Shown: piece by piece, positions 1 to 64,000 of the stretch
How positions within the stretch are numbered: position 1 is the first letter of the stretch
Layout of the letters: each line of letters starts with the position of its first letter
NCBI GenBank assembly: GCA_017883205.1
Contig: JADGNZ010000009.1
Coordinates: 95,028 to 159,027, forward strand
DNA length: 64,000 nt
Reading direction: 5' to 3'
From: Thermoanaerobaculia bacterium
Lineage (GTDB): Bacteria > Acidobacteriota > Thermoanaerobaculia > Gp7-AA8
Program-made: the position numbers and the translations under genes
Notes under the pieces: model-generated
Database searches by the model: none
What the model was told of the DNA's origin: nothing
Seen by the model: the letters and a program-made list of their open reading frames with translations, nothing else

Positions 1-1618
1 AGCTCGTGTCGTCTGCGGCGCCCTTCGGAGCCAGACGATCTGCGGCGCCTTCGAAGTCGGCGGAGACGGTCAATCCAACTACAGCCTGTCTCAGGTCAGA
101 GCCGCTCAATTCATGCGAATCCGAGTGTGTCCCCTCCAGACTGAAGCGAAGGGCTGTGTTGGAGCTGCCGAAATCGAAGCCGACGAAGAACTCGATTGGC
201 GGCAATCCGCTGCGCGTTTCCTTGCGGCTCAGCAGCACCGTGCATGAAGCCTTCACGCTAGAGGTATTGGACAACTCGAATGCCGGCAGCTCCGTGGCTT
301 TACTCTCCGTGCGGATGCGGTTTTCACCGACGCCGCGCACATTCTTAGCGGAAGACGGAACTTGAATCGTTAACCCGTCAGCAGTAGCAATGTCGAACCA
401 GCTCCAGGTTGGCGGCACCAGGGTGGGGTTCGGATACATGGCAATCGACCCGGCCATGCTCGCAGCAGGGAGGAAGATCCACGAAATGTCGGCTGGCAGT
501 CCCTTGAGCCCGAGCGTTACCTCGACGCGATTGTTGACCTTGCGAGCGCGGCCGGTGTTTACCAATCGCGCATTCTCGATTCGCACAGGCAGCGGTATGG
601 CTGCCACAGGCGCCGCCGGGTCGGGGTCACCTGGCCAGAGATAGCTCGAGTAATTGAGATCGTCGAGGCGATCGATAACCCGAAACGGAGTCCCGGGCTG
701 CAGATCGAACGTCAGGTTTCGCACCGGTAGATTCGCGAGCGCGCTCACCGCAGGGTAAACGAACGTAACGGTGGCCTGATCTCTGTCGACGATAGGCGCC
801 GGAGGCATCCGTATGGCTTTGGAGGGATCAGCCCACTGCAGCGCGCGCTCGCGCCATACGACGAATTCGCCGTCAGCCCAGGCGCATCCGTAGTCAGAGA
901 GTAGAAGTTGCCTGGTCTGTTGGCACTTCGGGCACTTGAGCGCGAACATTGGGCTGTCTGGGGCCGGCTTCACACTCGCGGGAAGGAGCGGAGCGGCGCA
1001 CTCTGCGCAGCGCGGGAACAGGAACGAGCCGTCTCCCGTGGGAACCAGGATCTCCGTGGATTCCAACGTGTATGGGTCCAGAAAACTGAACGGGGTCAGC
1101 ACGACTTCGCTCTCGGGAGTGGTGGTCGCAGGTCCGACGGCGCGCGGGCTGATGATCGGCGACAGCCGACAACAGAACGGCGCTGAGTTGCGCTGCTTTG
1201 CTTTTGCTTTCTCGTCCAGGTTTTTGACAAGCTCGGTCAGCCGGCCGCGGACACGTTCTGTAATGGGAGCGGTTGCATCCCATGGACTTCCCGCGAGGTG
1301 CTCGTCGGGCAACGGCCGCACGAGGAGCACCGGGCTCACGACTCCAACGATCTTCCCTTCGCGGTCCAGCCAAGAGATTTTATCGAACACAGGGGCGCCG
1401 TCCCCACGTCCTCCTTGACGAGGTACCCAATTGAGAAATGGCTGTCCTTTCAGGGGCTGCTCAATCACCTTCAAGTCGTCGTTCAAGTACCAGAGAAGAA
1501 GCTTCCACCAGGCGTTTCGCTTCTGCTCGATCTCCAGCGTCAAGTTGCCGGTGGCCTCGAGCGCAGCCAGGTATGCGAGGTCTTCATGGAAGAAATTGCC
1601 AATCGAAAGCGGATTCAT
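1..1618 (-). CDS. Partial protein (C-terminus outside window): unique N-terminal region with a zinc ribbon, then the start of an actin/Hsp70-fold ATPase domain
   Basis: Read by hand from the reverse complement: uninterrupted frame from ATG at 1618 to window base 1 (about 539 codons), missing from the ORF track because no stop lies in the window. MNPLSIGNFFHEDLAYLAALEATGNLTLEIEQKRNAWWKLLLWYLNDDL...; FPRCAECAAP...FALKCPKCQQT (two CxxC knuckles); FFVGFDFGSSNTALRF resembles the phosphate-1 motif of actin/Hsp70 ATPases. Start overlaps the upstream stop (ATGA). Confidence 0.8.
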   Translation of the reverse strand, partial: MNPLSIGNFFHEDLAYLAALEATGNLTLEIEQKRNAWWKLLLWYLNDDLKVIEQPLKGQPFLNWVPRQGGRGDGAPVFDKISWLDREGKIVGVVSPVLLVRPLPDEHLAGSPWDATAPITERVRGRLTELVKNLDEKAKAKQRNSAPFCCRLSPIISPRAVGPATTTPESEVVLTPFSFLDPYTLESTEILVPTGDGSFLFPRCAECAAPLLPASVKPAPDSPMFALKCPKCQQTRQLLLSDYGCAWADGEFVVWRERALQWADPSKAIRMPPAPIVDRDQATVTFVYPAVSALANLPVRNLTFDLQPGTPFRVIDRLDDLNYSSYLWPGDPDPAAPVAAIPLPVRIENARLVNTGRARKVNNRVEVTLGLKGLPADISWIFLPAASMAGSIAMYPNPTLVPPTWSWFDIATADGLTIQVPSSAKNVRGVGENRIRTESKATELPAFELSNTSSVKASCTVLLSRKETRSGLPPIEFFVGFDFGSSNTALRFSLEGTHSDSHELSGSDLRQAVVGLTVSADFEGAADRLAPKGAADDTS

Positions 1619-2922
1619 TTGCCCGCCCTCCTGCGCATCAGTCGGTACAGCAGTTCGGCGGCCGCGGCGCGAAGCACACTTTCGGCCTCTGGGTACGCGG
1701 CCTCGAGAATCGGATGAAGTCGCTCAGGAAGTTCCGCCGACGCCAGTGCTTCCCTCAACGCGGTGAAGTCGACAATCGCGGGCTGCCTCGCCACCAGAGC
1801 GCCATCAAGCTGCCGGAACGTGTCGGCCATCGCGGCCGAGACTTTGGGGATGAATTTATCGAACGACTCTCCCTCAACGCGATCCATCCACTTCTTCCAG
1901 AACTGGAGCACACCGTCCCTTAGGAATCTCCCGACATATGCGCGGCTCAGGGGGTCCCGGCTGATAGTCTGCAGAAAGTTCCCGCTCACCAGGTAGCGGA
2001 CAGCGTTCTTTGCCTTCTGCGAGCGATCCTTGAGTGCATCGCGAAGACGATTCACGCCGGCCACGTCGTCAGGAATACCGCCGATGGTTGTCGTCACAGG
2101 ATTCTCGTATTCCTGCAACAGCCTGCTGATCCACCACGCACCTGCCCAGATCGGATTGCGGTCGGGAGGGAACTTGCGGTCCGCGTCCTTGTCCCAGATC
2201 TCGTCCTGCGGGGACTCGAGCACCCGCCGCACGAAAAGCTTGGTGCCGCCGGCATCATACGCGTCGATATTCCGAACAAATTCCTCGTGGTTCTGATCGT
2301 GGCGGTCGACCAGATCGGCGTTGGCACGTGCCTCGCGAAATGTCAGATACCGACCCAGAGCAATGACGCTGATGAAGCGCACCCCTCGGGAGCGGAGCAA
2401 CTGAAGAATCGACGGAGTGAATCCGGTGCCTGCGCCCCCGAACGTGGAAGTAATCACGACCGCGCCGTCGACATCGCCGAGGGCCGCGTACAGGTCAGAG
2501 ATGAGCTTCCCAGCGTAGTACGGCCACGCAAAACCAAGGGCCGCGGGCGTCGCAAAAAGCCCTTCGTCGAGTCTGGCTTCGCGCAGTTTTTGCGACGCGT
2601 ATGCCATTTCCGGCTTCATCGGCCGACTGCTGGCAGCGCTATTGATCACGGTCTCAATGTTTGCTTTGTCAACCTTGAGGGAATGCCGCTCGAATGAAAA
2701 CCGACTGCTTGCAGAGGTATCGATGAGGAAATCGCGCAACACCTCCCACGCCGGCCTGCGATCGCCGCCTTTTTCCGTCTCCTGATCGATCACGATTACC
2801 TTCACTTGCGGCACCGCTCCGGAGTTTTCGAGCGGCCCTATGCGCAGGAGATGCGCTCGCAGAAAGAAATCGAGAGCAGTTTGTCCCGTGCCACCAAGTG
2901 CAACGATCGCAAGGCTTGCCAT
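1615..2922 (-). CDS. Tubulin/FtsZ-like GTPase-fold protein (Tubulin_2-like)
   Basis: MASLAIVALGGTGQTALDFFLRAHL (N-terminal nucleotide-binding loop) and VVITSTFGGAGTGFTPSILQLL, matching the tubulin/FtsZ GGGTG(T/S)G signature. Confidence 0.8.
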   Translation of the reverse strand: MASLAIVALGGTGQTALDFFLRAHLLRIGPLENSGAVPQVKVIVIDQETEKGGDRRPAWEVLRDFLIDTSASSRFSFERHSLKVDKANIETVINSAASSRPMKPEMAYASQKLREARLDEGLFATPAALGFAWPYYAGKLISDLYAALGDVDGAVVITSTFGGAGTGFTPSILQLLRSRGVRFISVIALGRYLTFREARANADLVDRHDQNHEEFVRNIDAYDAGGTKLFVRRVLESPQDEIWDKDADRKFPPDRNPIWAGAWWISRLLQEYENPVTTTIGGIPDDVAGVNRLRDALKDRSQKAKNAVRYLVSGNFLQTISRDPLSRAYVGRFLRDGVLQFWKKWMDRVEGESFDKFIPKVSAAMADTFRQLDGALVARQPAIVDFTALREALASAELPERLHPILEAAYPEAESVLRAAAAELLYRLMRRRAGK

Positions 2923-2930
2923 TCAGTACC

Positions 2931-3578
2931 TCATGTCCGATCTCTGGTCGTTTTTTGATGTCGTCGCGCAGTGGAATAGATATTGGGAAGAAGGGCGTAG
3001 ACGACATACGCGAGCAACGCACCGACGATGGACGCCGACACGACGCTGGCGAACACCAGCAACGGATTGTCCATCACAAAGGCTCCCCGTTTTCCCACGA
3101 CGTAGCCTGTCGTCTGACGCCGCATCGCGAGAGCGTTCTGCGTCTGGTCCGGCGTGAGAACCTGCTTCTGTGCGGGATTCGTGGTGGCGTCGACTACCTT
3201 CACGTACAAGGGGTCGACACCTACCCACTGCCACGCGGGCGGCCAGATTGTGAGTACCAGACCGACGAGGAGCGCAACCGCTGCAGGAATGAGCGCACCC
3301 CAAAGGCATCGCTTGCCGATCCGGAGGTAGTCGCGATCCGTCAAGGCTAGAACGAGGGGTAGAACAAACGGTAACAAAAACCCGACCAGGAAGAACCCCC
3401 ATACGACTTCATCGATCAACGTGGCGACGCTCTGATCGATGTGGTCCAGCTTCGTAATAACTTGGTCGATTTGATCGTGGGTCCCGCGAATCGTGGTTTG
3501 TCGATTGCACCCAACTCCTATCAGAAGAAGGGCGCTGACGAGCAGAACGGCCTTCCATCGCTTCGCCTTCATCACCAC
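2931..3578 (-). CDS. Membrane protein of unknown function, first gene of the tubulin-like/actin-like operon
   Basis: N-terminal hydrophobic segment ending ...LLLIGVGCNRQ, coiled polar segment, then at least three predicted TM segments; 8 nt upstream of the tubulin-like gene, same strand. Confidence 0.7.
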   Translation of the reverse strand: MVMKAKRWKAVLLVSALLLIGVGCNRQTTIRGTHDQIDQVITKLDHIDQSVATLIDEVVWGFFLVGFLLPFVLPLVLALTDRDYLRIGKRCLWGALIPAAVALLVGLVLTIWPPAWQWVGVDPLYVKVVDATTNPAQKQVLTPDQTQNALAMRRQTTGYVVGKRGAFVMDNPLLVFASVVSASIVGALLAYVVYALLPNIYSTARRHQKTTRDRT

Positions 3579-3740
3579 CTCCGTCTGTTGTCCTAAAAGG
3601 GAGCAGTTGACCTCGCGAGAACGACGATACGCGTCGTTGCGCTCAGTTCCGCGTTTGATCGTTTGGAATTGATACCGATTGCCGCAGGTATTCTAGACTG
3701 CCGGGATGGCAATGGTCCAGCTATCGTTCCGGTATCTCGT

Positions 3741-5159
3741 ATGAACGACTCCGCTTCTTCGCCTGCAGGCGCCCCGCCCGCGATCGAGATCCGAGGCTTG
3801 AACAAGCTTTCCGTGCGCGGCGCCGACCTCACCGTGTGGCAGGGAGATCGTGTTGCCATCATCGGAAAGACAGGGCAAGGCAAGTCAGTGCTGCTCCGGT
3901 GTATCCTCGGCCTACTCTCTCCCGACAGTGGCGACCTGCGGCTGATGGGGCGTAAGGTGACACGCCGTTCCATCGCCTCGGAAGGCGTTGGCGTCGCCTT
4001 CCAGCACCCCGGTCTTCTCGACGCTTGGTCCGTTGCCAAGAATCTCCGTGTCGCCACACGCGACGTTTTGAGTCGGAGCCGGATTGTTGAACTGCTCGCG
4101 TCTGTTGGGTTGACCTCGGTCGATCCCGAATCGTCAGTGACTCTGCTGTCAGGAGGGCAGCAGAAGCGTCTGTCTCTCCTGCGCGCGCTGCTTCGGGGCA
4201 ATCGGCTTGTCGTGCTGGACGAGCCGACGAGCGGCCTCGACCCGCGAACAGCCGAGGCGATTGCCGAGATGATGGCCGACGCTATCCGAAACGAACCACG
4301 TACGCTGCTCCTCGTCACCCACGACTACGAGACCGCTGTCCGGTTGTGCAACCGCATCATCACTCTCAGGCACGACGGCACTCTTGTCGAAGTACCGATT
4401 CCTTCTACCGGAAGGGTCGTAGATGACGCCGTGGCACTTCGCGACGCGTTGCCGGACGAAGAAGCTACTATCAAGGGCCGGACCACGCGACCACCACGCT
4501 GGGGCATCGTTCCACTCACACTCGACCTGCTCGCCTTCGGCGTGCCACTTGCCGGTGTTGCGATGGGCTTGCTGGGCACACTGCTCGTGGCGCAGAGCGC
4601 GAAAGTCGGGGCTTTTGACGTAAGCCGCTACATTCCAGGAGCCGTCCTCCTCGGAGTCTGCCGCGAGATGGCCCCACTGGTCGTTGGTTTTCTACTCGCA
4701 GCCCGAGCGGGCGCGCGCGTGACGGCGGAACTGGCTGGCATGAGCTACACCGCTCAACTCGACTCCCTCCGGGCTCTGGGGCGTTCGCCCATCCGTCATT
4801 TTTTTCTGCCGTTTCTCACCAGTGCCGCCATCGCTTTCCCAATTTCGATCCTGGCCGGTGCCGCCCTTGCCATCGGCGCGGCGGGTTTGTATGTCGGCCT
4901 GCCAACCGCAGGATTGAGTATCGGTACTCGCAGATTTTTCGACCTTGCCCGCGAAAGGATGGAAATGGCGCTGCTCTTCTCCATGCTGCTCAAGGGCGTC
5001 GGGATGGCGGCGACGGTGGTGACCGCGTCCTACTGGTGCGGCGCTCGGAGCGTGACCAGCGCGCCTGCCGTTGGGAGAGCGGTCACGCGCGCTGCGGTCC
5101 TGGGGTCGCTATCCGTAGTGCTCGTGGACATCGTTGTTTCGTGGCTCTTTTTCGGATGA
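3741..5159 (+). CDS. Fused ABC transporter: MlaF-like ATPase and MlaE-like permease in one polypeptide
   Basis: Walker A GKTGQGKS, signature LSGGQQKR, Walker B LVVLDEPTSGLDP, then MlaE-type REMAPLVVGFLLAARAGARVTAELAGM. MNDSASS start preferred over the ORF-track start at 3663. Confidence 0.88.
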   Translation: MNDSASSPAGAPPAIEIRGLNKLSVRGADLTVWQGDRVAIIGKTGQGKSVLLRCILGLLSPDSGDLRLMGRKVTRRSIASEGVGVAFQHPGLLDAWSVAKNLRVATRDVLSRSRIVELLASVGLTSVDPESSVTLLSGGQQKRLSLLRALLRGNRLVVLDEPTSGLDPRTAEAIAEMMADAIRNEPRTLLLVTHDYETAVRLCNRIITLRHDGTLVEVPIPSTGRVVDDAVALRDALPDEEATIKGRTTRPPRWGIVPLTLDLLAFGVPLAGVAMGLLGTLLVAQSAKVGAFDVSRYIPGAVLLGVCREMAPLVVGFLLAARAGARVTAELAGMSYTAQLDSLRALGRSPIRHFFLPFLTSAAIAFPISILAGAALAIGAAGLYVGLPTAGLSIGTRRFFDLARERMEMALLFSMLLKGVGMAATVVTASYWCGARSVTSAPAVGRAVTRAAVLGSLSVVLVDIVVSWLFFG

Positions 5160-5659
5160 AAGGAACGGACATGAACTACAGGAAGCTCGGCCTCATCTCA
5201 CTCTTGATTCTGGTGTCGCTTACGATTCACTGTCGGCAGGAGGAGGGACCTACGGAACTTCACTTCACCCTTACGTTCAAGGACGCCCAGCAACTTCGCC
5301 CCGGCCAGTTCTTCCTGTACAAGGGTGTCCGAATCGGCCAGGCGACTTCTGTAACCCTCGATGGTTCTGGTGTGGTGAAGGTCAGTATGACGGTCGACGA
5401 GACGCATCGCGAACAGGTATACCGGGAAGCAACGTTCACGATCGAGAAGCTCAGTCTGCTGAACCCCAGCGGCGAGCATCAAATCGTCATGACGGATGGC
5501 GGCGATACCCACACACCGATTGAGGAAGGCGCTGTCATCGCCGGGAGCGAGGGCTGGCTCAGCGACGCAGCGGAGAAGGCTGGGCAGCTAGTGAATACCG
5601 CCACCGATCTAGCTTCGGACGCTGCCAAGAAACTCGGCGACAAGGCAAAGAAACCCTGA
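5156..5659 (+). CDS. MCE/MlaD-family lipoprotein-like substrate-binding protein
   Basis: ATGA overlap with the transporter; MCE-like LTFKDAQQLRPGQFFLYKGVRIGQATSVTLDGSGVVKVSMTVDE; hydrophobic leader ending ...LTIHC. Confidence 0.78.
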   Translation: MKGTDMNYRKLGLISLLILVSLTIHCRQEEGPTELHFTLTFKDAQQLRPGQFFLYKGVRIGQATSVTLDGSGVVKVSMTVDETHREQVYREATFTIEKLSLLNPSGEHQIVMTDGGDTHTPIEEGAVIAGSEGWLSDAAEKAGQLVNTATDLASDAAKKLGDKAKKP

Positions 5660-5666
5660 TCCAAAA

Positions 5667-5698
5667 GGCGGCCTGCGCGACCTCTCGCGCGGGCCGCC
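5667..5698. terminator. GC-rich hairpin after mlaD-like gene
   Basis: GGCGGCCTGCGCG-acctct-CGCGCGGGCCGCC, 12/13 pairs; no U tract. Confidence 0.5.
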
Positions 5699-5714
5699 TC
5701 GGGTTGCTACTGCG

Positions 5715-6386
5715 TCACTTCTGCTTCGGGGTGGGTGGTGGTGCTGGTTTCGTCTTGCACGGATGACCGGAGCGCCCGCGGGCGGGCTGCATCGTCTTTA
5801 CGTGGGCGACGAGTGAGGCGGCTCGGGCGTTACGGGTGTATCCCTTGGCGAGGTTGTACACATGCAACGCTTGCTGCACGACGTCCCAGCGCTCCCGGAA
5901 TATGTTGTACCGAACGTCCCGTGCAAGCGCTTCGGCGGCTGCGGCGAGAGGCTCGAACCGCAGGTTGCGGGTGATGCCCAGGCGTGTTTTCACCGGATCG
6001 AGACCGGTCGTTGCCTGCATCGACGCGTCGTTTTCCGCCGCGACGGCACTGGCTTCGGGAAACACGTCAGGGACGGCGCGGGCCGCACGCATCATCTTGA
6101 TGCCTTCAGCCGGCGCCGGCACGAAGTCGGGCAGGATCTGATAGAAACCGCAAAGCTGCGCCACCGACTGCTGGACAAGTCCGTCGAGCGCCGCAATGCC
6201 GGACGCTCCGGACGGGATCAAGAAGGCGCGCGCGCAGCGCGCGGTGGATCGCGCTGCGTTGCGCGACGCCGTCGATCGCGAATGTTCTCGCAGCCGGCTG
6301 ACGGCGACCCGACCGGGGCCCACTGCGACACATACCGTATCGCAGCGTTGCGCCCTGGTTGCGCACGTGCGCATCCACCGTGTCAC
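5715..6386 (-). CDS. Hypothetical protein; true start uncertain (ORF-track start lies inside the tandem repeats)
   Basis: Central and C-terminal part looks coding; resembles the protein at 7063-7620 in its helical core and Pro/Lys-rich tail. Confidence 0.5.
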   Translation of the reverse strand: MTRWMRTCATRAQRCDTVCVAVGPGRVAVSRLREHSRSTASRNAARSTARCARAFLIPSGASGIAALDGLVQQSVAQLCGFYQILPDFVPAPAEGIKMMRAARAVPDVFPEASAVAAENDASMQATTGLDPVKTRLGITRNLRFEPLAAAAEALARDVRYNIFRERWDVVQQALHVYNLAKGYTRNARAASLVAHVKTMQPARGRSGHPCKTKPAPPPTPKQK

Positions 6387-6735
6387 AGCGTTACACCCTC
6401 GGTGCGCACGTGCGCACCTACCGTGTCACAGCGTCGCACCCTCGTTGCACGCGTGCGCACCCACCGTGTCACAGCGTTACACCCTCGGTGCACACGTGCG
6501 CATCCACCGTGTCGCAGCGTTGCACCCTCGGTGCACACGTGCGCACCCACCGTGTCACAGCGTTGCACACTCGGTGCACACGTGCGCACCCACCAGGTCA
6601 CAGCGTTACACCCTCGGTGCACACGTGCGCGCCTACCGTGTCACAGCGTTGCACCTTCGGTGTACACGTGCGCACCGGCCATGCCGCATCGTCGCACGCG
6701 TGGTGCGCAGGTTTGCACGCATCGTGTTGCAGCGT
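6320..6735. repeat. 43-bp tandem repeat array, about 10 units, with GTGCRCACGTGCGCAC palindromes
   Basis: Recurring ccgtgtcacagcgtt at 6335, 6378, 6421, 6464, 6507, 6550, 6593, 6636, degenerate at 6679 and 6722: constant 43-bp spacing. Confidence 0.95.
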
Positions 6736-6764
6736 TCCATGTCGTCGTTTCCCCGCGTTGCCCC

Positions 6765-6793
6765 TTGACAAGTCCTTTCAACGGGCCTATATC
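6765..6793 (+). promoter_or_regulatory. Predicted sigma70-type promoter TTGACA-N17-TATATC
   Basis: TTGACA 6765-6770, 17-nt spacer, TATATC 6788-6793, immediately after the repeat array and upstream of the ORF at 7063. Confidence 0.6.
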
Positions 6794-6920
6794 GTTCGCT
6801 ACAACGTCGAAGATCGTAGATTTTCGGCTTTGGCGGCTGTCGGCGGTATGGGCGTGCTGGATAAGCATGATGTGTCCCGTACCGGCGCGGGAGTTGAGTT
6901 TTCTCCTCCTGCCGCGGGCA

Positions 6921-6944
6921 CCCGAGGTGTGTACACGCCTCGGG
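6921..6944. promoter_or_regulatory. 24-bp near-perfect palindrome in the predicted leader of the 7063 gene
   Basis: CCCGAGGTGTGTACACGCCTCGGG. Confidence 0.5.
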
Positions 6945-7062
6945 CAAACATCAACCGGAAGAATCGGCGCGTAGCCGTTTCTTCCAGCCGGTGGCCGCTC
7001 GCACTTGTCGACGAGTCGTGACGTCACCTCCGGCCTGACAGCTCGCATAAGGAAGCTATGTC

Positions 7063-7620
7063 ATGAGTGATACCGTCAATAACACCCCTGTTTCATCGAA
7101 CCCTGATCCGGCCAAGCTGACCGCCGAAGAGGTCATCGCCCAACTGCGCACCATGAGGTCGCAGATCGATGACGTCGCGCCGTTGTCGAAGGAGCGGCGC
7201 AAGCTGGTCAAAATGCGTCTGCGGACGCAGACGGCGCCGGTCGTCGAAGCGTCGATCAGCGTGATCGGCTCGTCGGACAAGGTGGCGCAGGCTGTAGGCC
7301 AGCCGCTCGCCGGCGTTCTCCAGCTCCAGAGCGACTCTGTACACTGGAACCTCGTCGCCGATGAGCTCCGCTCGTTCCTCAAAGGCATCGAAGGGGCGAA
7401 TCTGCTCCGTCGCGAGGAGCTCGCGTTCATCGCATCGCAGGCGTACTCGTTCGGATCGCAGCTCGCGCGGAGCCCGGTCAACGCCGACCTGGTGCCCCAG
7501 GTCGAGGAGATCAAGCGTCTGAAGACTCTCGCGCGCCGCAAGAAGGCGCCGCAGAATCCGCCGACGCCGTCTCCGACGCCAGCGCCTGCCGACGACACGT
7601 CTACGGCACCGAAATCGTAA
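7063..7620 (+). CDS. Hypothetical protein, helical with C-terminal Pro-rich tail
   Basis: Complete ORF, good codon bias; MSDTVNNTPVSSNPDPAKLTAEEVIAQLRTMRSQI...; followed by a strong hairpin. Confidence 0.75.
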   Translation: MSDTVNNTPVSSNPDPAKLTAEEVIAQLRTMRSQIDDVAPLSKERRKLVKMRLRTQTAPVVEASISVIGSSDKVAQAVGQPLAGVLQLQSDSVHWNLVADELRSFLKGIEGANLLRREELAFIASQAYSFGSQLARSPVNADLVPQVEEIKRLKTLARRKKAPQNPPTPSPTPAPADDTSTAPKS

Positions 7621-7638
7621 AGTGGAGAGGTTTGTGAA

Positions 7639-7666
7639 CCCGGGCGCGCTCGCAGGCGCGCCCGGG
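7639..7666. terminator. 11-bp perfect GC hairpin, probable terminator
   Basis: CCCGGGCGCGC-TCGCAG-GCGCGCCCGGG, 18 nt after the stop at 7620; no U tract. Confidence 0.5.
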
Positions 7667-7846
7667 TAACCATGAGGGTCACAAAGAACGACAACGCATC
7701 CGAACGTGCCTCTCACGCGAAGGCGCGAAGATCGCGAAGAGGCATTTCGCCGGGGGTACCCTCGGCAGACGGAGAAATGAACCATGTCATCGACGAGCCG
7801 TGGAGCTTGGGTGAGAAATCCCTCCTTAGTGTGAACTGAGAGAACC

Positions 7847-7923
7847 GTTTCACGCGGAGACGCGGAGGACGCGGAGGTATCTTTTTGTTTCTCTCCGCGC
7901 CCCTCCGCGTCTCCGCGTGAAAC
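7847..7923. repeat. Dispersed intergenic inverted repeat (GTTTCACGCGGAG family)
   Basis: 21-bp perfect arms GTTTCACGCGGAGACGCGGAG / CTCCGCGTCTCCGCGTGAAAC; related copies at 36874-36921 and 58657-58678. Confidence 0.85.
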
Positions 7924-7983
7924 GTCTTTTTCGTTCTTTTCGCTAATAGCGCTTCGCGAAATGTCGTCACGCGTTGCGCTGCT

Positions 7984-9777
7984 CTACTCCCCGCCCCGCT
8001 TCCCTTCCAACTCGGCCCACCTTGCGTATAGGCGGTCGACTGTGTCTTGGGCGGCGTCGAGGGCGGTGACGCGTTGCTGGAGGATGGTGGCGTCGGTGGC
8101 GATGGCGGGGTCTTCGACTGCGACTCGCGCGGCGTCGAGGCGTTCCTCGGCGGCGTGGACGTTTGACTCCATCGCGTCCCATTCGCGTTGTTCGGCGTAG
8201 GTCAGTTTCTTCGCCTTCGGCTTCGAAGGTCTCGCGTCGCGGGTGGGGGTGGCGGCGCGGGGGCGGTTTTCCTGCCATTGGGTGTAGTCGGCGAAGTATT
8301 CGGCGCCGCCTTTTCCGTCGAGGGCGAGGATCTGGGTGGAGACGCGGTCGATGAGGTAGCGGTCGTGGGTGACGAGGACCAATGCGCCGGGGAAGTCGAG
8401 GAGGGAGTCTTCCAGGACTTCTAGCGTTGAGATGTCGAGATCGTTTGTGGGCTCGTCGAGGACCAGGAGGTCGGCCGGTTGGAGCATCAGTCTGGCCAGG
8501 ACGATTCTGGCTTTTTCTCCGCCGGAGAGTTTGGAGACTGATGTCTCGAGTTGGTCGGGTTGGAAGAGGAAGCGTTTCGCCCATGATGCGACGTGAAGGG
8601 TGCGGTCGCGGTAGACGACTTGATCGCCCTCGGGGGCCAAGGCGCGTTTCAACGTCAGCGTCGGGTCGAGGCTTTCGCGGTTTTGTTCGAAGTAGACGAT
8701 GCGGAGTTTTTCGGCTTTCTCGATGGTGCCGGCGTCCGGTTGCAGCTCGCCGGTAATCGTTCGCAGGAGCGTCGTTTTGCCGGAACCGTTGGGACCGAGG
8801 ATGCCGAGGCGGGAGCCGGGGGTGAGGAGGATGTCGAGATCGGCGACGAGGAGTTTGTCGCCCATCGACTTGCGCAGGCCTTTGACGAGCCAGAGGCGCT
8901 TCGTTCTGCGCTCCGAGGCGGTGAAGTCGATCTTGGCGGTGCTGGTGTTGCTGCGCGATCTCGAGTCCGCCAGCTCCCCGATCAACCCCTCGGCGTTTTG
9001 AATCCGCGATTTCGATTTCGTTGTGCGCGCTTTCGGGCCGCGTCGGAGCCATTCGACTTCGCGCCGCACGAGGTTGGCGAGCGTCTCCTGATACGCGGCT
9101 TCGTTGCGCAGTAGCTCGTCGCGGCGCTCCAGAAAGTCTGAATAGTGGCCGTTGACCTGCAGGAGGCCGTCGGCGTACTGGCGATTGAGCTCCAGCATCC
9201 GGCGGGCGGTGTTCTCGAGGAAGTAGCGGTCGTGGCTGACGACAACGAAGGCTTTCGGTTCGGACTTGAGAAGACCCTCGAGCCAGAGGATGGCGTCGAC
9301 GTCGAGATGGTTGGTGGGCTCGTCGAGCAGCATGACATCCGGCTCGCGCGCGAGCTCGCGGGCGATGGCCAGGCGTTTGCGCCAGCCGCCGCTGAGCGTG
9401 GCAGTGTCCTGGGTGCGGTCCATGAAACCGGATTTGCCGAGGGCGATGGCGACGCGGGTTTGTTTGCCGTAGTCGTCGAGGATGTGATCGTTCTCGAGGC
9501 CTTCGAGGAGGACTTCTTCGATCGTCTTGCCATGCGCGAAGACGGGATCCTGCGGGACGTAGCCGATGCGGACGCCTTTGCGCACGGCGCGGTTGCCGGA
9601 GTCGGCTTCTTCGACGCCGGCGACGATTTTCATCAGCGTCGATTTGCCGGAGCCATTGGGGCCGACGAGGCCGACGTGGTCGCCTTCGAAGAGGGAAAAG
9701 GAGAGGTCGTTGAAGAGGGGGCGGGAGGTGTAGGACTTCGTGAGGCGTTCGCAGGTTAGGAGGACTGTCGGAGGCAT
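7984..9777 (-). CDS. ABC-F family ATPase, Uup-like
   Basis: Two ABC modules (GPNGSGKST; LSGGWRKRLAIAREL; LLDEPTNHLD; GPNGSGKTT; LSGGEKARIVLARL; LDEPTNDLD) and a C-terminal coiled coil. Confidence 0.93.
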   Translation of the reverse strand: MPPTVLLTCERLTKSYTSRPLFNDLSFSLFEGDHVGLVGPNGSGKSTLMKIVAGVEEADSGNRAVRKGVRIGYVPQDPVFAHGKTIEEVLLEGLENDHILDDYGKQTRVAIALGKSGFMDRTQDTATLSGGWRKRLAIARELAREPDVMLLDEPTNHLDVDAILWLEGLLKSEPKAFVVVSHDRYFLENTARRMLELNRQYADGLLQVNGHYSDFLERRDELLRNEAAYQETLANLVRREVEWLRRGPKARTTKSKSRIQNAEGLIGELADSRSRSNTSTAKIDFTASERRTKRLWLVKGLRKSMGDKLLVADLDILLTPGSRLGILGPNGSGKTTLLRTITGELQPDAGTIEKAEKLRIVYFEQNRESLDPTLTLKRALAPEGDQVVYRDRTLHVASWAKRFLFQPDQLETSVSKLSGGEKARIVLARLMLQPADLLVLDEPTNDLDISTLEVLEDSLLDFPGALVLVTHDRYLIDRVSTQILALDGKGGAEYFADYTQWQENRPRAATPTRDARPSKPKAKKLTYAEQREWDAMESNVHAAEERLDAARVAVEDPAIATDATILQQRVTALDAAQDTVDRLYARWAELEGKRGGE

Positions 9778-9790
9778 TCAGAGGCATTCA

Positions 9791-9844
9791 ACCACAGAGA
9801 CACAAAGGACGCAGAGAGCTCTGTGCTCTCTGCGCCTCTGTGGT
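9791..9844. repeat. Intergenic inverted repeat
   Basis: ACCACAGAGACACAAAGGACGCAGAGAGC...CTCTCTGCGCCTCTGTGGT. Confidence 0.75.
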
Positions 9845-9868
9845 GAATTGTTTCTTTTGCGAAATGAA

Positions 9869-11869
9869 CTACTTGTCGTTGTGCAGCTCGACGAACTCGT
9901 AGATGAAATTGCCGCTGCCGGCGGCGTCGGAGAATTCGTTGATGACGACGCCTTTGGCGCAGCCGGCGCCGGCGCCGCTGCCGGGGTTGGCGAGTGTCGT
10001 TACGCCGACTGTCCAGTTCGAAGTGATGCCTGCGCCGGTGCAGGGATCGATGCGTTGGAGGTCCTGATTCGCGCCTGAGGCCTCGGAGATCGTCGGGCCG
10101 TCGATGATGGTGCCGCTGGCGTTCTTGAGCGTGTAGTTTTCGCTGCCGTTGATCTGTGGGAAGGCGCCGGCGGTGGTGAGGTAGACGACGTTCGATCCGA
10201 GGGTGACGCCCCAGAAGGTCTGGAAGGCGGCCTTCGTGGCGTCGCGGCCGATGACGACGTAGCCATTCGCGGGAATCACGGTGCCGGCCGGGATCGTGTA
10301 GACGACGGTGGCGTTGGCCTGCGTGACAGTCCAGCCGGAGATGTCGGTGCCGGTGGGATTGTTGACGGTGACGCCGATGGCCGTGGACGTTCCGACGTTG
10401 AGCGCGGCGTCGTAGGCTTTCGCGGTCAGCGAGTGCGAACCGTTGGCGACCGAGGTGGAGTCCCAGCTATAAGAATACGGAGAGGTGGTGTCGGTCGACT
10501 TGAGCGCGCCGTCGACGTAGAACTCGACCTTCGTCACGCCGACGTTGTCGGACGCGGTGGCGTTGATGGCGACGGTGCCGACGACGGTGGCGCCGTTGAG
10601 CGGAGCGGTGATGGAGACGGTAGGCGCAGTGGTGTCGCCATTGTTGTTGACGGTGACGGAGACTGCGGTCGATGTTCCGACGTTGAGCGCGGCGTCGTAG
10701 GCCTTCGCGGTCAGCGAATGCGATGCGTTGCTGGCGGAGGTCGTATCCCAGCTCCATGAGTAGGGCGAGGTTGTATCGGTCGATTTGAGCGCGCCGTCGA
10801 GATAGAACTCGACCTTTGTTACGCCGACGTTGTCGCTCGCCGAGGCGTTGACCGAGACCGTTCCGTTGACCGTAGCGCCGTTCAACGGAGCGGTGATCGA
10901 AACGGTTGGAGGAGTCGTGTCGCCGCCACCTGAACCGTTGGCAATCCAGGCGATGCCGTTGGCGACGAGCAGGCCGTTGTCGTAGGTCGTGTCGTTGTAG
11001 CCGAGGTAGGTCGTGTGGCCGCAGGAGTTGGTGGCATCCTCGGTGACGGAGGAGTCGGCGATTGCGGCGATACGGCCGGTGCCGTAAGTGGATGTCGCGT
11101 AAGTGACACCTGTCGTTGAGTCGTGCGTCGACGTCGTCTTCCAGATGTGACCCTGCGCGGCGCCGGACAGCGTCATCGAGGAGGAACCGAACAGTCCGAG
11201 GCCCTTCGTCGGCGAAGGAACACCGAACGTGCCGGTGAAGATGATCGGCGAGGTGGTGACGGTCGTGTAGTTGTGATCGGGATGATCGTCGAACCAGCCG
11301 AAGGTGGTGTCGGACGAGTTGTCGTTGTAGGTGATGCCGAAGATGCTCGGGCTGCCCATGAGCGCGTTGAAGACGCCGGCCGCATCGATACCATCACTAT
11401 TCCGGTCGGCGCCGGCGTGGTCGGAGATCATGAAAAGTCCGCCGCCGTTGAAGACGAAGTTGCGGATGGCGGTGATCTCGGTGGACGTCAGGGCGATGTT
11501 CGGCTCGGGCATGACGAAGACGTTGTAGTGGCTGAGGTCCTGTACGTTGGTTCCGTCGCCGTAGCTGATGCGGGCGCCGACGGGAAGGCTCTCAACGTGA
11601 AAGCCTTTCTTGACGAGATCGACGCCCATCGCCGAGAGTGCGCCGTTCCAGTACGTTTCAGCGGTGCCTGAGGTGATGCCCGACTGGTCAGGCGTGGGCA
11701 AACGTTGCGCGGTGCCGCAGGTGTCTTCGTCGAGGGTCCAGTCGGCGTTGCCGGCGGTCTGCGCGTGGGCGGCGTCGAAGAGGATGGTCTTCTGTTGTGC
11801 GACGGCGTGGGTTGCTGCAAAAAGGACAAATGTAACCAGGATGGACATCATGAGAGAGCGTTGTTTCAT
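9869..11869 (-). CDS. Secreted multidomain protein: N-terminal domain, two Ig-like domains, lamin-tail-like C-terminal module
   Basis: Start MKQRSLMMSILVTFVLFAATHAVAQ preceded by GGAGGAA; tandem TPPTVSITAPLNGATV...SDNVGVTKVEFYLDGALKSTDTTSPYSWSWD; C-terminus INEFSDAAGSGNFIYEFVELHNDK. Upstream start at 12202 rejected. Confidence 0.85.
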   Translation of the reverse strand: MKQRSLMMSILVTFVLFAATHAVAQQKTILFDAAHAQTAGNADWTLDEDTCGTAQRLPTPDQSGITSGTAETYWNGALSAMGVDLVKKGFHVESLPVGARISYGDGTNVQDLSHYNVFVMPEPNIALTSTEITAIRNFVFNGGGLFMISDHAGADRNSDGIDAAGVFNALMGSPSIFGITYNDNSSDTTFGWFDDHPDHNYTTVTTSPIIFTGTFGVPSPTKGLGLFGSSSMTLSGAAQGHIWKTTSTHDSTTGVTYATSTYGTGRIAAIADSSVTEDATNSCGHTTYLGYNDTTYDNGLLVANGIAWIANGSGGGDTTPPTVSITAPLNGATVNGTVSVNASASDNVGVTKVEFYLDGALKSTDTTSPYSWSWDTTSASNASHSLTAKAYDAALNVGTSTAVSVTVNNNGDTTAPTVSITAPLNGATVVGTVAINATASDNVGVTKVEFYVDGALKSTDTTSPYSYSWDSTSVANGSHSLTAKAYDAALNVGTSTAIGVTVNNPTGTDISGWTVTQANATVVYTIPAGTVIPANGYVVIGRDATKAAFQTFWGVTLGSNVVYLTTAGAFPQINGSENYTLKNASGTIIDGPTISEASGANQDLQRIDPCTGAGITSNWTVGVTTLANPGSGAGAGCAKGVVINEFSDAAGSGNFIYEFVELHNDK

Positions 11870-12009
11870 TCTTCCTCCATTGATTGCAAGTGGTCTGAAT
11901 GTTGACCACTTCGTCGTTGATTGACCCAGGGAGTGTGCAGTTCTTGACCAGAAGAAGGGGTGACTGGTGGGGAGATTGATGTTGAAGTGCAGGTAAAGTG
12001 CCTCTGTTG

Positions 12010-12140
12010 GGGAGTGGGGTGTAGGGAGTGGGGTGTGGGAGGGATTTGGTGTCGGGTGTCGGGTGTCGGAGAAAAAAATCGGCACGGCAAATTCTTGTTC
12101 CGACTTCCACTCCCTACTCCCCACACCCCACTCCCCGCAT
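12010..12140. repeat. Composite intergenic inverted repeat of short degenerate units
   Basis: GGGGAGTGGGGTG... and TGTCGGGTGTCGGGTGTCGG, then the complementary CCGAC...CACTCCCTACTCCCCACACCCCACTCCCC arm. Confidence 0.7.
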
Positions 12141-12151
12141 AGAATCACCAC

Positions 12152-12904
12152 ATGCTCGAACGAGATCTCACCGACGGCATCCTCACCCTTCGCCTTTCCC
12201 ACGGAAAGGCGAGCGCGCTCGATCTGGAATTGTGTACCGCGCTGACGAACGCATTCGAGGAGGCGGCGGCGGATGACGATGTCGGCGCGGTCATCCTCAC
12301 CGGCACCGGATCGATCTTCTGCGCGGGCGTCGATCTGCCGCGGATGATCAACGCCGGCGGCGATTACGTGCAGCTCTTTGTCGAGGCGTTGGATGCGGCG
12401 CTACGGGCGGTGTTCGTCTTCCCGAAGCCGTGCGTCGCCGCGCTCAACGGACACGCCATCGCGGGGGGCGCGATCCTGGCGTTTGCCTGCGATCACCGTC
12501 TGATGACAGGAGGCAAAATCGGAGTCCCAGAGCCACTTGTCGGCGTTCCCTTCCCTCCGCTGGCGATGGCGATCGTGCGCTTCGCGGTGCCGAAACCGCA
12601 CCTGCAGCCGATGGTCTATTTCGGCCGGACGATGGACGCGGAAACGGGACGCGGCATCGGCATCGTCGATGAGGTGATTTCCGCCGAGCAGCTTCCCGTT
12701 CGCGCGCAGATTGTCGCCGAACAATTGATGTCGATCCCGCGGCACACGTTCCGTCTGACGAAGCGCCAGCTTCGCGAGCCGTACCTGCGCGATGCCGCGA
12801 ATATCGCCAGCGCATCCGCCGACGAGATCGACGCTATCTGGTCCGATCCAGCGACGCACGCGCACATCCGCGAGTACCTGGCGATGACGCTCGGGAGGAA
12901 GTGA
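12152..12904 (+). CDS. Enoyl-CoA hydratase/isomerase family protein
   Basis: Crotonase fold: GSIFCAGVDLPRM, KPCVAALNGHAIAGGAILAFACDHRLM. Confidence 0.9.
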   Translation: MLERDLTDGILTLRLSHGKASALDLELCTALTNAFEEAAADDDVGAVILTGTGSIFCAGVDLPRMINAGGDYVQLFVEALDAALRAVFVFPKPCVAALNGHAIAGGAILAFACDHRLMTGGKIGVPEPLVGVPFPPLAMAIVRFAVPKPHLQPMVYFGRTMDAETGRGIGIVDEVISAEQLPVRAQIVAEQLMSIPRHTFRLTKRQLREPYLRDAANIASASADEIDAIWSDPATHAHIREYLAMTLGRK

Positions 12905-13143
12905 GGTCGGGGGGTGGGGAGTGGGGGGTAGGGAGTGGGAGTTAATTTTGTTTTCGGGTTGTCGATTGTCGGTTGTCGGAGAAGCTAATCGATATCCTCA
13001 ACGCGCTACTCCGATGATGACTCACTCTCCGTAGAGACTTCGCCGCTCCCACACCCCACCACACCCCACCCCCCATCCCGCACGATTCCTGCATACAAAC
13101 GCGCAAACGGCTCCCCCCAAACCCACGCATCAGAGGAGAAACG

Positions 13144-14997
13144 ATGAGACTTGTGCGTTCACTGATCCCGCTGTTCCTGTTCCTGCTTGCCCTCCCCCTC
13201 GCCGCGCAAAACCTCGAGATCCATTACATCGACGTCGGATGGGGTGGCTCGGTGTTCATCAAAGGTCCGACCGGCATTACCGTCCTGATGGAAGCCGGCA
13301 ATACCGGCGAAGGAACGGCGCATGTCGTTCCCTACCTGGAGTCGATCGGCGTGCAGCCGGCCAACGGAATCGACTACGTCATCGGCGGCCACCAGCATTG
13401 CGATCACATCGGCGGTCTCGATGAGGTCATCCAGGCCGGCTACAACGTTCACATCAAGCAGTATTACAACGGATCGACGTACGCGTCGTCGTGCGCCGAT
13501 GGCTGGAACGCAGCGGCGGCGACGACTACTGCCGGCGTACCGATCGCCATGCCGGTCGGCACCGTCATCGCCCTCGGCAACGGCGCCACGCTCACCTGCA
13601 TCGCCAACAACGGCTCGATCATCGGCGGCGGCTCGGTTCCGGTGACCGACGAGAATGACCGCTCGATCGCGCTTCTCATCAAGTACGGCGGCTTCGATTA
13701 CCTCTGGGCCAGCGACCTCGGTGGCGGCCCTGACGCCTGCACCGGCCGGGGAACCTTGCAGCTCGACGTCGAGACCTCGGTCATCAACGCCATCTCGCCG
13801 GGCGGCGCGCATCCCCTGATCAGCGCCGGCGGCATCGATCTGATGCACGTCAATCACCACGGCAGCGAGAGCAGCACGAATCCGACGTACTTCAGCAAAG
13901 CGAAACCGGCAGTGGCCATCATCGGCGTCGGCGCCGGAGAAACGACCGGCTGGGACCTGCCCCGCATCAAAGTCGTCGACAGCGTTCTGCTCAACACCAG
14001 CGGTTGCGCGACGGCGCCTCCGACGTTCGTCCTGCAGACCGAAGAAGGAAGCCCTGCCGGAACCAACACGAGCCACTCCGGCTACTGCGTCGGCAACATC
14101 AAAGTCACGACCGACGGCGTGAGCATCTTCACGGTGTCCGCTGATGGATTGGTTCACCAGGGACCAAACGAATTGGCAGCTTCCGGACTGCCGCGCAGCT
14201 TCACCATCGATGATTCCGGCGGCGGTGGCGGCGACGTGACTCCTCCGACGACGTCGATCACCGCGCCCACGAACAACGCAACCGTCAGCGGCACGACCAG
14301 CGTGACCGCGTCGGCGTCCGACAACGTCGGCGTGACGAAGGTCGAGTTCTATCTCGACGGCGCGCTGAAGTCGACCGACACGACCTCGCCCTACTCCTGG
14401 AGCTGGGACACGACCACTGCCACGAACGGATCGCACTCGCTGACGACGAAAGCGTACGACGCAGCGTTGAACGTCGGAACATCGACGGCCGTCAACGTCA
14501 CGGTCAGCAACGGCGTTCCGGTGAACATCAGCGGCTGGACGCTGACGCAGGCAAACGCCACGCTGGTTTACACGATCCCCACCACGACCACGATCGCGTC
14601 GAAGGGCTACGTCATCATCGGCCGCAACGCCACGAAGACCGCGTTCCAGACCTACTGGGGCGTGACGCTGGCGTCGAACGTCGTCTATATCAACTCGGCT
14701 GACACGATGCCGCAGATCAACGGCAGCGAGACGTACACGCTGAAGAACGCGTCCGGCACGACGATCGAGGGAACGACCGTGGCGATGGACACATCCGGCG
14801 GCTCCGACTTCCAGCGTCTTACCTGCGGCGCGATCGGAACGCTGAGCAGTTGGACGAAGTCGGCGTCGACCGCCGGCAGCCCGGGCACGGGTGGCCTGAA
14901 CGGCTGCAACAAAGGTCCTTTCATCAACGAGTTCTCCGACGCCCTCGGCACCGGCAACTACGTTTACGAGTTCATCGAGCTGTATAACGACAAGTAA
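13144..14997 (+). CDS. Secreted ComEC-like metallo-beta-lactamase-fold protein with Ig-like and lamin-tail-like C-terminal modules
   Basis: Signal peptide; IHYIDVGWGGSVFI, GGHQHCDHIGG (HxHxDH), MHVNHHGSESS; C-terminal modules paralogous to the 9869-11869 protein. Confidence 0.88.
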   Translation: MRLVRSLIPLFLFLLALPLAAQNLEIHYIDVGWGGSVFIKGPTGITVLMEAGNTGEGTAHVVPYLESIGVQPANGIDYVIGGHQHCDHIGGLDEVIQAGYNVHIKQYYNGSTYASSCADGWNAAAATTTAGVPIAMPVGTVIALGNGATLTCIANNGSIIGGGSVPVTDENDRSIALLIKYGGFDYLWASDLGGGPDACTGRGTLQLDVETSVINAISPGGAHPLISAGGIDLMHVNHHGSESSTNPTYFSKAKPAVAIIGVGAGETTGWDLPRIKVVDSVLLNTSGCATAPPTFVLQTEEGSPAGTNTSHSGYCVGNIKVTTDGVSIFTVSADGLVHQGPNELAASGLPRSFTIDDSGGGGGDVTPPTTSITAPTNNATVSGTTSVTASASDNVGVTKVEFYLDGALKSTDTTSPYSWSWDTTTATNGSHSLTTKAYDAALNVGTSTAVNVTVSNGVPVNISGWTLTQANATLVYTIPTTTTIASKGYVIIGRNATKTAFQTYWGVTLASNVVYINSADTMPQINGSETYTLKNASGTTIEGTTVAMDTSGGSDFQRLTCGAIGTLSSWTKSASTAGSPGTGGLNGCNKGPFINEFSDALGTGNYVYEFIELYNDK

Positions 14998-15010
14998 GTA
15001 GCCGCTTTAC

Positions 15011-15048
15011 GGAGCGCCGGTGCCTCTTGCATCGGCGCTCCCCTTTTT
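15011..15048 (+). terminator. Rho-independent terminator
   Basis: GGAGCGCCGGTGC-ctctt-GCATCGGCGCTCC followed by CCTTTTT. Confidence 0.8.
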
Positions 15049-15099
15049 GCTACCCTTCCGGCTCCCACACGGGCGCTTCCTCCGCGCTCTCAACTCCGT

Positions 15100-15441
15100 T
15101 TGCACCAATCACGCATGATTACAATTCTTCTGGTGCTGGCGCTCCATGCGCCGAAAGCTACTGCTATGACAAATGATGTTCTTCTCAAGGCGCGCTACAA
15201 CGCAGTCGAAGGAACCGATCCCGAATACGGCCAGGGTGCGATCGAGCGCAACGAACTGCGCCATCACCCGCTGCCACACCTGGAGTGGCTGATCCTCGCC
15301 GAGGCGCCGGTGAACGCCTCGGAGTTGCAGACGAAACTCAACGACGCGGTCGATCCGAAGCACGGATCGTTCGTGGTGGTGAGTCCGACTGCGGAGGAGG
15401 AAGAGCAGGTGCGGTCGGGGAAGATTACGTTTCAGAGGTGA
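15100..15441 (+). CDS. Small hypothetical protein
   Basis: Intact 113-aa ORF with hydrophobic N-terminus. Confidence 0.5.
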   Translation: MHQSRMITILLVLALHAPKATAMTNDVLLKARYNAVEGTDPEYGQGAIERNELRHHPLPHLEWLILAEAPVNASELQTKLNDAVDPKHGSFVVVSPTAEEEEQVRSGKITFQR

Positions 15442-15444
15442 GGC

Positions 15445-15616
15445 GACGTAGCGCAGACATTCTTGTCTGCTCCCGCCGGGCGTCCTCGCCCGGCGGTGGT
15501 GTGTCGCTGATCTCGAATCGATCGCAGGCTGGTTTTGAATCGGCCCAATCGTCCGCCCCAAGAAAAACTGCCGGGCAGGGACGCCCGGCAGTAGCAGACA
15601 AGAATGTCTGCACTAC
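15445..15616. mobile_element. MITE-like element with terminal inverted repeats and possible 7-bp target duplication
   Basis: GTAGCGCAGACATTCTTGTCTGC at left and GCAGACAAGAATGTCTGCACTAC at right; GTGAGGC at 15438-15444 and 15617-15623. Confidence 0.65.
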
Positions 15617-15690
15617 GTGAGGCCCGCTCGGAATGACAGTAACGCAACTCGCGTGCGTGACATGCTGGCGGTTGCTTTGAGGGTTGACAC

Positions 15691-16233
15691 ATGAAACCGA
15701 CCAAGGAACAGCTTCTCGCAGCGGCCGGCACGACGTTGCCTGATGTGATCGCGCGCGATCTCGATGTGCTGTTCTGCGGCATCAATCCGGGGTTGTACAC
15801 GGCAGCGGTGCAACAGCATTTCGGGCGGCCAGGGAATCGATTCTGGCCAACGCTTCATCGATCGGGATTCACGCCGCGGCTCTTTCATCCGTCGGAGCAA
15901 CGGGAGCTGCTGCAGCACGGCGCGGGCATCACGAATGTTGTGGCACGCGCCACAGCTGCGGCGGCGGAGTTGAGCGCTGAGGAGCTCGTCGAAGGCGCGA
16001 AGATTCTGGAGAGGAAAGTGCGGCGCTTTCGGCCGCGCGTGCTCGCCATCGTGGGCATCGGCGCGTATCGAACGGGTTTCGCTCGTCCGCACGCGAAGAG
16101 CGGGTTGCAGGACGAGACGATCGGCAGCACGCGTATCTGGATCCTGCCGAATCCGAGCGGGTTGAATGCGAGCTATCGGCCGGAGGATCTGGCTTCGCTG
16201 TATCGGGAGTTACGGGATTGTATCCGCAGATGA
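15691..16233 (+). CDS. mug: G/U mismatch-specific uracil-DNA glycosylase (Mug/TDG family)
   Basis: LDVLFCGINPGLYTAAVQQHFGRPGNRFWPTLHRSGFTPRL and ILPNPSGLNASY. Confidence 0.88.
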   Translation: MKPTKEQLLAAAGTTLPDVIARDLDVLFCGINPGLYTAAVQQHFGRPGNRFWPTLHRSGFTPRLFHPSEQRELLQHGAGITNVVARATAAAAELSAEELVEGAKILERKVRRFRPRVLAIVGIGAYRTGFARPHAKSGLQDETIGSTRIWILPNPSGLNASYRPEDLASLYRELRDCIRR

Positions 16234-17439
16234 CGCAGATTGACGCAGATGACTCAATCTGTGTTCATCTGCGTCATCTGCGGATGAGCTCCGCATAGCC
16301 GCAAGCATCCCGCAGGCGGCGTGGCGGGCGGCGCCGCCGGAGTAGCGGCGAACGACCGGTGCGCCGAGGACACGCAGCCCATCGCGAAACGTCGCGAGCT
16401 CTTCGTCCGAGGCGCGGCGAAAACCGTCGGGGCGGGCGTCGTTGACGTCGATCAGGTTGAGGCGCATCGGTAGATCGCCGAAGAGCGCGCACAGCGCTTC
16501 GACTTCATCGTTGCCGGTGTTGATGCCGCCGAGGACGACCCAGGCGATGGTGACACGCGAATTGCCCGACGATTGATACGCGCGCACGGCATCGGCAAGC
16601 TCGCGTACCGGCCACGCTGCGGCGGACGGGAGCAACATCCTGCGCCGGGAGTCGATAGCCGAGGTGAGGGAGATGATCAGGCGGTAAGGGTGACGCTCGC
16701 GGGTGAAGCGGACGATCTGCGGCACGAGGCCGACCGTGGAGATCGTGATGTTCTTCGCGGCGATTCGTCCGCCGCACGGATGCGAGAGGATTTCGGCCGC
16801 GCGAATCACCGACGCGTAGTTGTGCAGCGGCTCGCCTTGTCCCTGGAAGAGCGCGCCGGTGACGATGCCGTCTGCTTCGTCGCGCACGGCGATCCATTGC
16901 GCGACGATCTCCCACGGATCGAGGTTGCGGATCAATCCGAGGCGTCCGGTCGCGCAGAAGGTGCATCCCATCGCGCAGCCGGCCTGACTGGAAATGCAGA
17001 CCGTAAACCGCCCCGGAACTTCCAGCGGAATCCTCACCGCCTCGGCCAGCGCGCCGTCGTGCAGCCGGAAGAGGTACTTGACGAAGCCGTCGCTCGTGTC
17101 CGTCGCCCGCTCGACGATCTCGAGGCGGCTGCGTGTCGTCATTCGCTCGACCGCTTCTTCGACCGCACGCGGAACCGGCCGTGCTGACGGAAACCCTTCG
17201 CGTCCGTGCGCGATCGCATGCGCGAGCACGCGCCGCGCCTCGGCGTCACGCACGATCACGCCGCAGGCGCGAAGATGCGCGGCGAGATCGTGAGGGAGAA
17301 GGCCGAAGAGGTGTTGTCGCGCGGGAGTCGTTTGTCGGGGGTCGGGGGTCGTAGAGGGCACGGGCGTCGCTTTCTGTCGGTGCAGAGTTGATGCGGCCGT
17401 CGGAATCGGCGAATCAAACAAGGCAGAGGGATGCGTCAA
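16210..17439 (-). CDS. Radical SAM rRNA methyltransferase of the RlmN/Cfr superfamily; start uncertain
   Basis: SSQAGCAMGCTFCATG (CxxxCxxC), ALFQGQGEPLHNY, NITISTVGLVPQI, C-terminal AACGMLA. Confidence 0.85.
   Translation of the reverse strand: MTHPSALFDSPIPTAASTLHRQKATPVPSTTPDPRQTTPARQHLFGLLPHDLAAHLRACGVIVRDAEARRVLAHAIAHGREGFPSARPVPRAVEEAVERMTTRSRLEIVERATDTSDGFVKYLFRLHDGALAEAVRIPLEVPGRFTVCISSQAGCAMGCTFCATGRLGLIRNLDPWEIVAQWIAVRDEADGIVTGALFQGQGEPLHNYASVIRAAEILSHPCGGRIAAKNITISTVGLVPQIVRFTRERHPYRLIISLTSAIDSRRRMLLPSAAAWPVRELADAVRAYQSSGNSRVTIAWVVLGGINTGNDEVEALCALFGDLPMRLNLIDVNDARPDGFRRASDEELATFRDGLRVLGAPVVRRYSGGAARHAACGMLAAMRSSSADDADEHRLSHLRQSASSADTIP
16222..16285. repeat. Inverted repeat with perfect 19-bp arms overlapping the 3' ends of two convergent genes
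   Basis: ATCCGCAGATGACGCAGAT (16222-16240) and ATCTGCGTCATCTGCGGAT (16267-16285). Confidence 0.9.
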
Positions 17440-17514
17440 GGTTCCCAGCTCCGACTCCCGACCCCCGACAAACGACTTCCGCGTATCCGACCCCCGAAAC
17501 CCGACACCCGCACC

Positions 17515-17910
17515 TCACTCCCCGTTCAGCAGCAGCACGATCTCGAGCGTCCGCATGTCGGTGACGGCTTCTTCGACGACGCGATACTCGCCCTCGTGCT
17601 CGCGAATCAGCTTCAGGCGCTCGATATCCTGCAGGCTGACGCCGCAGGCTTTGGCGAAGGCGAGCCACTGGGGCGGCGCGTTGGCGATGATGGCGTCGTC
17701 ATCCAGCATCTCCTCGCCGGCGCAGTTGAAATGCTCGCATCCGAACTGCTCGGCACATTGCGGGCACGGCGGCGGATCGTTGAAGTCGGCCAGCTCGCTC
17801 TCAGTGAGCACGCGCATCGTTCCGCCGCGCTTTTCGCGAACGTAACTGAGTCCGCTCTCGCTGTTGGAAAGAAGGTCGAAGCGCTGGGCTTTGGGCGTGT
17901 CGTCGGACAT
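17515..17910 (-). CDS. Hypothetical protein with Cys cluster
   Basis: CPQCAEQFGCEHFNCAGEE; intact ORF. Confidence 0.6.
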   Translation of the reverse strand: MSDDTPKAQRFDLLSNSESGLSYVREKRGGTMRVLTESELADFNDPPPCPQCAEQFGCEHFNCAGEEMLDDDAIIANAPPQWLAFAKACGVSLQDIERLKLIREHEGEYRVVEEAVTDMRTLEIVLLLNGE

Positions 17911-18031
17911 GGAGGGGAGGATCGTATCGCACGTGGGCGCCGCAGTCCGGTGTCGGAAGCCGGAAGCAAGATCTCATTCCCCGACTCCCGATTTCCGCGC
18001 TGCGATAAAAAACGAAACAACGTTTGCGCGC

Positions 18032-18808
18032 TCAGCCCGGGGGAGCACTCTGCGATGCGCAGCGGGGTTGATCGCGGTCGTCCTGAATCGCCCCGGCGAT
18101 CGCGTTGAGCGCATCGCGGCATTCGTCTGCGTCACCCGGTGGCCGGTGGAACAGCTCCAACAAGTCGTGTACATGCCCACGGGCCAGATTGACCGCGTAA
18201 CAATCGGGTGTCGTAGCTTGTTCGACGCCGATGGGATCGGGACGCGTCCATTCACTCAGCTTCCACAGCATCTCGTTCGTCAACGACCACGGTCCTTCGG
18301 GCGCGTCCTGCCAGTCGTCGACATCGCGAGTCTCCGCAGACGCGACCCAGCGACGGAGTTGCTCGTTCGTCGTCTTGCCCCTCTGCCACTCGCTCAACAC
18401 GCGAACCAGCTCGCGACTGCCCAGGACTCTCCCATCGCGCTGCCCGTCGAGGTACGCAATAACCTGGTTGGCTGAATCGGCGAGGATCAGGTGGGCGTGA
18501 TGAAGAATCAGAACCTCATTCTCATTGTCGAGCGTCGGCGCTTCGTAGGTGTAGACGATGTAGTCGGTACCGTCTTTCGCAAGTATCGATCCGCATCCTT
18601 CTGGATCGTATTCGGCGACGACCCTGGCCTTCGCATCGCCCCGCCAGATCTTCACGACGTCGAAGCCGAAGATATACTCGGCCGTTCCGCGGACCACCAC
18701 CGTCGCGTTGTGAAACCGCTCGCGAGGCGGAATGTCGACCGTGATGCAGGCCATCGCCGTCCGGGCGCCGAGCGCGAGAGCGACTGCCGCGACGATTCGC
18801 ATGCGCAT
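18032..18808 (-). CDS. Hypothetical exported protein
   Basis: Signal-like N-terminus MRMRIVAAVALALGARTAMAC; intact 258 aa. Confidence 0.65.
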   Translation of the reverse strand: MRMRIVAAVALALGARTAMACITVDIPPRERFHNATVVVRGTAEYIFGFDVVKIWRGDAKARVVAEYDPEGCGSILAKDGTDYIVYTYEAPTLDNENEVLILHHAHLILADSANQVIAYLDGQRDGRVLGSRELVRVLSEWQRGKTTNEQLRRWVASAETRDVDDWQDAPEGPWSLTNEMLWKLSEWTRPDPIGVEQATTPDCYAVNLARGHVHDLLELFHRPPGDADECRDALNAIAGAIQDDRDQPRCASQSAPPG

Positions 18809-18914
18809 GACCCATCATGCGTCAAGAACCGTGGGGGGGTGCAAAAGATCAGTCAATCTCGCAAACTTCCGACGGACAACCAACACCCGGATCCTGCCAC
18901 TACAATATCCGGCC

Positions 18915-21900
18915 ATGCAGAAAACGATTCGTGCCGCTCTCGTCGTCCTCTCGCTCGCTCTCCCTCTTGCCGCGCAGATCGATCCCGGGATGTATGGCGA
19001 CATACGCTGGCGGATGATCGGGCCGTTCCGCGGGGGGCGCACCGTCGCAGCAGTGGGTGTGCCGCAGCAGCCGAGCGTGTTCTACATCGGCGTCAACAAC
19101 GGCGGGGTCTGGCGGACGAACGACTACGGCCGGATCTGGACGCCACTTTTTGATGACCAGCCTTCCGGCTCGATCGGCGCGCTGGCGGTTGCGCCGTCCG
19201 ATCCGAACGTCGTCTATGCAGGCAGCGGCGAAGGTTTGCAGCGACCCGATCTCGCCACCGGCGACGGTATGTACCGGTCGTCAGACAGTGGCAAAACATG
19301 GACGCACCTCGGCCTCCGCGACGCGCAGCAGATTCCGCAGATCGTCGTCGATCCGGCCGATCCGAACCGGCTCTTCGTGGCCGTTCTCGGACATCCGTAC
19401 GGTCCAAACGAGGAGCGAGGCATCTTCCGCTCGACCGACGGCGGCAAGTCGTTCCAGAAAGTCCTCTACAAAAACGAATTCACCGGCGCCATCGACGTCA
19501 TCCTCGATCCGTCGAATGCGCAGACCGTCTACGCCGCCCTTTGGCAGGCGCAGCAGGGTCCGTGGGAGAACGCGTATCTCGATGGGCCCGCGACCGGCCT
19601 TTTCAAGTCGACCGACGGCGGAACGACCTGGAACGAGTTGAAGAACGGACTGCCCGACTCGAAGGTGATGGGACGCCTCGGCATCGAAGTGTCGAAATCC
19701 GATCCGAAGCGGCTCTACGCAATCTGCGGCGTCGATGCGAAGTCGGGCGGTCTCTATCGTTCGAATGATGGCGGCGCGACGTGGACGCGCGCGAATACGG
19801 ACGAGCGCATCTGGGGACGTGCTGGCGACTTCAACGAAGTGCGCAGCGATCCGAAAAACGCAGACATCGTTTACGTCGCCAACGTCGTGACTTGGAAGTC
19901 AACCGATGGCGGCAAGACCTTCGCCTCGTTCCGCGGCGCGCCAGGCGGCGACGACTACCACCGCGTCTGGATCAATCCGAATGATACGAAGACGATCCTC
20001 ATCGCCTCGGATCAGGGAGCGATCGTCACCGTCAACGGCGGCGAGTCGTGGAGCTCCTGGTACAACCAACCGACCGCGCAGATGTTTCACGTCAACGCCG
20101 ACAACGACTTCCCGTACCACGTCTGCGGCGGACAGCAGGAGAGCGGCTCGGCGTGCGTGGCAAGCCGTGGAGACGACGGAGCGATTACGCTCCGCGAGTG
20201 GCATCCAGTGGGCGTCGAAGAGTACGGCTACGCGGTTCCCGATCCGCTCGATCCGAACATCATCTACGGCGGCAAGATCTCACGCACGGACCGGCGCACA
20301 GGCCAGGTCAAGGACATCACGCCGAAACCGCTTCGCAAAGGCGGCTACCGAACGGTGCGCACCGCGCCGGTCGTATTTTCGCAGGCCGATCCGCACGCGC
20401 TTTTCTTCGCATCGAACACGGTCTGGAAAACGACGAACGGCGGCGAGAGCTGGTCGGAGATCAGCCCCGACCTGTCGCGCAAGACGTGGGCTCTGCCCGA
20501 AAGTGCGCGCGGTTACGCGAACACGCCGCAGACGAAAGTGACGCAGCGCGGCGTGGTCTACGCGCTCGCTCCATCGCCCCTCGACATCAACACGCTATGG
20601 GCGGGCACCGACGACGGCCTGATTCACGTCACGCGCGACAGCGGAAAAACGTGGACGGACGTGACGCCTTCCGAGCTGAAACCATGGGCGAAAGTCTCGA
20701 TCCTCGAGGCGTCCCACACCGACGCGAACGAAGCGTATGCCGCCATCAACACCATCCGTCTCGATGAGCTTCATCCGCACATCTACCGGACGCGCGACGG
20801 CGGCAAGACGTGGCAGCACATCGTCAGCGGCATCGCCGACGGCGCGACGATCAATGTGGTTCGCGAAGATCCGAAACACCGCGGTCTGCTCTTCGCCGGA
20901 AGCGAGACGCAGGTCTGGGTCTCGGTCAATGACGGCGATTCGTGGTCGTCGCTGCGCCAGAACATGCCGGCGTCGTCGATCCGCGATCTCGTCGTGCATG
21001 ACGATGACGTCATCGCCGGCACGCACGGACGCGGCTTCTGGATCCTCGACGACATCGAGCCGCTCCGCCAGATGAACGGGCGCTTGACTGAGGCAACGCT
21101 CTTCAAACCACAGCGCGCGATTCGCACGCGCTGGAACAAGTACACCGACACGCCGATGCCGCCCGACGAACCGATGGGGCAGAACCCACCGGACGGCGCC
21201 ATCATTGATTACTACCTCCCGTCGGCCGCGGCCGGCCCGGTGACGCTGGAGATTCTCGACAAGTCGGGTGCGCTGATCCGCCGTTACGCGAGCACCGATC
21301 CGGCGCCCGCACCGAAGGATGAGGGCAACATCCCCTGGTATTGGATCCGTCCGCTGCAATCGCCATCCGCCGCGGCGGGCATGCACCGCTTCACCTGGGA
21401 TCTGCACTACGCGCCCGCGCCGGGCTCACGCAACTCCTATCCGATCGCCGCCGTTCCGCACGACACCGCGCCGTCGCCGACGTCGCCGTGGGTGCTTCCC
21501 GGCGATGGCTACTCGGTGCGATTGACGGTCAACGGCAGGACGCTCTCGCAGCCGCTGAGCGTGACGATGGATCCGCGCGTCAAGACATCGCAGGCGGATC
21601 TCGAGCAGCAGTTCGCGCTGTCAAAAGAGATGTACGACGACATCGCGCAACTGCAGGCGGCCGGTGAACGGATCGGCACCGTCCGCAGCCAATTGCGCGC
21701 GGCAAAGCCGGTCAGCGAGGCCATCACCGCGCTGCGCAAACAGGCGCGCGAGCTTTCGGGCGTTGCTAGCGAAGACGACGACGAAGGTCCGCCATCCGCC
21801 GCTCCGAACCGCGAAACGGTGAACAGCCTTTTGCAATCGCTGCGTGCCATGGAGCGTCTGCTGCAGCAGTCGGACGACACACCGACGACGCAAGCGCTCG

Positions 21901-22022
21901 CCGCCGTCGAAGATCGCCGGGCTGCGGTCGCCGAGGTGCTGGGACGCACGAAAGCGTTCGAGGCGGCAGCGCAGGCGGCGAAACTGCCGCCGGCGAAAGG
22001 ATCGAGCGGGATCAAGCCGTAG
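18915..22022 (+). CDS. Exported VPS10/sortilin-like BNR-repeat beta-propeller protein
   Basis: Signal peptide; many SxDxGxTW Asp-box motifs (YRSSDSGKTWTHL, FKSTDGGTTWNEL, YRTRDGGKTWQHI). Confidence 0.88.
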   Translation: MQKTIRAALVVLSLALPLAAQIDPGMYGDIRWRMIGPFRGGRTVAAVGVPQQPSVFYIGVNNGGVWRTNDYGRIWTPLFDDQPSGSIGALAVAPSDPNVVYAGSGEGLQRPDLATGDGMYRSSDSGKTWTHLGLRDAQQIPQIVVDPADPNRLFVAVLGHPYGPNEERGIFRSTDGGKSFQKVLYKNEFTGAIDVILDPSNAQTVYAALWQAQQGPWENAYLDGPATGLFKSTDGGTTWNELKNGLPDSKVMGRLGIEVSKSDPKRLYAICGVDAKSGGLYRSNDGGATWTRANTDERIWGRAGDFNEVRSDPKNADIVYVANVVTWKSTDGGKTFASFRGAPGGDDYHRVWINPNDTKTILIASDQGAIVTVNGGESWSSWYNQPTAQMFHVNADNDFPYHVCGGQQESGSACVASRGDDGAITLREWHPVGVEEYGYAVPDPLDPNIIYGGKISRTDRRTGQVKDITPKPLRKGGYRTVRTAPVVFSQADPHALFFASNTVWKTTNGGESWSEISPDLSRKTWALPESARGYANTPQTKVTQRGVVYALAPSPLDINTLWAGTDDGLIHVTRDSGKTWTDVTPSELKPWAKVSILEASHTDANEAYAAINTIRLDELHPHIYRTRDGGKTWQHIVSGIADGATINVVREDPKHRGLLFAGSETQVWVSVNDGDSWSSLRQNMPASSIRDLVVHDDDVIAGTHGRGFWILDDIEPLRQMNGRLTEATLFKPQRAIRTRWNKYTDTPMPPDEPMGQNPPDGAIIDYYLPSAAAGPVTLEILDKSGALIRRYASTDPAPAPKDEGNIPWYWIRPLQSPSAAAGMHRFTWDLHYAPAPGSRNSYPIAAVPHDTAPSPTSPWVLPGDGYSVRLTVNGRTLSQPLSVTMDPRVKTSQADLEQQFALSKEMYDDIAQLQAAGERIGTVRSQLRAAKPVSEAITALRKQARELSGVASEDDDEGPPSAAPNRETVNSLLQSLRAMERLLQQSDDTPTTQALAAVEDRRAAVAEVLGRTKAFEAAAQAAKLPPAKGSSGIKP

Positions 22023-22116
22023 CGATCGTTCTTGCGTTTCGGGGAACGCCCCCTCATCCGCCTTCGGCACCTTCTCCCCCACAAAAAACGTGGGGGAGAA
22101 GGCGCTCGTGGGAGAG

Positions 22117-22182
22117 GTTGTCGCGAAGGTTGTCGCGAAGGTTGTCGCGAAGGTTGTCGTGAAGGTTGTCGTGAAGGTTGTT
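22117..22182. repeat. 12-bp tandem repeat (GTTGTCGCGAAG), about 5-6 units
   Basis: Direct inspection. Confidence 0.9.
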
Positions 22183-22201
22183 GATCACGCGGCCGTGAGG
22201 T

Positions 22202-22610
22202 CACGCCATGCTCCTGAATCGAGCGCCTTCTCCCCTCGTGCTTTTCGAGGGGAGAAGGTGCCGAAGGCGGATGAGGGGTGCGGTGCAATCGACGGACACG
22301 AGGTTCAGGCCCTGCGTGACGCACGGCGCAGCTCTTGGGTTTGGCAACGTTGTCGGCGACAGTCCAACGCCCCCTCATCCGGCCTTCGGCCACCTTCTCC
22401 CCCACAAAAGCGTGGGGGAGAAGGCGCTCGACGGAGAGGTAATCGTGAAAGCTGGCGAACGCGCCGTCGTGTGTGAACACGCCATGCTCCTGAATCGAGC
22501 GCCTTCTCCCCTCGTGCTTTTCGAGGGGAGAAGGTGCCGAAGGCGGATGAGGGGTGTGGTGCAATCGACGGACACGAGGTTCAGGCCCTGCGTGACGCAC
22601 GGCGCAGCTC
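22202..22610. repeat. 133-bp element duplicated in direct orientation (22202-22334, 22478-22610) with REP-like hairpins
   Basis: CACGCCATGCTCCTGAATCGAGCGCCTTCTCCCC...GACGCACGGCGCAGCTC twice with about one mismatch; related inverted copy at 63.7-63.9 kb. Confidence 0.93.
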
Positions 22611-22748
22611 CCGTTTGGCAACGTTGGCGCGACATCAAACGCCCCTCATCCGGCCACCTCGATGGTGATGTTGTGCGAGCAAGCGATTGCAAGATGCCGG
22701 TTGCGGGCGGTGATGCTTTGATGCTTCAGCGAGTTCTGGTATGATGCT

Positions 22749-23015
22749 TTGATGCGAACCACATTGACGCTGGATGATCAGCTTGCGAAGGCGCTCAAAG
22801 AGATCGCGCACCGCACCGGCAAGCCTTTCAAGGATGTCGTCAACGAGACCCTTCGAGGAGGGCTTCAGAAAAAAGGCGTGCAGCCGAAACCGTACCGGCT
22901 CAAGACGGTCTCGCTCGGTGGCGTTCTCGGGGGATTGAATCTCGACAAGGCGTTGAGCATCGCGGACGCTCTCGAGGACGAGGAGATCGCCCGAAAGCTC
23001 GAGATGCGTAAATGA
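22749..23015 (+). CDS. VapB-like antitoxin
   Basis: Ribbon-helix-helix-like MRTTLTLDDQLAKALKEIAHRTGKPFKDVVNETLRGGL; overlaps the PIN gene. Confidence 0.8.
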   Translation: MMRTTLTLDDQLAKALKEIAHRTGKPFKDVVNETLRGGLQKKGVQPKPYRLKTVSLGGVLGGLNLDKALSIADALEDEEIARKLEMRK

Positions 23016-23452
23016 TCCTGGCGGACGCGAACCTGCTCATCTACGCCATCGATCGAGACGCTCCCCATCACCGGCGGGCACACGCATGGCTCGTCTCGAT
23101 CATGTCCGACGTCACCCCGGTCGCCCTCGCATGGATCGTCATTCTTGCTTTTCTGCGAATCACGACTCGCACCGGGATCATGCGCAACCCGCTGACGCCG
23201 GAGCAAGCCATCCGTTATGTCGACTCCTGGCTGGCTCAGCCACACGTCGTCATCGCCTGGCCCGGCGAAGACCACTGGCCGATCATGCGGAGTCTCCTCC
23301 TGGCTAGCGGCACGGCGGGCAACCTGACTTCCGATGCTCACCTTGCCGCCATCGCCATCGAAAAGGGAGCAACGATCCACACGGCCGACAACGATTTCCG
23401 GCGCTTTGCAGGGATCAGGGTGATGAATCCCATCGACAAACAAAGCCATTGA
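23012..23452 (+). CDS. VapC-like PIN-domain toxin
   Basis: MILADANLLIYAIDRDAPHH...NLTSDAHLAAIAIEKGATIHTADNDF. Confidence 0.88.
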   Translation: MILADANLLIYAIDRDAPHHRRAHAWLVSIMSDVTPVALAWIVILAFLRITTRTGIMRNPLTPEQAIRYVDSWLAQPHVVIAWPGEDHWPIMRSLLLASGTAGNLTSDAHLAAIAIEKGATIHTADNDFRRFAGIRVMNPIDKQSH

Positions 23453-23485
23453 GCGGGCATACGGCTTGAGTATGCCGACTACACC

Positions 23486-25153
23486 ATGAGACGTCTGCCC
23501 CTGATCCTGCTCCTCCTCCTCATCGTTCCGCGCGCAGACGCTCAGTGGCCGCAGATCGGCGCGAACCCAAGCCATAGCGGACACGTGCCTGTGGCGGCGC
23601 AGCCCCTGCTTCAGCTCATGTCCGACATCGTCTACGACCCGTTCGTAGAACAGGAGCAGGCGGCCTCTTTCGGCGACCTCCTCGTTCACTACCAGGTGCC
23701 GCTCATCGACGGCGACGGCGTCTACATGGAATTCAAGTCGGGCGCATTCGTGACGCCGGAACATTGGGAGACGCAGGACTGGAGCATCCACGGCCTGCGT
23801 TGGCAGGACGGCACGCTGGCCGACCGCTGGACGGCGCCGAGCGACTGGAAGCCGGTGCCGGCGAACGGCGCCGCTTTTTTCGAGCCGGTATTTCACGCCG
23901 TGCTCGCGAATGGTTTTCTCTACATGCCCGCAGCCGGCGGCACACTGATGCAAATCGACCGCATCGATGGCCACCTCGTGAAGCGCATCAATCCGTTCCC
24001 GTCGTTCGATCCGAACATCTACGTCTCCGGCGTTCCGGCAGCCGACGCGGCGGGAAACATCTACTACGGAGCGTTCGGACTCGATGCCGCCGATCCCTGG
24101 GGAAAGGACATCACCGGCGCGTGGCTGGTGAAAGTGCAGCCCGACGGCAGCACGCGCGCGATCCCGTTCGCTACTCTCGTTCCGAATGCGCCGAGGGCGA
24201 CGGATCAATGCACGTATTTTTTCAGCGGCAGCGCGCCGCACCCATTGCCGCCCTCGCCGTCCGCGGTGGCACCGACGATCCCTTGCGGTTCCGTGAGGCC
24301 GGGCATCAACGCTGCGCCCGCGATCGCCGCCGACGGCACGATCTACGTCGCCGGTCTGGCAAACCTCAATCCTCTCTGGTCGTACCTGGTGGCCGTCAAC
24401 CCCGACCTCACGCCGAAGTGGAGCGCATCGCTGCGCAATCGTTTTCACGATGGATGCGGTGTGCTCATCCCATATGGAACTTCCTCAGGCTCCTGCCGGG
24501 CCGGCGCAGCACTGGGTGTCGATCCGAACGACAATCAGCCGGGCTCGGGAATCGTGAACGACGACTCCACATCATCACCTGTCGTCCTCCCCGACGGCTC
24601 GGTCCTGTACGGCACCTACACCATCTACAACGGCGAGCGCGGACACCTGACACACTTCTCCTCGTCCGGAGCGTTCGTGGCCTCCTACGATTTTGGCTGG
24701 GACATCACGCCCGCGGTTTGGGAGCACGACGGCACGTGGTCCATCGTGATCAAGGAGAATTTCTACGAGGCTCCTCAGAAATACTTCATCACCCAGCTCG
24801 ACGCGAATCTGCAGAGGGAGTGGCAATTCAGGAGCACGAACACGCAGGCATGCGGCCGCGCGCCGGACGGCCATGTGTTCTGCGTTGACGAACAACCAAA
24901 CGGCTTCGAGTGGTGCGTGAACGCGCCGGCGATCGACAGCCGGGGAGTTGTGTACGTGAACAGCGAGGACGGCAATCTGTACGCGATCGGCCAGACCGGC
25001 ATCGTCCAGGAGAAGATCTTTCTCCAACTCGCCCTCGGCGCCGGCTACACGCCCGTGTCGATCGGTCCGGACGGAAAGATCTACGCGCAGAACGCCGGAC
25101 ACCTGTTCGCTGTCGGCGGCTCACGGCCGCGGGTGCGAGCAGTGCGGCACTGA
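23486..25153 (+). CDS. Exported PQQ-like beta-propeller protein
   Basis: Signal peptide; INSEDGNLYAIGQTG and DGTIYVAGLANL repeats. Confidence 0.75.
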   Translation: MRRLPLILLLLLIVPRADAQWPQIGANPSHSGHVPVAAQPLLQLMSDIVYDPFVEQEQAASFGDLLVHYQVPLIDGDGVYMEFKSGAFVTPEHWETQDWSIHGLRWQDGTLADRWTAPSDWKPVPANGAAFFEPVFHAVLANGFLYMPAAGGTLMQIDRIDGHLVKRINPFPSFDPNIYVSGVPAADAAGNIYYGAFGLDAADPWGKDITGAWLVKVQPDGSTRAIPFATLVPNAPRATDQCTYFFSGSAPHPLPPSPSAVAPTIPCGSVRPGINAAPAIAADGTIYVAGLANLNPLWSYLVAVNPDLTPKWSASLRNRFHDGCGVLIPYGTSSGSCRAGAALGVDPNDNQPGSGIVNDDSTSSPVVLPDGSVLYGTYTIYNGERGHLTHFSSSGAFVASYDFGWDITPAVWEHDGTWSIVIKENFYEAPQKYFITQLDANLQREWQFRSTNTQACGRAPDGHVFCVDEQPNGFEWCVNAPAIDSRGVVYVNSEDGNLYAIGQTGIVQEKIFLQLALGAGYTPVSIGPDGKIYAQNAGHLFAVGGSRPRVRAVRH

Positions 25154-25179
25154 GTACGAAGCGTCGTACCCGCGGCTGG

Positions 25180-26105
25180 AGGTCGCGATCTCCTTCCCCG
25201 AGGTTGCAATCTCTCCGCACGAAGTCACGATCTGCTTCGACGAAGTCGTGATCTCCTTTGGCGAGATCCCGATCTCCTTCCACGTGATCGCGATCTCGCT
25301 CCCCGAGGTTACGATCTCCGCCGGCAAGATCGCGAGACCACTTCACGAGATCCCGATCTCTTTCCTCGAAGTACCGATCCCCTCCGTTCTTATCTCGATC
25401 TCCAGTTTTGAGATCGACATCCCCCTCTTTCTTAAACCGATCCCTCGGAGTCTCGTTTCGACCCCTCGGCTTCTCAAATGGACCCCTCCTGATCTCAAAG
25501 CGATCCCTTGGCTTCTCAAAACGACCTCGCGAAATCTCAAATCGATCTCGTTTCGAGATATCGCGACCCCTCCGAATCTCGAAACGATCCCTCGGAATCT
25601 CAAATCGATCTCCTTCCCCGAGGTCGCGATCTCCTCCGAAGAGATCGCGATCTCCATTTTTGAGATCGATACCCCTCTCAATCTCAAAACGACCCCTCCG
25701 AATCTCAAAACGATCCCCCGGAATCTTAAAACGACCCCTCCCAGTCTTAAAACGACCCCCCGGAATCTCGTTTCGACCCCTCCAATTCTTAAATCGACCC
25801 CTCCCGATCTCGAAAATTTGGGTTTTTTTCTTAAAACGACCCCTCTCCATCTCAAAGCGATCTATCGGTTTCTCAAAACGATCTCGCGAAGGGAGATATC
25901 GATCTCTTTTCTCGAGATCGATACCCCTCTCGAACTTAAAACGACCCCTCCGAATCTCAAAACGACCCCCCGGAATCTCGTTTCGACCCCTCCATTTCTT
26001 AAATCGACCCCTCCATTTCTTAAATCGACCCCTCCGATTCTTAGAACGACCCCCCTCAATCTCGAAGCGACCCCCTCCGAATCGCAGATCGACGTGATTT
26101 CTGGA
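25180..26105. repeat. Large degenerate 21-bp tandem repeat array (about 40+ units) between convergent genes
   Basis: Unit like CGACCCCTCCGAATCTCAAAA; e.g. ATCTCAAAA at 25681 and 25702, ATCTTAAAA at 25723. Open in several frames on both strands. Confidence 0.95.
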
Positions 26106-26228
26106 GATCGCGACTCCTCCGCCGATGCCGCGGACCTGACCACTGGGGGGCCTGACCAAGAGGTTCCGTATATTTCAGAACATCTTTTCGATCGGATTTG
26201 GAAACTCACGGCCCGTGAGACCGGATCG

Positions 26229-29213
26229 TCAGCTCGTTCCCGGCCGCAGTGCGCTCGCCGGCACCGGCTCGCCGAAAAGGAATCCCTGGACGTCTTCGCA
26301 TCCCTGTTCGCGCAGGAAATTGAGCTGCCGCTCGGTCTCCACGCCCTCGGCCGTTACGCGAAGCCGGAGACCACGAGCCATGCCGATGACGGCGGAAACG
26401 ATAGCGCGGTCGGCGGCGCTCGCTTCGATCTCCTGCACGAACTCCTGATCGATCTTCACGCTGTCGATCGGGAAGCTTCGCAGGTAATTGAGCGAGGAGT
26501 GGCCGGTGCCGAAATCGTCGATGGCAATCTGCAAACCCATCTCCCGCAAACGGTGAAGCGTGGCGATGGTGCGGTTCGTGTTCTGCATCGCCAGGCTTTC
26601 CGTGATCTCCAGCTCGAGACTGGCCGGCGCCAGTCCGGAGAGCTCGAGCGCCGCGGCGATCAGTTGGGGGAGATCGGAGTGTTGGAACTGCCGAGGGGAG
26701 AGATTAATGGCCATGCGAAAGGAGGAACCGGCCTGCTGCCACATTTTTGCCTGACGGCAGGCCTCGTTCAGCACCCACTCCCCGATCGGCACGATCAGCC
26801 TTGTCTCCTCGGCGACGGGAATGAACTCCTTCGGTCCTACCAATCCAAAACCCGGCCGGTTCCAGCGGAGAAGCGCTTCGACTCCGGTGATCCGGCCGGT
26901 GCCAATGTTGACCTGGGGCTGGTAGTACAACTCCAGCTCGTCGCGTCCGAGGGCGTGGCGCAGATCGCTCTCCAGAGAGAGCCGTTCCAGGGCCCGGCTG
27001 TTCATGGCCGGAGTGAACATCTGATAGGAGTTCCGGCCCGCGTCCTTGGCCCGATACATGGCGTGGTCGGCATTCGCAAGAAGCGCCTCGGCCGTGTCGC
27101 CGTCGCTCGGAAAGAGCGCGATGCCGATGCTGGTCGTGAGAAACAGCTCGGTTCCCTCGATGGCCAGCGGCTGCGCGACGGTCTCGAGCACCTTCTGCGC
27201 GATCTTCGCCGCATCGTTGCTCGTCTTGAGGTCAGCGAGGAGCACGGTGAACTCATCGCCTCCCATCCGCGCCACCGAATCCTCTTCACGGAGGGCGGCC
27301 TGAAGCCGCATCGCCACGGCCTTCAGAAACTCATCGCCGACAGAATGTCCGAGCGTGTCGTTGACCACCTTGAAGCGATCGAGATCGAGGAACATCACCG
27401 CGAGCGGGTGTTTCAGGCGGCGGGCGTGGGCCAGCGCGACGGTGAGCCGATCGCGAAAGAGCCGCCGGTTCGGCAGACCGGTCAGAGCATCGTGATAGGC
27501 CTGATGCTCGATGTGCTCTTCGACCGTTTTTCGTTCGGTGATATCGCGGGAGACGCCGACGACTTCGCGGGTCTGCCCCGAAATGACGTCGAGGATGATG
27601 CGGCTCGTCGTCTCGAACCAGACCAGCGAGCCGTCTTTTTTCTCGACACGATAGGCAAACGTCGTCGGACCCGACTCGTTGATCAGTGCCGAGAGGTGGC
27701 GGACTTCTTCGCGGTCCGGCGGGAAAATGAAGTCGTAAAACGAGTGTCCAACGAGCTCGGAGGGCTCGTACCCGAGGAGGCGGCGCGACGCGTCCGAGGC
27801 ATAGAGAATGATTCCGCGGCCGGAAGTCCGCGAGATCATGTCGGTCGAATTCTCGGCCATCAGCCGGTAGCGCGCCTCACTATTCCGCAGCGCTTCCGCG
27901 GCCATGCGCCGTTCGGTGATGTCGTTGTGCACGCCGATCGATCCGATTACGCTGCCCGCAGCGTCGACTACCGGCGAGCCGCCGATCTCCAGCCAGATCA
28001 CCGTCCCATCCTTTCGTCGAATGCGTAGCTCATACTGATCGGCGACGTGGCGTATTCGCAGCCGCGTCTTCTCGTGCAACAGGGCCACGTCTTCCGGATA
28101 GGCGAGCAACAGATCAGCCTTCGTGCCGACGAGCTCTTCGCGCGAGTAGCCGACCATCTCGCAAAAACGATCGTTGACGAACTGCAGGATGCCGTCGTTG
28201 TCCGTCCTGGTGAGTCCTTCGCGCATCCGCTCGACGAGCAGGCGGTAGCGCTCCTCGCTTTCCCGCAGCGCGTTCTCAGCCAGCTTGCGGTCGGTGATGT
28301 CGATGACGGTCCCTTCCAGAATCTCGGGATCGCCATCGAGCAGGTGAACGCTTTCGATGAGCCAGCACGGGCGGCCGTCTTTCCGCCGCAGGGAGATCTC
28401 GTTGCTGGTCATCATCCGTTCCCGGCGAAGGACGGCGATGTAGTCGTCGCGGTGCGACGGATCCTGATAGAGGTCCCTCGCGGAGCGCTCCATCAACTCC
28501 TCACGAGAAGAGAAGCCGAGGATCCCGGCCAGGGCGTCGTTGCAATCGAGAATGCGGCCGTCGATCGTGTTGCGATAGACGCCGGCCAGGTTGCGCTCGA
28601 AGAGGAGGCGGTGTTGCTGCTCGCTGGCGCGCAGGGCCGCCTCCGTCCGGTGACGCTGGATGGCATTGACGAAAATCTCGCCGATGATTCGCAGCAGCGA
28701 GACCGCGTCCTCGCTCCAACGCCGCCGCTCCGCGGAGGCGACTCCAAGCGCGCCGAGAAACGCGTGGTTGTACATCATCGGCACGAAGGCGACGGAGCGG
28801 TTGCCGGCGCGCTCATACGCTTCCCGCTCGGCCGCCGCTTCTCCCGGCAGATCGTCGATCGAGATCGTCAGTTGCTGGAGATCGTTCAATCGTCCGGATG
28901 ACCAGGGGAATGCCGCGAAAGGAACTTTCTCGCCGAGGCCACGGGGCACGCCTGGATCGGCATTCCACTCATGCGTGAGAACCGCCCACGCCCCATCGTC
29001 GCTGAACATGTAGATGTACGCGCGGTCGGCACCCACGAAACGGCCGACGCTCTCCAGCGCGGCGGTAATCTCCCGCTCGACGTCGGCGGCGGCGACGTTG
29101 ATGAAGTTCGTGGAGATGCCGGAGATCAGCCTCTCGAACGCGAGGCGGTGATCGAGCATCTCATGCGCAGACTGCGCACCAACCTGTTTAGTGACCGGAA
29201 TCACGTCCGACAA
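26229..29213 (-). CDS. GAF/multi-PAS sensor with GGDEF and EAL domains
   Basis: ARMGGDEFTVLLADL; GVEALLRW; DDFGTGHSSLNYLRSFPIDSVKID; several PAS repeats. Confidence 0.95.
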   Translation of the reverse strand: MSDVIPVTKQVGAQSAHEMLDHRLAFERLISGISTNFINVAAADVEREITAALESVGRFVGADRAYIYMFSDDGAWAVLTHEWNADPGVPRGLGEKVPFAAFPWSSGRLNDLQQLTISIDDLPGEAAAEREAYERAGNRSVAFVPMMYNHAFLGALGVASAERRRWSEDAVSLLRIIGEIFVNAIQRHRTEAALRASEQQHRLLFERNLAGVYRNTIDGRILDCNDALAGILGFSSREELMERSARDLYQDPSHRDDYIAVLRRERMMTSNEISLRRKDGRPCWLIESVHLLDGDPEILEGTVIDITDRKLAENALRESEERYRLLVERMREGLTRTDNDGILQFVNDRFCEMVGYSREELVGTKADLLLAYPEDVALLHEKTRLRIRHVADQYELRIRRKDGTVIWLEIGGSPVVDAAGSVIGSIGVHNDITERRMAAEALRNSEARYRLMAENSTDMISRTSGRGIILYASDASRRLLGYEPSELVGHSFYDFIFPPDREEVRHLSALINESGPTTFAYRVEKKDGSLVWFETTSRIILDVISGQTREVVGVSRDITERKTVEEHIEHQAYHDALTGLPNRRLFRDRLTVALAHARRLKHPLAVMFLDLDRFKVVNDTLGHSVGDEFLKAVAMRLQAALREEDSVARMGGDEFTVLLADLKTSNDAAKIAQKVLETVAQPLAIEGTELFLTTSIGIALFPSDGDTAEALLANADHAMYRAKDAGRNSYQMFTPAMNSRALERLSLESDLRHALGRDELELYYQPQVNIGTGRITGVEALLRWNRPGFGLVGPKEFIPVAEETRLIVPIGEWVLNEACRQAKMWQQAGSSFRMAINLSPRQFQHSDLPQLIAAALELSGLAPASLELEITESLAMQNTNRTIATLHRLREMGLQIAIDDFGTGHSSLNYLRSFPIDSVKIDQEFVQEIEASAADRAIVSAVIGMARGLRLRVTAEGVETERQLNFLREQGCEDVQGFLFGEPVPASALRPGTS

Positions 29214-29338
29214 TCGAGTCCCCCAAAGGTGAATTTGTTACGTTAGCACCCTCCGGCAGGAGTTGCTCCACTCCGCTTCGGAACCCCGCATTCGTTGAAG
29301 TGCGAGCCCGGGTTCACTTCTTGCTCTAGAATCGGAGG

Positions 29339-29818
29339 ATGAGAAACCTCCTCATTGCCGCCGCGCTCGTTCTGGCAGCCTGTTCATCCTCGGCACCGGC
29401 TGCCCCGAAACAGAAGGCCAACATCCCCGATCCCGACTTCGAGATCCGTCAGCTCTCGGGAGCGGCGGAGCAGAACTACGCCGATGGACCGATCGAAGTG
29501 AAGTATCGCCTCGATATCGGCAACCGAGCCGACGTGCCGATCACGCTCGCCAGAGTCGAGATCGTCACGGTGAATCCCCCAGGCGGGGCGTATAACCTCG
29601 ATCCTTCGCACCGGTCGTATTACTTTCGCAAAGCGATCGAACCGCACCAGACCGCCACGATTGAGTTCTGGGCCAAGGCGATCAGCTACGGCCCCGATAA
29701 TCGTCGTCAGAACGAGCCGGTCACCGTACGAGGCACCCTCTATTTCGAGTCGCCGAATGGCTACCTGCGCCACGTGTTCATAAAAGAGCTCGGTCAGTAC
29801 GCGGGTCAGAACGATTAA
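29339..29818 (+). CDS. Hypothetical lipoprotein
   Basis: Lipobox LVLAACSSS. Confidence 0.65.
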   Translation: MRNLLIAAALVLAACSSSAPAAPKQKANIPDPDFEIRQLSGAAEQNYADGPIEVKYRLDIGNRADVPITLARVEIVTVNPPGGAYNLDPSHRSYYFRKAIEPHQTATIEFWAKAISYGPDNRRQNEPVTVRGTLYFESPNGYLRHVFIKELGQYAGQND

Positions 29819-29821
29819 TCA

Positions 29822-30250
29822 GGACAGAGAGCAGAGACAAGAGATCAGAGACAAGAGATCAGGGGCTATCCGGGAGGTGTCATCCACGGTTTCAAGGTGT
29901 CATCCTGAGCCTGCCGGAGGCGCCGCGTTGCTCGTTGCTTTCACCCAGACCTTCCTCGGCGCCGCAGGACGGCGAAGGATCTCAAGTTGCCGCGCACATG
30001 GCATGCGCCTCGTAATTTGAGATCCTTCGACGTCCTACGCCGCCACATCTTGCAGCGCGACGGCTCGAGTACGGATGGCGGCTCCGGCGTCTCAGGATGA
30101 CACCGCTCCTTTTGCGCGCCGAGTGCGCAGCCGCTAACTGGACGGGTCGTTCTCTGGCGCGGACGAGGTTTGCGCCGGGGGTCTCTGGTCTCCGTCTCTG
30201 GTCTCCGTCTCTGGTCTCCTGTCTCTGGTCTCTCGTCTCTGATCTCTACG
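29822..30250. repeat. Intergenic inverted element with short degenerate arms (AGAGACAAGAGATCAG / GTCTCTGGTCTCC)
   Basis: Complementary low-complexity arms at both ends; similar element at 33970-34080. Confidence 0.65.
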
Positions 30251-30268
30251 TCATAAGATGCGCGCCGA

Positions 30269-31018
30269 ATGTTTCGAACGATATGGGCTGTGATCGTTGC
30301 GATCGCTGTCACGATTCCGCTGGCCACCGCCGTGCTGATCATTGCCATGCTTTCGTCGGCGTCGCCGTTGATCGAGCCCATCATCCGTTGGTGGGCGCGC
30401 GCGATCGTGTGGGGAGCGGGGATCGATCTGCGCAGCGACGGAATCGAGCGCATCGACCGCGGTAAGCGCTACATCCTCATCGCCAACCATCACTCATATT
30501 TCGACATCCCATGCATCTTCGCGGCGGTCCCGCAGCCGATCCGGTTCATGGCCAAGAAGAGTTTATTCAGCATTCCGATCTTCGGGTGGGCCATCGGCCG
30601 TGCCGGGTTCATCCCGATCGATCGAAAAAACCGGCGCACCGCGGTCAAGTCATTCGATCTGGCCGTCGAGCGGATCCGGCGCGGCAATACGATCGTCATC
30701 TTCCCGGAAGAGGGACGCTCACGCGAAGTGGCGATGAAGCCCTTTCAGCGCGGCGCGTTCCTGCTGGCGATCCGATCGGAGCTGCCGATCCTTCCACTCG
30801 CGATCGACGGCACGTACGAAGTGTTCCGCGTCGGCGCGAGAAAGATCACACCGGGCGTCGTCACGGTGCGCGTGGGCACGGAGATCGAGACAGCGGGTGC
30901 CGGCGTTCGCGCCAAAGACGGTCTCCGCGAGCAATCGCGGTCGCAGATTGAGGTGATGCTCGCGCGCGGCAGCGTCAGCGCGGATTCGAAGAGCGTCGAC
31001 GCAGCACCACTTCATTGA
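30269..31018 (+). CDS. plsC: 1-acyl-sn-glycerol-3-phosphate acyltransferase (PlsC family)
   Basis: NHHSYFDIP and FPEEGRSR motifs. Confidence 0.88.
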   Translation: MFRTIWAVIVAIAVTIPLATAVLIIAMLSSASPLIEPIIRWWARAIVWGAGIDLRSDGIERIDRGKRYILIANHHSYFDIPCIFAAVPQPIRFMAKKSLFSIPIFGWAIGRAGFIPIDRKNRRTAVKSFDLAVERIRRGNTIVIFPEEGRSREVAMKPFQRGAFLLAIRSELPILPLAIDGTYEVFRVGARKITPGVVTVRVGTEIETAGAGVRAKDGLREQSRSQIEVMLARGSVSADSKSVDAAPLH

Positions 31019-31085
31019 CGAGCAGACCGAAGACGCGGGAGCTGCGCTCCTTCGCAAAACAGTGAAAGGTGAGCCTGCGCGTCCG

Positions 31086-32435
31086 TTATCCCCGGATGGC
31101 TTCGGCCACGACCTGGCGCTCCCGATCTCCCAGCGTCCGCACTTCGATCGTGAAGCGGTCGTCGACGATTCGGCCTGCGATTGGCGTGGAATGCCGGAGG
31201 AAGCGCGCGGCGAGCTCGCTGGCGTCGCCGGGAACTTCGATCGCGATCGAGCGGATCGTCTCGGTTGGCGTGGTGCCGCCGCCCAGCGCACATCGGCTCT
31301 CGATCACCCGGCTCTTCGTCCCCCGCACCATCTCCTCGGCATGCGCTCGCAGCGTGTCGAGTGGCGTTGCCAGCATCCGGTAGATCGGAATCTCCGTTTC
31401 GTACCGGGCCGTGGCGAACGCGCGCAAGGTCTCGGCGATGACAGCGTACGATTCCTTCCCCGCCCGCAGCGCGCGCATGAGTGGATGCTTGCGGCAGCGG
31501 CGGATGATGTCTTCGCGCCCTAGGATTAGACCGCCCTGAGTGGCGCCGATGAGTTTGTCGGTCGAGCAGGTGATGGCGTCGACGCCGCTGGCGAAGAGCT
31601 CGCGAACGGTCGGCTGCCGCGAAAAACCGTAAGGCGAGAGATCGACGACGCGCCCGCTGCCTTCGTCGTAAAGAAGCGGAAGCCTGTGGTCGCGTGCCAC
31701 GGCCACGAGTTGATCGATCGACGGCGTCTCCGTGAAGCCGACGATCTCGAAATTCGATCGATGAACCCGAAGGATCGCTGCCGTAGCCTCCGACGCCGCT
31801 TCATCGAAATCGGCAGCGTGCGTCCGGTTAGTCGTTCCCACTTCCCGCAACCGTGCGCCGCCCTGCTGAATGACGTCTGGGACACGGAACGAGCCGCCGA
31901 TCTCGACCAGCTCGCCGCGCGAAACGATCACTTCCTTTCCCGCGGCAACGGCCGCGAGCAGGAGCAGCGTGCCGGCGGCGTTGTTGTTCGCCAGCACTGC
32001 CGATTCGCAGCCGAACAGCGTGCGGCACAACTCCGTCAAGTGCTCGTCGCGCCGTCCTCGGGAGCCTTCGTCGAGGTCGAACTCGAGATTCGAGTAGTTG
32101 GTCGTGACGGCGGCGGCACGCGACCAGAGCGCGGGATCGATCGGCGAGCGCCCAAGATTCGTGTGGATGATGATGCCGGTGCCGTTGATCACCGGCCGCA
32201 GCGTCGATTCTGTAGCGACGGCAAGCCGGGCGCGAACGTCGCTGGCGGCCGCGCGCTCCTCGAACAGGACGCGGTCCCGGCGAATGGTCTCCAAATGGAG
32301 ACAGACGGCGTCCTTCACACGCTCGCGGCCGAATTGCGCGACCATGTCCCGCAACGATTCGCTGGAGAGAATCCGCTCGACGGACGGGATACGGCGCAGT
32401 GAGGAATCTCCCGAATCGGTCGTCGCTTTGGGCAT
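31086..32435 (-). CDS. selA: L-seryl-tRNA(Sec) selenium transferase
   Basis: RPVINGTGIIIHTNLGRSP, YSNLEFDLDEGSRGRRDEH, CSTDKLIGATQGGLILGR (PLP Lys). MPKATTDSG start; the ORF-track extension to 32807 crosses intergenic repeats. Confidence 0.93.
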   Translation of the reverse strand: MPKATTDSGDSSLRRIPSVERILSSESLRDMVAQFGRERVKDAVCLHLETIRRDRVLFEERAAASDVRARLAVATESTLRPVINGTGIIIHTNLGRSPIDPALWSRAAAVTTNYSNLEFDLDEGSRGRRDEHLTELCRTLFGCESAVLANNNAAGTLLLLAAVAAGKEVIVSRGELVEIGGSFRVPDVIQQGGARLREVGTTNRTHAADFDEAASEATAAILRVHRSNFEIVGFTETPSIDQLVAVARDHRLPLLYDEGSGRVVDLSPYGFSRQPTVRELFASGVDAITCSTDKLIGATQGGLILGREDIIRRCRKHPLMRALRAGKESYAVIAETLRAFATARYETEIPIYRMLATPLDTLRAHAEEMVRGTKSRVIESRCALGGGTTPTETIRSIAIEVPGDASELAARFLRHSTPIAGRIVDDRFTIEVRTLGDRERQVVAEAIRG

Positions 32436-32439
32436 GGAG

Positions 32440-32672
32440 CGCGTATTGTAGTTGCGGGTGTTGGTTGTCGGGGGTCGGGAGTCGGAGAGAACCGGCGAGG
32501 TTCCTGGTGTTTCTCCGACCCTCGACTCCCGAAAAACGACGCCCGCAAAAAACCATCGAATTGTAGTTTGCGGGTATCGTTTGCCGGGGATCGGGAGTCG
32601 GAGAAGGGCCGGCGAAGCTTCTGGTTCTGCTCCGACACCCGACACCCGACACCCGAGAACCGACGCCCACGA
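32440..32672. repeat. Composite intergenic inverted repeat (GTCGGGGGTCGGGAGTCGG family)
   Basis: Two alternating sets of TCGGGAGTCGGAGA and TCTCCGACxCCCGA arms. Confidence 0.7.
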
Positions 32673-32673
32673 A

Positions 32674-33264
32674 ATGATCAAACAGGACGACGAGCTCGAC
32701 AAGCTCGAAGAGGACATCCGGAAAATCAAGAACAAGTACGACCAGTTCTTTTCCGGAATCCAGAAGCTCCCGCCGATGCACGAGCGCCGGCTGCTCGAGG
32801 TGTACATCTACGAGCTGGGAAAACAGAAGATGCGAGACAACACGCGCCGCTTCCGTTACTCGCAACTGCTGACGCGCTACAACCAGTTGCGCGAGTTGTG
32901 GGGACGGAAGATGCGCGAGCGGGAAGAAGGGCCTATCGACTTCCGGCGCCGTGCGGCCGCCCTGAGGGAACCGGCCCCGCCCACACCTCCGCCCGCGCCG
33001 CGCGTAACCTCGGCAAGGGCCGATCCGTATGTAACGGTAGCGCCGGGCTCGAACAGCGAGGAGATCCAACGGCTCTTCGGCGATATCGAGAAAGAGCAAC
33101 TCAAACTCGGACGGTTACCGAACATCACGATGGAGCAACTGAAAACAATGGTGCAGAAGCAAAGCGATCTCGTTCGTGCGAAATATCACGTCGCCGCCGT
33201 CGCCTTTCGTGTGGACGTCGTCGATGGCAAAGTCAAACTGAAAGCGAAACCAATCCAGGAATGA
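32674..33264 (+). CDS. Coiled-coil hypothetical protein
   Basis: MIKQDDELDKLEEDIRKIKNKYDQFFSGIQKLPPMHERRLLEVYIYELGKQ. Confidence 0.7.
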   Translation: MIKQDDELDKLEEDIRKIKNKYDQFFSGIQKLPPMHERRLLEVYIYELGKQKMRDNTRRFRYSQLLTRYNQLRELWGRKMREREEGPIDFRRRAAALREPAPPTPPPAPRVTSARADPYVTVAPGSNSEEIQRLFGDIEKEQLKLGRLPNITMEQLKTMVQKQSDLVRAKYHVAAVAFRVDVVDGKVKLKAKPIQE

Positions 33265-33968
33265 TGATGAAACGACTCCTACTTCTTGCCGCAGCCGTGG
33301 CGTTAGCCGCCTGTTCAACCACCACGAAGCATCACGACTCCAATCCGTACGCGAATCCGTTCTACGCGAAATACCTCAACACCGGCGCGTGGGTCGACGC
33401 AGAGATCACGCGCACGATCAACGACCTGAGCGCCAATCCGCGCTCGGCCACACTGCACAACACGCTCGGGCAGCTCCTGATCCAGAAGGGTTTTCCGAAG
33501 GACGCCGAGACCGAGTTCGAGCGCGCCGTCAACGCTGACTCGCACTTCTATCCCGGCTGGTACAACCTCGGACTGGTCCGCATGTCCCGCGGTGATCTCA
33601 TCGGCGCGCACCACGCATTCTCACGGACCATCCACTACAAGCCCGGCCACTCGGCGGCTCTCTTCCAACTGGGCTTGATGGAAGAGAAGCGCAACCATCA
33701 GAGCGCCGCAGTCGACTATTACGCAAAAGCGTTCACGATCAATCCGGCTCTGCTCGACGTGCGCGTGAACCCCCGCATCCTCGACAGCAACCTGGTCGAC
33801 ATCGCCCTGATCAAGGCTTATCCGAACGATCACTCTCGCCAAAGCATGGCCTTCAATCCCGCACCGCCGGGCTATGTGCAGGAAGGCCTCAGCACGCCGC
33901 CGAAAGTCATCGGACCGAGCTCGACGCCGCCGGCGGCCGCGCCGCAACCAGTGAAGCCGCCGAAGTAG
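33261..33968 (+). CDS. TPR-containing lipoprotein
   Basis: Lipobox VALAACSTT; TPR-like segments. Start at 33261, 33264 or 33267. Confidence 0.75.
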   Translation: MMMKRLLLLAAAVALAACSTTTKHHDSNPYANPFYAKYLNTGAWVDAEITRTINDLSANPRSATLHNTLGQLLIQKGFPKDAETEFERAVNADSHFYPGWYNLGLVRMSRGDLIGAHHAFSRTIHYKPGHSAALFQLGLMEEKRNHQSAAVDYYAKAFTINPALLDVRVNPRILDSNLVDIALIKAYPNDHSRQSMAFNPAPPGYVQEGLSTPPKVIGPSSTPPAAAPQPVKPPK

Positions 33969-34108
33969 GAGCGGAAGAGATCAGAGACAGGAGATCAGAG
34001 ACAAGAGACCAGGGGCTACCTGCCGCCTCGTCCCGAATCTCTGATCTCTGATCTCCTGATCTCTGATCTCTGATCTCATCGGCACGCGAGAAGCATTACT
34101 CTTCCCGC

Positions 34109-34561
34109 ATGAAAAAGCGGAACAAGATCCTTCTCGGTCTGCTGGCGGTGGCAGTCTTCATTCAACTCATTCCGGTACCGAAGACCAATCCGCCGGTAAC
34201 CGGCGAGATTGCAGCACCGCCGGAGGTGAAAGCGGTACTGCGCAAGAGCTGCTACGACTGCCATTCCAACGAGACCGCCTGGCCCTGGTACAGCCGCATC
34301 GCGCCTGGTTCGTGGCTGCTCTATCGCGATGTGACGCAAGGACGGCGGACAATGAACTTCAGCGCCTGGCAGCAGATGCCGCAGGATCGGCAGAACAGGC
34401 GCCGCAAGGGAGTCTGGGACGAAGTCGCATCGGGCGACATGCCGCTTTGGTTTTACAAGCCGCTCCACCCCGCCTCAAAGGTCACCGACGAAGACAAAGC
34501 CATACTCAAAGCGTGGAGCGACGCGGGACCCGCAGTTCCCAAAGGCAAAACAGGCGGATGA
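34109..34561 (+). CDS. Haem-binding domain-containing protein
   Basis: SCYDCHSNETAWPWYSRIAPGSWLLYRDV (single CxxCH). Confidence 0.85.
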   Translation: MKKRNKILLGLLAVAVFIQLIPVPKTNPPVTGEIAAPPEVKAVLRKSCYDCHSNETAWPWYSRIAPGSWLLYRDVTQGRRTMNFSAWQQMPQDRQNRRRKGVWDEVASGDMPLWFYKPLHPASKVTDEDKAILKAWSDAGPAVPKGKTGG

Positions 34562-34647
34562 CACGAGCGGAGATCTGAGCAAACCGTCGATCTGAAGCTC
34601 CCCATCCCGCTCTGTCTCCGATCCCCGATCTCGTCCATACTCCTCGC

Positions 34648-36858
34648 ATGACACTTCCGGGCGGCACGCGGCTCGGACCTTACGAGATCGGAGACTTGAT
34701 CGGCCGCGGAGGTATGGGCGAGGTCTACCGCGCCGCCGACACGCGACTCGGCCGCGATGTCGCCGTCAAAGTTCTCGCCTCGCAACTCGCGGACGATCCA
34801 GCGTCGCTCGCTCGCTTCCAGCGTGAGGCCCGCGCCGTCGCTGCACTCTCGCATCCCAACATCGTCGCCTTGTTCGATGTCGGCAGCGAAGGGCAAACAC
34901 ACTACGTTGTCACGGAGTTGCTCGAAGGAGAGACGCTTCGTGCGCGCCTGTCCGCATCGCCGCTTCCGGAAGAGGAGATTCTGCGGATCGCAAACGCTAT
35001 CGCCGACGGTTTAGCCGCCGCGCACGCGAAAGGCATCATCCACCGCGACCTCAAGCCGGAAAACGTCTTCCTCACGTCCGCCGGCGGCGTGAAGATCCTC
35101 GACTTCGGTCTGGCCAGCATGCAGCAGACCTATGCGGGGATCGACACCGCGATCCAGACAGCCGCGTTGACTGAGCCCGGCGTCCTGATGGGAACGATCG
35201 GCTACACATCGCCCGAGCAGCTCGCCGGCAGACCTCTCACCACCGCAACCGACGTTTTCTCATTCGGCTGTGTGCTCTACGAGATGCTGCAGGGGCAGCG
35301 TCCGTTCAAACGCGACAGCAACATGGAGATCATCGCCTCGGTGCTTCGCGACGCTCCTTTCGATCGCGACGCAGCGAAGCATCTTCCGGCCGGCATGCGA
35401 GACATCGTCGAACAATGTCTCGAGAAAGATCCGCGCGAGCGTTTCCCGAATGGCGCCGCCGTCGCCGCAGCCCTTCGCAATCGAAGTCATTCGGTTGTCA
35501 GCAGCCGCACTGAACCGACAAAGCCGCCGCGGACACTGACGTGGATCGCCGCATCCGTGATCGCCGTGATCGCGGTCGCCGCCGTCGCATTCTGGTTGAT
35601 CGGCCGTCAGGCCGAGGTCATCGATGACGGCTATGACCTGCGAAGCTCCGACGTCACCGGCGACGGCGAAACGCGGCGTTTGCTCGCTCTCGCGCTGCAC
35701 GCGGACAGCGCAGGCGACCGCTCCGAGGCGATGCAACTGCTGGCCGAAGCGGCGCGGCGCAACGGAGCGCCGCCGCTTCCCGCCGCGTTCCTCGCTTCGT
35801 TCGCGTACTACAGCGGCGACCGGAAGGAAGGCACGCGCTGGTCCGCCGAAGCGACGAAGCGCATCGCCAGCTCGACATCAACCTACGAGGCGCTTCTCTG
35901 CCGCTATCTGCTTCCGGGAGCCAGCACGGGCACAGAGATGGCGCTGTCATCATCGCTACTCGAGTTGCGCCCGAAAGCGTGGCGCCTGCGCTTGGCGCTC
36001 GCGCATTTGCATCTCGGCAGGCGCGAGCTGCCTGCCGCACTCGCACAACTGCAGCGGATCGATGTCGCCGCCCCCGATGACCGCCGCCTCGCGATCGTGC
36101 TCGCCGACCGCGCCTCACTCGGCGATGTGGCCGGAGCCGCCCGCGATCTGCAGCGAAGCAAGCTGGCAGGGAAGCCGGCGCTACTCGCCTACACGCGCGG
36201 CCGCATCGCCTGGAGCAGCGGACACGCCTCCGAAGCGGCGCGGCTCTTCGATGCTGCCGCCGAGAGCGCCACGATCAGCAACCTCGGGCCGGTCGCGATC
36301 GAGTCGCGCATCCTCGCCGGCATCGCTCGCATCGGCGCAAACGACCTCGGCGGCGCCGCCTCCGCGCTCGATCTTGCCGCAGTCAAGGCACACGACGCTG
36401 CGACGCCGGAGAATGAGCTCGAGGCGAATGCATTCGGCGCGTATGTAGCGTCGCGTCGCGGCGACACGGATGGCCGCGATCGCCGAATGCGTCTCGCTGC
36501 AAAACTCGCCGAACCGGGAACCGCCGACTATCTGTCATTGCGTCTGTTCGCAGCGCGCGAGAAAGTCAACGTTGCGTTCGGCGCCGCGTCGGCACGCGAC
36601 GAGGCCGAGGAGGATGCGGTTGCGACATTGATCAAAGCTCGTGATGCGTGGTCGCAGAACGATGCTGCAACAGCATCGCGGCTTTTGGAACAAGCGCGCT
36701 CCGAGGGCATCGAAGCGACATGGTTCAGCGAAGAAGCCGCGCTCCTCGCCTACGACCTCGGCGCGCCGCCGCACACGTTCCCGCCCGACCCACCCTACCC
36801 GAATCGCTTGCGGTTCATCGCGGTGTGGGAGCTGGCGGGTCCGCGGGCTCAGCGCTGA
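34648..36858 (+). CDS. Serine/threonine protein kinase, one TM, repeat-rich C-terminus
   Basis: [39 protein letters not shown]. Confidence 0.93.
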
Positions 36859-36873
36859 TTGCTCGTTTTCTTA

Positions 36874-36921
36874 GTTTCACGCGGAGGCGCGGAGAACACG
36901 GAGATGTGCTCCGCGTGAAAC
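36874..36921. repeat. Copy of GTTTCACGCGGAG inverted repeat
   Basis: GTTTCACGCGGAG...CTCCGCGTGAAAC. Confidence 0.8.
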
Positions 36922-36975
36922 CGTTAACCCTTGTTTACAGCAGGTAAACAGACGCCGCGATATCCTCCGCAGACC

Positions 36976-37425
36976 ATGAAAATCACAGCGATCGCCACCG
37001 TGATCCTCATCGCCGCCGCTACGACCTTCGCCGCCGAGGTAGTCAAGCGCGGAGCCCCGGTGTCTTCAGCCAAGCCTGTTGCTCTCGAAACAGTTCTCGA
37101 GTCGCCGAAGGCGTACACAAAGGACGCTGTCGTCGTCGAAGGCGTGATCCAGAAATCGTGCAGCAACATGGGCTGCTGGATGGAGCTCGCGCCGGCACCA
37201 GGCAAGAAGAGCGTGCGCGTCACGTTCAAGGATGAGAAATTCACCATTCCTCTCACCGCCAAAGGGATGCAGGCCCGCGCGGAAGGCGTGACGACGATCA
37301 AGACGCTGAGCAAGTCCGAAGCGGATCACCTCACCGAAGAGGGCGCGACGCTGAAACGCAACGAAGACGGAACCGCGGACGAAGTCTCGTTCGTCGCGAC
37401 GGGCGTGGAGTTGACGCGGGGGTGA
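36976..37425 (+). CDS. DUF4920-like exported protein
   Basis: Signal peptide; VVVEGVIQKSCSNMGCWMEL. Confidence 0.75.
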   Translation: MKITAIATVILIAAATTFAAEVVKRGAPVSSAKPVALETVLESPKAYTKDAVVVEGVIQKSCSNMGCWMELAPAPGKKSVRVTFKDEKFTIPLTAKGMQARAEGVTTIKTLSKSEADHLTEEGATLKRNEDGTADEVSFVATGVELTRG

Positions 37426-37468
37426 AGCGAACGATGTTGGCGCGGATGCAAGCTACGTGAGCCAACGA

Positions 37469-37780
37469 TCAAATCGGAGGCCCCTTGCCTCGGCTCGTAT
37501 GCCAAAGCGCCACCACTTCGACATACTGAGGATTACCGGTGAGGTGGTAGTAAAGGTGCTGTTTGATGATGGGAAGAAAGATCCTTCGCACCGCCGGGAG
37601 CTTCACGTTCGTTGCGCGACTTCCAATTCGCGGCTGACTGGCAATCAGCACAAATGCGCGCTGCAGCTCGCGACGAACCGCGTTCGGTGCAGCGGTCCGA
37701 TTGACCCTCCACCACTCTTCGGCGTCTCGAATGTGCCACGCAGCGAGGGTTGTGATTTCGACCCGCAGCGGCTCACTCAT
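37469..37780 (-). CDS. ParE/RelE-like toxin
   Basis: DAEEWWRVNRTAAPNAVRRELQRAFVLIASQPRIGSRA...HLYYHLTGNPQYVEVVALWHTSR. Confidence 0.82.
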   Translation of the reverse strand: MSEPLRVEITTLAAWHIRDAEEWWRVNRTAAPNAVRRELQRAFVLIASQPRIGSRATNVKLPAVRRIFLPIIKQHLYYHLTGNPQYVEVVALWHTSRGKGPPI

Positions 37781-37995
37781 TCGCGGCTGCGCATCTCCTG
37801 AATCAGAGCTTCAGCCGAGATGGTCTCGCGACGCCGGCCTTGCGCGATGGACTCCAGAAGGACAGCCTCGAGCTCAGCGTCGACTTCGAAGGTCTCTTCT
37901 CCATCGAGCGCCAGAAGCGTTACGTCGGCACCCTCCGGCAACTCGCCGTCGATCACAACCTGGCCGTCAATCACCTTGCCGGATGCGATTTGCAT
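37777..37995 (-). CDS. Cognate antitoxin
   Basis: 72-aa ORF overlapping the toxin start by ATGA. Confidence 0.75.
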   Translation of the reverse strand: MQIASGKVIDGQVVIDGELPEGADVTLLALDGEETFEVDAELEAVLLESIAQGRRRETISAEALIQEMRSRE

Positions 37996-38024
37996 GACGC
38001 TGATTCTAACGCGGGAACCGGTTT

Positions 38025-38408
38025 TCAGACTGCGATCAAGTGAATCTCGTAGCGGCCCGTGGCGCCCTCAAGGCGAAGCTCGACACGCCAGTCTCCGTTG
38101 CCGGGAAACGTCTGATCGATCGATGCGGCTCCCTTTTCAAACACCTTTTCCCAACGTGTCGTGCCTTTGGCGTCGATCAGGCGCACCATCGCACCGCCAG
38201 TGTCAACGCGCATGGCAACCTTCAGCCGCGCCGCGGTCCATGGCGCGACAACCCTATGCCTGAATACTTTGGTTCGCGTTACCGAATGGAAGTTTTCGGT
38301 TTCGGACATCGCCGAGTAGCCTTTGACCGCGTAAGCGTTCGAGTGGAAGCCGATGGCGACCGTCGCCAAGACGACCAGCAGGCGGGCGATTCCTCTTTTT
38401 GTTCTCAT
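38025..38408 (-). CDS. Hypothetical exported protein
   Basis: Signal-like N-terminus, intact ORF. Confidence 0.5.
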   Translation of the reverse strand: MRTKRGIARLLVVLATVAIGFHSNAYAVKGYSAMSETENFHSVTRTKVFRHRVVAPWTAARLKVAMRVDTGGAMVRLIDAKGTTRWEKVFEKGAASIDQTFPGNGDWRVELRLEGATGRYEIHLIAV

Positions 38409-38734
38409 AATGCCTCCGGGTAGGTGTGCCGGGTATAACGATCACGAGGTCGTTTGGTTTCACGGGAGCATCCGCGTGAGAAATCGTTCGTCCAGATTCT
38501 TCGTCATCTGCGCAGTCGTTATCGCAAGCCAAGGAGGACCCATCGCCCAATGCTCGAATGAGATGGCGGACGGCAGCAGCGATCCGGCCGCTGAAGGTCG
38601 AACCGACTTCGCCGCTGGCATCACCAGGGCGCGCAAGCGCGGACGTTGCCGACAGACATGCCGGTCCCTGTCCCGTAAAACCGGGCCCGGCGTCGACGCT
38701 TGCCCTGAACACCAACGTATGGTATACGTATGGT

Positions 38735-38959
38735 ATGAAGAAGACGACGATCTATCTTCCTGATGAGCTGAAGACGCAACTGGAAGACGTGGCCCGCAGC
38801 ACTGGCAGACCGGAAGCCCAAGTCATCCGGGACGCCATCAGCACAGCCACGTTCAAAGCTACCGCTCCAACTCCACGCGTTCCGTTGATGAAACGCGGCC
38901 TCGGAGATCCGACCATCGCCGAGAACGTCGACGCACTCCTCGAGAGATTCGGCCGTTGA
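38735..38959 (+). CDS. CopG/RHH antitoxin
   Basis: MKKTTIYLPDELKTQLEDVARSTGRPEAQVIRDAI. Confidence 0.88.
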   Translation: MKKTTIYLPDELKTQLEDVARSTGRPEAQVIRDAISTATFKATAPTPRVPLMKRGLGDPTIAENVDALLERFGR

Positions 38960-39381
38960 TTCTCGTCGACACCAGCGGGATTCTGGCTGCACTGTTCAGT
39001 GATCAGAATCGGCACCATGAATGTGCCCAGGCGCTCCTGGACGCCAGGCCGCCACGGGTCATCTCGCCGTTCGTCCTTGCCGAAGCGGACTACCTGATCC
39101 AGAAGTTTGGCGGCGTCGAGGCGGAGACTCTCTTCCTTGCCGAGGTCGGCCGTGGCGCCTACGAGCTCGCGACCTTCTCCGAAGCCGACGTCGAAAGAGC
39201 CCGGCACATCATCACGAAATATCGCAGCCTTGGAATCGGCCTGGCCGACGCCTCGATCGCCGTCCTCGCCGTACGCTACCGCACGCTCGACGTCCTGACC
39301 CTCGATGAACGTCACTTCCGCGCGATCCTTCCGGCGCCGAGAAAGCACTTCCGCATCCTTCCGGCAGATCCGTCGCGGTGA
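38956..39381 (+). CDS. VapC-like PIN-domain toxin
   Basis: MILVDTSGILAALFSDQNRHHECAQALL...LADASIAVLAVRYRTLDVLTLDERHF. Confidence 0.9.
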   Translation: MILVDTSGILAALFSDQNRHHECAQALLDARPPRVISPFVLAEADYLIQKFGGVEAETLFLAEVGRGAYELATFSEADVERARHIITKYRSLGIGLADASIAVLAVRYRTLDVLTLDERHFRAILPAPRKHFRILPADPSR

Positions 39382-39395
39382 TTCCCGTAGGGCGG

Positions 39396-39459
39396 AGATG
39401 GATCATCACATCTCCGGATGACGCCGGTCATACGCAACGTCTCTGCGCCGACCTACCTT
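39396..39459 (+). promoter_or_regulatory. Predicted CRP/FNR-type promoter of the USP gene: dyad 39418-39431, -10 39454-39459
   Basis: ATGACGCCGGTCAT, 22 nt, TACCTT; ATCAC half-site at the distal position. Confidence 0.65.
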
Positions 39460-39518
39460 GATCACAGCGGGCTTCCAAGTCCGCGGCGGCACTGCCGCCT
39501 TGACCGAGGAGGTGGAGC

Positions 39519-40421
39519 ATGGATTCGCTCGTTCCGAGACTAATCGTCGTGCCTACGGATTTCAGCGCTCCGGCGTCTCATGCCGTTCGCTATGCCAGCG
39601 CGCTCGGCGAACGATTCGGTGCCCACCTCCTCGTCGTTTATGCAGACACGTTCGCTCCACCATTCGATTTCACCAACAGCGGCGTTGGAGTGCCCACTGG
39701 GGAGCCGGAGTCGCTGATCGCTATGGCGCGCGAGCAGCTCGTGTTGCACGCGGAGAGGAATATCAGCGCAAGAGTTCCCTACGACGTCACGGTCATCGTC
39801 GGACATCCGATGGAGTCCATCACCGAGGCTGCGCGCGACTCAGGCGCGAACCTGGTGGTCATGGGAACGCACGGACGCAGCGGCATCCGCCGCCTGCTTA
39901 CGGGGTCGGTCACCGAAGCGGTGATGCGAACCTCCCCCGTTCCTGTCATCGCCGTCAACTCCAGCGCCTCGGAGAACGCATCGGTCGGCAGGATTCTCTG
40001 CGCCGTCAATTTCACACCTGCCTGTTCCGCCGCGCTCCGGCAGGCTGGCGCTCTCGCCGACGACGATAAGGCACCGATCCTCCTCGTCCACGGCCTTGAA
40101 GACCAGGAGCTGCAGCCGAGCATTCAGGAGTTGATCCGCCTGCACGAGTGGGCGCCGCCGGAGCTCGCTGGCCGCTGCCAACTGAAAACTGCTCCAAGAC
40201 GTGGATTGGCGGAGGAGATCCTCGACCTCGCCCTCGCCACCGCGGCCGATCTCATCGTCATTGATGTCAGTGCGGAGCGCAGTCCGGCCGACAGCCTTCG
40301 CGGCTCCATCGCCGAGCGCGTCGTGCAACAGAGCCGCTGCCCGGTTCTGACCGTGAACGCGCATGCCGCGCAGGCGTACTTGCCCGCGGTACATGCGCGG
40401 GAGCAGCTCGCGGCGATTTAG
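39519..40421 (+). CDS. Tandem-domain universal stress protein
   Basis: RLIVVPTDFSAPASHAVRYASAL; GANLVVMGTHGRSGIRRLLTGSVTEAVMRTSPVPVIAV. Confidence 0.92.
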   Translation: MDSLVPRLIVVPTDFSAPASHAVRYASALGERFGAHLLVVYADTFAPPFDFTNSGVGVPTGEPESLIAMAREQLVLHAERNISARVPYDVTVIVGHPMESITEAARDSGANLVVMGTHGRSGIRRLLTGSVTEAVMRTSPVPVIAVNSSASENASVGRILCAVNFTPACSAALRQAGALADDDKAPILLVHGLEDQELQPSIQELIRLHEWAPPELAGRCQLKTAPRRGLAEEILDLALATAADLIVIDVSAERSPADSLRGSIAERVVQQSRCPVLTVNAHAAQAYLPAVHAREQLAAI

Positions 40422-40436
40422 TTCAGATTTAGGTCA

Positions 40437-40550
40437 TGGCTTACGCCCTACCTGCACTTCTACAACTACCATCGCGCTCACTCTGCCGCAGCATACAATC
40501 CGCCCATTAGTCGCCTGGATAGGAACAACGTCCTGAGACGCAACAGTTAG
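40437..40550 (+). pseudogene. IS481-type transposase C-terminal remnant
   Basis: WLTPYLHFYNYHRAHSAAAYNPPISRLDRNNVLRRNS* (read by hand; too short for the ORF track). Confidence 0.75.
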
Positions 40551-40643
40551 CCGGCGCGAATTCAAGAACTAAGTGCAACAACGCTTCGACGAGAAGGGAG
40601 CGATCTGGGACACTGACGAATCTTCCGCCAAGAAGGGATCGTC

Positions 40644-41245
40644 ATGACTTATCACCAGATCACTCCCGCTGAGAGATATACGCTGGGAGCACTCCGCAAG
40701 CAAGGCTATTCAAACGCCGAGATTGCTCGCATCGCCGACCGCCACCGCAGCACGATCGGGTTGATCTTCTCCTGCGCGAGAAGTTCAGTCCTGAACAGAT
40801 CAGCGGTTGGTTGCGGCTCCTGGAGATCCTCGAGATCAGTCACGAGACGATCTACACACACGTACATCGTGACAAGGCTCGAGGCGGCAAGCTCTGGCTG
40901 AACCTTCGCCAACCGTCGCGGTATCGCAAGCGCTACGGCCCCCCGAGAAGCGCGGCCGTCTGGCCGGCAAGCGCCACATCTCCGAGCGGCCGCCCGCCGC
41001 CGAGACGCGAAGCGAGATAGGCCACTGGGAAATGGACGTCGTCATCGGCGCCGGCAACAACCACTGCATCGTGACACTGGTGGAGCGGATGTCGGGAGCC
41101 GCACTGATCGGAAAGCTTCCCTGCCGGAAAGTCCTCGCGCTCAACGCTCGCGTGATCGAGTTGATCGAAGCACATCCCGGTCTCTTCAAGACCATCACCG
41201 TCGACAACGGCCCGGAGTTCGCGCTGAAAGCCGTTCATCACCTCG
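40644..41245 (+). pseudogene. IS30-family transposase remnant, frameshifted and truncated
   Basis: YHQITPAERYTLGALRKQGYSNAEIARIADRHRSTI; then in other frames FSPEQISGWLR, ISHETIYTHVHRDKARGGKLW, GHWEMDVVIGAGNNHCIVTLVERMS, TITVDNGPEFA. Confidence 0.85.
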
Positions 41246-41370
41246 GCGACGTCGGCCGGGTGCATCGTGGCCAGGGCCTCGCGCACGGCTGCCGGATCCT
41301 CGCGCAGAATCTCCAGCACGTCAGGTCCGAGCAGGTCGCCGAGATGCACGGGGGAGTTTACATGCCGCGC
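41235..41370 (-). pseudogene. Fragment of an MgtE-like N-terminal domain, cut at the IS30 remnant
   Basis: HLGDLLGPDVLEILREDPAAVREALATMHPADVAEVM in a minus-strand frame. Confidence 0.6.
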
Positions 41371-41472
41371 GGGATTGACGATCGCCCCGATCCCGACGAA
41401 TGGCAACCGCTGACGAAGACGGATGGCAGCGGACGTGGACGTCTCAAGGTGTGCGCGACGACACAAAGCGAT

Positions 41473-41514
41473 GTGAGGGGCCTCAGCGCGCGGAATCTTG
41501 CGTTGGCCTACAAT
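41473..41514 (+). promoter_or_regulatory. Predicted CRP/FNR-type promoter of the 21-heme cytochrome gene
   Basis: GTGAGGGGCCTCAG (41473-41486), 22 nt, TACAAT (41509-41514). Confidence 0.65.
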
Positions 41515-41557
41515 TTCTCGCTGACCATGGCGGAACACTCCGCCTCAGGAGGCTTGG

Positions 41558-44470
41558 ATGTCCTGGTTCCGAAGTGTCCTGGCGGCAACTCTGCTGTTCG
41601 CGGCGGGAGGTTCCGCGCGGGCGCAGATGACGAGCGAGGAATGCCTCGCATGCCACCAGGATCCTGATCTAGTCAAGGAGGTGGACGGGAAGAAGGTCAG
41701 CGTCCACGTCGATCCCACCCGCTTCGCAGCTTCGAAGCACGGTTCGTTCGACTGCACGAGCTGCCACGAGAGCATCACGGGGTATCCGCACGAGAAGGTG
41801 ACCGCGGTCAACTGTGCCACATGCCACGACTCAGAGGCTGCGGCTCTGGCAAAGAGCGTTCACGGCAGGAAGGCCGACGGCAAACCCGAGACCCGTTGCC
41901 GGGACTGTCACGGCAACCATGAGATCAGGCAGGCCAGCGCGGCCACGGCGAACTGTACGAAGTGCCACGAGAAGATCGTCACCGAGCAGCACCAGAGTCT
42001 GCACGGGAAGGCGGCCGCGCGGGGCGACAAGCTCGCGCCGACCTGCATCACCTGCCACGGCTCGCATTCGATTCTGTCCCACCTCGACCCGTTGGCCAGG
42101 ACCTCCGTCATGAACATCCCGCTGCTGTGCGGCGGATGCCATAGGGAGGGGTCAGCGGTCTCGCTCTCCCGGGACATCCCGCAGGAGCGCATTTTCGAAC
42201 ACTACCGCGACTCGATCCACGGCGCGGGGCTGTTCCAGAAAGGGCTCACCGTCACGGCGGTCTGCACTTCCTGCCACACCTCGCATTTCATCCTCCCGCA
42301 TACCGACTCGCGATCGAGCATCGCGAAAGCGAACATCGCGCGGACGTGCACGCAGTGCCACGCGCGCATCGAGGCCGTGCATCGCAAAGTCATCGACGGC
42401 AAGCTCTGGGAGAAGGAGCCCCACAAGATCCCCGCATGCCCCGATTGCCACCAGCCACACGAAGTGCGCCGCGTCTTCTATGACGCCGGCATGGCAAACA
42501 GGGACTGCCTGACGTGCCACGCCAGACGCGACCTCACGAGTCTGCGCAACGGCCAGAAGATCTCGATGTATGTCGACCCGCAGAAGTACGCGATCTCGAT
42601 GCACTCTCAGAAGGCGTGCGCGCAATGCCACACCGAAGTCAGCCCGTCGCACACGCGGCCGTGCGAGACGATCAAGTCGAAAGTCGATTGCGGCATCTGC
42701 CACGCCGCTCAGATGAGCGACTACCAGCAGAGCACGCACGGCACCTTCGCCGCAAAGGGTGACCCCGACGCGCCGGGATGTCTGGACTGCCATTCGTATC
42801 ACGAGACACAGAGCAGAAGGACGCCGGGATCGCCGACCTACCCGCGCAACGTGCCGAAACTCTGTGCTCGCTGCCACCAGCGGGGCAACAAGGCGGCGGT
42901 GCGAATCAAGAGCGACGTCCTGGACATCGTGCAGACCTATGCCGACTCGATTCACGGCAAGGGCCTGACGGAGAGCGGTCTCGTCGTCACGGCGACGTGC
43001 GTCAACTGCCACTCGTCGCACCGGGAACTGCCGCCCAGCGATCCGCGGTCGACCGTGAATCCGAAGAACATCGCGAAGACCTGCGGCACCTGCCACAACG
43101 GCATCGAGGAGACGTTCGAGAAGAGCGTCCACGCGACGGGTAAGGCGAAGCCGGGACAGAAGCTCCCGACCTGCAACGACTGCCACACCTCCCACGCGAT
43201 CGGCCGGACCGACGTTGTCGGGTTCCGGACGAAGATGATGAATCAGTGCGGCCGCTGCCATACGGAGCAGGCCACGACGTTCTTCGACACGTTCCACGGC
43301 AAAATGTCGCGGCTGGGCACGGAGGGCGCCGCCAAGTGCTCCGACTGCCATGGCCAGCACAACATCCTGCCGCCAGACGACCCTCGGTCGACTCTGTCGC
43401 ACTCGAACGTGGTGAAGACGTGCGCCCGGTGTCACGCCGGGTCGAACCGCAGGTTCGCGGGCTACCTGACGCATGCCACGCACCACGACCAGCGCAAGTA
43501 CCCCTGGCTCTACTGGTCGTTCCGTTTCATGGTCGCCCTGCTCGTGGGAACGCTTGCGTTTTTCCTCCTGCACACCCTCCTCTGGCTATTCCGCCTGGTG
43601 CGGACGCGCCACCACTGGAGAGAACACAAAGAGTCGGATACCGGGGAGGTCTACTACAAGCGCTTCGCGCTTTTCCAGCGCTGGCAGCACGCGGTGATGA
43701 TCCTCACGTTCTTCACGCTCGCCCTGACCGGGATGGCGCTGAAGTTCTCATACGCCGGCTGGGCACAGGGGATCTCCTGGATTCTCGGCGGCGCGCAGAC
43801 GATGGGCTACATCCACCGTTTCGCGGCCGTGATTCTCCTCTCCCTCTTCGCGTTCCACCTCTGGACCGTGATCAAGCGCAAGTTCGACGATCAGCTGACG
43901 TGGAAGCAGATGCTCACCGGGCCGGACACGCTGATGTTCACTCTGACCGATATCAAGCAGATCTGGCAGTCGTTCATGTGGTTCTTCGGCTGGGCCGAGC
44001 GGCCGAAGTACGGGCGCTACACCTATTGGGAGAAATTCGACTACTTCGCGGTCTTCTGGGGCGTCATGGTGATTGGCTCGACGGGACTCCTCCTCTGGTT
44101 CCCCGAGTTCTTCACCAGGGTGATCCCGGGGGCAGCGATCAACGTGGCGACGATCATCCACAGCGACGAAGCGCTCCTCGCGGTGGCCTTCATCTTCACG
44201 ATTCACTTCTTCAACACGCACTTCCGTCCGGACAAGTTCCCCATGGATCCGGTCATATTCACCGGGCGCGTACCGATCGACGAGTTCAAGTTCGACAAAC
44301 CGGCTGAGTACGACGAGTTGGTCGCCAAGGGCAAGCTCGAGGATCACCTTGCGGGCCCCATTCCGTCCGGGCTCGAGAAAACGTTCAAGTTCTTCGGCTT
44401 CGTCGCGCTGACTATCGGACTGACCCTGATCGGGTTGATCCTGTACGCGATGATCTTTGCTTACAAGTAG
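41558..44470 (+). CDS. Multiheme cytochrome c (21 CxxCH) fused to a cytochrome b-type membrane domain
   Basis: Signal peptide, 21 CxxCH counted by eye, then several TM segments with conserved His (FQRWQHAVMIL, MGYIHRFAAVILLSLFAFHLW). Confidence 0.92.
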   Translation: MSWFRSVLAATLLFAAGGSARAQMTSEECLACHQDPDLVKEVDGKKVSVHVDPTRFAASKHGSFDCTSCHESITGYPHEKVTAVNCATCHDSEAAALAKSVHGRKADGKPETRCRDCHGNHEIRQASAATANCTKCHEKIVTEQHQSLHGKAAARGDKLAPTCITCHGSHSILSHLDPLARTSVMNIPLLCGGCHREGSAVSLSRDIPQERIFEHYRDSIHGAGLFQKGLTVTAVCTSCHTSHFILPHTDSRSSIAKANIARTCTQCHARIEAVHRKVIDGKLWEKEPHKIPACPDCHQPHEVRRVFYDAGMANRDCLTCHARRDLTSLRNGQKISMYVDPQKYAISMHSQKACAQCHTEVSPSHTRPCETIKSKVDCGICHAAQMSDYQQSTHGTFAAKGDPDAPGCLDCHSYHETQSRRTPGSPTYPRNVPKLCARCHQRGNKAAVRIKSDVLDIVQTYADSIHGKGLTESGLVVTATCVNCHSSHRELPPSDPRSTVNPKNIAKTCGTCHNGIEETFEKSVHATGKAKPGQKLPTCNDCHTSHAIGRTDVVGFRTKMMNQCGRCHTEQATTFFDTFHGKMSRLGTEGAAKCSDCHGQHNILPPDDPRSTLSHSNVVKTCARCHAGSNRRFAGYLTHATHHDQRKYPWLYWSFRFMVALLVGTLAFFLLHTLLWLFRLVRTRHHWREHKESDTGEVYYKRFALFQRWQHAVMILTFFTLALTGMALKFSYAGWAQGISWILGGAQTMGYIHRFAAVILLSLFAFHLWTVIKRKFDDQLTWKQMLTGPDTLMFTLTDIKQIWQSFMWFFGWAERPKYGRYTYWEKFDYFAVFWGVMVIGSTGLLLWFPEFFTRVIPGAAINVATIIHSDEALLAVAFIFTIHFFNTHFRPDKFPMDPVIFTGRVPIDEFKFDKPAEYDELVAKGKLEDHLAGPIPSGLEKTFKFFGFVALTIGLTLIGLILYAMIFAYK

Positions 44471-44624
44471 GGGGTGCGGAAGAGAGGCTGGAGGCGGTCA
44501 AGGGCCCAAATTGCTCGTCGCGAGCCGGGCCCCGCTGACCGTTCACCGATTTAAGTCTGGCATGACGAGCGCGGTAATACCGCAGACCCGCGACGAACGC
44601 GGCATTGCGTGGACACCGAATGTT

Positions 44625-44782
44625 CAATGTCGAGTGTTAGATGTTGAATGTCTAGTATTAAGGGCGTTTCCGGGTTTCGCGTGGATTAGAAATGGAAACT
44701 CGAAGGAGCGATCGTCCAGTGTGCTGGAATCGTGAAGATTGCACCCATTCAGCACTCAACATTCACGATCTAACATTCCATG
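44625..44782. repeat. Intergenic inverted element with AATGT/AACATT-type arms
   Basis: TTCAATGTCGAGTGTTAGATGTTGAATG ... CATTCAGCACTCAACATTCACGATCTAACATTCC. Confidence 0.65.
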
Positions 44783-44829
44783 AAAGTTGCAAGTGGCTGG
44801 ATCGTCTACGCACTCCCGCTCTACGGTTC

Positions 44830-46518
44830 TTATGAGCCCCCGAACAGCAGCCGGAGGATTCCGCCGATGCGAAAGTTGCGCAAGAGCGCGGCCGGCTTGA
44901 ATAGCTCGGCCTTGTCGTTCAGCGTCCCCTCGGACATCGGATCGGCCTCGCCGCCCAACCGACGCGCGGCGCTTCGGCGCGCTTCGACACGCCCGGCGCG
45001 CTGGCCGTTGATCCTGCCGTAGCGCCGCTTCAGATCGTTGAGGCGCTCCGCGGCGTTGTACGTCGCCTCGACGATCTCGCGCCGCGCCATCCAGTCGGTC
45101 TCGTAGTTGAGCATCGATTCCCAATCGCTCGTTTCCAGCAGCGCGCGATGCTCGGCCAACGTCCGCGCCCGCAAACGGTAGCCATGCGCTTCCGCGTCCG
45201 CGAAACCGTCACTGCCCGGATCAACGAACGGCGCCATCGGTGTGATGAATGCTGAAAGGCGATGATCGAAGCGGACGAAGAGCTCCTCGATTGCATTTAC
45301 GGTCTCGGCCACACTCGCCGAGGTCTGGCCCGGAAGTCCGATCATGAAGAAGAGGTCGAGGCTTTCGCAACGCGACGCCATGACCGATTCGATCGCCTGC
45401 AGCATTCGCTCGTTCGTGAATCGCGCCTTGCCGAGGAGGCCGCGAATCGATTCGTCATAACTTTCGGGCGAGAGCTCGGCTCCCCACGAGCGGATCGATG
45501 CGTCGATGCGCGCCACGATCTCTGCGTCGGGGGGATCGAAGAACTCGAACACGATGCGGTTCGATACTGGCGTGCGGGCCAGCGCATCGATGACGGCATG
45601 CGCATAGGCCGGGCCCCCGTCGCGAAGATCGCCGACGAGAAAGATCGGCGTTCGGGTGATCGCCGCGAGTTGACGCACCTGTTTGGCAATCGCCTCCGGA
45701 CCGCGCAGGAGCGGGTGGTGTCCGGGCATGAAGCGGCGGAACGCGGCATTCGACGCCCCGCAAGTGATGCAGCGCCGCGCGCAACCGCGGACCGTGAATA
45801 CGGCGGTGATGGGATGCCGCCACCACGCCTGAAACGGCACGCTTGTCCAGAAGTCGAGGTGACGGGCAACGGAGCGGATCATCGCGCCGAGGTCGAAGTC
45901 GTACTCGTCAAGAGACAGGGGCAGTGCGGCGTCAGGATTCACGCGCACTTCGCCATCCTGCTTCCAGGTCAGTCCGGGCACGAGCTCGAAACGCCGTTCA
46001 CCCTCCAGCTCGCGCACGAGCGCGAGGAGCGAGGGCTCGGTGACACTGCCGCGAAGAACGAAGTCGACCGCCGGATCTTCGATCAGCTCGCGGTGAAAAC
46101 ACGTTGCGGAGATACCGCCGAAGACGATCGGTATCTCGGGATGAAGTTTCTTGAGCAATGCAGCGACAGCCGGTCCTCCGTGCGCATGCGGGAGCCAGTG
46201 CAGATCGATGCCGAACAGCTTCGGCTCGAGTTTGCGCAGGAATCGCTCGGGGCTGAAGCGGCGGCTGCGCATCATCCGCAACGCAAGGTTCACGATGCGC
46301 ACACCGTAGCCACGCCGCCGCAAATACGCGGAGAGCGTCAGGAATCCGACGGGGTACATCTCGAAGACGGGCGTCGATGGGATGACGTCGCTGATCGGTC
46401 CGTAAACGATGGCCCGCTCGCGAAAATCGAAAACGCTGGGCGGATGAATCAGGATGACATCGGCCGGCACGCTCACACGATGCGCGGTTTTCGCGAGCGA
46501 GGCCGCACCCGCTGTCAC
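44830..46518 (-). CDS. B12-binding-domain radical SAM protein
   Basis: VILIHPPSVFDFRERAIVYGP; PKLFGIDLHWLPHAHG; VRGCARRCITCGASN (CxxxCxxC). Confidence 0.88.
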   Translation of the reverse strand: MTAGAASLAKTAHRVSVPADVILIHPPSVFDFRERAIVYGPISDVIPSTPVFEMYPVGFLTLSAYLRRRGYGVRIVNLALRMMRSRRFSPERFLRKLEPKLFGIDLHWLPHAHGGPAVAALLKKLHPEIPIVFGGISATCFHRELIEDPAVDFVLRGSVTEPSLLALVRELEGERRFELVPGLTWKQDGEVRVNPDAALPLSLDEYDFDLGAMIRSVARHLDFWTSVPFQAWWRHPITAVFTVRGCARRCITCGASNAAFRRFMPGHHPLLRGPEAIAKQVRQLAAITRTPIFLVGDLRDGGPAYAHAVIDALARTPVSNRIVFEFFDPPDAEIVARIDASIRSWGAELSPESYDESIRGLLGKARFTNERMLQAIESVMASRCESLDLFFMIGLPGQTSASVAETVNAIEELFVRFDHRLSAFITPMAPFVDPGSDGFADAEAHGYRLRARTLAEHRALLETSDWESMLNYETDWMARREIVEATYNAAERLNDLKRRYGRINGQRAGRVEARRSAARRLGGEADPMSEGTLNDKAELFKPAALLRNFRIGGILRLLFGGS

Positions 46519-46563
46519 GCGAGCGTGTGACCAGCGCCACGCCGGGCTCTTCGAAGCGATCGA

Positions 46564-46935
46564 TCAGCGGCGCAGCACGCGAGGCCATTCGAAGGCGGAT
46601 CCCCGTTGCACCTGCTCGATCACTGTCCGCAGCTCGTCAGCCATCCGGGCGAGATCGTAACCGCGGTCGTTGGTCACGCGCGAGATGGCACGAACCGCTT
46701 CGTCGAGACGCTGCGTAGCGGCGCGCCATTGCCTGCGCTCGAGGTGAACACCGCCGGCCGCAAGCTGCAGGAAGACACGGGTGAATTCGACTTCGTCACG
46801 GACGGCCTCGAAGAAGAGATCTTCAAACTCGTCGCTCGCCTCGAAGTAGTCGTACGCCGCGAGCATCGCGATCGCTGCATGGAAACGTGGATCGTCGCCG
46901 ATGTCGGGAAGAGATTCGGAAGGCGGATCAAGCAC
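46564..46935 (-). CDS. DUF309-like protein
   Basis: YDYFEASDEFEDLFFEAVRDEVEFTRVFLQLAAGGVHLERRQWRAA. Confidence 0.7.
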   Translation of the reverse strand: MLDPPSESLPDIGDDPRFHAAIAMLAAYDYFEASDEFEDLFFEAVRDEVEFTRVFLQLAAGGVHLERRQWRAATQRLDEAVRAISRVTNDRGYDLARMADELRTVIEQVQRGSAFEWPRVLRR

Positions 46936-46952
46936 GCCGGAATGGTAAAGCA

Positions 46953-46980
46953 GAGGAGCGCCGCCGGAACGGCGCTCCTC
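46953..46980 (-). terminator. 11-bp perfect hairpin at the end of the minus-strand cytochrome operon
   Basis: GAGGAGCGCCG-CCGGAA-CGGCGCTCCTC. Confidence 0.6.
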
Positions 46981-46991
46981 GTTCCTGCTTT

Positions 46992-47312
46992 CTATTTCAA
47001 CGTGCGGATGTACGCGACGAGCGCGCTGATGTCGGCGTCGGAGAGCTTGCCTTTATAGGCCGGCATTTTTCCTTTGCCGTCAGATGTCACCTTCGTCAGG
47101 TCCGCGTCCGTCAGCTTCTGCACGTCAGGCGAGCGCAGGTCGCGCAGCTTCATCGCCTTCCCCATCGGCGTCATGCCGCCGCCATCGGGGCCGTGGCAGC
47201 TTGCGCACTTCGCCTTGTAAAGAGCACCACCGTCGGGCGCGGCGAACGCGGCCGGCGCGGCGATCAGAATGACTGCAACGCTCAAAATGATTGCTACGAA
47301 CTTTCGACTCAT
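46992..47312 (-). CDS. Monoheme cytochrome c
   Basis: Signal peptide; CASCH; paralogous to 58202-58516. Confidence 0.92.
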   Translation of the reverse strand: MSRKFVAIILSVAVILIAAPAAFAAPDGGALYKAKCASCHGPDGGGMTPMGKAMKLRDLRSPDVQKLTDADLTKVTSDGKGKMPAYKGKLSDADISALVAYIRTLK

Positions 47313-47333
47313 TGTTTTACCTCCATTGATTCA

Positions 47334-48818
47334 TTACATGCCGCCGCCGGTATGGCAGTCGGAACAGTTGACGCCGCGCAGATCGCCGATGTCGACGGGG
47401 TGCGTGAATACAGCACTCGCACCGGCCGTCGCATCGGGCAGAACCGTGTGGCAGATCTGACAGTCTTTACTGATTTTCTTCCCATCCTTGCTGACGTGCT
47501 GATCGTCGTGACAACGGAAGCAACCCATCGACGCAAAGTGCCCGAGGTTGTCGGGGTGTGTGCGCCAGTCGACACGCATCTCAGGAAAACGGATGGCCCG
47601 GAAAATGTCCTGAATGGCGGTTGTCGCTCCGGCGACCTGTGCTCGTTTCGCTTTGTAAATGTCGGGATAAGTTTTCTCGTAGTACGCAGGGATTGCCTTC
47701 GCAATGGCATTGACGGCGGCATCCGTCGACTCATATTCCGCGGCCAGCACAGCGACACTCTGCTGTTTGATGAACGGCAGCGTGCTATCGATCTTTCCAG
47801 TGAAGAGTGCAGTATCGACGGCGCGGTCGGGCGACCGGTAAATATGAGTGGGACGGTTATGGCAGTCGACGCAGTCCATACGCCGTTTCGTCGCAGTAGC
47901 GAGCTGTGCATCCGTCAGCTTGGAATCGGCGGCCTTGTACTCGGTCACCTTCCCATTGCGGTCTTTGACGCGCACCCAGGGGATGACCTGCCGCTGCCTG
48001 TCGGTTGCGATGTAGGTGATCTCATTGGCGATGTTCATGTGCCAGTGGATGCCGCTCGTCTGACCGCCCGACGCCCCGCCGCCGCCGGTTTTGATGAGCA
48101 TACGCACTTCTTTGGGCGTGTTGGTTTCGTCATACGCGTAATGGTCGAAGACCTTCAACTGCGCGCCGAAGAATTTCGCCGGCCAATGACACTGCTCGCA
48201 CGTTTCCTGAGCCGGACGAAGGCTCTCGACCGGGCTCGGAATCGGACGGGGGTATTTATGCGCGATGACGGAATACAACTGATACGAGCCGGAGAGTTTG
48301 GAGCGTACGAACCAGCCCGCTCCCGGTCCGATGTGGCATCCCGCGCAGCCGACGTGCGCGTGCGGCGAGGCCTGATACGCGGTGTATTCGGGCGTCATGA
48401 CCTTGTGACAGGCTGTGCCGCAAAAGGCGTCGGAGTCGGTATATCGATACGCCTGGTAGCTGCCGATGACGGACATCGTCACAAACAGGATGAGACCGAC
48501 CGCGGTGGAAGCGATGATGACGCGAGTGCGGCGCTCATTGAGATCGATGTGTGGGTATTGCGGAATATCCCCGGGAGCGCGACGCCGGCGCCGCCGGCGC
48601 TCGAGTAGCATTCCGCCGATGTAGGCGAGGATACCCAGGATGAGAATGATCGGCGCGATGATCCACGTCAGAATCCCCATGTAGGGATTCGAATTCGCTC
48701 GTGTTGCGTCCAGATAGATCAGAAATCCGAGGTTGGCGAGTGCTACGACTGCGATGCCGAGACCTGCTTCACTGATTAAGTTACGCGAAAGCCGCACTGG
48801 CTTGGGCGATTCCGTCAT
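47334..48818 (-). CDS. NapC/NirT-like multiheme cytochrome c
   Basis: N-terminal TM region; six CxxCH plus one CGTACH (CX3CH). Confidence 0.88.
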   Translation of the reverse strand: MTESPKPVRLSRNLISEAGLGIAVVALANLGFLIYLDATRANSNPYMGILTWIIAPIILILGILAYIGGMLLERRRRRRRAPGDIPQYPHIDLNERRTRVIIASTAVGLILFVTMSVIGSYQAYRYTDSDAFCGTACHKVMTPEYTAYQASPHAHVGCAGCHIGPGAGWFVRSKLSGSYQLYSVIAHKYPRPIPSPVESLRPAQETCEQCHWPAKFFGAQLKVFDHYAYDETNTPKEVRMLIKTGGGGASGGQTSGIHWHMNIANEITYIATDRQRQVIPWVRVKDRNGKVTEYKAADSKLTDAQLATATKRRMDCVDCHNRPTHIYRSPDRAVDTALFTGKIDSTLPFIKQQSVAVLAAEYESTDAAVNAIAKAIPAYYEKTYPDIYKAKRAQVAGATTAIQDIFRAIRFPEMRVDWRTHPDNLGHFASMGCFRCHDDQHVSKDGKKISKDCQICHTVLPDATAGASAVFTHPVDIGDLRGVNCSDCHTGGGM

Positions 48819-50719
48819 TATTTTTTACCTTCCACACTCGTAGTTGTCTGCGTTTCCGCGGACTCAACTGCTTTGGGGTGCTCTTCCTTGAACTGCTCTT
48901 CCGACATCTTCCCGTCGAACCATGCCCAATTCATCGGATAGACATCGGGGTCGAAAATCACATGGTAGAAGTGCCATACGAGAATGGCGAGGGTTGCCAG
49001 AATTGCCTCGTAGAAATGTACCGTGGTGGCAACGTCGATCCACCAGCGTGGGATCCACGTCGCGACGGCGACAGAGTACCAGATCATCAATCCGGTCAGG
49101 GCCATGACGATCGTGCCCCACATTCCGGCCCAGTATTCGATCTTTTCGGCGTAGCTGAATCGTCCGAATTGGGGTTTCTTCTTCGAGAAACCGAGGTAGT
49201 AGAGGAAGACGCCGATGACGTCGCCGGCGTCGGAGAAACGGAGCCAGAAGTCGCGGAGACCTTTGCGTCCTTCACGCGTGAACACCATGTAAGCAAGGTG
49301 ATAGAGCCCGATGGCGATCATGATCACCGCGGCCACGCGGTGGACCATCCGCCGCAACTGTTCGCTGGGGCCGAACAGAGCCGCGAAATACGAGTTGGGC
49401 CAGGCCAGCGCGAATCCGCTGATGACGAGGATGACGAAGCTCGTCCCCATGACCATGTGCTGGATCCGCTGATTGAGATTCATCCGCTCGACGGTGGGAC
49501 CGCGTCCCTTCCGCGCCGCCACCGCTTTCTTCCACCACACCAGAGCGTTGTGCAGCAGCATGAAGCCGATCGTGAGAAGGATCAGCACGATGTAGATCCG
49601 CTTGATCCAGGTGACGATGCGCGAGGGCGTGTCGCTCACGTCGCCGTCGACGCGATGGATCTTGCCGTGCGTGAAGTTGATCTGCGCACCCTGATGGCAT
49701 TTCCCGCACGTCTTCTGCAAATTCTTCGGGTTGATCGCCGAGCGCGGGTCGGACGATGGCAGCACGTCGTGCGCGGTGTGGCAGCTCGCGCAGTCCGCGG
49801 CGGTAGTCGATCCCATTTGCCGCGCCAGCCCGTGATAGCTCGATTCATACGTCGCCACACGCGTTCCGGGGACGCCAAACTCCTTCGAGAGACGAACTTG
49901 CGCATGGCATCGCTCACAACTCGAGCGCGGTCCGTTCACCGCATCGCCGGCGCGCGAGATCGTGTGAATGCCGTGGCAGTCGGTGCACACCGGCGCGTTC
50001 CAGTTGCCGCGGGCGAGCGCCTTTCCATGGATGCTCTCGGCGTAGTGGGCGGCAGTCGTGGCGTGGCACTTCCCGCAAGTGCGGGCAACGTTGAATTTGA
50101 AGATGCCGGAGAGCGGATCGTTCGCCGGCCGGACAGCATGATGATCGTGGCAATCCGTGCAGACCGCAGCCTTCGCCGATCCGTTTGCAACGGCCCGTCC
50201 GTGGACACTGGTTTCGTACGAGATCGGCGATTGATTGCTGAGTCCAGCCTTGGCCATCACGAACTTCTGTCCGTGACAGGCCGAGCAGGTCGCGGGAATG
50301 GCTCCGTGCGCTGTTTTCGATTTCGGATCGGATGACGGCAGCACCTCATGCGCCGGCCCGTGGCAATCGGCACACTTCGCTCCTCGGGCCACCCCCGACT
50401 TCACCGCCTTCGCGTGCAGGCTGGTGTCCCATGCGGCAACGCTGTCGGGATGGCAGGACGCGCAATCGACCGCCTTCGGAGCGGGGTCGTGCGGATAGGC
50501 TTTGACGTCGGCATGGCAGTTCGTGCAGTCGAGCGGTCCGTGCACCGATGCGGCGAATTTCTTCGGATCGACGCTGACGCTGACCGTCTTGCCTCCGCCG
50601 GCATCTTTGGTGAGCTCCTTGTTGTCGTGACAGGAGAGGCAATCGGTATTGGTAAGCTGCGAACGCACCGGTAACGCGGCTGCAAACAGAAAGACGGTAG
50701 CTATGACGAACGTTCGCAT
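48818..50719 (-). CDS. Multiheme cytochrome c (11 CxxCH) fused to a cytochrome b-type membrane domain
   Basis: 11 CxxCH counted; TM domain with NQRIQHMVMG and RRMVHRVAAVIMIAIGLYHLAY; same architecture as 41558-44470. Confidence 0.92.
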   Translation of the reverse strand: MRTFVIATVFLFAAALPVRSQLTNTDCLSCHDNKELTKDAGGGKTVSVSVDPKKFAASVHGPLDCTNCHADVKAYPHDPAPKAVDCASCHPDSVAAWDTSLHAKAVKSGVARGAKCADCHGPAHEVLPSSDPKSKTAHGAIPATCSACHGQKFVMAKAGLSNQSPISYETSVHGRAVANGSAKAAVCTDCHDHHAVRPANDPLSGIFKFNVARTCGKCHATTAAHYAESIHGKALARGNWNAPVCTDCHGIHTISRAGDAVNGPRSSCERCHAQVRLSKEFGVPGTRVATYESSYHGLARQMGSTTAADCASCHTAHDVLPSSDPRSAINPKNLQKTCGKCHQGAQINFTHGKIHRVDGDVSDTPSRIVTWIKRIYIVLILLTIGFMLLHNALVWWKKAVAARKGRGPTVERMNLNQRIQHMVMGTSFVILVISGFALAWPNSYFAALFGPSEQLRRMVHRVAAVIMIAIGLYHLAYMVFTREGRKGLRDFWLRFSDAGDVIGVFLYYLGFSKKKPQFGRFSYAEKIEYWAGMWGTIVMALTGLMIWYSVAVATWIPRWWIDVATTVHFYEAILATLAILVWHFYHVIFDPDVYPMNWAWFDGKMSEEQFKEEHPKAVESAETQTTTSVEGKK

Positions 50720-50936
50720 AATGACTCCTGCGGGTCACAATAGGCGGTGAGGCCATAGCGGACGATGCGGAGAGTCACCGCTGGCGGGTGATCGCGAACA
50801 CGCCTCTGTGTTTGACGCGCATTTCTTTGAGGGCCGGGGTCATCCGCCGCTCTTGGTTTGATCGGACAAGCGTCGATCGGCCTTTGCGCGCCCCCGATCG
50901 GCGTCACGTCGCTCGATATGAGCCGGCATCGCGCGA

Positions 50937-51000
50937 GTGATGCAGCTCACACCTCCTCATGACGACGGTCATCATTCGATGGTTGTCCTCTGACTATGTT
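50937..51000 (+). promoter_or_regulatory. Predicted CRP/FNR-type promoter: tandem dyads and -10 upstream of the YwiC-like gene
   Basis: GTGATGCAGCTCAC (50937-50950), ATGACGACGGTCAT (50959-50972), TATGTT (50995-51000). Confidence 0.7.
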
Positions 51001-51006
51001 CGGTGC

Positions 51007-51810
51007 GTGAGCGTCGTCACCGAGAACGCGCCGTCAATCGCATCCCCGCGGAAAACCGCGCTCAGACCCCTGGCATTGCCAGCCGAACATGGCGGATGGT
51101 CGATGTTGTTCGAGCCGATCGTCCTCGGTCTCCTCGTCGCTCCCTCGCCCGCGGGAGCGCTGATCGCGGCCGCGGCAGTTCTTGCGTTCCTCGCAAGACA
51201 CCCGCTGAGACTCTTCGTGCAAGACATGCGGCGAAGGAGACGATACGCACGGACGGTGATCTGTGCGTGGCTCGCACTCGCGTATGCGGGAGCGTCAGCG
51301 ACAGCACTGTTCGCTGCAGTGACGATGAGCGGATCGCGCATCCTCCTGCCGCTCCTGGCCGGCGCGTTCCTGGCGTTGATTCAGTTCGCGCTCGACCTTC
51401 GTCAACGCGGCCGTTCGTTCGCTGCGGAGATCTGCGGCGCATGCGCCACTGCGACGACAGCCGCTGCCATCGCCGTGGCTTCACACCGGAGCTGGGAAGT
51501 GGCACTTGCATTAGCGCTCCTGGCCGCGTCGCTGACTCTTCCTGCGATCGTCTTCGTGCGAGCCGTCCTGCGCCGCGAGCGGCGAACGACGACGATGGTT
51601 CTGCACGGTGCCGCGGTCATCGGAGCGGCGATTCTCTGGCAACGCGGCCTGACACCTGCCGTCGCGATCGCCGTCATGGCAATGCTGCTCCTCCGCGCCG
51701 CGATCGGCCTACAAGCGAAAACAACCCCTGCGGCAAAGATCATCGGCATGCGCGAGGCCATCGCGGGCGCCGCGGCAGTCCTCATCATCGCAGCGGGCTA
51801 CATCTCGTAG
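51007..51810 (+). CDS. YwiC-like membrane protein; GTG start proposed
   Basis: LALPAEHGGWSMLFEPIVLGLLV...LARHPLRLFVQD and many TM segments. The ATG at 50959 lies inside the predicted operator. Confidence 0.78.
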   Translation: MSVVTENAPSIASPRKTALRPLALPAEHGGWSMLFEPIVLGLLVAPSPAGALIAAAAVLAFLARHPLRLFVQDMRRRRRYARTVICAWLALAYAGASATALFAAVTMSGSRILLPLLAGAFLALIQFALDLRQRGRSFAAEICGACATATTAAAIAVASHRSWEVALALALLAASLTLPAIVFVRAVLRRERRTTTMVLHGAAVIGAAILWQRGLTPAVAIAVMAMLLLRAAIGLQAKTTPAAKIIGMREAIAGAAAVLIIAAGYIS

Positions 51811-51936
51811 ACGCTGTGGCACTCCCATCAAATTCGTGACTGTGCGACGGAGGCTCTTTGTGGCGAAAATCTACCCGTCGTAGAAAATTCGCGCTTGCCT
51901 TTTGCACCATGTATCCTCGGGGCCTGAGGACCGATC

Positions 51937-52107
51937 ATGAGCGACGAAATCCGTGATGCCGCGCCCGACTGGGCATATAAATCGATCCCGGTATGGCAGT
52001 CGGTGATCGAGCTTGGCGAAAGCCTGCCGCCGGAAGTTTGGGACGCCGTTCCGACTGACCTCTCGGCGAACCTCGACCACTACCTGTACGGCAAACAGCG
52101 AGTGTGA
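51937..52107 (+). CDS. Small (56 aa) putative antitoxin not in the ORF track
   Basis: MSDEIRDAAPDWAYKSIPVWQSVIELGESLPPEVWDAVPTDLSANLDHYLYGKQRV*, abutting the PIN ORF. Confidence 0.6.
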   Translation: MSDEIRDAAPDWAYKSIPVWQSVIELGESLPPEVWDAVPTDLSANLDHYLYGKQRV

Positions 52108-52522
52108 ATGAAAAGCGTCTTCGCGGATGCGGGCTATTGGATTGCCCTCCTGAATCCGAGGGACATGCTGCACGCGAAGGCTCGTGATGTCTCCATCTCC
52201 CTCGGAACGTTTTCGGATCGTCACGAGCGAAATGGTGCTCACCGAGGTGCTCAATGCGTTTGCGAGCAGAGGAGAGTTGCTGCGCAAGGCAGCGTGCTCG
52301 CTTGTCGAGAGTGTCCGATTAGACATGACGTCGGAGATCGTGCCGATGACGAGCAGAGGGTTCGACCAAGGGCTGGAACGCTACCAGCGCCGCTCCGACA
52401 AGACCTGGGGCCTGACCGACTGCACCTCGTTTGTGATCATGGAACAGCACAGAATCAAGGCAGCGCTCAGCGGTGACCGAGACTTTCAGCAGGCGGGGTT
52501 CAAGGCGTTGCTGGTCGATTAG
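52108..52522 (+). pseudogene. PIN-domain toxin with apparent frameshift
   Basis: MKSVFADAGYWIALLNPRDMLHAKARDVS in one frame, continuing as SERFRIVTSEMVLTEVLNAFASRGEL...WGLTDCTSFVIMEQHRIKAALSGDRDF in another; shift near 52185-52205. Confidence 0.8.
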
Positions 52523-52591
52523 ACTCATGCCATTGCGCGTCGCGCTGGTCGAGAACGCTAGAGTGCGGTTGCCCCGGATTGAACGAGTCGA

Positions 52592-52655
52592 GTGACGCGC
52601 ATCACCACCCGGCATGACGGGCGTCATCAGTCGATGGTCACGGCAAAACTATCGT
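52592..52655 (+). promoter_or_regulatory. Predicted CRP/FNR-type promoter of PFOR: tandem dyads and -10
   Basis: GTGACGCGCATCAC (52592-52605), ATGACGGGCGTCAT (52614-52627), TATCGT (52650-52655). Confidence 0.72.
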
Positions 52656-52662
52656 TCTTGGC

Positions 52663-55600
52663 ATGACAGTCCTCGCCGAAAAACCGACGTCATTCGCCCC
52701 TTTGCCGCAACCAGCCAAACCGCTCGTCGCGATGATCGACGGCAACGAAGCCGCGGCTCGCGTGGCGTATGCGATGAGCGAGGTGATCGCCATCTATCCG
52801 ATCACGCCCGCTTCGAACATGGGTGAGTGGGCCGACGACTGGGCGGCGCAGAAGCGGCCGAATCTCTGGGGCACCGTCCCGAGCGTCGTGGAGATGGAGA
52901 GCGAAGCGGGAGCGGCGGGAGCGGTTCACGGCGCGCTGCAGACGGGATCGCTGGCGACGACGTTCACTGCGTCGCAGGGATTGCTGCTCATGATTCCGAA
53001 CATGTACAAGATCGCCGGCGAACTGACGCCGGCTGTCTTTCACGTCGCGGCGCGGTCGCTGGCCACGCACGCGCTCTCGATCTTCGGCGATCACAGCGAC
53101 GTGATGGCGGCGCGCGGCACGGGATGGGCGATGCTCTGCTCGGCCAGCGCGCAGGAGGCGCACGACCTCGCCCTCATCGCGCACGCGGCGACGTTGGAGT
53201 GCCGCATCCCGTTCCTTCACTTCTTCGACGGATTTCGCACCTCGCACGAGATGGCGAAAGTGACACTGCTGAACGACGATCAGCTGCGCTCGATGATCGA
53301 CCTCGAGCTCGTCTTCGATCACCGTTCGCGCGCTCTCACGCCCGACCATCCGGTCATGCGCGGCACCGCGCAGAATCCTGACGTCTTCTTTCAGTCGCGC
53401 GAGCGGGCCAACCAGTTCTACACCGAGTGTCCCACGATCGTCGCGGAGACGATGGAGCGTTTCGCGAAGCGCACGGGCCGCCGTTACGCGCCGTACGAGT
53501 ACCACGGCTCACCCGATGCCGAGCGCGTGATCGTGGCCATGGGATCGGCGTGCGAGACGATCGGCGAAACGGTCAATGCGCTGAACGCGTCAGGCGAAAA
53601 CGTCGGCGTCGTCAACGTGCGGCTCTTCCGTCCGTTCGACGTCGCGCGCTTCGTGCGTTCGCTGCCGGCGAGCGTTCGGGCGATTGCCGTTCTCGATCGC
53701 ACCAAAGAACCGGGAAGCGCCGGTGAGCCGCTCTACCTCGACGTCGTCACCGCGCTGCACGAGGCCGGCCGCCGCATCCCGACCGTCATCGGTGGCCGCT
53801 TCGGTCTCTCCTCGAAGGAATTCACGCCGGCGATGGCCAACGGCGTCTTCGACGAACTAAACGCCGCGCATCCCCGCCAGCACTTCACCGTCGGCATCCA
53901 CGACGACGTCACCGGGCTGAGCATCGCCTTCGATCCGTCGTTCACCGTCGAGCGCGACGATGTGGTGCGCGCGATGTTTTACGGGCTCGGCTCCGACGGA
54001 ACGGTCGGCGCAAACAAGAACAGTTGCAAGATCATCGGCGACACCGGCCGTTACGCGCAGGGCTATTTCGTGTACGACTCGAAGAAGGCCGGCGCGGTGA
54101 CCGTTTCGCACCTCCGCTTCGGGCCCGATCCGATCCACGCACCGTACTTGATCGATCGCGCCTCACTTGTAGCTTGCCATCAGGCCTCGCTCATGCAGCG
54201 GAACGACGTGCTCAAGAATCTGGCTCACGGTGGCACGTTCCTGCTCAATGCTCCGATCACCTCTTCCGATGAGCTGCCCGTGCACATCCGCACCACGCTC
54301 GCGGAAAAAGAGGCGCGGCTTTTCGTGATCGATGCCACGCGCGTGGCGCGCGAGTCGGGCATGGGCAACCGCATCAACACGATCATGCAGGTGGCCTTCT
54401 TTGCCTGCGCCAACGTGATGCCGTTCGATGAGGCGCTCGACGCGATCTGCAACGCCGTGCGGAAGACCTATGCGCGCAAAGGCGAAGCGGTCGTTCAGAA
54501 GAACCTGAAGGCGATCGACGCCACGCTGGCGAATCTGCACGAGATCGCCGTCAGCTCTATTGCCGCCATCACCACGGGTCGCATCGACCACGTTCATGCC
54601 CCCGAGTTCGTGCGCGACGTGCTCTTCGAGATCATCGCCGGGCGCGGCGACGACCTGCCGGTCAGCGCCATGCCATGCGACGGCACCTTCCCCACCGCAA
54701 CGGCGCAGTACGAGAAACGCAATCTCGCGCAGGAGATCCCGGCGTGGGAGGCTGCGGCCTGCATTCAGTGCGGCAAGTGCGCGATGGTCTGTCCGCACGC
54801 CGCGATCCGCATCAAGGCCTACGATCCCAGTATCCTCGAGACGAAGCCGGCGACGTTCAAATCGCTGACGCCGATGCACAAGGATTGGGCAGGTCTAGCG
54901 TACACGATTCAAGTCGCCCCCGAAGACTGCACCGGCTGCCAGATCTGCGTCGATGTTTGTCCGGCGCGCAGCAAAACGAACCCCGAGCACATGGCTCTGG
55001 AGATGCAACCGCAGGCTCCCCTGCTCGAGTCCGAGCGCGCCAACTGGGACTTCTTCCTCGGCATACCCGAGCGCGACCGCCGCTCGATCACGCCGGGACT
55101 CATCCGCCATCAACAACTGCAGCAGCCGCTGTTCGAGTTCTCGGGCGCCTGCGCCGGCTGCGGCGAAACGCCGTACCTGAAGCTGATGTCCCAGCTCTTC
55201 GGCGACCGCGCCGTCGTCGCGAACGCCACCGGCTGTTCGTCGATCTTCGGCGGCAATCTGCCGACGACGCCGTGGTCGAAGAATGCCGAGGGGCGCGGAC
55301 CGGCGTGGGCGAACTCCCTCTTCGAAGACAACGCCGAATTCGGACTCGGCTTCCGCCTTTCGCTCGACAAGCAGCGCGAGTATGGTATCGAGATCCTCAA
55401 GCGTCTCGCGCCTGTGCTCGGCGACACCTTCTGCGACGCGATCATCAACTGCGCGCAGAAGAACGAGGTCGAGATCTTCGAGCAGCGCCAGCGCGTCGAG
55501 CTGCTCAAAATCCGCCTGCGCCGCATGGAGCTCTCGATGCGCATGCACAAGCTCGACAGCACGGACGAGCAGCAACTCCTGGCCATCGCCGACGCGCTGG

Positions 55601-56265
55601 TGAAGAAGAGCGTCTGGATCGTCGGCGGCGACGGTTGGGCGTACGACATCGGATTCGGCGGGCTCGATCACGTGCTCGCCAGCGGACGCAACGTCAACAT
55701 CCTCGTGCTCGATACCGAGGTGTATTCGAATACGGGCGGGCAGATGTCGAAGGCGACGCCGCGCGGTGCCACCGCACGCTTTGCCGCCGCCGGCAAACCC
55801 TCCGCGAAGAAAGACCTCGGCTTGATGGCGATGACGTACGGCAACGCCTACGTGGCCAGCGTGGCCATGGGCGCACGCGACGAGCACACGCTCAAGACGT
55901 TCATCGAAGCCGAGGCGTATGACGGGCCGTCGCTCATCATCGCGTACAGCCACTGCATCTCCCACGGCATCGACATGACGACGGCATTGCAGCATCAGAA
56001 GTCGATCGTCGAATCGGGCCAGTGGCTGCTGTATCGATTCAATCCCGATCGCGCCGCGCGCGGCGAGAACGCGCTGCAACTCGACTCCCGCGCGATCAAG
56101 CGCCCCGTCGAGGAGTTCATGAAGACGGAGAACCGCTTCCACGATCTCAGCGCCGCGAGTACGGCGGCCGTGCAACACGACGTCGACGCCCGCTGGCGGA
56201 TGTATTCGTACCTCAGCTCCATGCAGCCCGCACCGGCGGCGGCTCCGGAACCTGGGAAAGGATGA
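52663..56265 (+). CDS. nifJ: Pyruvate:ferredoxin (flavodoxin) oxidoreductase
   Basis: 1200 aa; IAIYPITPASNMGEWADDW; two 4Fe-4S motifs (CIQCGKCAMVCPH, CTGCQICVDVCPARS); GDGWAYDIGFGGLDHVLASG. Confidence 0.95.
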   Translation: MTVLAEKPTSFAPLPQPAKPLVAMIDGNEAAARVAYAMSEVIAIYPITPASNMGEWADDWAAQKRPNLWGTVPSVVEMESEAGAAGAVHGALQTGSLATTFTASQGLLLMIPNMYKIAGELTPAVFHVAARSLATHALSIFGDHSDVMAARGTGWAMLCSASAQEAHDLALIAHAATLECRIPFLHFFDGFRTSHEMAKVTLLNDDQLRSMIDLELVFDHRSRALTPDHPVMRGTAQNPDVFFQSRERANQFYTECPTIVAETMERFAKRTGRRYAPYEYHGSPDAERVIVAMGSACETIGETVNALNASGENVGVVNVRLFRPFDVARFVRSLPASVRAIAVLDRTKEPGSAGEPLYLDVVTALHEAGRRIPTVIGGRFGLSSKEFTPAMANGVFDELNAAHPRQHFTVGIHDDVTGLSIAFDPSFTVERDDVVRAMFYGLGSDGTVGANKNSCKIIGDTGRYAQGYFVYDSKKAGAVTVSHLRFGPDPIHAPYLIDRASLVACHQASLMQRNDVLKNLAHGGTFLLNAPITSSDELPVHIRTTLAEKEARLFVIDATRVARESGMGNRINTIMQVAFFACANVMPFDEALDAICNAVRKTYARKGEAVVQKNLKAIDATLANLHEIAVSSIAAITTGRIDHVHAPEFVRDVLFEIIAGRGDDLPVSAMPCDGTFPTATAQYEKRNLAQEIPAWEAAACIQCGKCAMVCPHAAIRIKAYDPSILETKPATFKSLTPMHKDWAGLAYTIQVAPEDCTGCQICVDVCPARSKTNPEHMALEMQPQAPLLESERANWDFFLGIPERDRRSITPGLIRHQQLQQPLFEFSGACAGCGETPYLKLMSQLFGDRAVVANATGCSSIFGGNLPTTPWSKNAEGRGPAWANSLFEDNAEFGLGFRLSLDKQREYGIEILKRLAPVLGDTFCDAIINCAQKNEVEIFEQRQRVELLKIRLRRMELSMRMHKLDSTDEQQLLAIADALVKKSVWIVGGDGWAYDIGFGGLDHVLASGRNVNILVLDTEVYSNTGGQMSKATPRGATARFAAAGKPSAKKDLGLMAMTYGNAYVASVAMGARDEHTLKTFIEAEAYDGPSLIIAYSHCISHGIDMTTALQHQKSIVESGQWLLYRFNPDRAARGENALQLDSRAIKRPVEEFMKTENRFHDLSAASTAAVQHDVDARWRMYSYLSSMQPAPAAAPEPGKG

Positions 56266-56876
56266 GGATCTCGATCTTTGCCGGTGATGTGAGCGATGCG
56301 CCTGCCGAGGCGCTCTGCACATCGACGAACCCCAGGCTGTCGCTGGTGATGGGGACCGGCGCATCGATTCGCGGCCGCGGAGGATTCGAGATTCTCCGCG
56401 CGTGCGAAGCGATCGTCCAAGCGGAACTTGTGCGTACCGGAATCCACGGACTGAGCGCCGGCTCCGTGCACATGACCACTGCCGGACAACTTTCCGCGAA
56501 GGCGGTCATCCACTGCGTCGCCAGCGATGCCGCGCATCATTCATCGGCCGCAATCATTCGCAGTTGCGTGAAAAACGCTCTCGCCGCAGCGGACGCGGCG
56601 GGTTGCACGAGCATCGCCATGCCGCTGTTCGGCACCGGCCACGCGCACTTCAAGACCGATCAGGCGTTGGCAGCGATCGCGGACGCGCTTCGTGATGCCG
56701 TGACCAAGGTCCGCCACGTTCTCCTGGTCGTCCGCGACCCCGACTACGTGAGCGATGCGGTTCAAATCATGGAGCGGCTCATTCCGGGATGCGACGTGGA
56801 CGTGCAACGAGGACCGGCTGAAAACAGCGAGCGCCCGAGCCTCTGGTCGAGTTGGAGTGAGCGCGATGAGCTCTAA
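56262..56876 (+). CDS. Macrodomain (ADP-ribose-binding fold) protein
   Basis: FAGDVSDAPAEALCTSTNPRLSLVMGTGASIRGRGG and CTSIAMPLFGTGHAHF; ATGA overlap with PFOR. Confidence 0.82.
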   Translation: MRISIFAGDVSDAPAEALCTSTNPRLSLVMGTGASIRGRGGFEILRACEAIVQAELVRTGIHGLSAGSVHMTTAGQLSAKAVIHCVASDAAHHSSAAIIRSCVKNALAAADAAGCTSIAMPLFGTGHAHFKTDQALAAIADALRDAVTKVRHVLLVVRDPDYVSDAVQIMERLIPGCDVDVQRGPAENSERPSLWSSWSERDEL

Positions 56877-56911
56877 GACTCGCAGACAGCAGATGCCCTC
56901 GGGAGGATGCG

Positions 56912-57673
56912 ATGCACGTCACGTCTGTTAGTGACCCGATTCCTTCTGCCGCACGCCTCGCTGCAGCTATGGTTCGACGACCTATGAATCCAGACGCCTC
57001 CGCGGTCCTGGCCGCCGCGGTCACCGAAGAGTTGCGGTGGGATCCGCTCGTCGATGTGGAAAGGATCAACGTCTCCGCTGACGACTCGAGAATCATTCTT
57101 CACGGCGTCGTGCGAACCTACGCGCAAAAGTGCCGCGCCGGCAGAATCGCACGCGAGATCCGCGGCGTCGTCGATGTGAAGAACGAGCTGGATGTGCGGC
57201 TGGCCATCGGAAGCTATCGGACGGATGATGGCCTCGAACGGCTGGCAGCCAGCATCATGCAGAATCACAGCGCTCTTTGCGATCCGCTGCCGCGCGTCAC
57301 CGCCCACGATGGATGGCTGACACTGGCAGGAGTCGTGACGGCCGAGGCGCAGAAGCGTGCGGCCGAGGATGCGCTCCGCGATCTCACCGGCATTCGCGGT
57401 ATCGCCAACTGCATCGAAGTCGCTCCGCGTGCGGAGGATGCCGGTGACGCCGGAACGTTCCGCGCTGCCGTCCGGCGGCGCGGAAAGCTGGGCGTGAAAG
57501 AGCTGAAGGTCGAGGTCAACGGAGGAGCGATCGCCATCGACGCAAAAGTCACCTCCTGCGCCGAGCGCGACGCATTGATCGAGCTGGCGGCCTGCAGGCG
57601 AGGTATCGTAAGCGTCGAGGATCGTGTCATCGTGCAACCAGTTCCGACCCAGCCAAACCCGCGGACATCATGA
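56912..57673 (+). CDS. Three-BON-domain protein
   Basis: Repeated BON pattern: INVSADDSRIILHGVVRTYAQKCRAGRIAREIRGVVDVKNEL. Confidence 0.8.
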   Translation: MHVTSVSDPIPSAARLAAAMVRRPMNPDASAVLAAAVTEELRWDPLVDVERINVSADDSRIILHGVVRTYAQKCRAGRIAREIRGVVDVKNELDVRLAIGSYRTDDGLERLAASIMQNHSALCDPLPRVTAHDGWLTLAGVVTAEAQKRAAEDALRDLTGIRGIANCIEVAPRAEDAGDAGTFRAAVRRRGKLGVKELKVEVNGGAIAIDAKVTSCAERDALIELAACRRGIVSVEDRVIVQPVPTQPNPRTS

Positions 57674-58182
57674 ACAAAAGAACCGTAGCGATTGCAGGCA
57701 TCAGTTTGATTGCCATTCTCCTCGCTGGGTATGCAGCGACGCGCAGCCCTGCCGTGACCGCGCCCGATGTGCCTGTGGCCGCCAGCACCACCGTGGCAGC
57801 ACCGGCGGCGGCACCGGTGAAAGAGGCGGGGGTTCCGACGAGCGCCTCTCTCAAAGCGATCCCGCGCATCGACGCAACCACGCTGCACGATCGGATGGGG
57901 CGCGGCGAAGTCGTCGTCATTGACGTGCGCGATATCGATTCCTACACTGCTTCGCACATCGCCGGCGCGATGCACATCCCCTTGTCCCGCATCGAAGGAG
58001 AGATTCCTTATCTCAAGGGCTCAAAACCGATTGTCACGTACTGTACGTGACCCGACGAAGAGTCGAGCGCCGGTGCGGCGTTCTATTTGAGAAAAGCTGG
58101 AATCGAAGCCTCGGCACTGGCCGGCGGACTCGATTCGTGGAAAACAGCCGGCTTCGCAATTCGCGAAGGCCGAGAACCGTAG
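57670..58182 (+). CDS. Exported rhodanese-domain protein, candidate selenoprotein (TGA 58048-58050 read as Sec)
   Basis: Frame continues past TGA to TAG at 58180-58182: VVVIDVRDIDSYTASHIAGAMHIPLSRIEGEIPYLKGSKPIVTYCT-U-PDEESSAGAAFYLRKAGIEASALAGGLDSWKTAGFAIREGREP*. ORF track truncates it at 58050. Confidence 0.85.
58066..58082 (+). promoter_or_regulatory. SECIS-like hairpin downstream of the in-frame TGA
   Basis: AGCGCC-GGTGC-GGCGTT: 6-bp stem (one G.U) with GGU-containing 5-nt loop, loop starting 22 nt after the TGA. Confidence 0.6.
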
Positions 58183-58201
58183 TGTTGTCTTACAAAGGAG
58201 A

Positions 58202-58516
58202 ATGAGTTTGATCAACATGAAAAAGACATTGACCTGCTCCCTGCTGTTCGCTCTCGCACTGCCGGCCGTCGCTCTCGCCGACGGCGCCGCGATCTACAAA
58301 ACGAAATGCACGCCTTGCCACGGCGCAGACGGCAGCGGCCAGACGCCTGTCGGCAAGAACCTCAAGGTGCGCGACCTCCGCTCCCCGGAAGTCCAGAAGC
58401 TGACCGACGCCGACATCACGAAAGTCCTCACCGACGGCAAAGGCAAAATGCCAAAGAGCAAGCTCGAAGCCGCCGACATCAAGTCGGTCATCGCGTACAT
58501 CCGCACGCTGAAGTAG
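58202..58516 (+). CDS. Monoheme cytochrome c
   Basis: CTPCH; near-identical C-terminal half to 46992-47312. Start 58202 or 58217. Confidence 0.9.
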   Translation: MSLINMKKTLTCSLLFALALPAVALADGAAIYKTKCTPCHGADGSGQTPVGKNLKVRDLRSPEVQKLTDADITKVLTDGKGKMPKSKLEAADIKSVIAYIRTLK

Positions 58517-58684
58517 GGGGTGTGGGGAGTGGGGGGTCGGGGGTGGGAGAAGACGAGCTTCCATCAGACTCTTGCGCTTCCGGATTGTGACGGCAGGGCG
58601 GCGAACACGATTCCCGCCCTGCCGGTGAGACGCTCTGCGGGTTCGTGAGAAAAACCGTTTCACGCGGAGGACGCGGAGAAACCC

Positions 58685-60100
58685 TCAAGCGCTCGCGGCC
58701 GGCGCTCTTCGCAACCTGGCGATGCCGAGCATCGCGCTGCCGTAGATGGCAAGCGCGACAAACATGATTCCTGCCCGGCCGGTGAGGAGCTCCTGGACGA
58801 TGACCTGGACAGCGGTCAGCACCAGCGTGACGGCGCCCAGTTGCGATGCTTCAGGCACGCGCCATACACGGCCGATCGATGCGAGAGCGAGTGACATCAC
58901 GACCAGGATCGCTGTCCGCAGCAGAGCATGCGTGGCGGCGCTGCCGCTGATGATCGTCATCGCGGTATGAATCGTCAGGCCTGCGGCGCCGCACGCGGCG
59001 ATGGCGAGGAGAGGCAGCCGCGCGAAGTTCAGGCGGAAGAAGGCTGCCAGGCAGAGAGCAGCGGTCATCAGCGCCGGCAGAGGTGTGGCGACGATCACGT
59101 CGCCTTCGACAAAAGCGGAGGCTGTGTACATAAAGAGTCCGCCGGCCACTCCTGCGAACACGCCCCACGCGGTGCTCTGTAGCGCGAACACGCGCCACGA
59201 TGTGTGCCGCGCAATCTCCGCGGCGACGACGGCGGCCACGCCGCCGAGGATCGCGGCGGAGGAGGCAGGGAGAACGAGCGCGGCCGCACCGGCGAGACCG
59301 ATCAACGAAGCCACCGCAACCTGGGCGGGAACGCGCGCGGTCACGATCATCCACAAGGCCGCGAACAGCAGCAACGAGATGACGATCGGCGATCGGCTGT
59401 CCTTCGACTCGTCGATCACCGCGGCGATGATCAGGAAGATGGCCACGAGGTCGCTCTCGATGGCCAGCAGCCAGCCCGCGTAGCTCATCGCCAAAAGGAA
59501 GGCCACAATGCCAACGACCGTCAGCTCGAGCGCGAACGGGATCACTTCCTTCGTCGCGTAGGCGAGCAACAATGCATCGAACGTTGCACCGGCAACGGCG
59601 ATCCACGCCGGCGTCTGCAGCGAAAAGCGGCGTGCCATCGCGATCAGCGCGATACTCATGCCGGCGAGAAGAAGCGCCGCGGCCGTCGCCGAAAGAACAT
59701 GAAAGCGCGTGGTCGCCTCCCACACGATCGGATACGCCACGATCGCCGCGACCACGATCAGAAATACAGCGTTCAGCCGTCGTCCGGCTCGTAATGCAAG
59801 CACCGCGGCGACGCCCCACCCTACCGCGTACAGAAAACCGAGCAGGACGCCGATCTGCGGCGGCAAGGCCGCCGACTCCGTCGCCGCGCGCAGGAGAAAC
59901 GCGCCTCCCAGAACAAAAAGCGCCTTGCCGGCAAGGACGAGCAGAACGGTGCCAGAACCGGGATCCAGCTCGGGTGCGACTGTCACCGTTGCCGGGAGCG
60001 GCGCCTTCGCCAAGGGCTGACCGCTCTCCAAAAGCGAGAGACGTTCTTCAAGCAGACGCAGCCGCTGATCGATCCCCTCGAGCTTCTCGTCAACGTTCAT
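58685..60100 (-). CDS. Polytopic membrane protein with N-terminal coiled coil (DUF2339-like)
   Basis: MNVDEKLEGIDQRLRLLEERLSLLESGQ then many TM helices. Confidence 0.75.
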   Translation of the reverse strand: MNVDEKLEGIDQRLRLLEERLSLLESGQPLAKAPLPATVTVAPELDPGSGTVLLVLAGKALFVLGGAFLLRAATESAALPPQIGVLLGFLYAVGWGVAAVLALRAGRRLNAVFLIVVAAIVAYPIVWEATTRFHVLSATAAALLLAGMSIALIAMARRFSLQTPAWIAVAGATFDALLLAYATKEVIPFALELTVVGIVAFLLAMSYAGWLLAIESDLVAIFLIIAAVIDESKDSRSPIVISLLLFAALWMIVTARVPAQVAVASLIGLAGAAALVLPASSAAILGGVAAVVAAEIARHTSWRVFALQSTAWGVFAGVAGGLFMYTASAFVEGDVIVATPLPALMTAALCLAAFFRLNFARLPLLAIAACGAAGLTIHTAMTIISGSAATHALLRTAILVVMSLALASIGRVWRVPEASQLGAVTLVLTAVQVIVQELLTGRAGIMFVALAIYGSAMLGIARLRRAPAASA

Positions 60101-60236
60101 ACGTCACCCAAGCATGTTCAGGTCTATGCTAACCGTGTCGTGGCGCACAGGAAACGGTGACCTCGAACACGATAGACCCCGTGTGACGCGCGGTTTGATA
60201 CGCTCGTTGCATCACATGAGAAGGAGCGAATCGTCG

Positions 60237-60698
60237 ATGGAAAGTACTGTCCCGGTCCCGCGGCGCCGCTTTATCAACTGGCTCCTCGGCGGCACATTCG
60301 GCGCGCTCGTCGCCAGCGTCATTTATCCCATCATCCGCTTCGCCAGTCCCCCGCGAATCCCCGAAGCAACGACGAATCAGGTGGAGGCAGGCGATGTCTC
60401 CGATCCGGTCTTTTCGGCGAAGGGATTCAAGATCATCCGCTTCGGCGCCGAGCCTGTAATCCTGCTCAAGGCGAGCGAGACTGAGTTCCGCGCCTTCTCC
60501 GCCACCTGCACCCATCTCGACTGCATCGTCGGATACCAGAAAGATCGCAGCCAGATCTTCTGCAACTGCCACGGCGGCACGTATGACCTCAACGGGCGAA
60601 ATATCGCCGGTCCGCCCCCGCGTCCGCTCATCGCTTACAAAGTGAACCTCATCGCCAAAGGCTCCGAGCCGGCGAAGATCGTCGTTTCGCGCGCTTAG
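60237..60698 (+). CDS. Rieske [2Fe-2S] protein of a bc-type complex
   Basis: [10 protein letters not shown] and [15 protein letters not shown]-terminal TM anchor. Confidence 0.92.
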
Positions 60699-60706
60699 GC
60701 CGAATC

Positions 60707-61867
60707 ATGCTCGAACGAACAAAAAGCTGGCTCGACGATCGCCTCGGTCTGTCGAAGATCATCGAATTCGGTTCGCACAAGACCGTTCCCGCCCACCGCT
60801 ACAGCGTCTTCTACTACCTCGGCGGGATGACGCTCTTCTTCTTTCTCGTGCAGGTCTGCACCGGCGTTCTCTTGATGCTCTACTACCGGCCGTCGGCGAA
60901 CGAAGCCTTCGAGTCGGTCGAGTTCATCATGACCGTCGTTCCGTTCGGCTGGCTGATCCGCTCGATCCACTCCTGGTCGGCGAACCTCATGGTCTTCTTC
61001 GCCGTGCTGCACATGGTCAGCGTCTTCTTCCTGAAAGCCTACCGCGCGCCGCGCGAGCTGACTTGGATGAGCGGCGTCGCCCTGCTTTTCCTGATCATGG
61101 GATTCGGTTTCTCGGGCTACCTGCTGCCGTGGAATCAACTGGCATTCTTCGCGACGAAGGTCGGCACGGACATCTCCGGCGTCGTACCGATCGTCGGCCC
61201 GTGGATGGTGCGGTTCCTTCGCGGCGGCGACCGCGTATCCGGCGGCACGCTGTCGCGCTTCTACGGCTGGCACGTCGCGCTGCTCCCTGCGATCACGTTC
61301 CTCATCCTCGTCGTTCACCTGGCGCTCGTGCAGGTGAAAGGAATGAGCGTTCCGGCGTCGTGCGAAGACGAAGCGAAGAGCCGCAAGCCGATGAAGTTCT
61401 TTCCCCACTTCGCCATGCGCGATCTCTCGGGATGGATCTTCGCCCTGGGCGTTCTGGCCGCTCTCGCAGCGCTCTTTCCGTGGGAGCTCGGCGAAAAGGC
61501 CGACCTCTTCGCTCCCGCGTACGAGAACATCCGGCCGGAGTGGTACTTCGTCTTCATGTTCCAGACGTTGAAGCTGATCCCGGGGGGCGAGATCGCCGGC
61601 ATCGAGTACGAAGCCATCCCGATCATGTTCTTCGGTGCCGCGGGACTGCTCCTTCTACTGATCCCATTCCTCGACCGCGGCGCCCAACGCACCGGCCGCA
61701 GCAGGGGTTGGTCGATTGCCGGTGTGGCCGTGCTCCTGTGGGCCCTCGGCATGACGTGCTGGGGCTACGCCTCGCTGCTTCCGCTCTACGTCGTCCTGAT
61801 CAGTGCACTGCTACTCGGGCTTCTGGCCTTCATCACACGCGGCAGCCGCAAGCCGGAGGATCGATGA
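60707..61867 (+). CDS. Cytochrome b of a bc-type complex
   Basis: [66 protein letters not shown]. Confidence 0.93.
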
Positions 61868-63606
61868 GAATCGCTGCTGTGGTCTTCGCCTCGGCGACGC
61901 TGCTCGTCATGAGCGGTGCGGCCGCTGCGCCGCCTGCCGCCTCAACTGCTGCCACCACTACCGCCGCACCCGCGCGCGTTCCGGCGCCTGTACCTGCAGC
62001 GGCACCGAAGCCGGAAACATCGTGCATCCATTGTCACGGCGGCGAGCTTTTCGATGAGGCCGGACGCGCGAAGGTCAAACACTTCAACGTCGACGTCCAC
62101 TCACAGGTCGGACTCTCCTGCCATGACTGCCACGGCGGCAATCCCGATCCGAAGCTCGGCGACGACATCGCCGGCGCGATGGATCCGAAGTACGCGCCGA
62201 ATCCGTACGTCGGTGCGCCGAAGCGGACCGCCATCCCCGACTTCTGCGGCCGCTGCCATTCGTCCGCCGACTACATGAAGCGCTTCAATCCCGCGGCGCG
62301 TGTCGACGAAGTGAGCGAGTACTGGACGAGCAATCACGGGCAGAAACTCAAGAGCGGCGTCACCGACGTCGCCACATGCATCGACTGCCACTCCGTCCAC
62401 AACATCCGCCGCAAAGGCAATCCCGAATCGCCCGTCTACCCGACTCACGTCGCCGAGACGTGCAGCCGCTGCCATTCCGACGCGAAACGCATGACCGCCA
62501 ATGGCCGCAATCTCCCCATCGATCAGTACGCGCGCTGGAGCCGCAGCGTTCATGCGAAGGCGATGTTCGAGAAGGGCGATCTCACCGCGCCGACCTGCAA
62601 CGATTGTCACGGCAATCACGGCGCCGCGCCGCCGGGAATCGGCAGCATCCGCTTCGTCTGCGGAAGCTGTCACGCCCGTGAGGCCGATCTGTTCCGCGCC
62701 AGTCCGAAGGCCGCGGGATGGGATCGTCACAACGACATGCTTCCCGCCGCCGAGGGAAAGTGCGGCGGTTGCCACGACGACGAGCGCGCCAAGCTCGCCT
62801 TCGCGCAGCTCAGCTCATGCCTCGTCTGTCACGGCAATCACTCCGTCGTCCGTCCGACCGTAGCGATGCTCGGCGAGTTGCCCGACACACCATGCGCCTT
62901 CTGTCACGAAGGCGTCGGACCGCTGTCGACCTTCGTCAAGGAGCCGGAAGCGAAGGCCGAGAATTTCAAGCAGATGCGGGCCACGCTGCTCGCCGCCGCG
63001 GACAAACAGGGTCTCAAGGGCAACGCCCGGTTCGACTGGCTCGTCGATCAGGCGCTTCAGCTCCCGACGCATCGCCTGCAGACGCCGGCCGGCGGAAAGG
63101 TCGTACTCCGTCCCGAGTTCGCGCGGCTCTTCGAGAAGTTCCGCATCGGCAAGACGCACTACACGTATCCCGATCCAGTCACCGGCCGCGATGTCAGCGT
63201 ACCGATCCGCCGCTGCGTCGACTGCCATCTCACGTCCGGTTTCCAGGGACGCGACACCGCGCAGGCTCTGCTCAACGACACACGCGCCGTGACCAGCATG
63301 ATCGCGCGGTCGGAGCGCATCCTCCTTGCCGCGCAACGCGGTGGCGTGGAAGTGCGCGCCATCCGCCCGGAGCTCGATGCCGCGATCGACAATCAGATCG
63401 AGCTCGAGGCTCTCGTCCACACCTTCACACCCACGGGCGCTTTCGCGGACAAGAAGAAGGAAGCGCTCGGGCACGCGCACGCCGCGCTCGAAGCCGGCCA
63501 GCATTCCCTCGACGAACTGAACTATCGCCGCCGCGGCCTCTTCGTCGCCCTCGGCGTAATCCTCGCGGCCCTCGTAGCCCTGGCGCTGAAGATCCGGCAG
63601 ACGTAG
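61864..63606 (+). CDS. Multiheme cytochrome c (11 CxxCH), C-terminal TM anchor, ATGA-coupled to cytochrome b
   Basis: 11 CxxCH counted; true start [18 protein letters not shown], not 61063. Confidence 0.92.
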
Positions 63607-63624
63607 GCTCCCGTTTCCGGACAG

Positions 63625-63662
63625 CGAGCGCGCATCAGGCGATTGTGTTTGATGCGCGCTCG
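63625..63662 (+). terminator. 13-bp perfect hairpin after the Rieske/cyt b/multiheme operon
   Basis: CGAGCGCGCATCA...TGATGCGCGCTCG; no U tract. Confidence 0.55.
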
Positions 63663-63739
63663 TAAGTGACGCCTGCCAGCCGCTTCGCCTTGTGCACTCT
63701 CCTAATGTGGCTGAAGCAAATTCTCGACACGCATTTCCA

Positions 63740-63901
63740 TCGAGCGCCTTCTCCCCATCGCTTTTTGATGGGGAGAAGGTGGCCGAAGGCCGGATGAGGG
63801 GCTTGGACTGTCGCCCCAACCCTGCCGAAGCCGCAATCACTTCACGCCAGGCATGAACCTCGTGTCCGTCGATTGCACCACACCCCTCATCCGCCTTCGG
63901 C
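63740..63901. repeat. Inverted, rearranged copy of the 22.2-22.6 kb REP-like element
   Basis: 63855-63901 is the exact reverse complement of 22536-22582 (47 bp). Confidence 0.92.
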
Positions 63902-63910
63902 TGTACGACC

Positions 63911-63955
63911 TGGAACATAGGTAACACATTGGCCCGGGAACATAGGTAACACTCT
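63911..63955. mobile_element. Possible terminal region of an IS element continuing past the window
   Basis: GGAACATAGGTAACAC repeated twice close together. Confidence 0.3.
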
Positions 63956-64000
63956 TGATGAACGGTTTTGGTTTTGGTTCCCCCTTGGTCTCTCTCTTTC

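What the first reader, a model, noticed from the sequence alone, without database searches (positions are those of the whole stretch)
1..3578. Operon pairing a tubulin/FtsZ-like protein with an actin/Hsp70-fold protein and a membrane protein
The tubulin-like gene (GGTGQT; TFGGAGTGFTPS) overlaps by ATGA with a large gene carrying a phosphate-1-like VGFDFGSSNTALRF after an ~460-aa N-terminal region with a CxxC...CxxC zinc ribbon. Co-translation of tubulin-fold and actin-fold NTPases with a membrane protein is unusual and suggests a membrane-linked assembly, a chaperone/GTPase system, or a conflict system. The actin-like gene is invisible in the ORF track because its end lies outside the window.
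Basis: partly seen in the sequence, partly recalled or inferred. Interest (0 to 1): 0.92.

Follow-up and report, generated by a model that had tools for sequence, protein, structure and literature searches.

The report
Tubulin–Hsp70 operon with membrane motor
A bacterium of the phylum Acidobacteriota carries a six-gene cassette that ties a tubulin-like protein and an Hsp70/actin-like protein to what looks like an ion-driven rotary motor in the cell envelope, resembling the motor of the Zorya phage-defence system but with a different cytoplasmic output; it recurs, sometimes with the two proteins fused into one, in other bacteria, and no description of it was found in the literature searched.

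Summary
The tubulin-like gene (435 aa) and the Hsp70/actin-fold gene (956 aa, zinc ribbon intact) overlap by ATGA and follow a 3-TM membrane protein. Beyond the window edge the operon continues with a vWA lipoprotein, a ZorA/MotA-like 3-TM plus coiled-coil protein and a ZorB/MotB-like peptidoglycan-binding protein. The same gene order, in full or as far as the contigs reach, recurs in other Acidobacteriota and in one Bacteroidota genome. In five loci the tubulin and Hsp70 parts are one 1478–1692-aa polypeptide. Predicted models match FtsZ and Hsp70 first in the PDB. The nucleotide-binding motifs, the ZorB ion-conducting Asp and the vWA MIDAS residues are conserved. The operon sits in a variable island and is absent from congeners. 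It is not Zorya (no ZorC/D/E), not the FtsZl1/Tubulin_2 system (no coiled-coil, no GTPase) and not a GAP1-N2 GTPase conflict system, but resembles all three in part. Best reading: an accessory envelope-sensing, ion-motor-coupled system whose output is a tubulin–Hsp70 NTPase module, probably anti-phage or envelope defence. The function is inferred, not shown.

The parts
2931..3578 (-). 3-TM membrane protein (215 aa, N-terminal signal/anchor), first gene of the operon
   Evidence: TM segments; same position upstream of the tubulin gene in the G271, G291, G439 and G788 loci, and a candidate TM gene in the same place in G032, L046 and L047
1615..2922 (-). Tubulin/FtsZ-fold protein (435 aa), T1 GGTGQ and T4 GGAGTG motifs, no TM
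   Evidence: PF00091 E 0.0015, below cut-off; Foldseek: FtsZ/TubZ only in the top 50
1..1618 (-). N-terminal 539 aa of a 956-aa Hsp70-NBD/actin-fold protein: N-terminal region, CxxC...CxxC zinc ribbon (residues ~205-234), phosphate-1 loop at 479; the gene continues to G000:C100:93775 outside the window
   Evidence: (profile of relatives vs PDB: BiP/DnaK E 7e-7); catalytic K, E, DLGGGT..D and GNGW motifs present
1..1 (-). Marker only: the operon continues outside the window (left) with a vWA lipoprotein G000:C100:92118-93767(-); a ZorA/MotA-like protein C100:90533-92104(-) with 3 TM and a coiled-coil tail; a ZorB/MotB/OmpA-like protein C100:89796-90536(-)
   Evidence: (OmpA PF00691 E 3e-8)

Best explanation
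The genes form one six-gene accessory system, probably horizontally acquired, that spans the cell envelope: TM protein, tubulin-like GTPase, Hsp70-NBD ATPase with zinc ribbon, periplasmic vWA lipoprotein, ZorA-like stator, ZorB-like peptidoglycan-binding stator. Shown: gene order and co-conservation, tubulin-Hsp70 fusion, folds (by model and profile), intact nucleotide-binding motifs, conserved ion-path Asp, peptidoglycan-binding and MIDAS residues, patchy distribution. Inferred: as in Zorya, a ZorA5B2-like motor tethered to the cell wall reads an envelope disturbance (phage injection or envelope damage), perhaps gated by the vWA lipoprotein. Ion-driven movement of the cytoplasmic ZorA-like coiled-coil tail then recruits or activates the tubulin-Hsp70 pair, which assembles (GTP) and is remodelled or disassembled (ATP) at the membrane and blocks the infection or remodels the membrane. 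No nuclease is present in the operon, so the assembly itself, or membrane disruption driven by it, would be the effector.
For: Six-gene order, within the limits of the contigs, in the own genome, G271, G439, G788 and Bacteroidota L044, with the tubulin-Hsp70-fused form in G291. Spacers are -22 to +37 bp in the four loci measured and pairwise-identity matrices of the six families correlate at r 0.69-0.97. Tubulin and Hsp70 parts are one ORF in L011 (1478 aa), L014 (1599), L065 (1625), L046 (1692) and L047 (1681), from Acidobacteriota and Bacteroidota. FtsZ fold, Hsp70 NBD fold, NTP motifs in 13 divergent members. ZorB-like: top PDB sequence hit 8vvn_B, E 1e-12, which is type I ZorAB per PMC11890865; Asp14 invariant and GHTD/NW.LS..RA/NRRT motif; hhalign E 1.4e-8 to a local Zorya ZorB (121). 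ZorA-like: hhalign E 4e-5 to local Zorya ZorA, same 3-TM layout. vWA MIDAS invariant. Variable island, absent in congeners. The related ZorAB-less architecture lies near FGE-sulfatase, TPR, NB-ARC+EAD10 and caspase-like genes; HSDR_N, DNA methylase, RNA ligase, SocA and HNH genes flank other copies. The own genome has separate FtsZ and DnaK genes.
Against: No experiment. Defence-gene neighbours were seen in some loci but not tested for enrichment; other loci have housekeeping neighbours. The ZorA transmembrane part has no sequence hit in the PDB and its hhalign probability is only 70%. In two loci of the divergent fused subtype (L014, L047) no OmpA domain was detected in the ZorB-like protein. 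The tubulin T7 catalytic loop was not identified, so GTP hydrolysis and polymerisation are unproven. No copies found in plasmid, phage or viral collections. Structure models are low confidence (mean pLDDT 52 and 58).
Confidence: 0.5

Rival explanations
1. A membrane-remodelling or cytoskeletal scaffold machine, not immunity: the tubulin-Hsp70 pair forms a membrane-attached filament and the motor pair anchors it to peptidoglycan, as Makarova & Koonin (2010) proposed for FtsZl1/vWA/OmpA operons.
For: FtsZl1 operons also combine an FtsZ-like protein with vWA and, in some genomes, OmpA-domain proteins (PMC2875224); conserved NTP motifs.
Against: Very patchy distribution: absent from two congeners, 15 other genomes of the same family and nearly all of the class sampled; a housekeeping scaffold would be expected to be more stable.
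Confidence: 0.2
2. A conflict system of the Kaur et al. 2020 type in which tubulin and Hsp70 act as multimerising or decoy effectors under chaperone-like thresholding, and the ZorAB-like pair is an attached membrane effector rather than the sensor.
For: Those systems pair tubulin or HSP70 with vWA proteins (PMC7159879); the ZorAB-less relatives here (L039, L040) lie beside FGE-sulfatase, TPR, NB-ARC/EAD10 and caspase-like genes.
Against: No TRAFAC/DO-GTPase or GAP1 gene recognised in these operons; in Kaur et al. the tubulin and HSP70 themes do not overlap, whereas here they sit together, even fused.
Confidence: 0.2
3. A Tol-Pal/ExbBD-like energised trans-envelope machine (transport or envelope maintenance) using tubulin/Hsp70 as cytoplasmic regulators.
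For: Related inner-membrane ion-driven motors also power flagella, type 9 secretion, gliding and Ton uptake (abstract of PMC11890865); lipoprotein plus peptidoglycan-binding partner.
Against: No outer-membrane receptor, TonB or Pal/TolB component in the operon; the ZorB-like part is closest to ZorB/MotB; accessory distribution.
Confidence: 0.1

Closest known systems
Zorya anti-phage systems (ZorAB core)
   Same: ZorA-like 3-TM stator with long coiled-coil tail and ZorB-like protein with invariant ion-path Asp and OmpA peptidoglycan-binding domain, adjacent genes
   Different: No ZorC, ZorD or ZorE; instead a tubulin-like GTPase, Hsp70-NBD/zinc-ribbon protein, vWA lipoprotein and 3-TM protein
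FtsZl1 / Tubulin_2 (PF13809) vWA-OmpA operons (Makarova & Koonin 2010, PMC2875224)
   Same: Divergent FtsZ-fold protein with vWA and OmpA-domain partners
   Different: Tubulin-like protein is short, without the long coiled-coil extension; no PF13809 match for the window protein and only sub-threshold for relatives; no GTPase or kinase partner; Hsp70 partner or fusion not described there
GAP1-N2 GTPase-centric conflict systems (Kaur et al. 2020, PMC7159879)
   Same: Use tubulins, HSP70s, zinc ribbons and membrane vWA proteins; FGE-sulfatase effectors in related loci
   Different: No GTPase/GAP1 core; tubulin and HSP70 themes are non-overlapping there but joined or fused here; no ZorAB described there
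DnaK / Hsp70 and MreB
   Same: Actin-fold NBD with the nucleotide motifs of Hsp70
   Different: No canonical C-terminal substrate-binding domain recognised; large N-terminal extension with zinc ribbon

Membership tests
FtsZ/tubulin superfamily (fold) | GTPase-domain fold with T1 and T4 glycine loops | tested here: met
   Foldseek top 50 all FtsZ/TubZ, best E 5e-5, on a low-confidence model; GG(T/S)G and GG(T/A)G in all 13 members
FtsZ/tubulin superfamily (fold) | T7 catalytic loop, GTP-dependent polymerisation | tested here: inconclusive
   T7 not recognisable in alignments; C-terminal part of the model mostly below pLDDT 50; polymerisation needs experiment
Hsp70/actin ATPase fold | Phosphate-1, catalytic Lys, Glu, phosphate-2, adenosine motifs and NBD fold | tested here: met
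Hsp70 chaperone (DnaK type) | C-terminal substrate-binding domain and lid | tested here: not met
   Only the NBD region is matched in sequence; roughly 100-120 aa of unmatched sequence after it
Zorya | ZorA: MotA-like TM core plus long cytoplasmic tail | tested here: met
   hhalign E 4e-5 (probability 70%) to local Zorya ZorA, same 3-TM layout; no PDB sequence hit for the TM part
Zorya | ZorB: TM Asp plus peptidoglycan-binding domain | tested here: met
   for the classical subtype; OmpA domain not detected in two fused-subtype loci
Zorya | ZorC/ZorD or ZorE effector genes | tested here: not met
   All six operon genes are other families; no ZorC/D/E hit in PADLOC scans
FtsZl1/Tubulin_2 system | PF13809 match, coiled-coil region and alpha-helical C-terminal domain | tested here: not met
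   no or sub-threshold PF13809 match; protein of 435-443 aa has no room for the long coiled-coil (coiled-coil itself not computed)
FtsZl1/Tubulin_2 system | vWA and OmpA-domain gene partners | tested here: met
   OmpA by Pfam; vWA by invariant MIDAS residues in alignment, no Pfam vWA hit
GAP1-N2 GTPase conflict system | TRAFAC GTPase plus GAP1 core | tested here: not met
   No GTPase family match among the operon proteins
Anti-phage defence system | Protects against phage | not testable with these tools
   Needs a plaque assay

The most novel reading that the evidence does not exclude
An ion-driven ZorAB-type rotary motor mechanically controls a composite tubulin-Hsp70 filament: a bacterial machine in which both great cytoskeletal NTPase folds are combined in one unit (and in some species one polypeptide) and act as the effector of an envelope-sensing immune system.
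Probability: 0.25. Interest if true: 0.93.

Novelty: new variant of a known kind. Interest (0 to 1): 0.76.

Why it matters
Tubulin-fold and Hsp70/actin-fold NTPases fused in one protein and tied to a stator-type motor is, as far as the literature searched here shows, undescribed. If the motor drives or gates the assembly, it would extend Zorya-type motor immunity from nuclease effectors to cytoskeletal effectors, and would give a direct test of how a membrane ion motor passes a signal to a filament-forming NTPase.

Tried and rejected
Housekeeping FtsZ or DnaK misread: rejected, both exist elsewhere in the genome. Simple Zorya: rejected, effectors missing. MoxR-vWA ternary system: no MoxR gene in the operon. 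Tubulin_2 member: sub-threshold only. Phage or plasmid cargo: no hit in phage, plasmid or viral collections. The ZorB-like plasmid hit in Burkholderia (H1) is an unrelated MotB/OmpA context. The neighbouring channel-vWA gene pair P0008/P0009 is not conserved with the system. ZorA TM profile against PDB: no hit.

Full report
Observation. The three in-window genes are as described. Tubulin-like: window 1615-2922(-), 435 aa, GGTGQ and FGGAGTGF. Actin-fold: overlapping by ATGA, with CAEC...CPKC and VGFDFGSSNTALRF. Membrane protein: 2931-3578(-). The window is G000:C100:95028-159027 of a 6.37-Mb, 99.7% complete genome whose phylum is Acidobacteriota, judging from genomes of the same phylum whose contigs bear names.

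The rest of the operon. Contig sequence to the left of the window completes the actin-fold protein at 956 aa and adds three co-directional genes: a 549-aa lipoprotein with a vWA domain (FLDASGSM, TDG), a protein of about 523 aa with three TM segments and a long coiled-coil-like tail, and a 246-aa OmpA-domain protein (PF00691 E 3e-8) that PADLOC places nearest ZorB (E 6.5e-14).

Folds. Five-row alignments gave AlphaFold models of low confidence (window tubulin-like protein pLDDT 52; Hsp70-like protein of the relative L041 pLDDT 58), but Foldseek lists only FtsZ/TubZ in the top 50 for the first (best E 5e-5) and only Hsp70/DnaK/BiP for the second (best E 3e-9). Sequence profiles agree: PF00091 E 1.5e-3 and 1.3e-4, below the curated cut-off; Hsp70 structures E 7e-7. 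Across 13 members as low as about 20% identity, the T1/T4 loops and the Hsp70 nucleotide motifs are kept. The zinc ribbon is kept in most members of the unfused subtype and in the G291 fusion, and absent in the more divergent fused loci.

Conservation. With the tubulin and Hsp70 proteins as probes, the same TM-tubulin-Hsp70-vWA-ZorA-ZorB order was found in G271 (split over two contigs), G439 and G788; in G291 with tubulin and Hsp70 fused; and, as far as the contigs reach, in Bacteroidota L044 (starting at tubulin) and Bryobacterales L045 (tubulin and Hsp70 seen). Divergent fused loci occur in G032, G819 and Bacteroidota L046/L047. Fused lengths are 1478, 1599, 1625, 1692 and 1681 aa, in two phyla, so an assembly error is an unlikely cause. 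In four loci measured the genes are spaced -22 to +37 bp, and the six families' identity matrices correlate at r 0.69-0.97.

Motor. The ZorB-like profile's best solved-structure hit is 8vvn_B, which PMC11890865 reports as Shewanella type I ZorAB; that paper shows the ZorB Asp and peptidoglycan binding are needed for defence. Here the Asp (D14) is invariant and the peptidoglycan-binding motif conserved. The ZorA-like protein has the same three-TM plus long-tail layout as local Zorya ZorAs and aligns to them by profile (E 4e-5, probability 70%). In two fused-subtype loci the ZorB-like protein keeps the Asp but no OmpA domain was detected.

Mobility. Only one copy occurs in the genome; two congeners and 15 other genomes of the same family lack it. 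In congener G001 the flanks (S66 peptidase, ABC-F ATPase) are conserved at about 83-85% identity but the intervening 17.6 kb is replaced by an unrelated 5.9 kb. A second, ZorAB-less architecture (vWA-tubulin-Hsp70) sits near FGE-sulfatase, TPR, NB-ARC+EAD10 and caspase-like genes. Restriction-type, methylase, RNA-ligase, SocA, HNH and transposase genes flank other copies, though this was not tested for enrichment.

Known systems. Zorya (ZorC/D/E missing), FtsZl1 operons (PF13809, coiled-coil and GTPase missing) and GAP1-N2 conflict systems (GTPase/GAP1 missing; their tubulin and HSP70 themes are non-overlapping) each match in part; membership in each fails a defining feature. Nine literature searches found no description of a tubulin-Hsp70-ZorAB system; most preprints and most subscription journals are not in the library.

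Mechanism. Shown by sequence and models: an envelope-spanning, accessory, NTP-motif-intact, motor-linked module. Inferred: Zorya-like sensing of envelope disturbance and output through a tubulin-Hsp70 assembly. Function, polymerisation and phage protection remain untested.

Noticed in passing
L002:6430-9731 (G000:C100:86430-89731): Convergent neighbour: a 949-aa protein with an ion-channel domain (PF07885) and a C-terminal vWA-like region, plus a 150-aa membrane protein; not found at other loci of the system.
   Followed up: partly
window 6334-6736: 43-bp tandem repeat, about 8-9 copies, in a GC-rich stretch.
   Followed up: partly
window 3663-5159: MlaF-like ATPase and MlaE-like permease appear fused in one 498-aa ORF, followed by an MCE-like gene (5036-5659); read by eye, not tested.
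   Followed up: no
L039, L040: Second architecture: vWA-TM-tubulin-Hsp70 without ZorAB, with zinc-ribbon proteins carrying FGE-sulfatase, TPR or PKD domains; similar large Hsp70-like ORFs in several other Blastocatellia-type genomes.
   Followed up: partly
L037:927-6796: Hsp70-like protein (841 aa) plus vWA lipoprotein plus a DnaK-like protein, no tubulin gene seen: a further reduced relative.
   Followed up: no
L047:14743-15387, L014:5935-6531: In the divergent fused subtype the ZorB-like protein keeps the TM Asp but no OmpA domain is detected.
   Followed up: partly
L011:1348-5376: 1343-aa zinc-ribbon protein near the G291 locus, family unknown.
   Followed up: no

Follow-up and report, generated by a model that had tools for sequence, protein, structure and literature searches.

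The 21-bp tandem array found in the stretch of DNA analyzed here (64,000 nucleotides, hereafter the window) belongs, as a copy that lacks the gene, to a class of tandem arrays whose units span two or four helical turns. Where such arrays are linked to a gene, they are located upstream of members of one large paralogous family, often just before a promoter-like motif of the ECF type. The arrays are constrained at the DNA level (as dyads), their codes are clade-specific, and they have been copied, in blocks and without the gene, to other intergenic sites. The best overall explanation, to which we attach about even confidence, is that the units are tandem sites (operators) for a putative dimeric protein and that the arrays, in addition, behave as mobile blocks that are copied.

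The initial annotation described a 21-bp repeat array between two convergent genes, and this was confirmed by the register of the units (which runs without an indel), by TRF (which gives the same period) and by the self-match of the array, which reaches 0.57, 0.54 and 0.53 at lags of 21, 42 and 63, respectively, and approx. 0.25 at other lags. The array is present at the originally assigned positions (25180–26105), but proved to be slightly longer (Table 1). Two unit styles can be distinguished, each predominating in one part of the array. The GGDEF/EAL assignment of the minus-strand neighbor is correct; for the upstream gene, labeled as a PQQ-propeller, Pfam gave no match at E ≤ 0.001. The spacer that separates the array from the EAL gene end contains neither a family gene nor the promoter-like motif GTAAC-N-CGTC; the sequence GGAAACTC (at approx. 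26205) may, as judged by eye, be a decayed promoter remnant. A hairpin at the 5′ end of all arrays, a candidate prompted by the window array (GTACGAAGCGTCGTAC) and its copy on contig C5, was rejected, because 8-bp stems were not enriched (11%, versus 8% in control stretches).

Table 1. Location of the features discussed in the text (window positions, unless a contig or locus is given)
Feature	Position	Strand	Description and basis
Orphan array	25171–26116	.	~45 units of exactly 21 nt; register print, TRF
Array, 5′ part	25171–25400	.	Mainly dyad units GAGATCGCGATCTC (GARRTCnCGATCTC); register print
Array, 3′ part	25440–26090	.	Chiefly CGACCCCTCCGAATCTCAAAA-type units, dyad-type units mixed in
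Spacer, array to EAL gene end	26117–26228	+	
Open reading frame	25248–28028	+	926 aa; overlaps the array
Flanking gene	23486–25153	+	555 aa; no Pfam match
Flanking gene, convergent	26229–29213	-	PAS/GAF/GGDEF/EAL; Pfam domains
PIN-domain gene	23012–23452		PF01850; upstream of the 555-aa flanking gene
Family gene	7063–7620	+	185 aa, helical, basic RRKK and Pro-rich tail; E 1e-58
Family gene, divergent partner	5715–6386 (also read 5718–6425)	-	Start codon uncertain; E 3e-47
Second window array	6334–6736	.	43-nt (four-turn) period, dyad GGTGCGCACGTGCGCACC; between the two divergent family genes
Array copy	G000 C2:247397–248290		89% identity
Array copy	G000 C5:44092–45007		86% identity
Array copy	G000 C82:944–1466		73% identity; covers the first 525 nt of the window array
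5′ leader of the C82 gene	L011:442–868		About four copies of a ~109-bp unit
Simple repeats of 7-nt units	29818–29862, 30180–30247, 33975–34077		GGTCTCT, ATCTCTG, AAGAGATCAGAGAC; unrelated to the 21-nt arrays
12-nt repeat	22115–22181		AGGTTGTCGCGA; 5.6 copies, 98% matches
Tandem duplication	10359–10924		285-bp unit, two copies, 81% matches
Separate interspersed element, ~60–70 bp	L179:15947–16017		Also at >30 other places in G000
Similar-looking element	near 22.0–22.7 kb		SPPRFLWGRRCRRRMRG; by eye

The search for the unit elsewhere in the source genome (G000), as originally proposed, revealed three further copies of the array, so that the window array is one of at least four. The copies on contigs C2 and C82 run through a promoter-like stretch into an ORF of the large family, and C5 has the array and the promoter/leader, with the gene absent. 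When the window array was compared with the C2 and C5 copies, the sole gap was one entire 21-nt unit, and substitution rates differed among the 21 unit columns (chi-square p 0.015 and 0.0015), which indicates that the constraint follows the unit and not a reading frame. This bears on the question of coding. The 926-aa ORF and the open reverse strand are both present in the ORF list, and such long open frames on both strands are in line with an array encoding a protein of 7-aa repeats. Against this, substitutions fall evenly over the three codon positions, and pN/pS is 0.65–1.15 in all six frames. Of the 81 arrays linked to a gene, 37 lack an open frame in the sense direction, and the periods of 17 are other than multiples of 3. 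A repeat protein, a possibility that the initial annotation had retained, is thus extremely improbable, and the 926-aa ORF is spurious, as had been proposed.

In the congener G001 the same convergent gene pair is present, but its members are only approx. 30–60 nt apart and the array is absent; the orthologue of the 555-aa gene stops approx. 30 nt short of the convergent EAL gene. The array was therefore either gained in the source lineage or lost in G001. The placement of the window copy between convergent genes, together with its exact two-turn period, had suggested a transcription barrier or a site of curved DNA. Such a role is very unlikely. The orthologous site of G001 works without an array, phased A-tracts occur in only 14 of the 81 arrays (curvature is thus not a conserved property), and the convergent setting does not hold in general, since most arrays lie upstream of putative family-gene promoters and the orphans sampled occur in all orientations.

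In order to determine how arrays and genes are associated, the DNA upstream and downstream of 123 distinct family ORFs was scored for any period of 10 to 60 nt. Tandem arrays were detected upstream of 84 of the 103 family genes with at least 400 nt of upstream sequence (the remaining 19 had no detectable upstream array), and every period was 21, 22, 41, 42, 43 or 44 nt, i.e. two or four helical turns. No two- or four-turn array was found in the 115 downstream regions, five of which carry a repeat of unrelated period (Fisher 3e-42 for upstream versus downstream, in a set of related paralogues whose counts are not independent events). The arrays run to roughly 5–45 units, as counted in draft assemblies of the metagenome type, where an array may have been shortened by collapse. 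Several G000 contigs (among C2, C82, C9, C100, C22 and C30) end within family genes, C2 and C82 at the same codons, which indicates that the assembly breaks at these repeats.

As a control, a random 400 kb of G000 without any family gene was found to contain 13 such arrays, and 280 kb of G009, where the family is also present, five. In contrast, the relative G012, which lacks the family, yielded none in 373 kb (Poisson 5e-6, given the G000 rate). Confined to two- and four-turn periods, to the upstream side of one family and, as far as this sample goes, to genomes possessing that family, the arrays do not behave as simple satellites or VNTRs.

The motif GTAAC-N13-18-CGTC (in its fuller form GTAAC(CTT)-N-CGTC(TnA), also written GTAACCTT-N-CGTC) is present upstream of 40 of the 103 genes in the sense orientation, compared with 8 of 103 in antisense and 6 of 103 downstream; the median distance from the array end to the motif is 65 nt. 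ECF-sigma promoters have a −35 AAC and a CGTC-type −10 element, spaced by approx. 16–17 nt, and we take the motif to resemble them. Stem-loops with GCGCGT-like loops were noted by eye between the motif and the start codon.

The units share one plan, namely a half-site, approx. four central bases, an inverted half-site and a spacer, while their sequence varies by locus (e.g. TGAGTACGGACTCA in L066, GAACTATTTAGTTC in L028, TAGATCGCGATCTA in L102 and GGTGCGCACGTGCGCACC at 6.3 kb of the window). Dyad symmetry exceeded that of column-permuted controls (z>2) in 43 of the 81 arrays, each with its own sequence; in the remainder it was weak or missing. Short dyads with 4-nt centers could also point to a transcribed hairpin RNA of the CRISPR or riboswitch kind. 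We consider this highly unlikely: dyad mismatches of the G.T type (67) are not commoner than those of the A.C type (100), so the dyads are not kept as stems of a sense-strand RNA; the promoter motif is situated downstream of the arrays; CRISPR-type unique spacers are absent from the arrays; and Rfam gave nothing in the array at the gathering threshold (matches below it were taken as chance).

The unit sequence (code) follows the adjacent protein. A common code was found in 14 of 16 protein pairs with at least 80% identity, in half of the pairs at 70–80%, and in just 9 of approx. 2957 pairs below 50%. Codes are kept across species at 55–75% protein identity in L041/L066, L028/L053, L033/L060 and L102/L064. 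Two close pairs with differing codes, L150/L156 (90%) and L085/L087 (83%), are the strongest evidence against a strict model in which each protein reads its code.

The family profile matched 64 times in G000, 55 in G002 (Thermoanaerobaculia bacterium isolate Chersky.31_28, a congener), 9 in G001, 24 in G009 and 2 in G016, all belonging to one GTDB family; no match was obtained in the other 13 genomes of this GTDB family or in 295 further genomes sampled across the phylum. A scan of a genome-contig collection returned nothing with a G000 protein as the query, and with a G002 alignment it returned Chersky.31_28 alone. A viral origin is unsupported, as one G000 protein found no relative in IMG/VR. 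The proteins (approx. 180–280 aa) have no match in Pfam, PHROGs, NCBIfam, PADLOC or PDB. They are predicted to be all-helical, in an AF2 model of modest quality (pLDDT 69) that gave no usable PDB fold match. An alignment of 106 members shows conservation of hydrophobic positions, of Pro and Tyr, of a basic RRK stretch and of a Pro-rich tail; neither His nor any residue of a catalytic type is conserved. In one subgroup (L068, L069, L131, L145, L147, L149, L020, L092, L091, L071 and L073) the next gene encodes an M4 protealysin-like metalloprotease (PF02868, PF01447, PF16485), and in at least three of these loci there is also a small gene of approx. 110 aa, conserved over genera. With the protease and the small protein following one subfamily, some modules are operons.

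Of the roles proposed originally for the window array, a DNA-level site of the protein-binding type is the best supported. On one face of the helix, the units would offer sites to a dimeric protein; coating the array in a cooperative manner, this protein would control the adjacent putative ECF-type promoter. The simplest candidate for this protein is the encoded small helical protein with its basic C-terminus, which may act on its own code; against such self-binding, no DNA-binding domain is recognizable in it in the five databases named above. In that case the orphan arrays would represent either additional loci for binding or mobile copies, and the window array itself would be expected to be bound, with no target gene left. 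A bolder form of this reading is that the family comprises dozens of protein-DNA address systems that operate in parallel and are insulated from one another, in which each protein binds only the two-turn array code of its own clade, at its own gene and at the orphans, the self-recognizing pair having been diversified repeatedly in one lineage. We regard this proposal as tentative and rather less probable than not.

The array census (a 464-kb sample plus the family loci) yielded approx. 30 orphan arrays per Mb, in tandem, divergent and convergent gaps. In a set of 14 orphans to which the window array belongs, nine strongly match one gene-linked array (119–488 bits, compared with 91 and 37 bits for the two best permuted controls), and the similarity ends near the array boundaries. 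One code in G000 is represented by six arrays, 81–87% identical, and a single gene; the six start at a near-fixed 5′ boundary (GGAATAACTGA), preceded by DNA that is unrelated, and their 3′ ends vary.

These orphans could be remnants of full modules from which the gene was lost, with no copying of gene-less arrays. In favor of this are the C5 copy, which has the promoter/leader, and the site orthologous to the L179 orphan, which in G002 is occupied by a full module of a different code. However, similarity to the master arrays stops near the array ends, and at least five orphans of one code per single gene copy would require many parallel losses, so that gene loss is improbable as the general explanation.

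A serious rival is a selfish origin, in which the arrays are non-autonomous repeats mobilized in trans, the family gene is a diverged mobilizer comparable to that of RAYT-REPIN systems, and there is no regulatory role in the host. The block copying of entire arrays into unrelated flanks behind a near-fixed 5′ boundary, the empty orthologous site in G001 and the private repeat flavor of each gene clade, as in REPIN-RAYT (PMC3116915), all point in this direction. On the other hand, the protein lacks conserved catalytic-type residues, no target-site duplication was identified at the array copies, and promoter-proximal placement and cross-species conservation of the codes are left unexplained. We therefore see a selfish origin as a possible, though not the favored, reading; it can coexist with regulation.

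Tandem operators that are also copied as blocks, our preferred explanation, invite comparison with several known systems. Operator or centromere arrays of the par/ParB type are dyad arrays near an operon encoding the binding protein; here there is no ParA, ParB or RHH match, and the paralogues are very many. Cyanobacterial STRR heptamers are dispersed intergenic tandem repeats. The TAACTGA repeats of Beggiatoaceae (PMC4679880) likewise occur in tandem at many intergenic sites dispersed over one genome. Both differ in being one short heptamer used genome-wide, with no private repeat for each paralogous gene.

Plasmid iterons are tandem sites of approx. 17–22 bp, located next to a gene that encodes a DNA-binding protein, and their helical phasing matters (PMC4980987). 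They resemble our arrays in unit length, gene adjacency and phasing, binding by the neighboring product being here only putative. However, there are usually 2–7 iterons at one origin, in contrast to dozens of chromosomal loci with many more units, and the Rep initiator is a winged-helix protein, whereas the family protein has no Pfam or PDB counterpart.

The nearest analogue in logic is RAYT-REPIN, with its private palindromic repeats beside the gene and dispersed intergenic copies for each gene lineage (PMC3116915, PMC8266576), both of which are also seen here. Its defining features are absent. RAYT (TnpA-REP) is a tyrosine HUH transposase, while the family protein, with its all-helical model, has no HUH or catalytic-Tyr signature; REPs are single-strand hairpins of 20–50 nt with a GTAG-type tag, often in inverted pairs, and not 21-nt direct repeats with variable dyads and no common tag in the units inspected; and long two-turn tandem arrays, only upstream, with tens of paralogues per genome, set the present system apart.

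No description of a gene-plus-array system was found in open-licence PMC papers. Whichever reading holds, one class of spurious repeat ORFs and of contig breaks in these Thermoanaerobaculia genomes is accounted for by the system. Should each protein recognize its own array, nature would have provided a library of orthogonal DNA-binding pairs, on which ideas about the diversification of protein-site specificity could be tested; if the arrays are selfish, they would represent a new way of repeat spread in bacteria. Since the HUH enzyme and tagged hairpins of RAYT-REPIN and the winged-helix Rep protein of iterons are missing, this gene-plus-repeat system, judged against the open-licence literature and from draft assemblies, looks like a previously unreported one. 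Bacteria seldom have tens of paralogues that are each accompanied by a tandem DNA code of their own and by stray copies of it.
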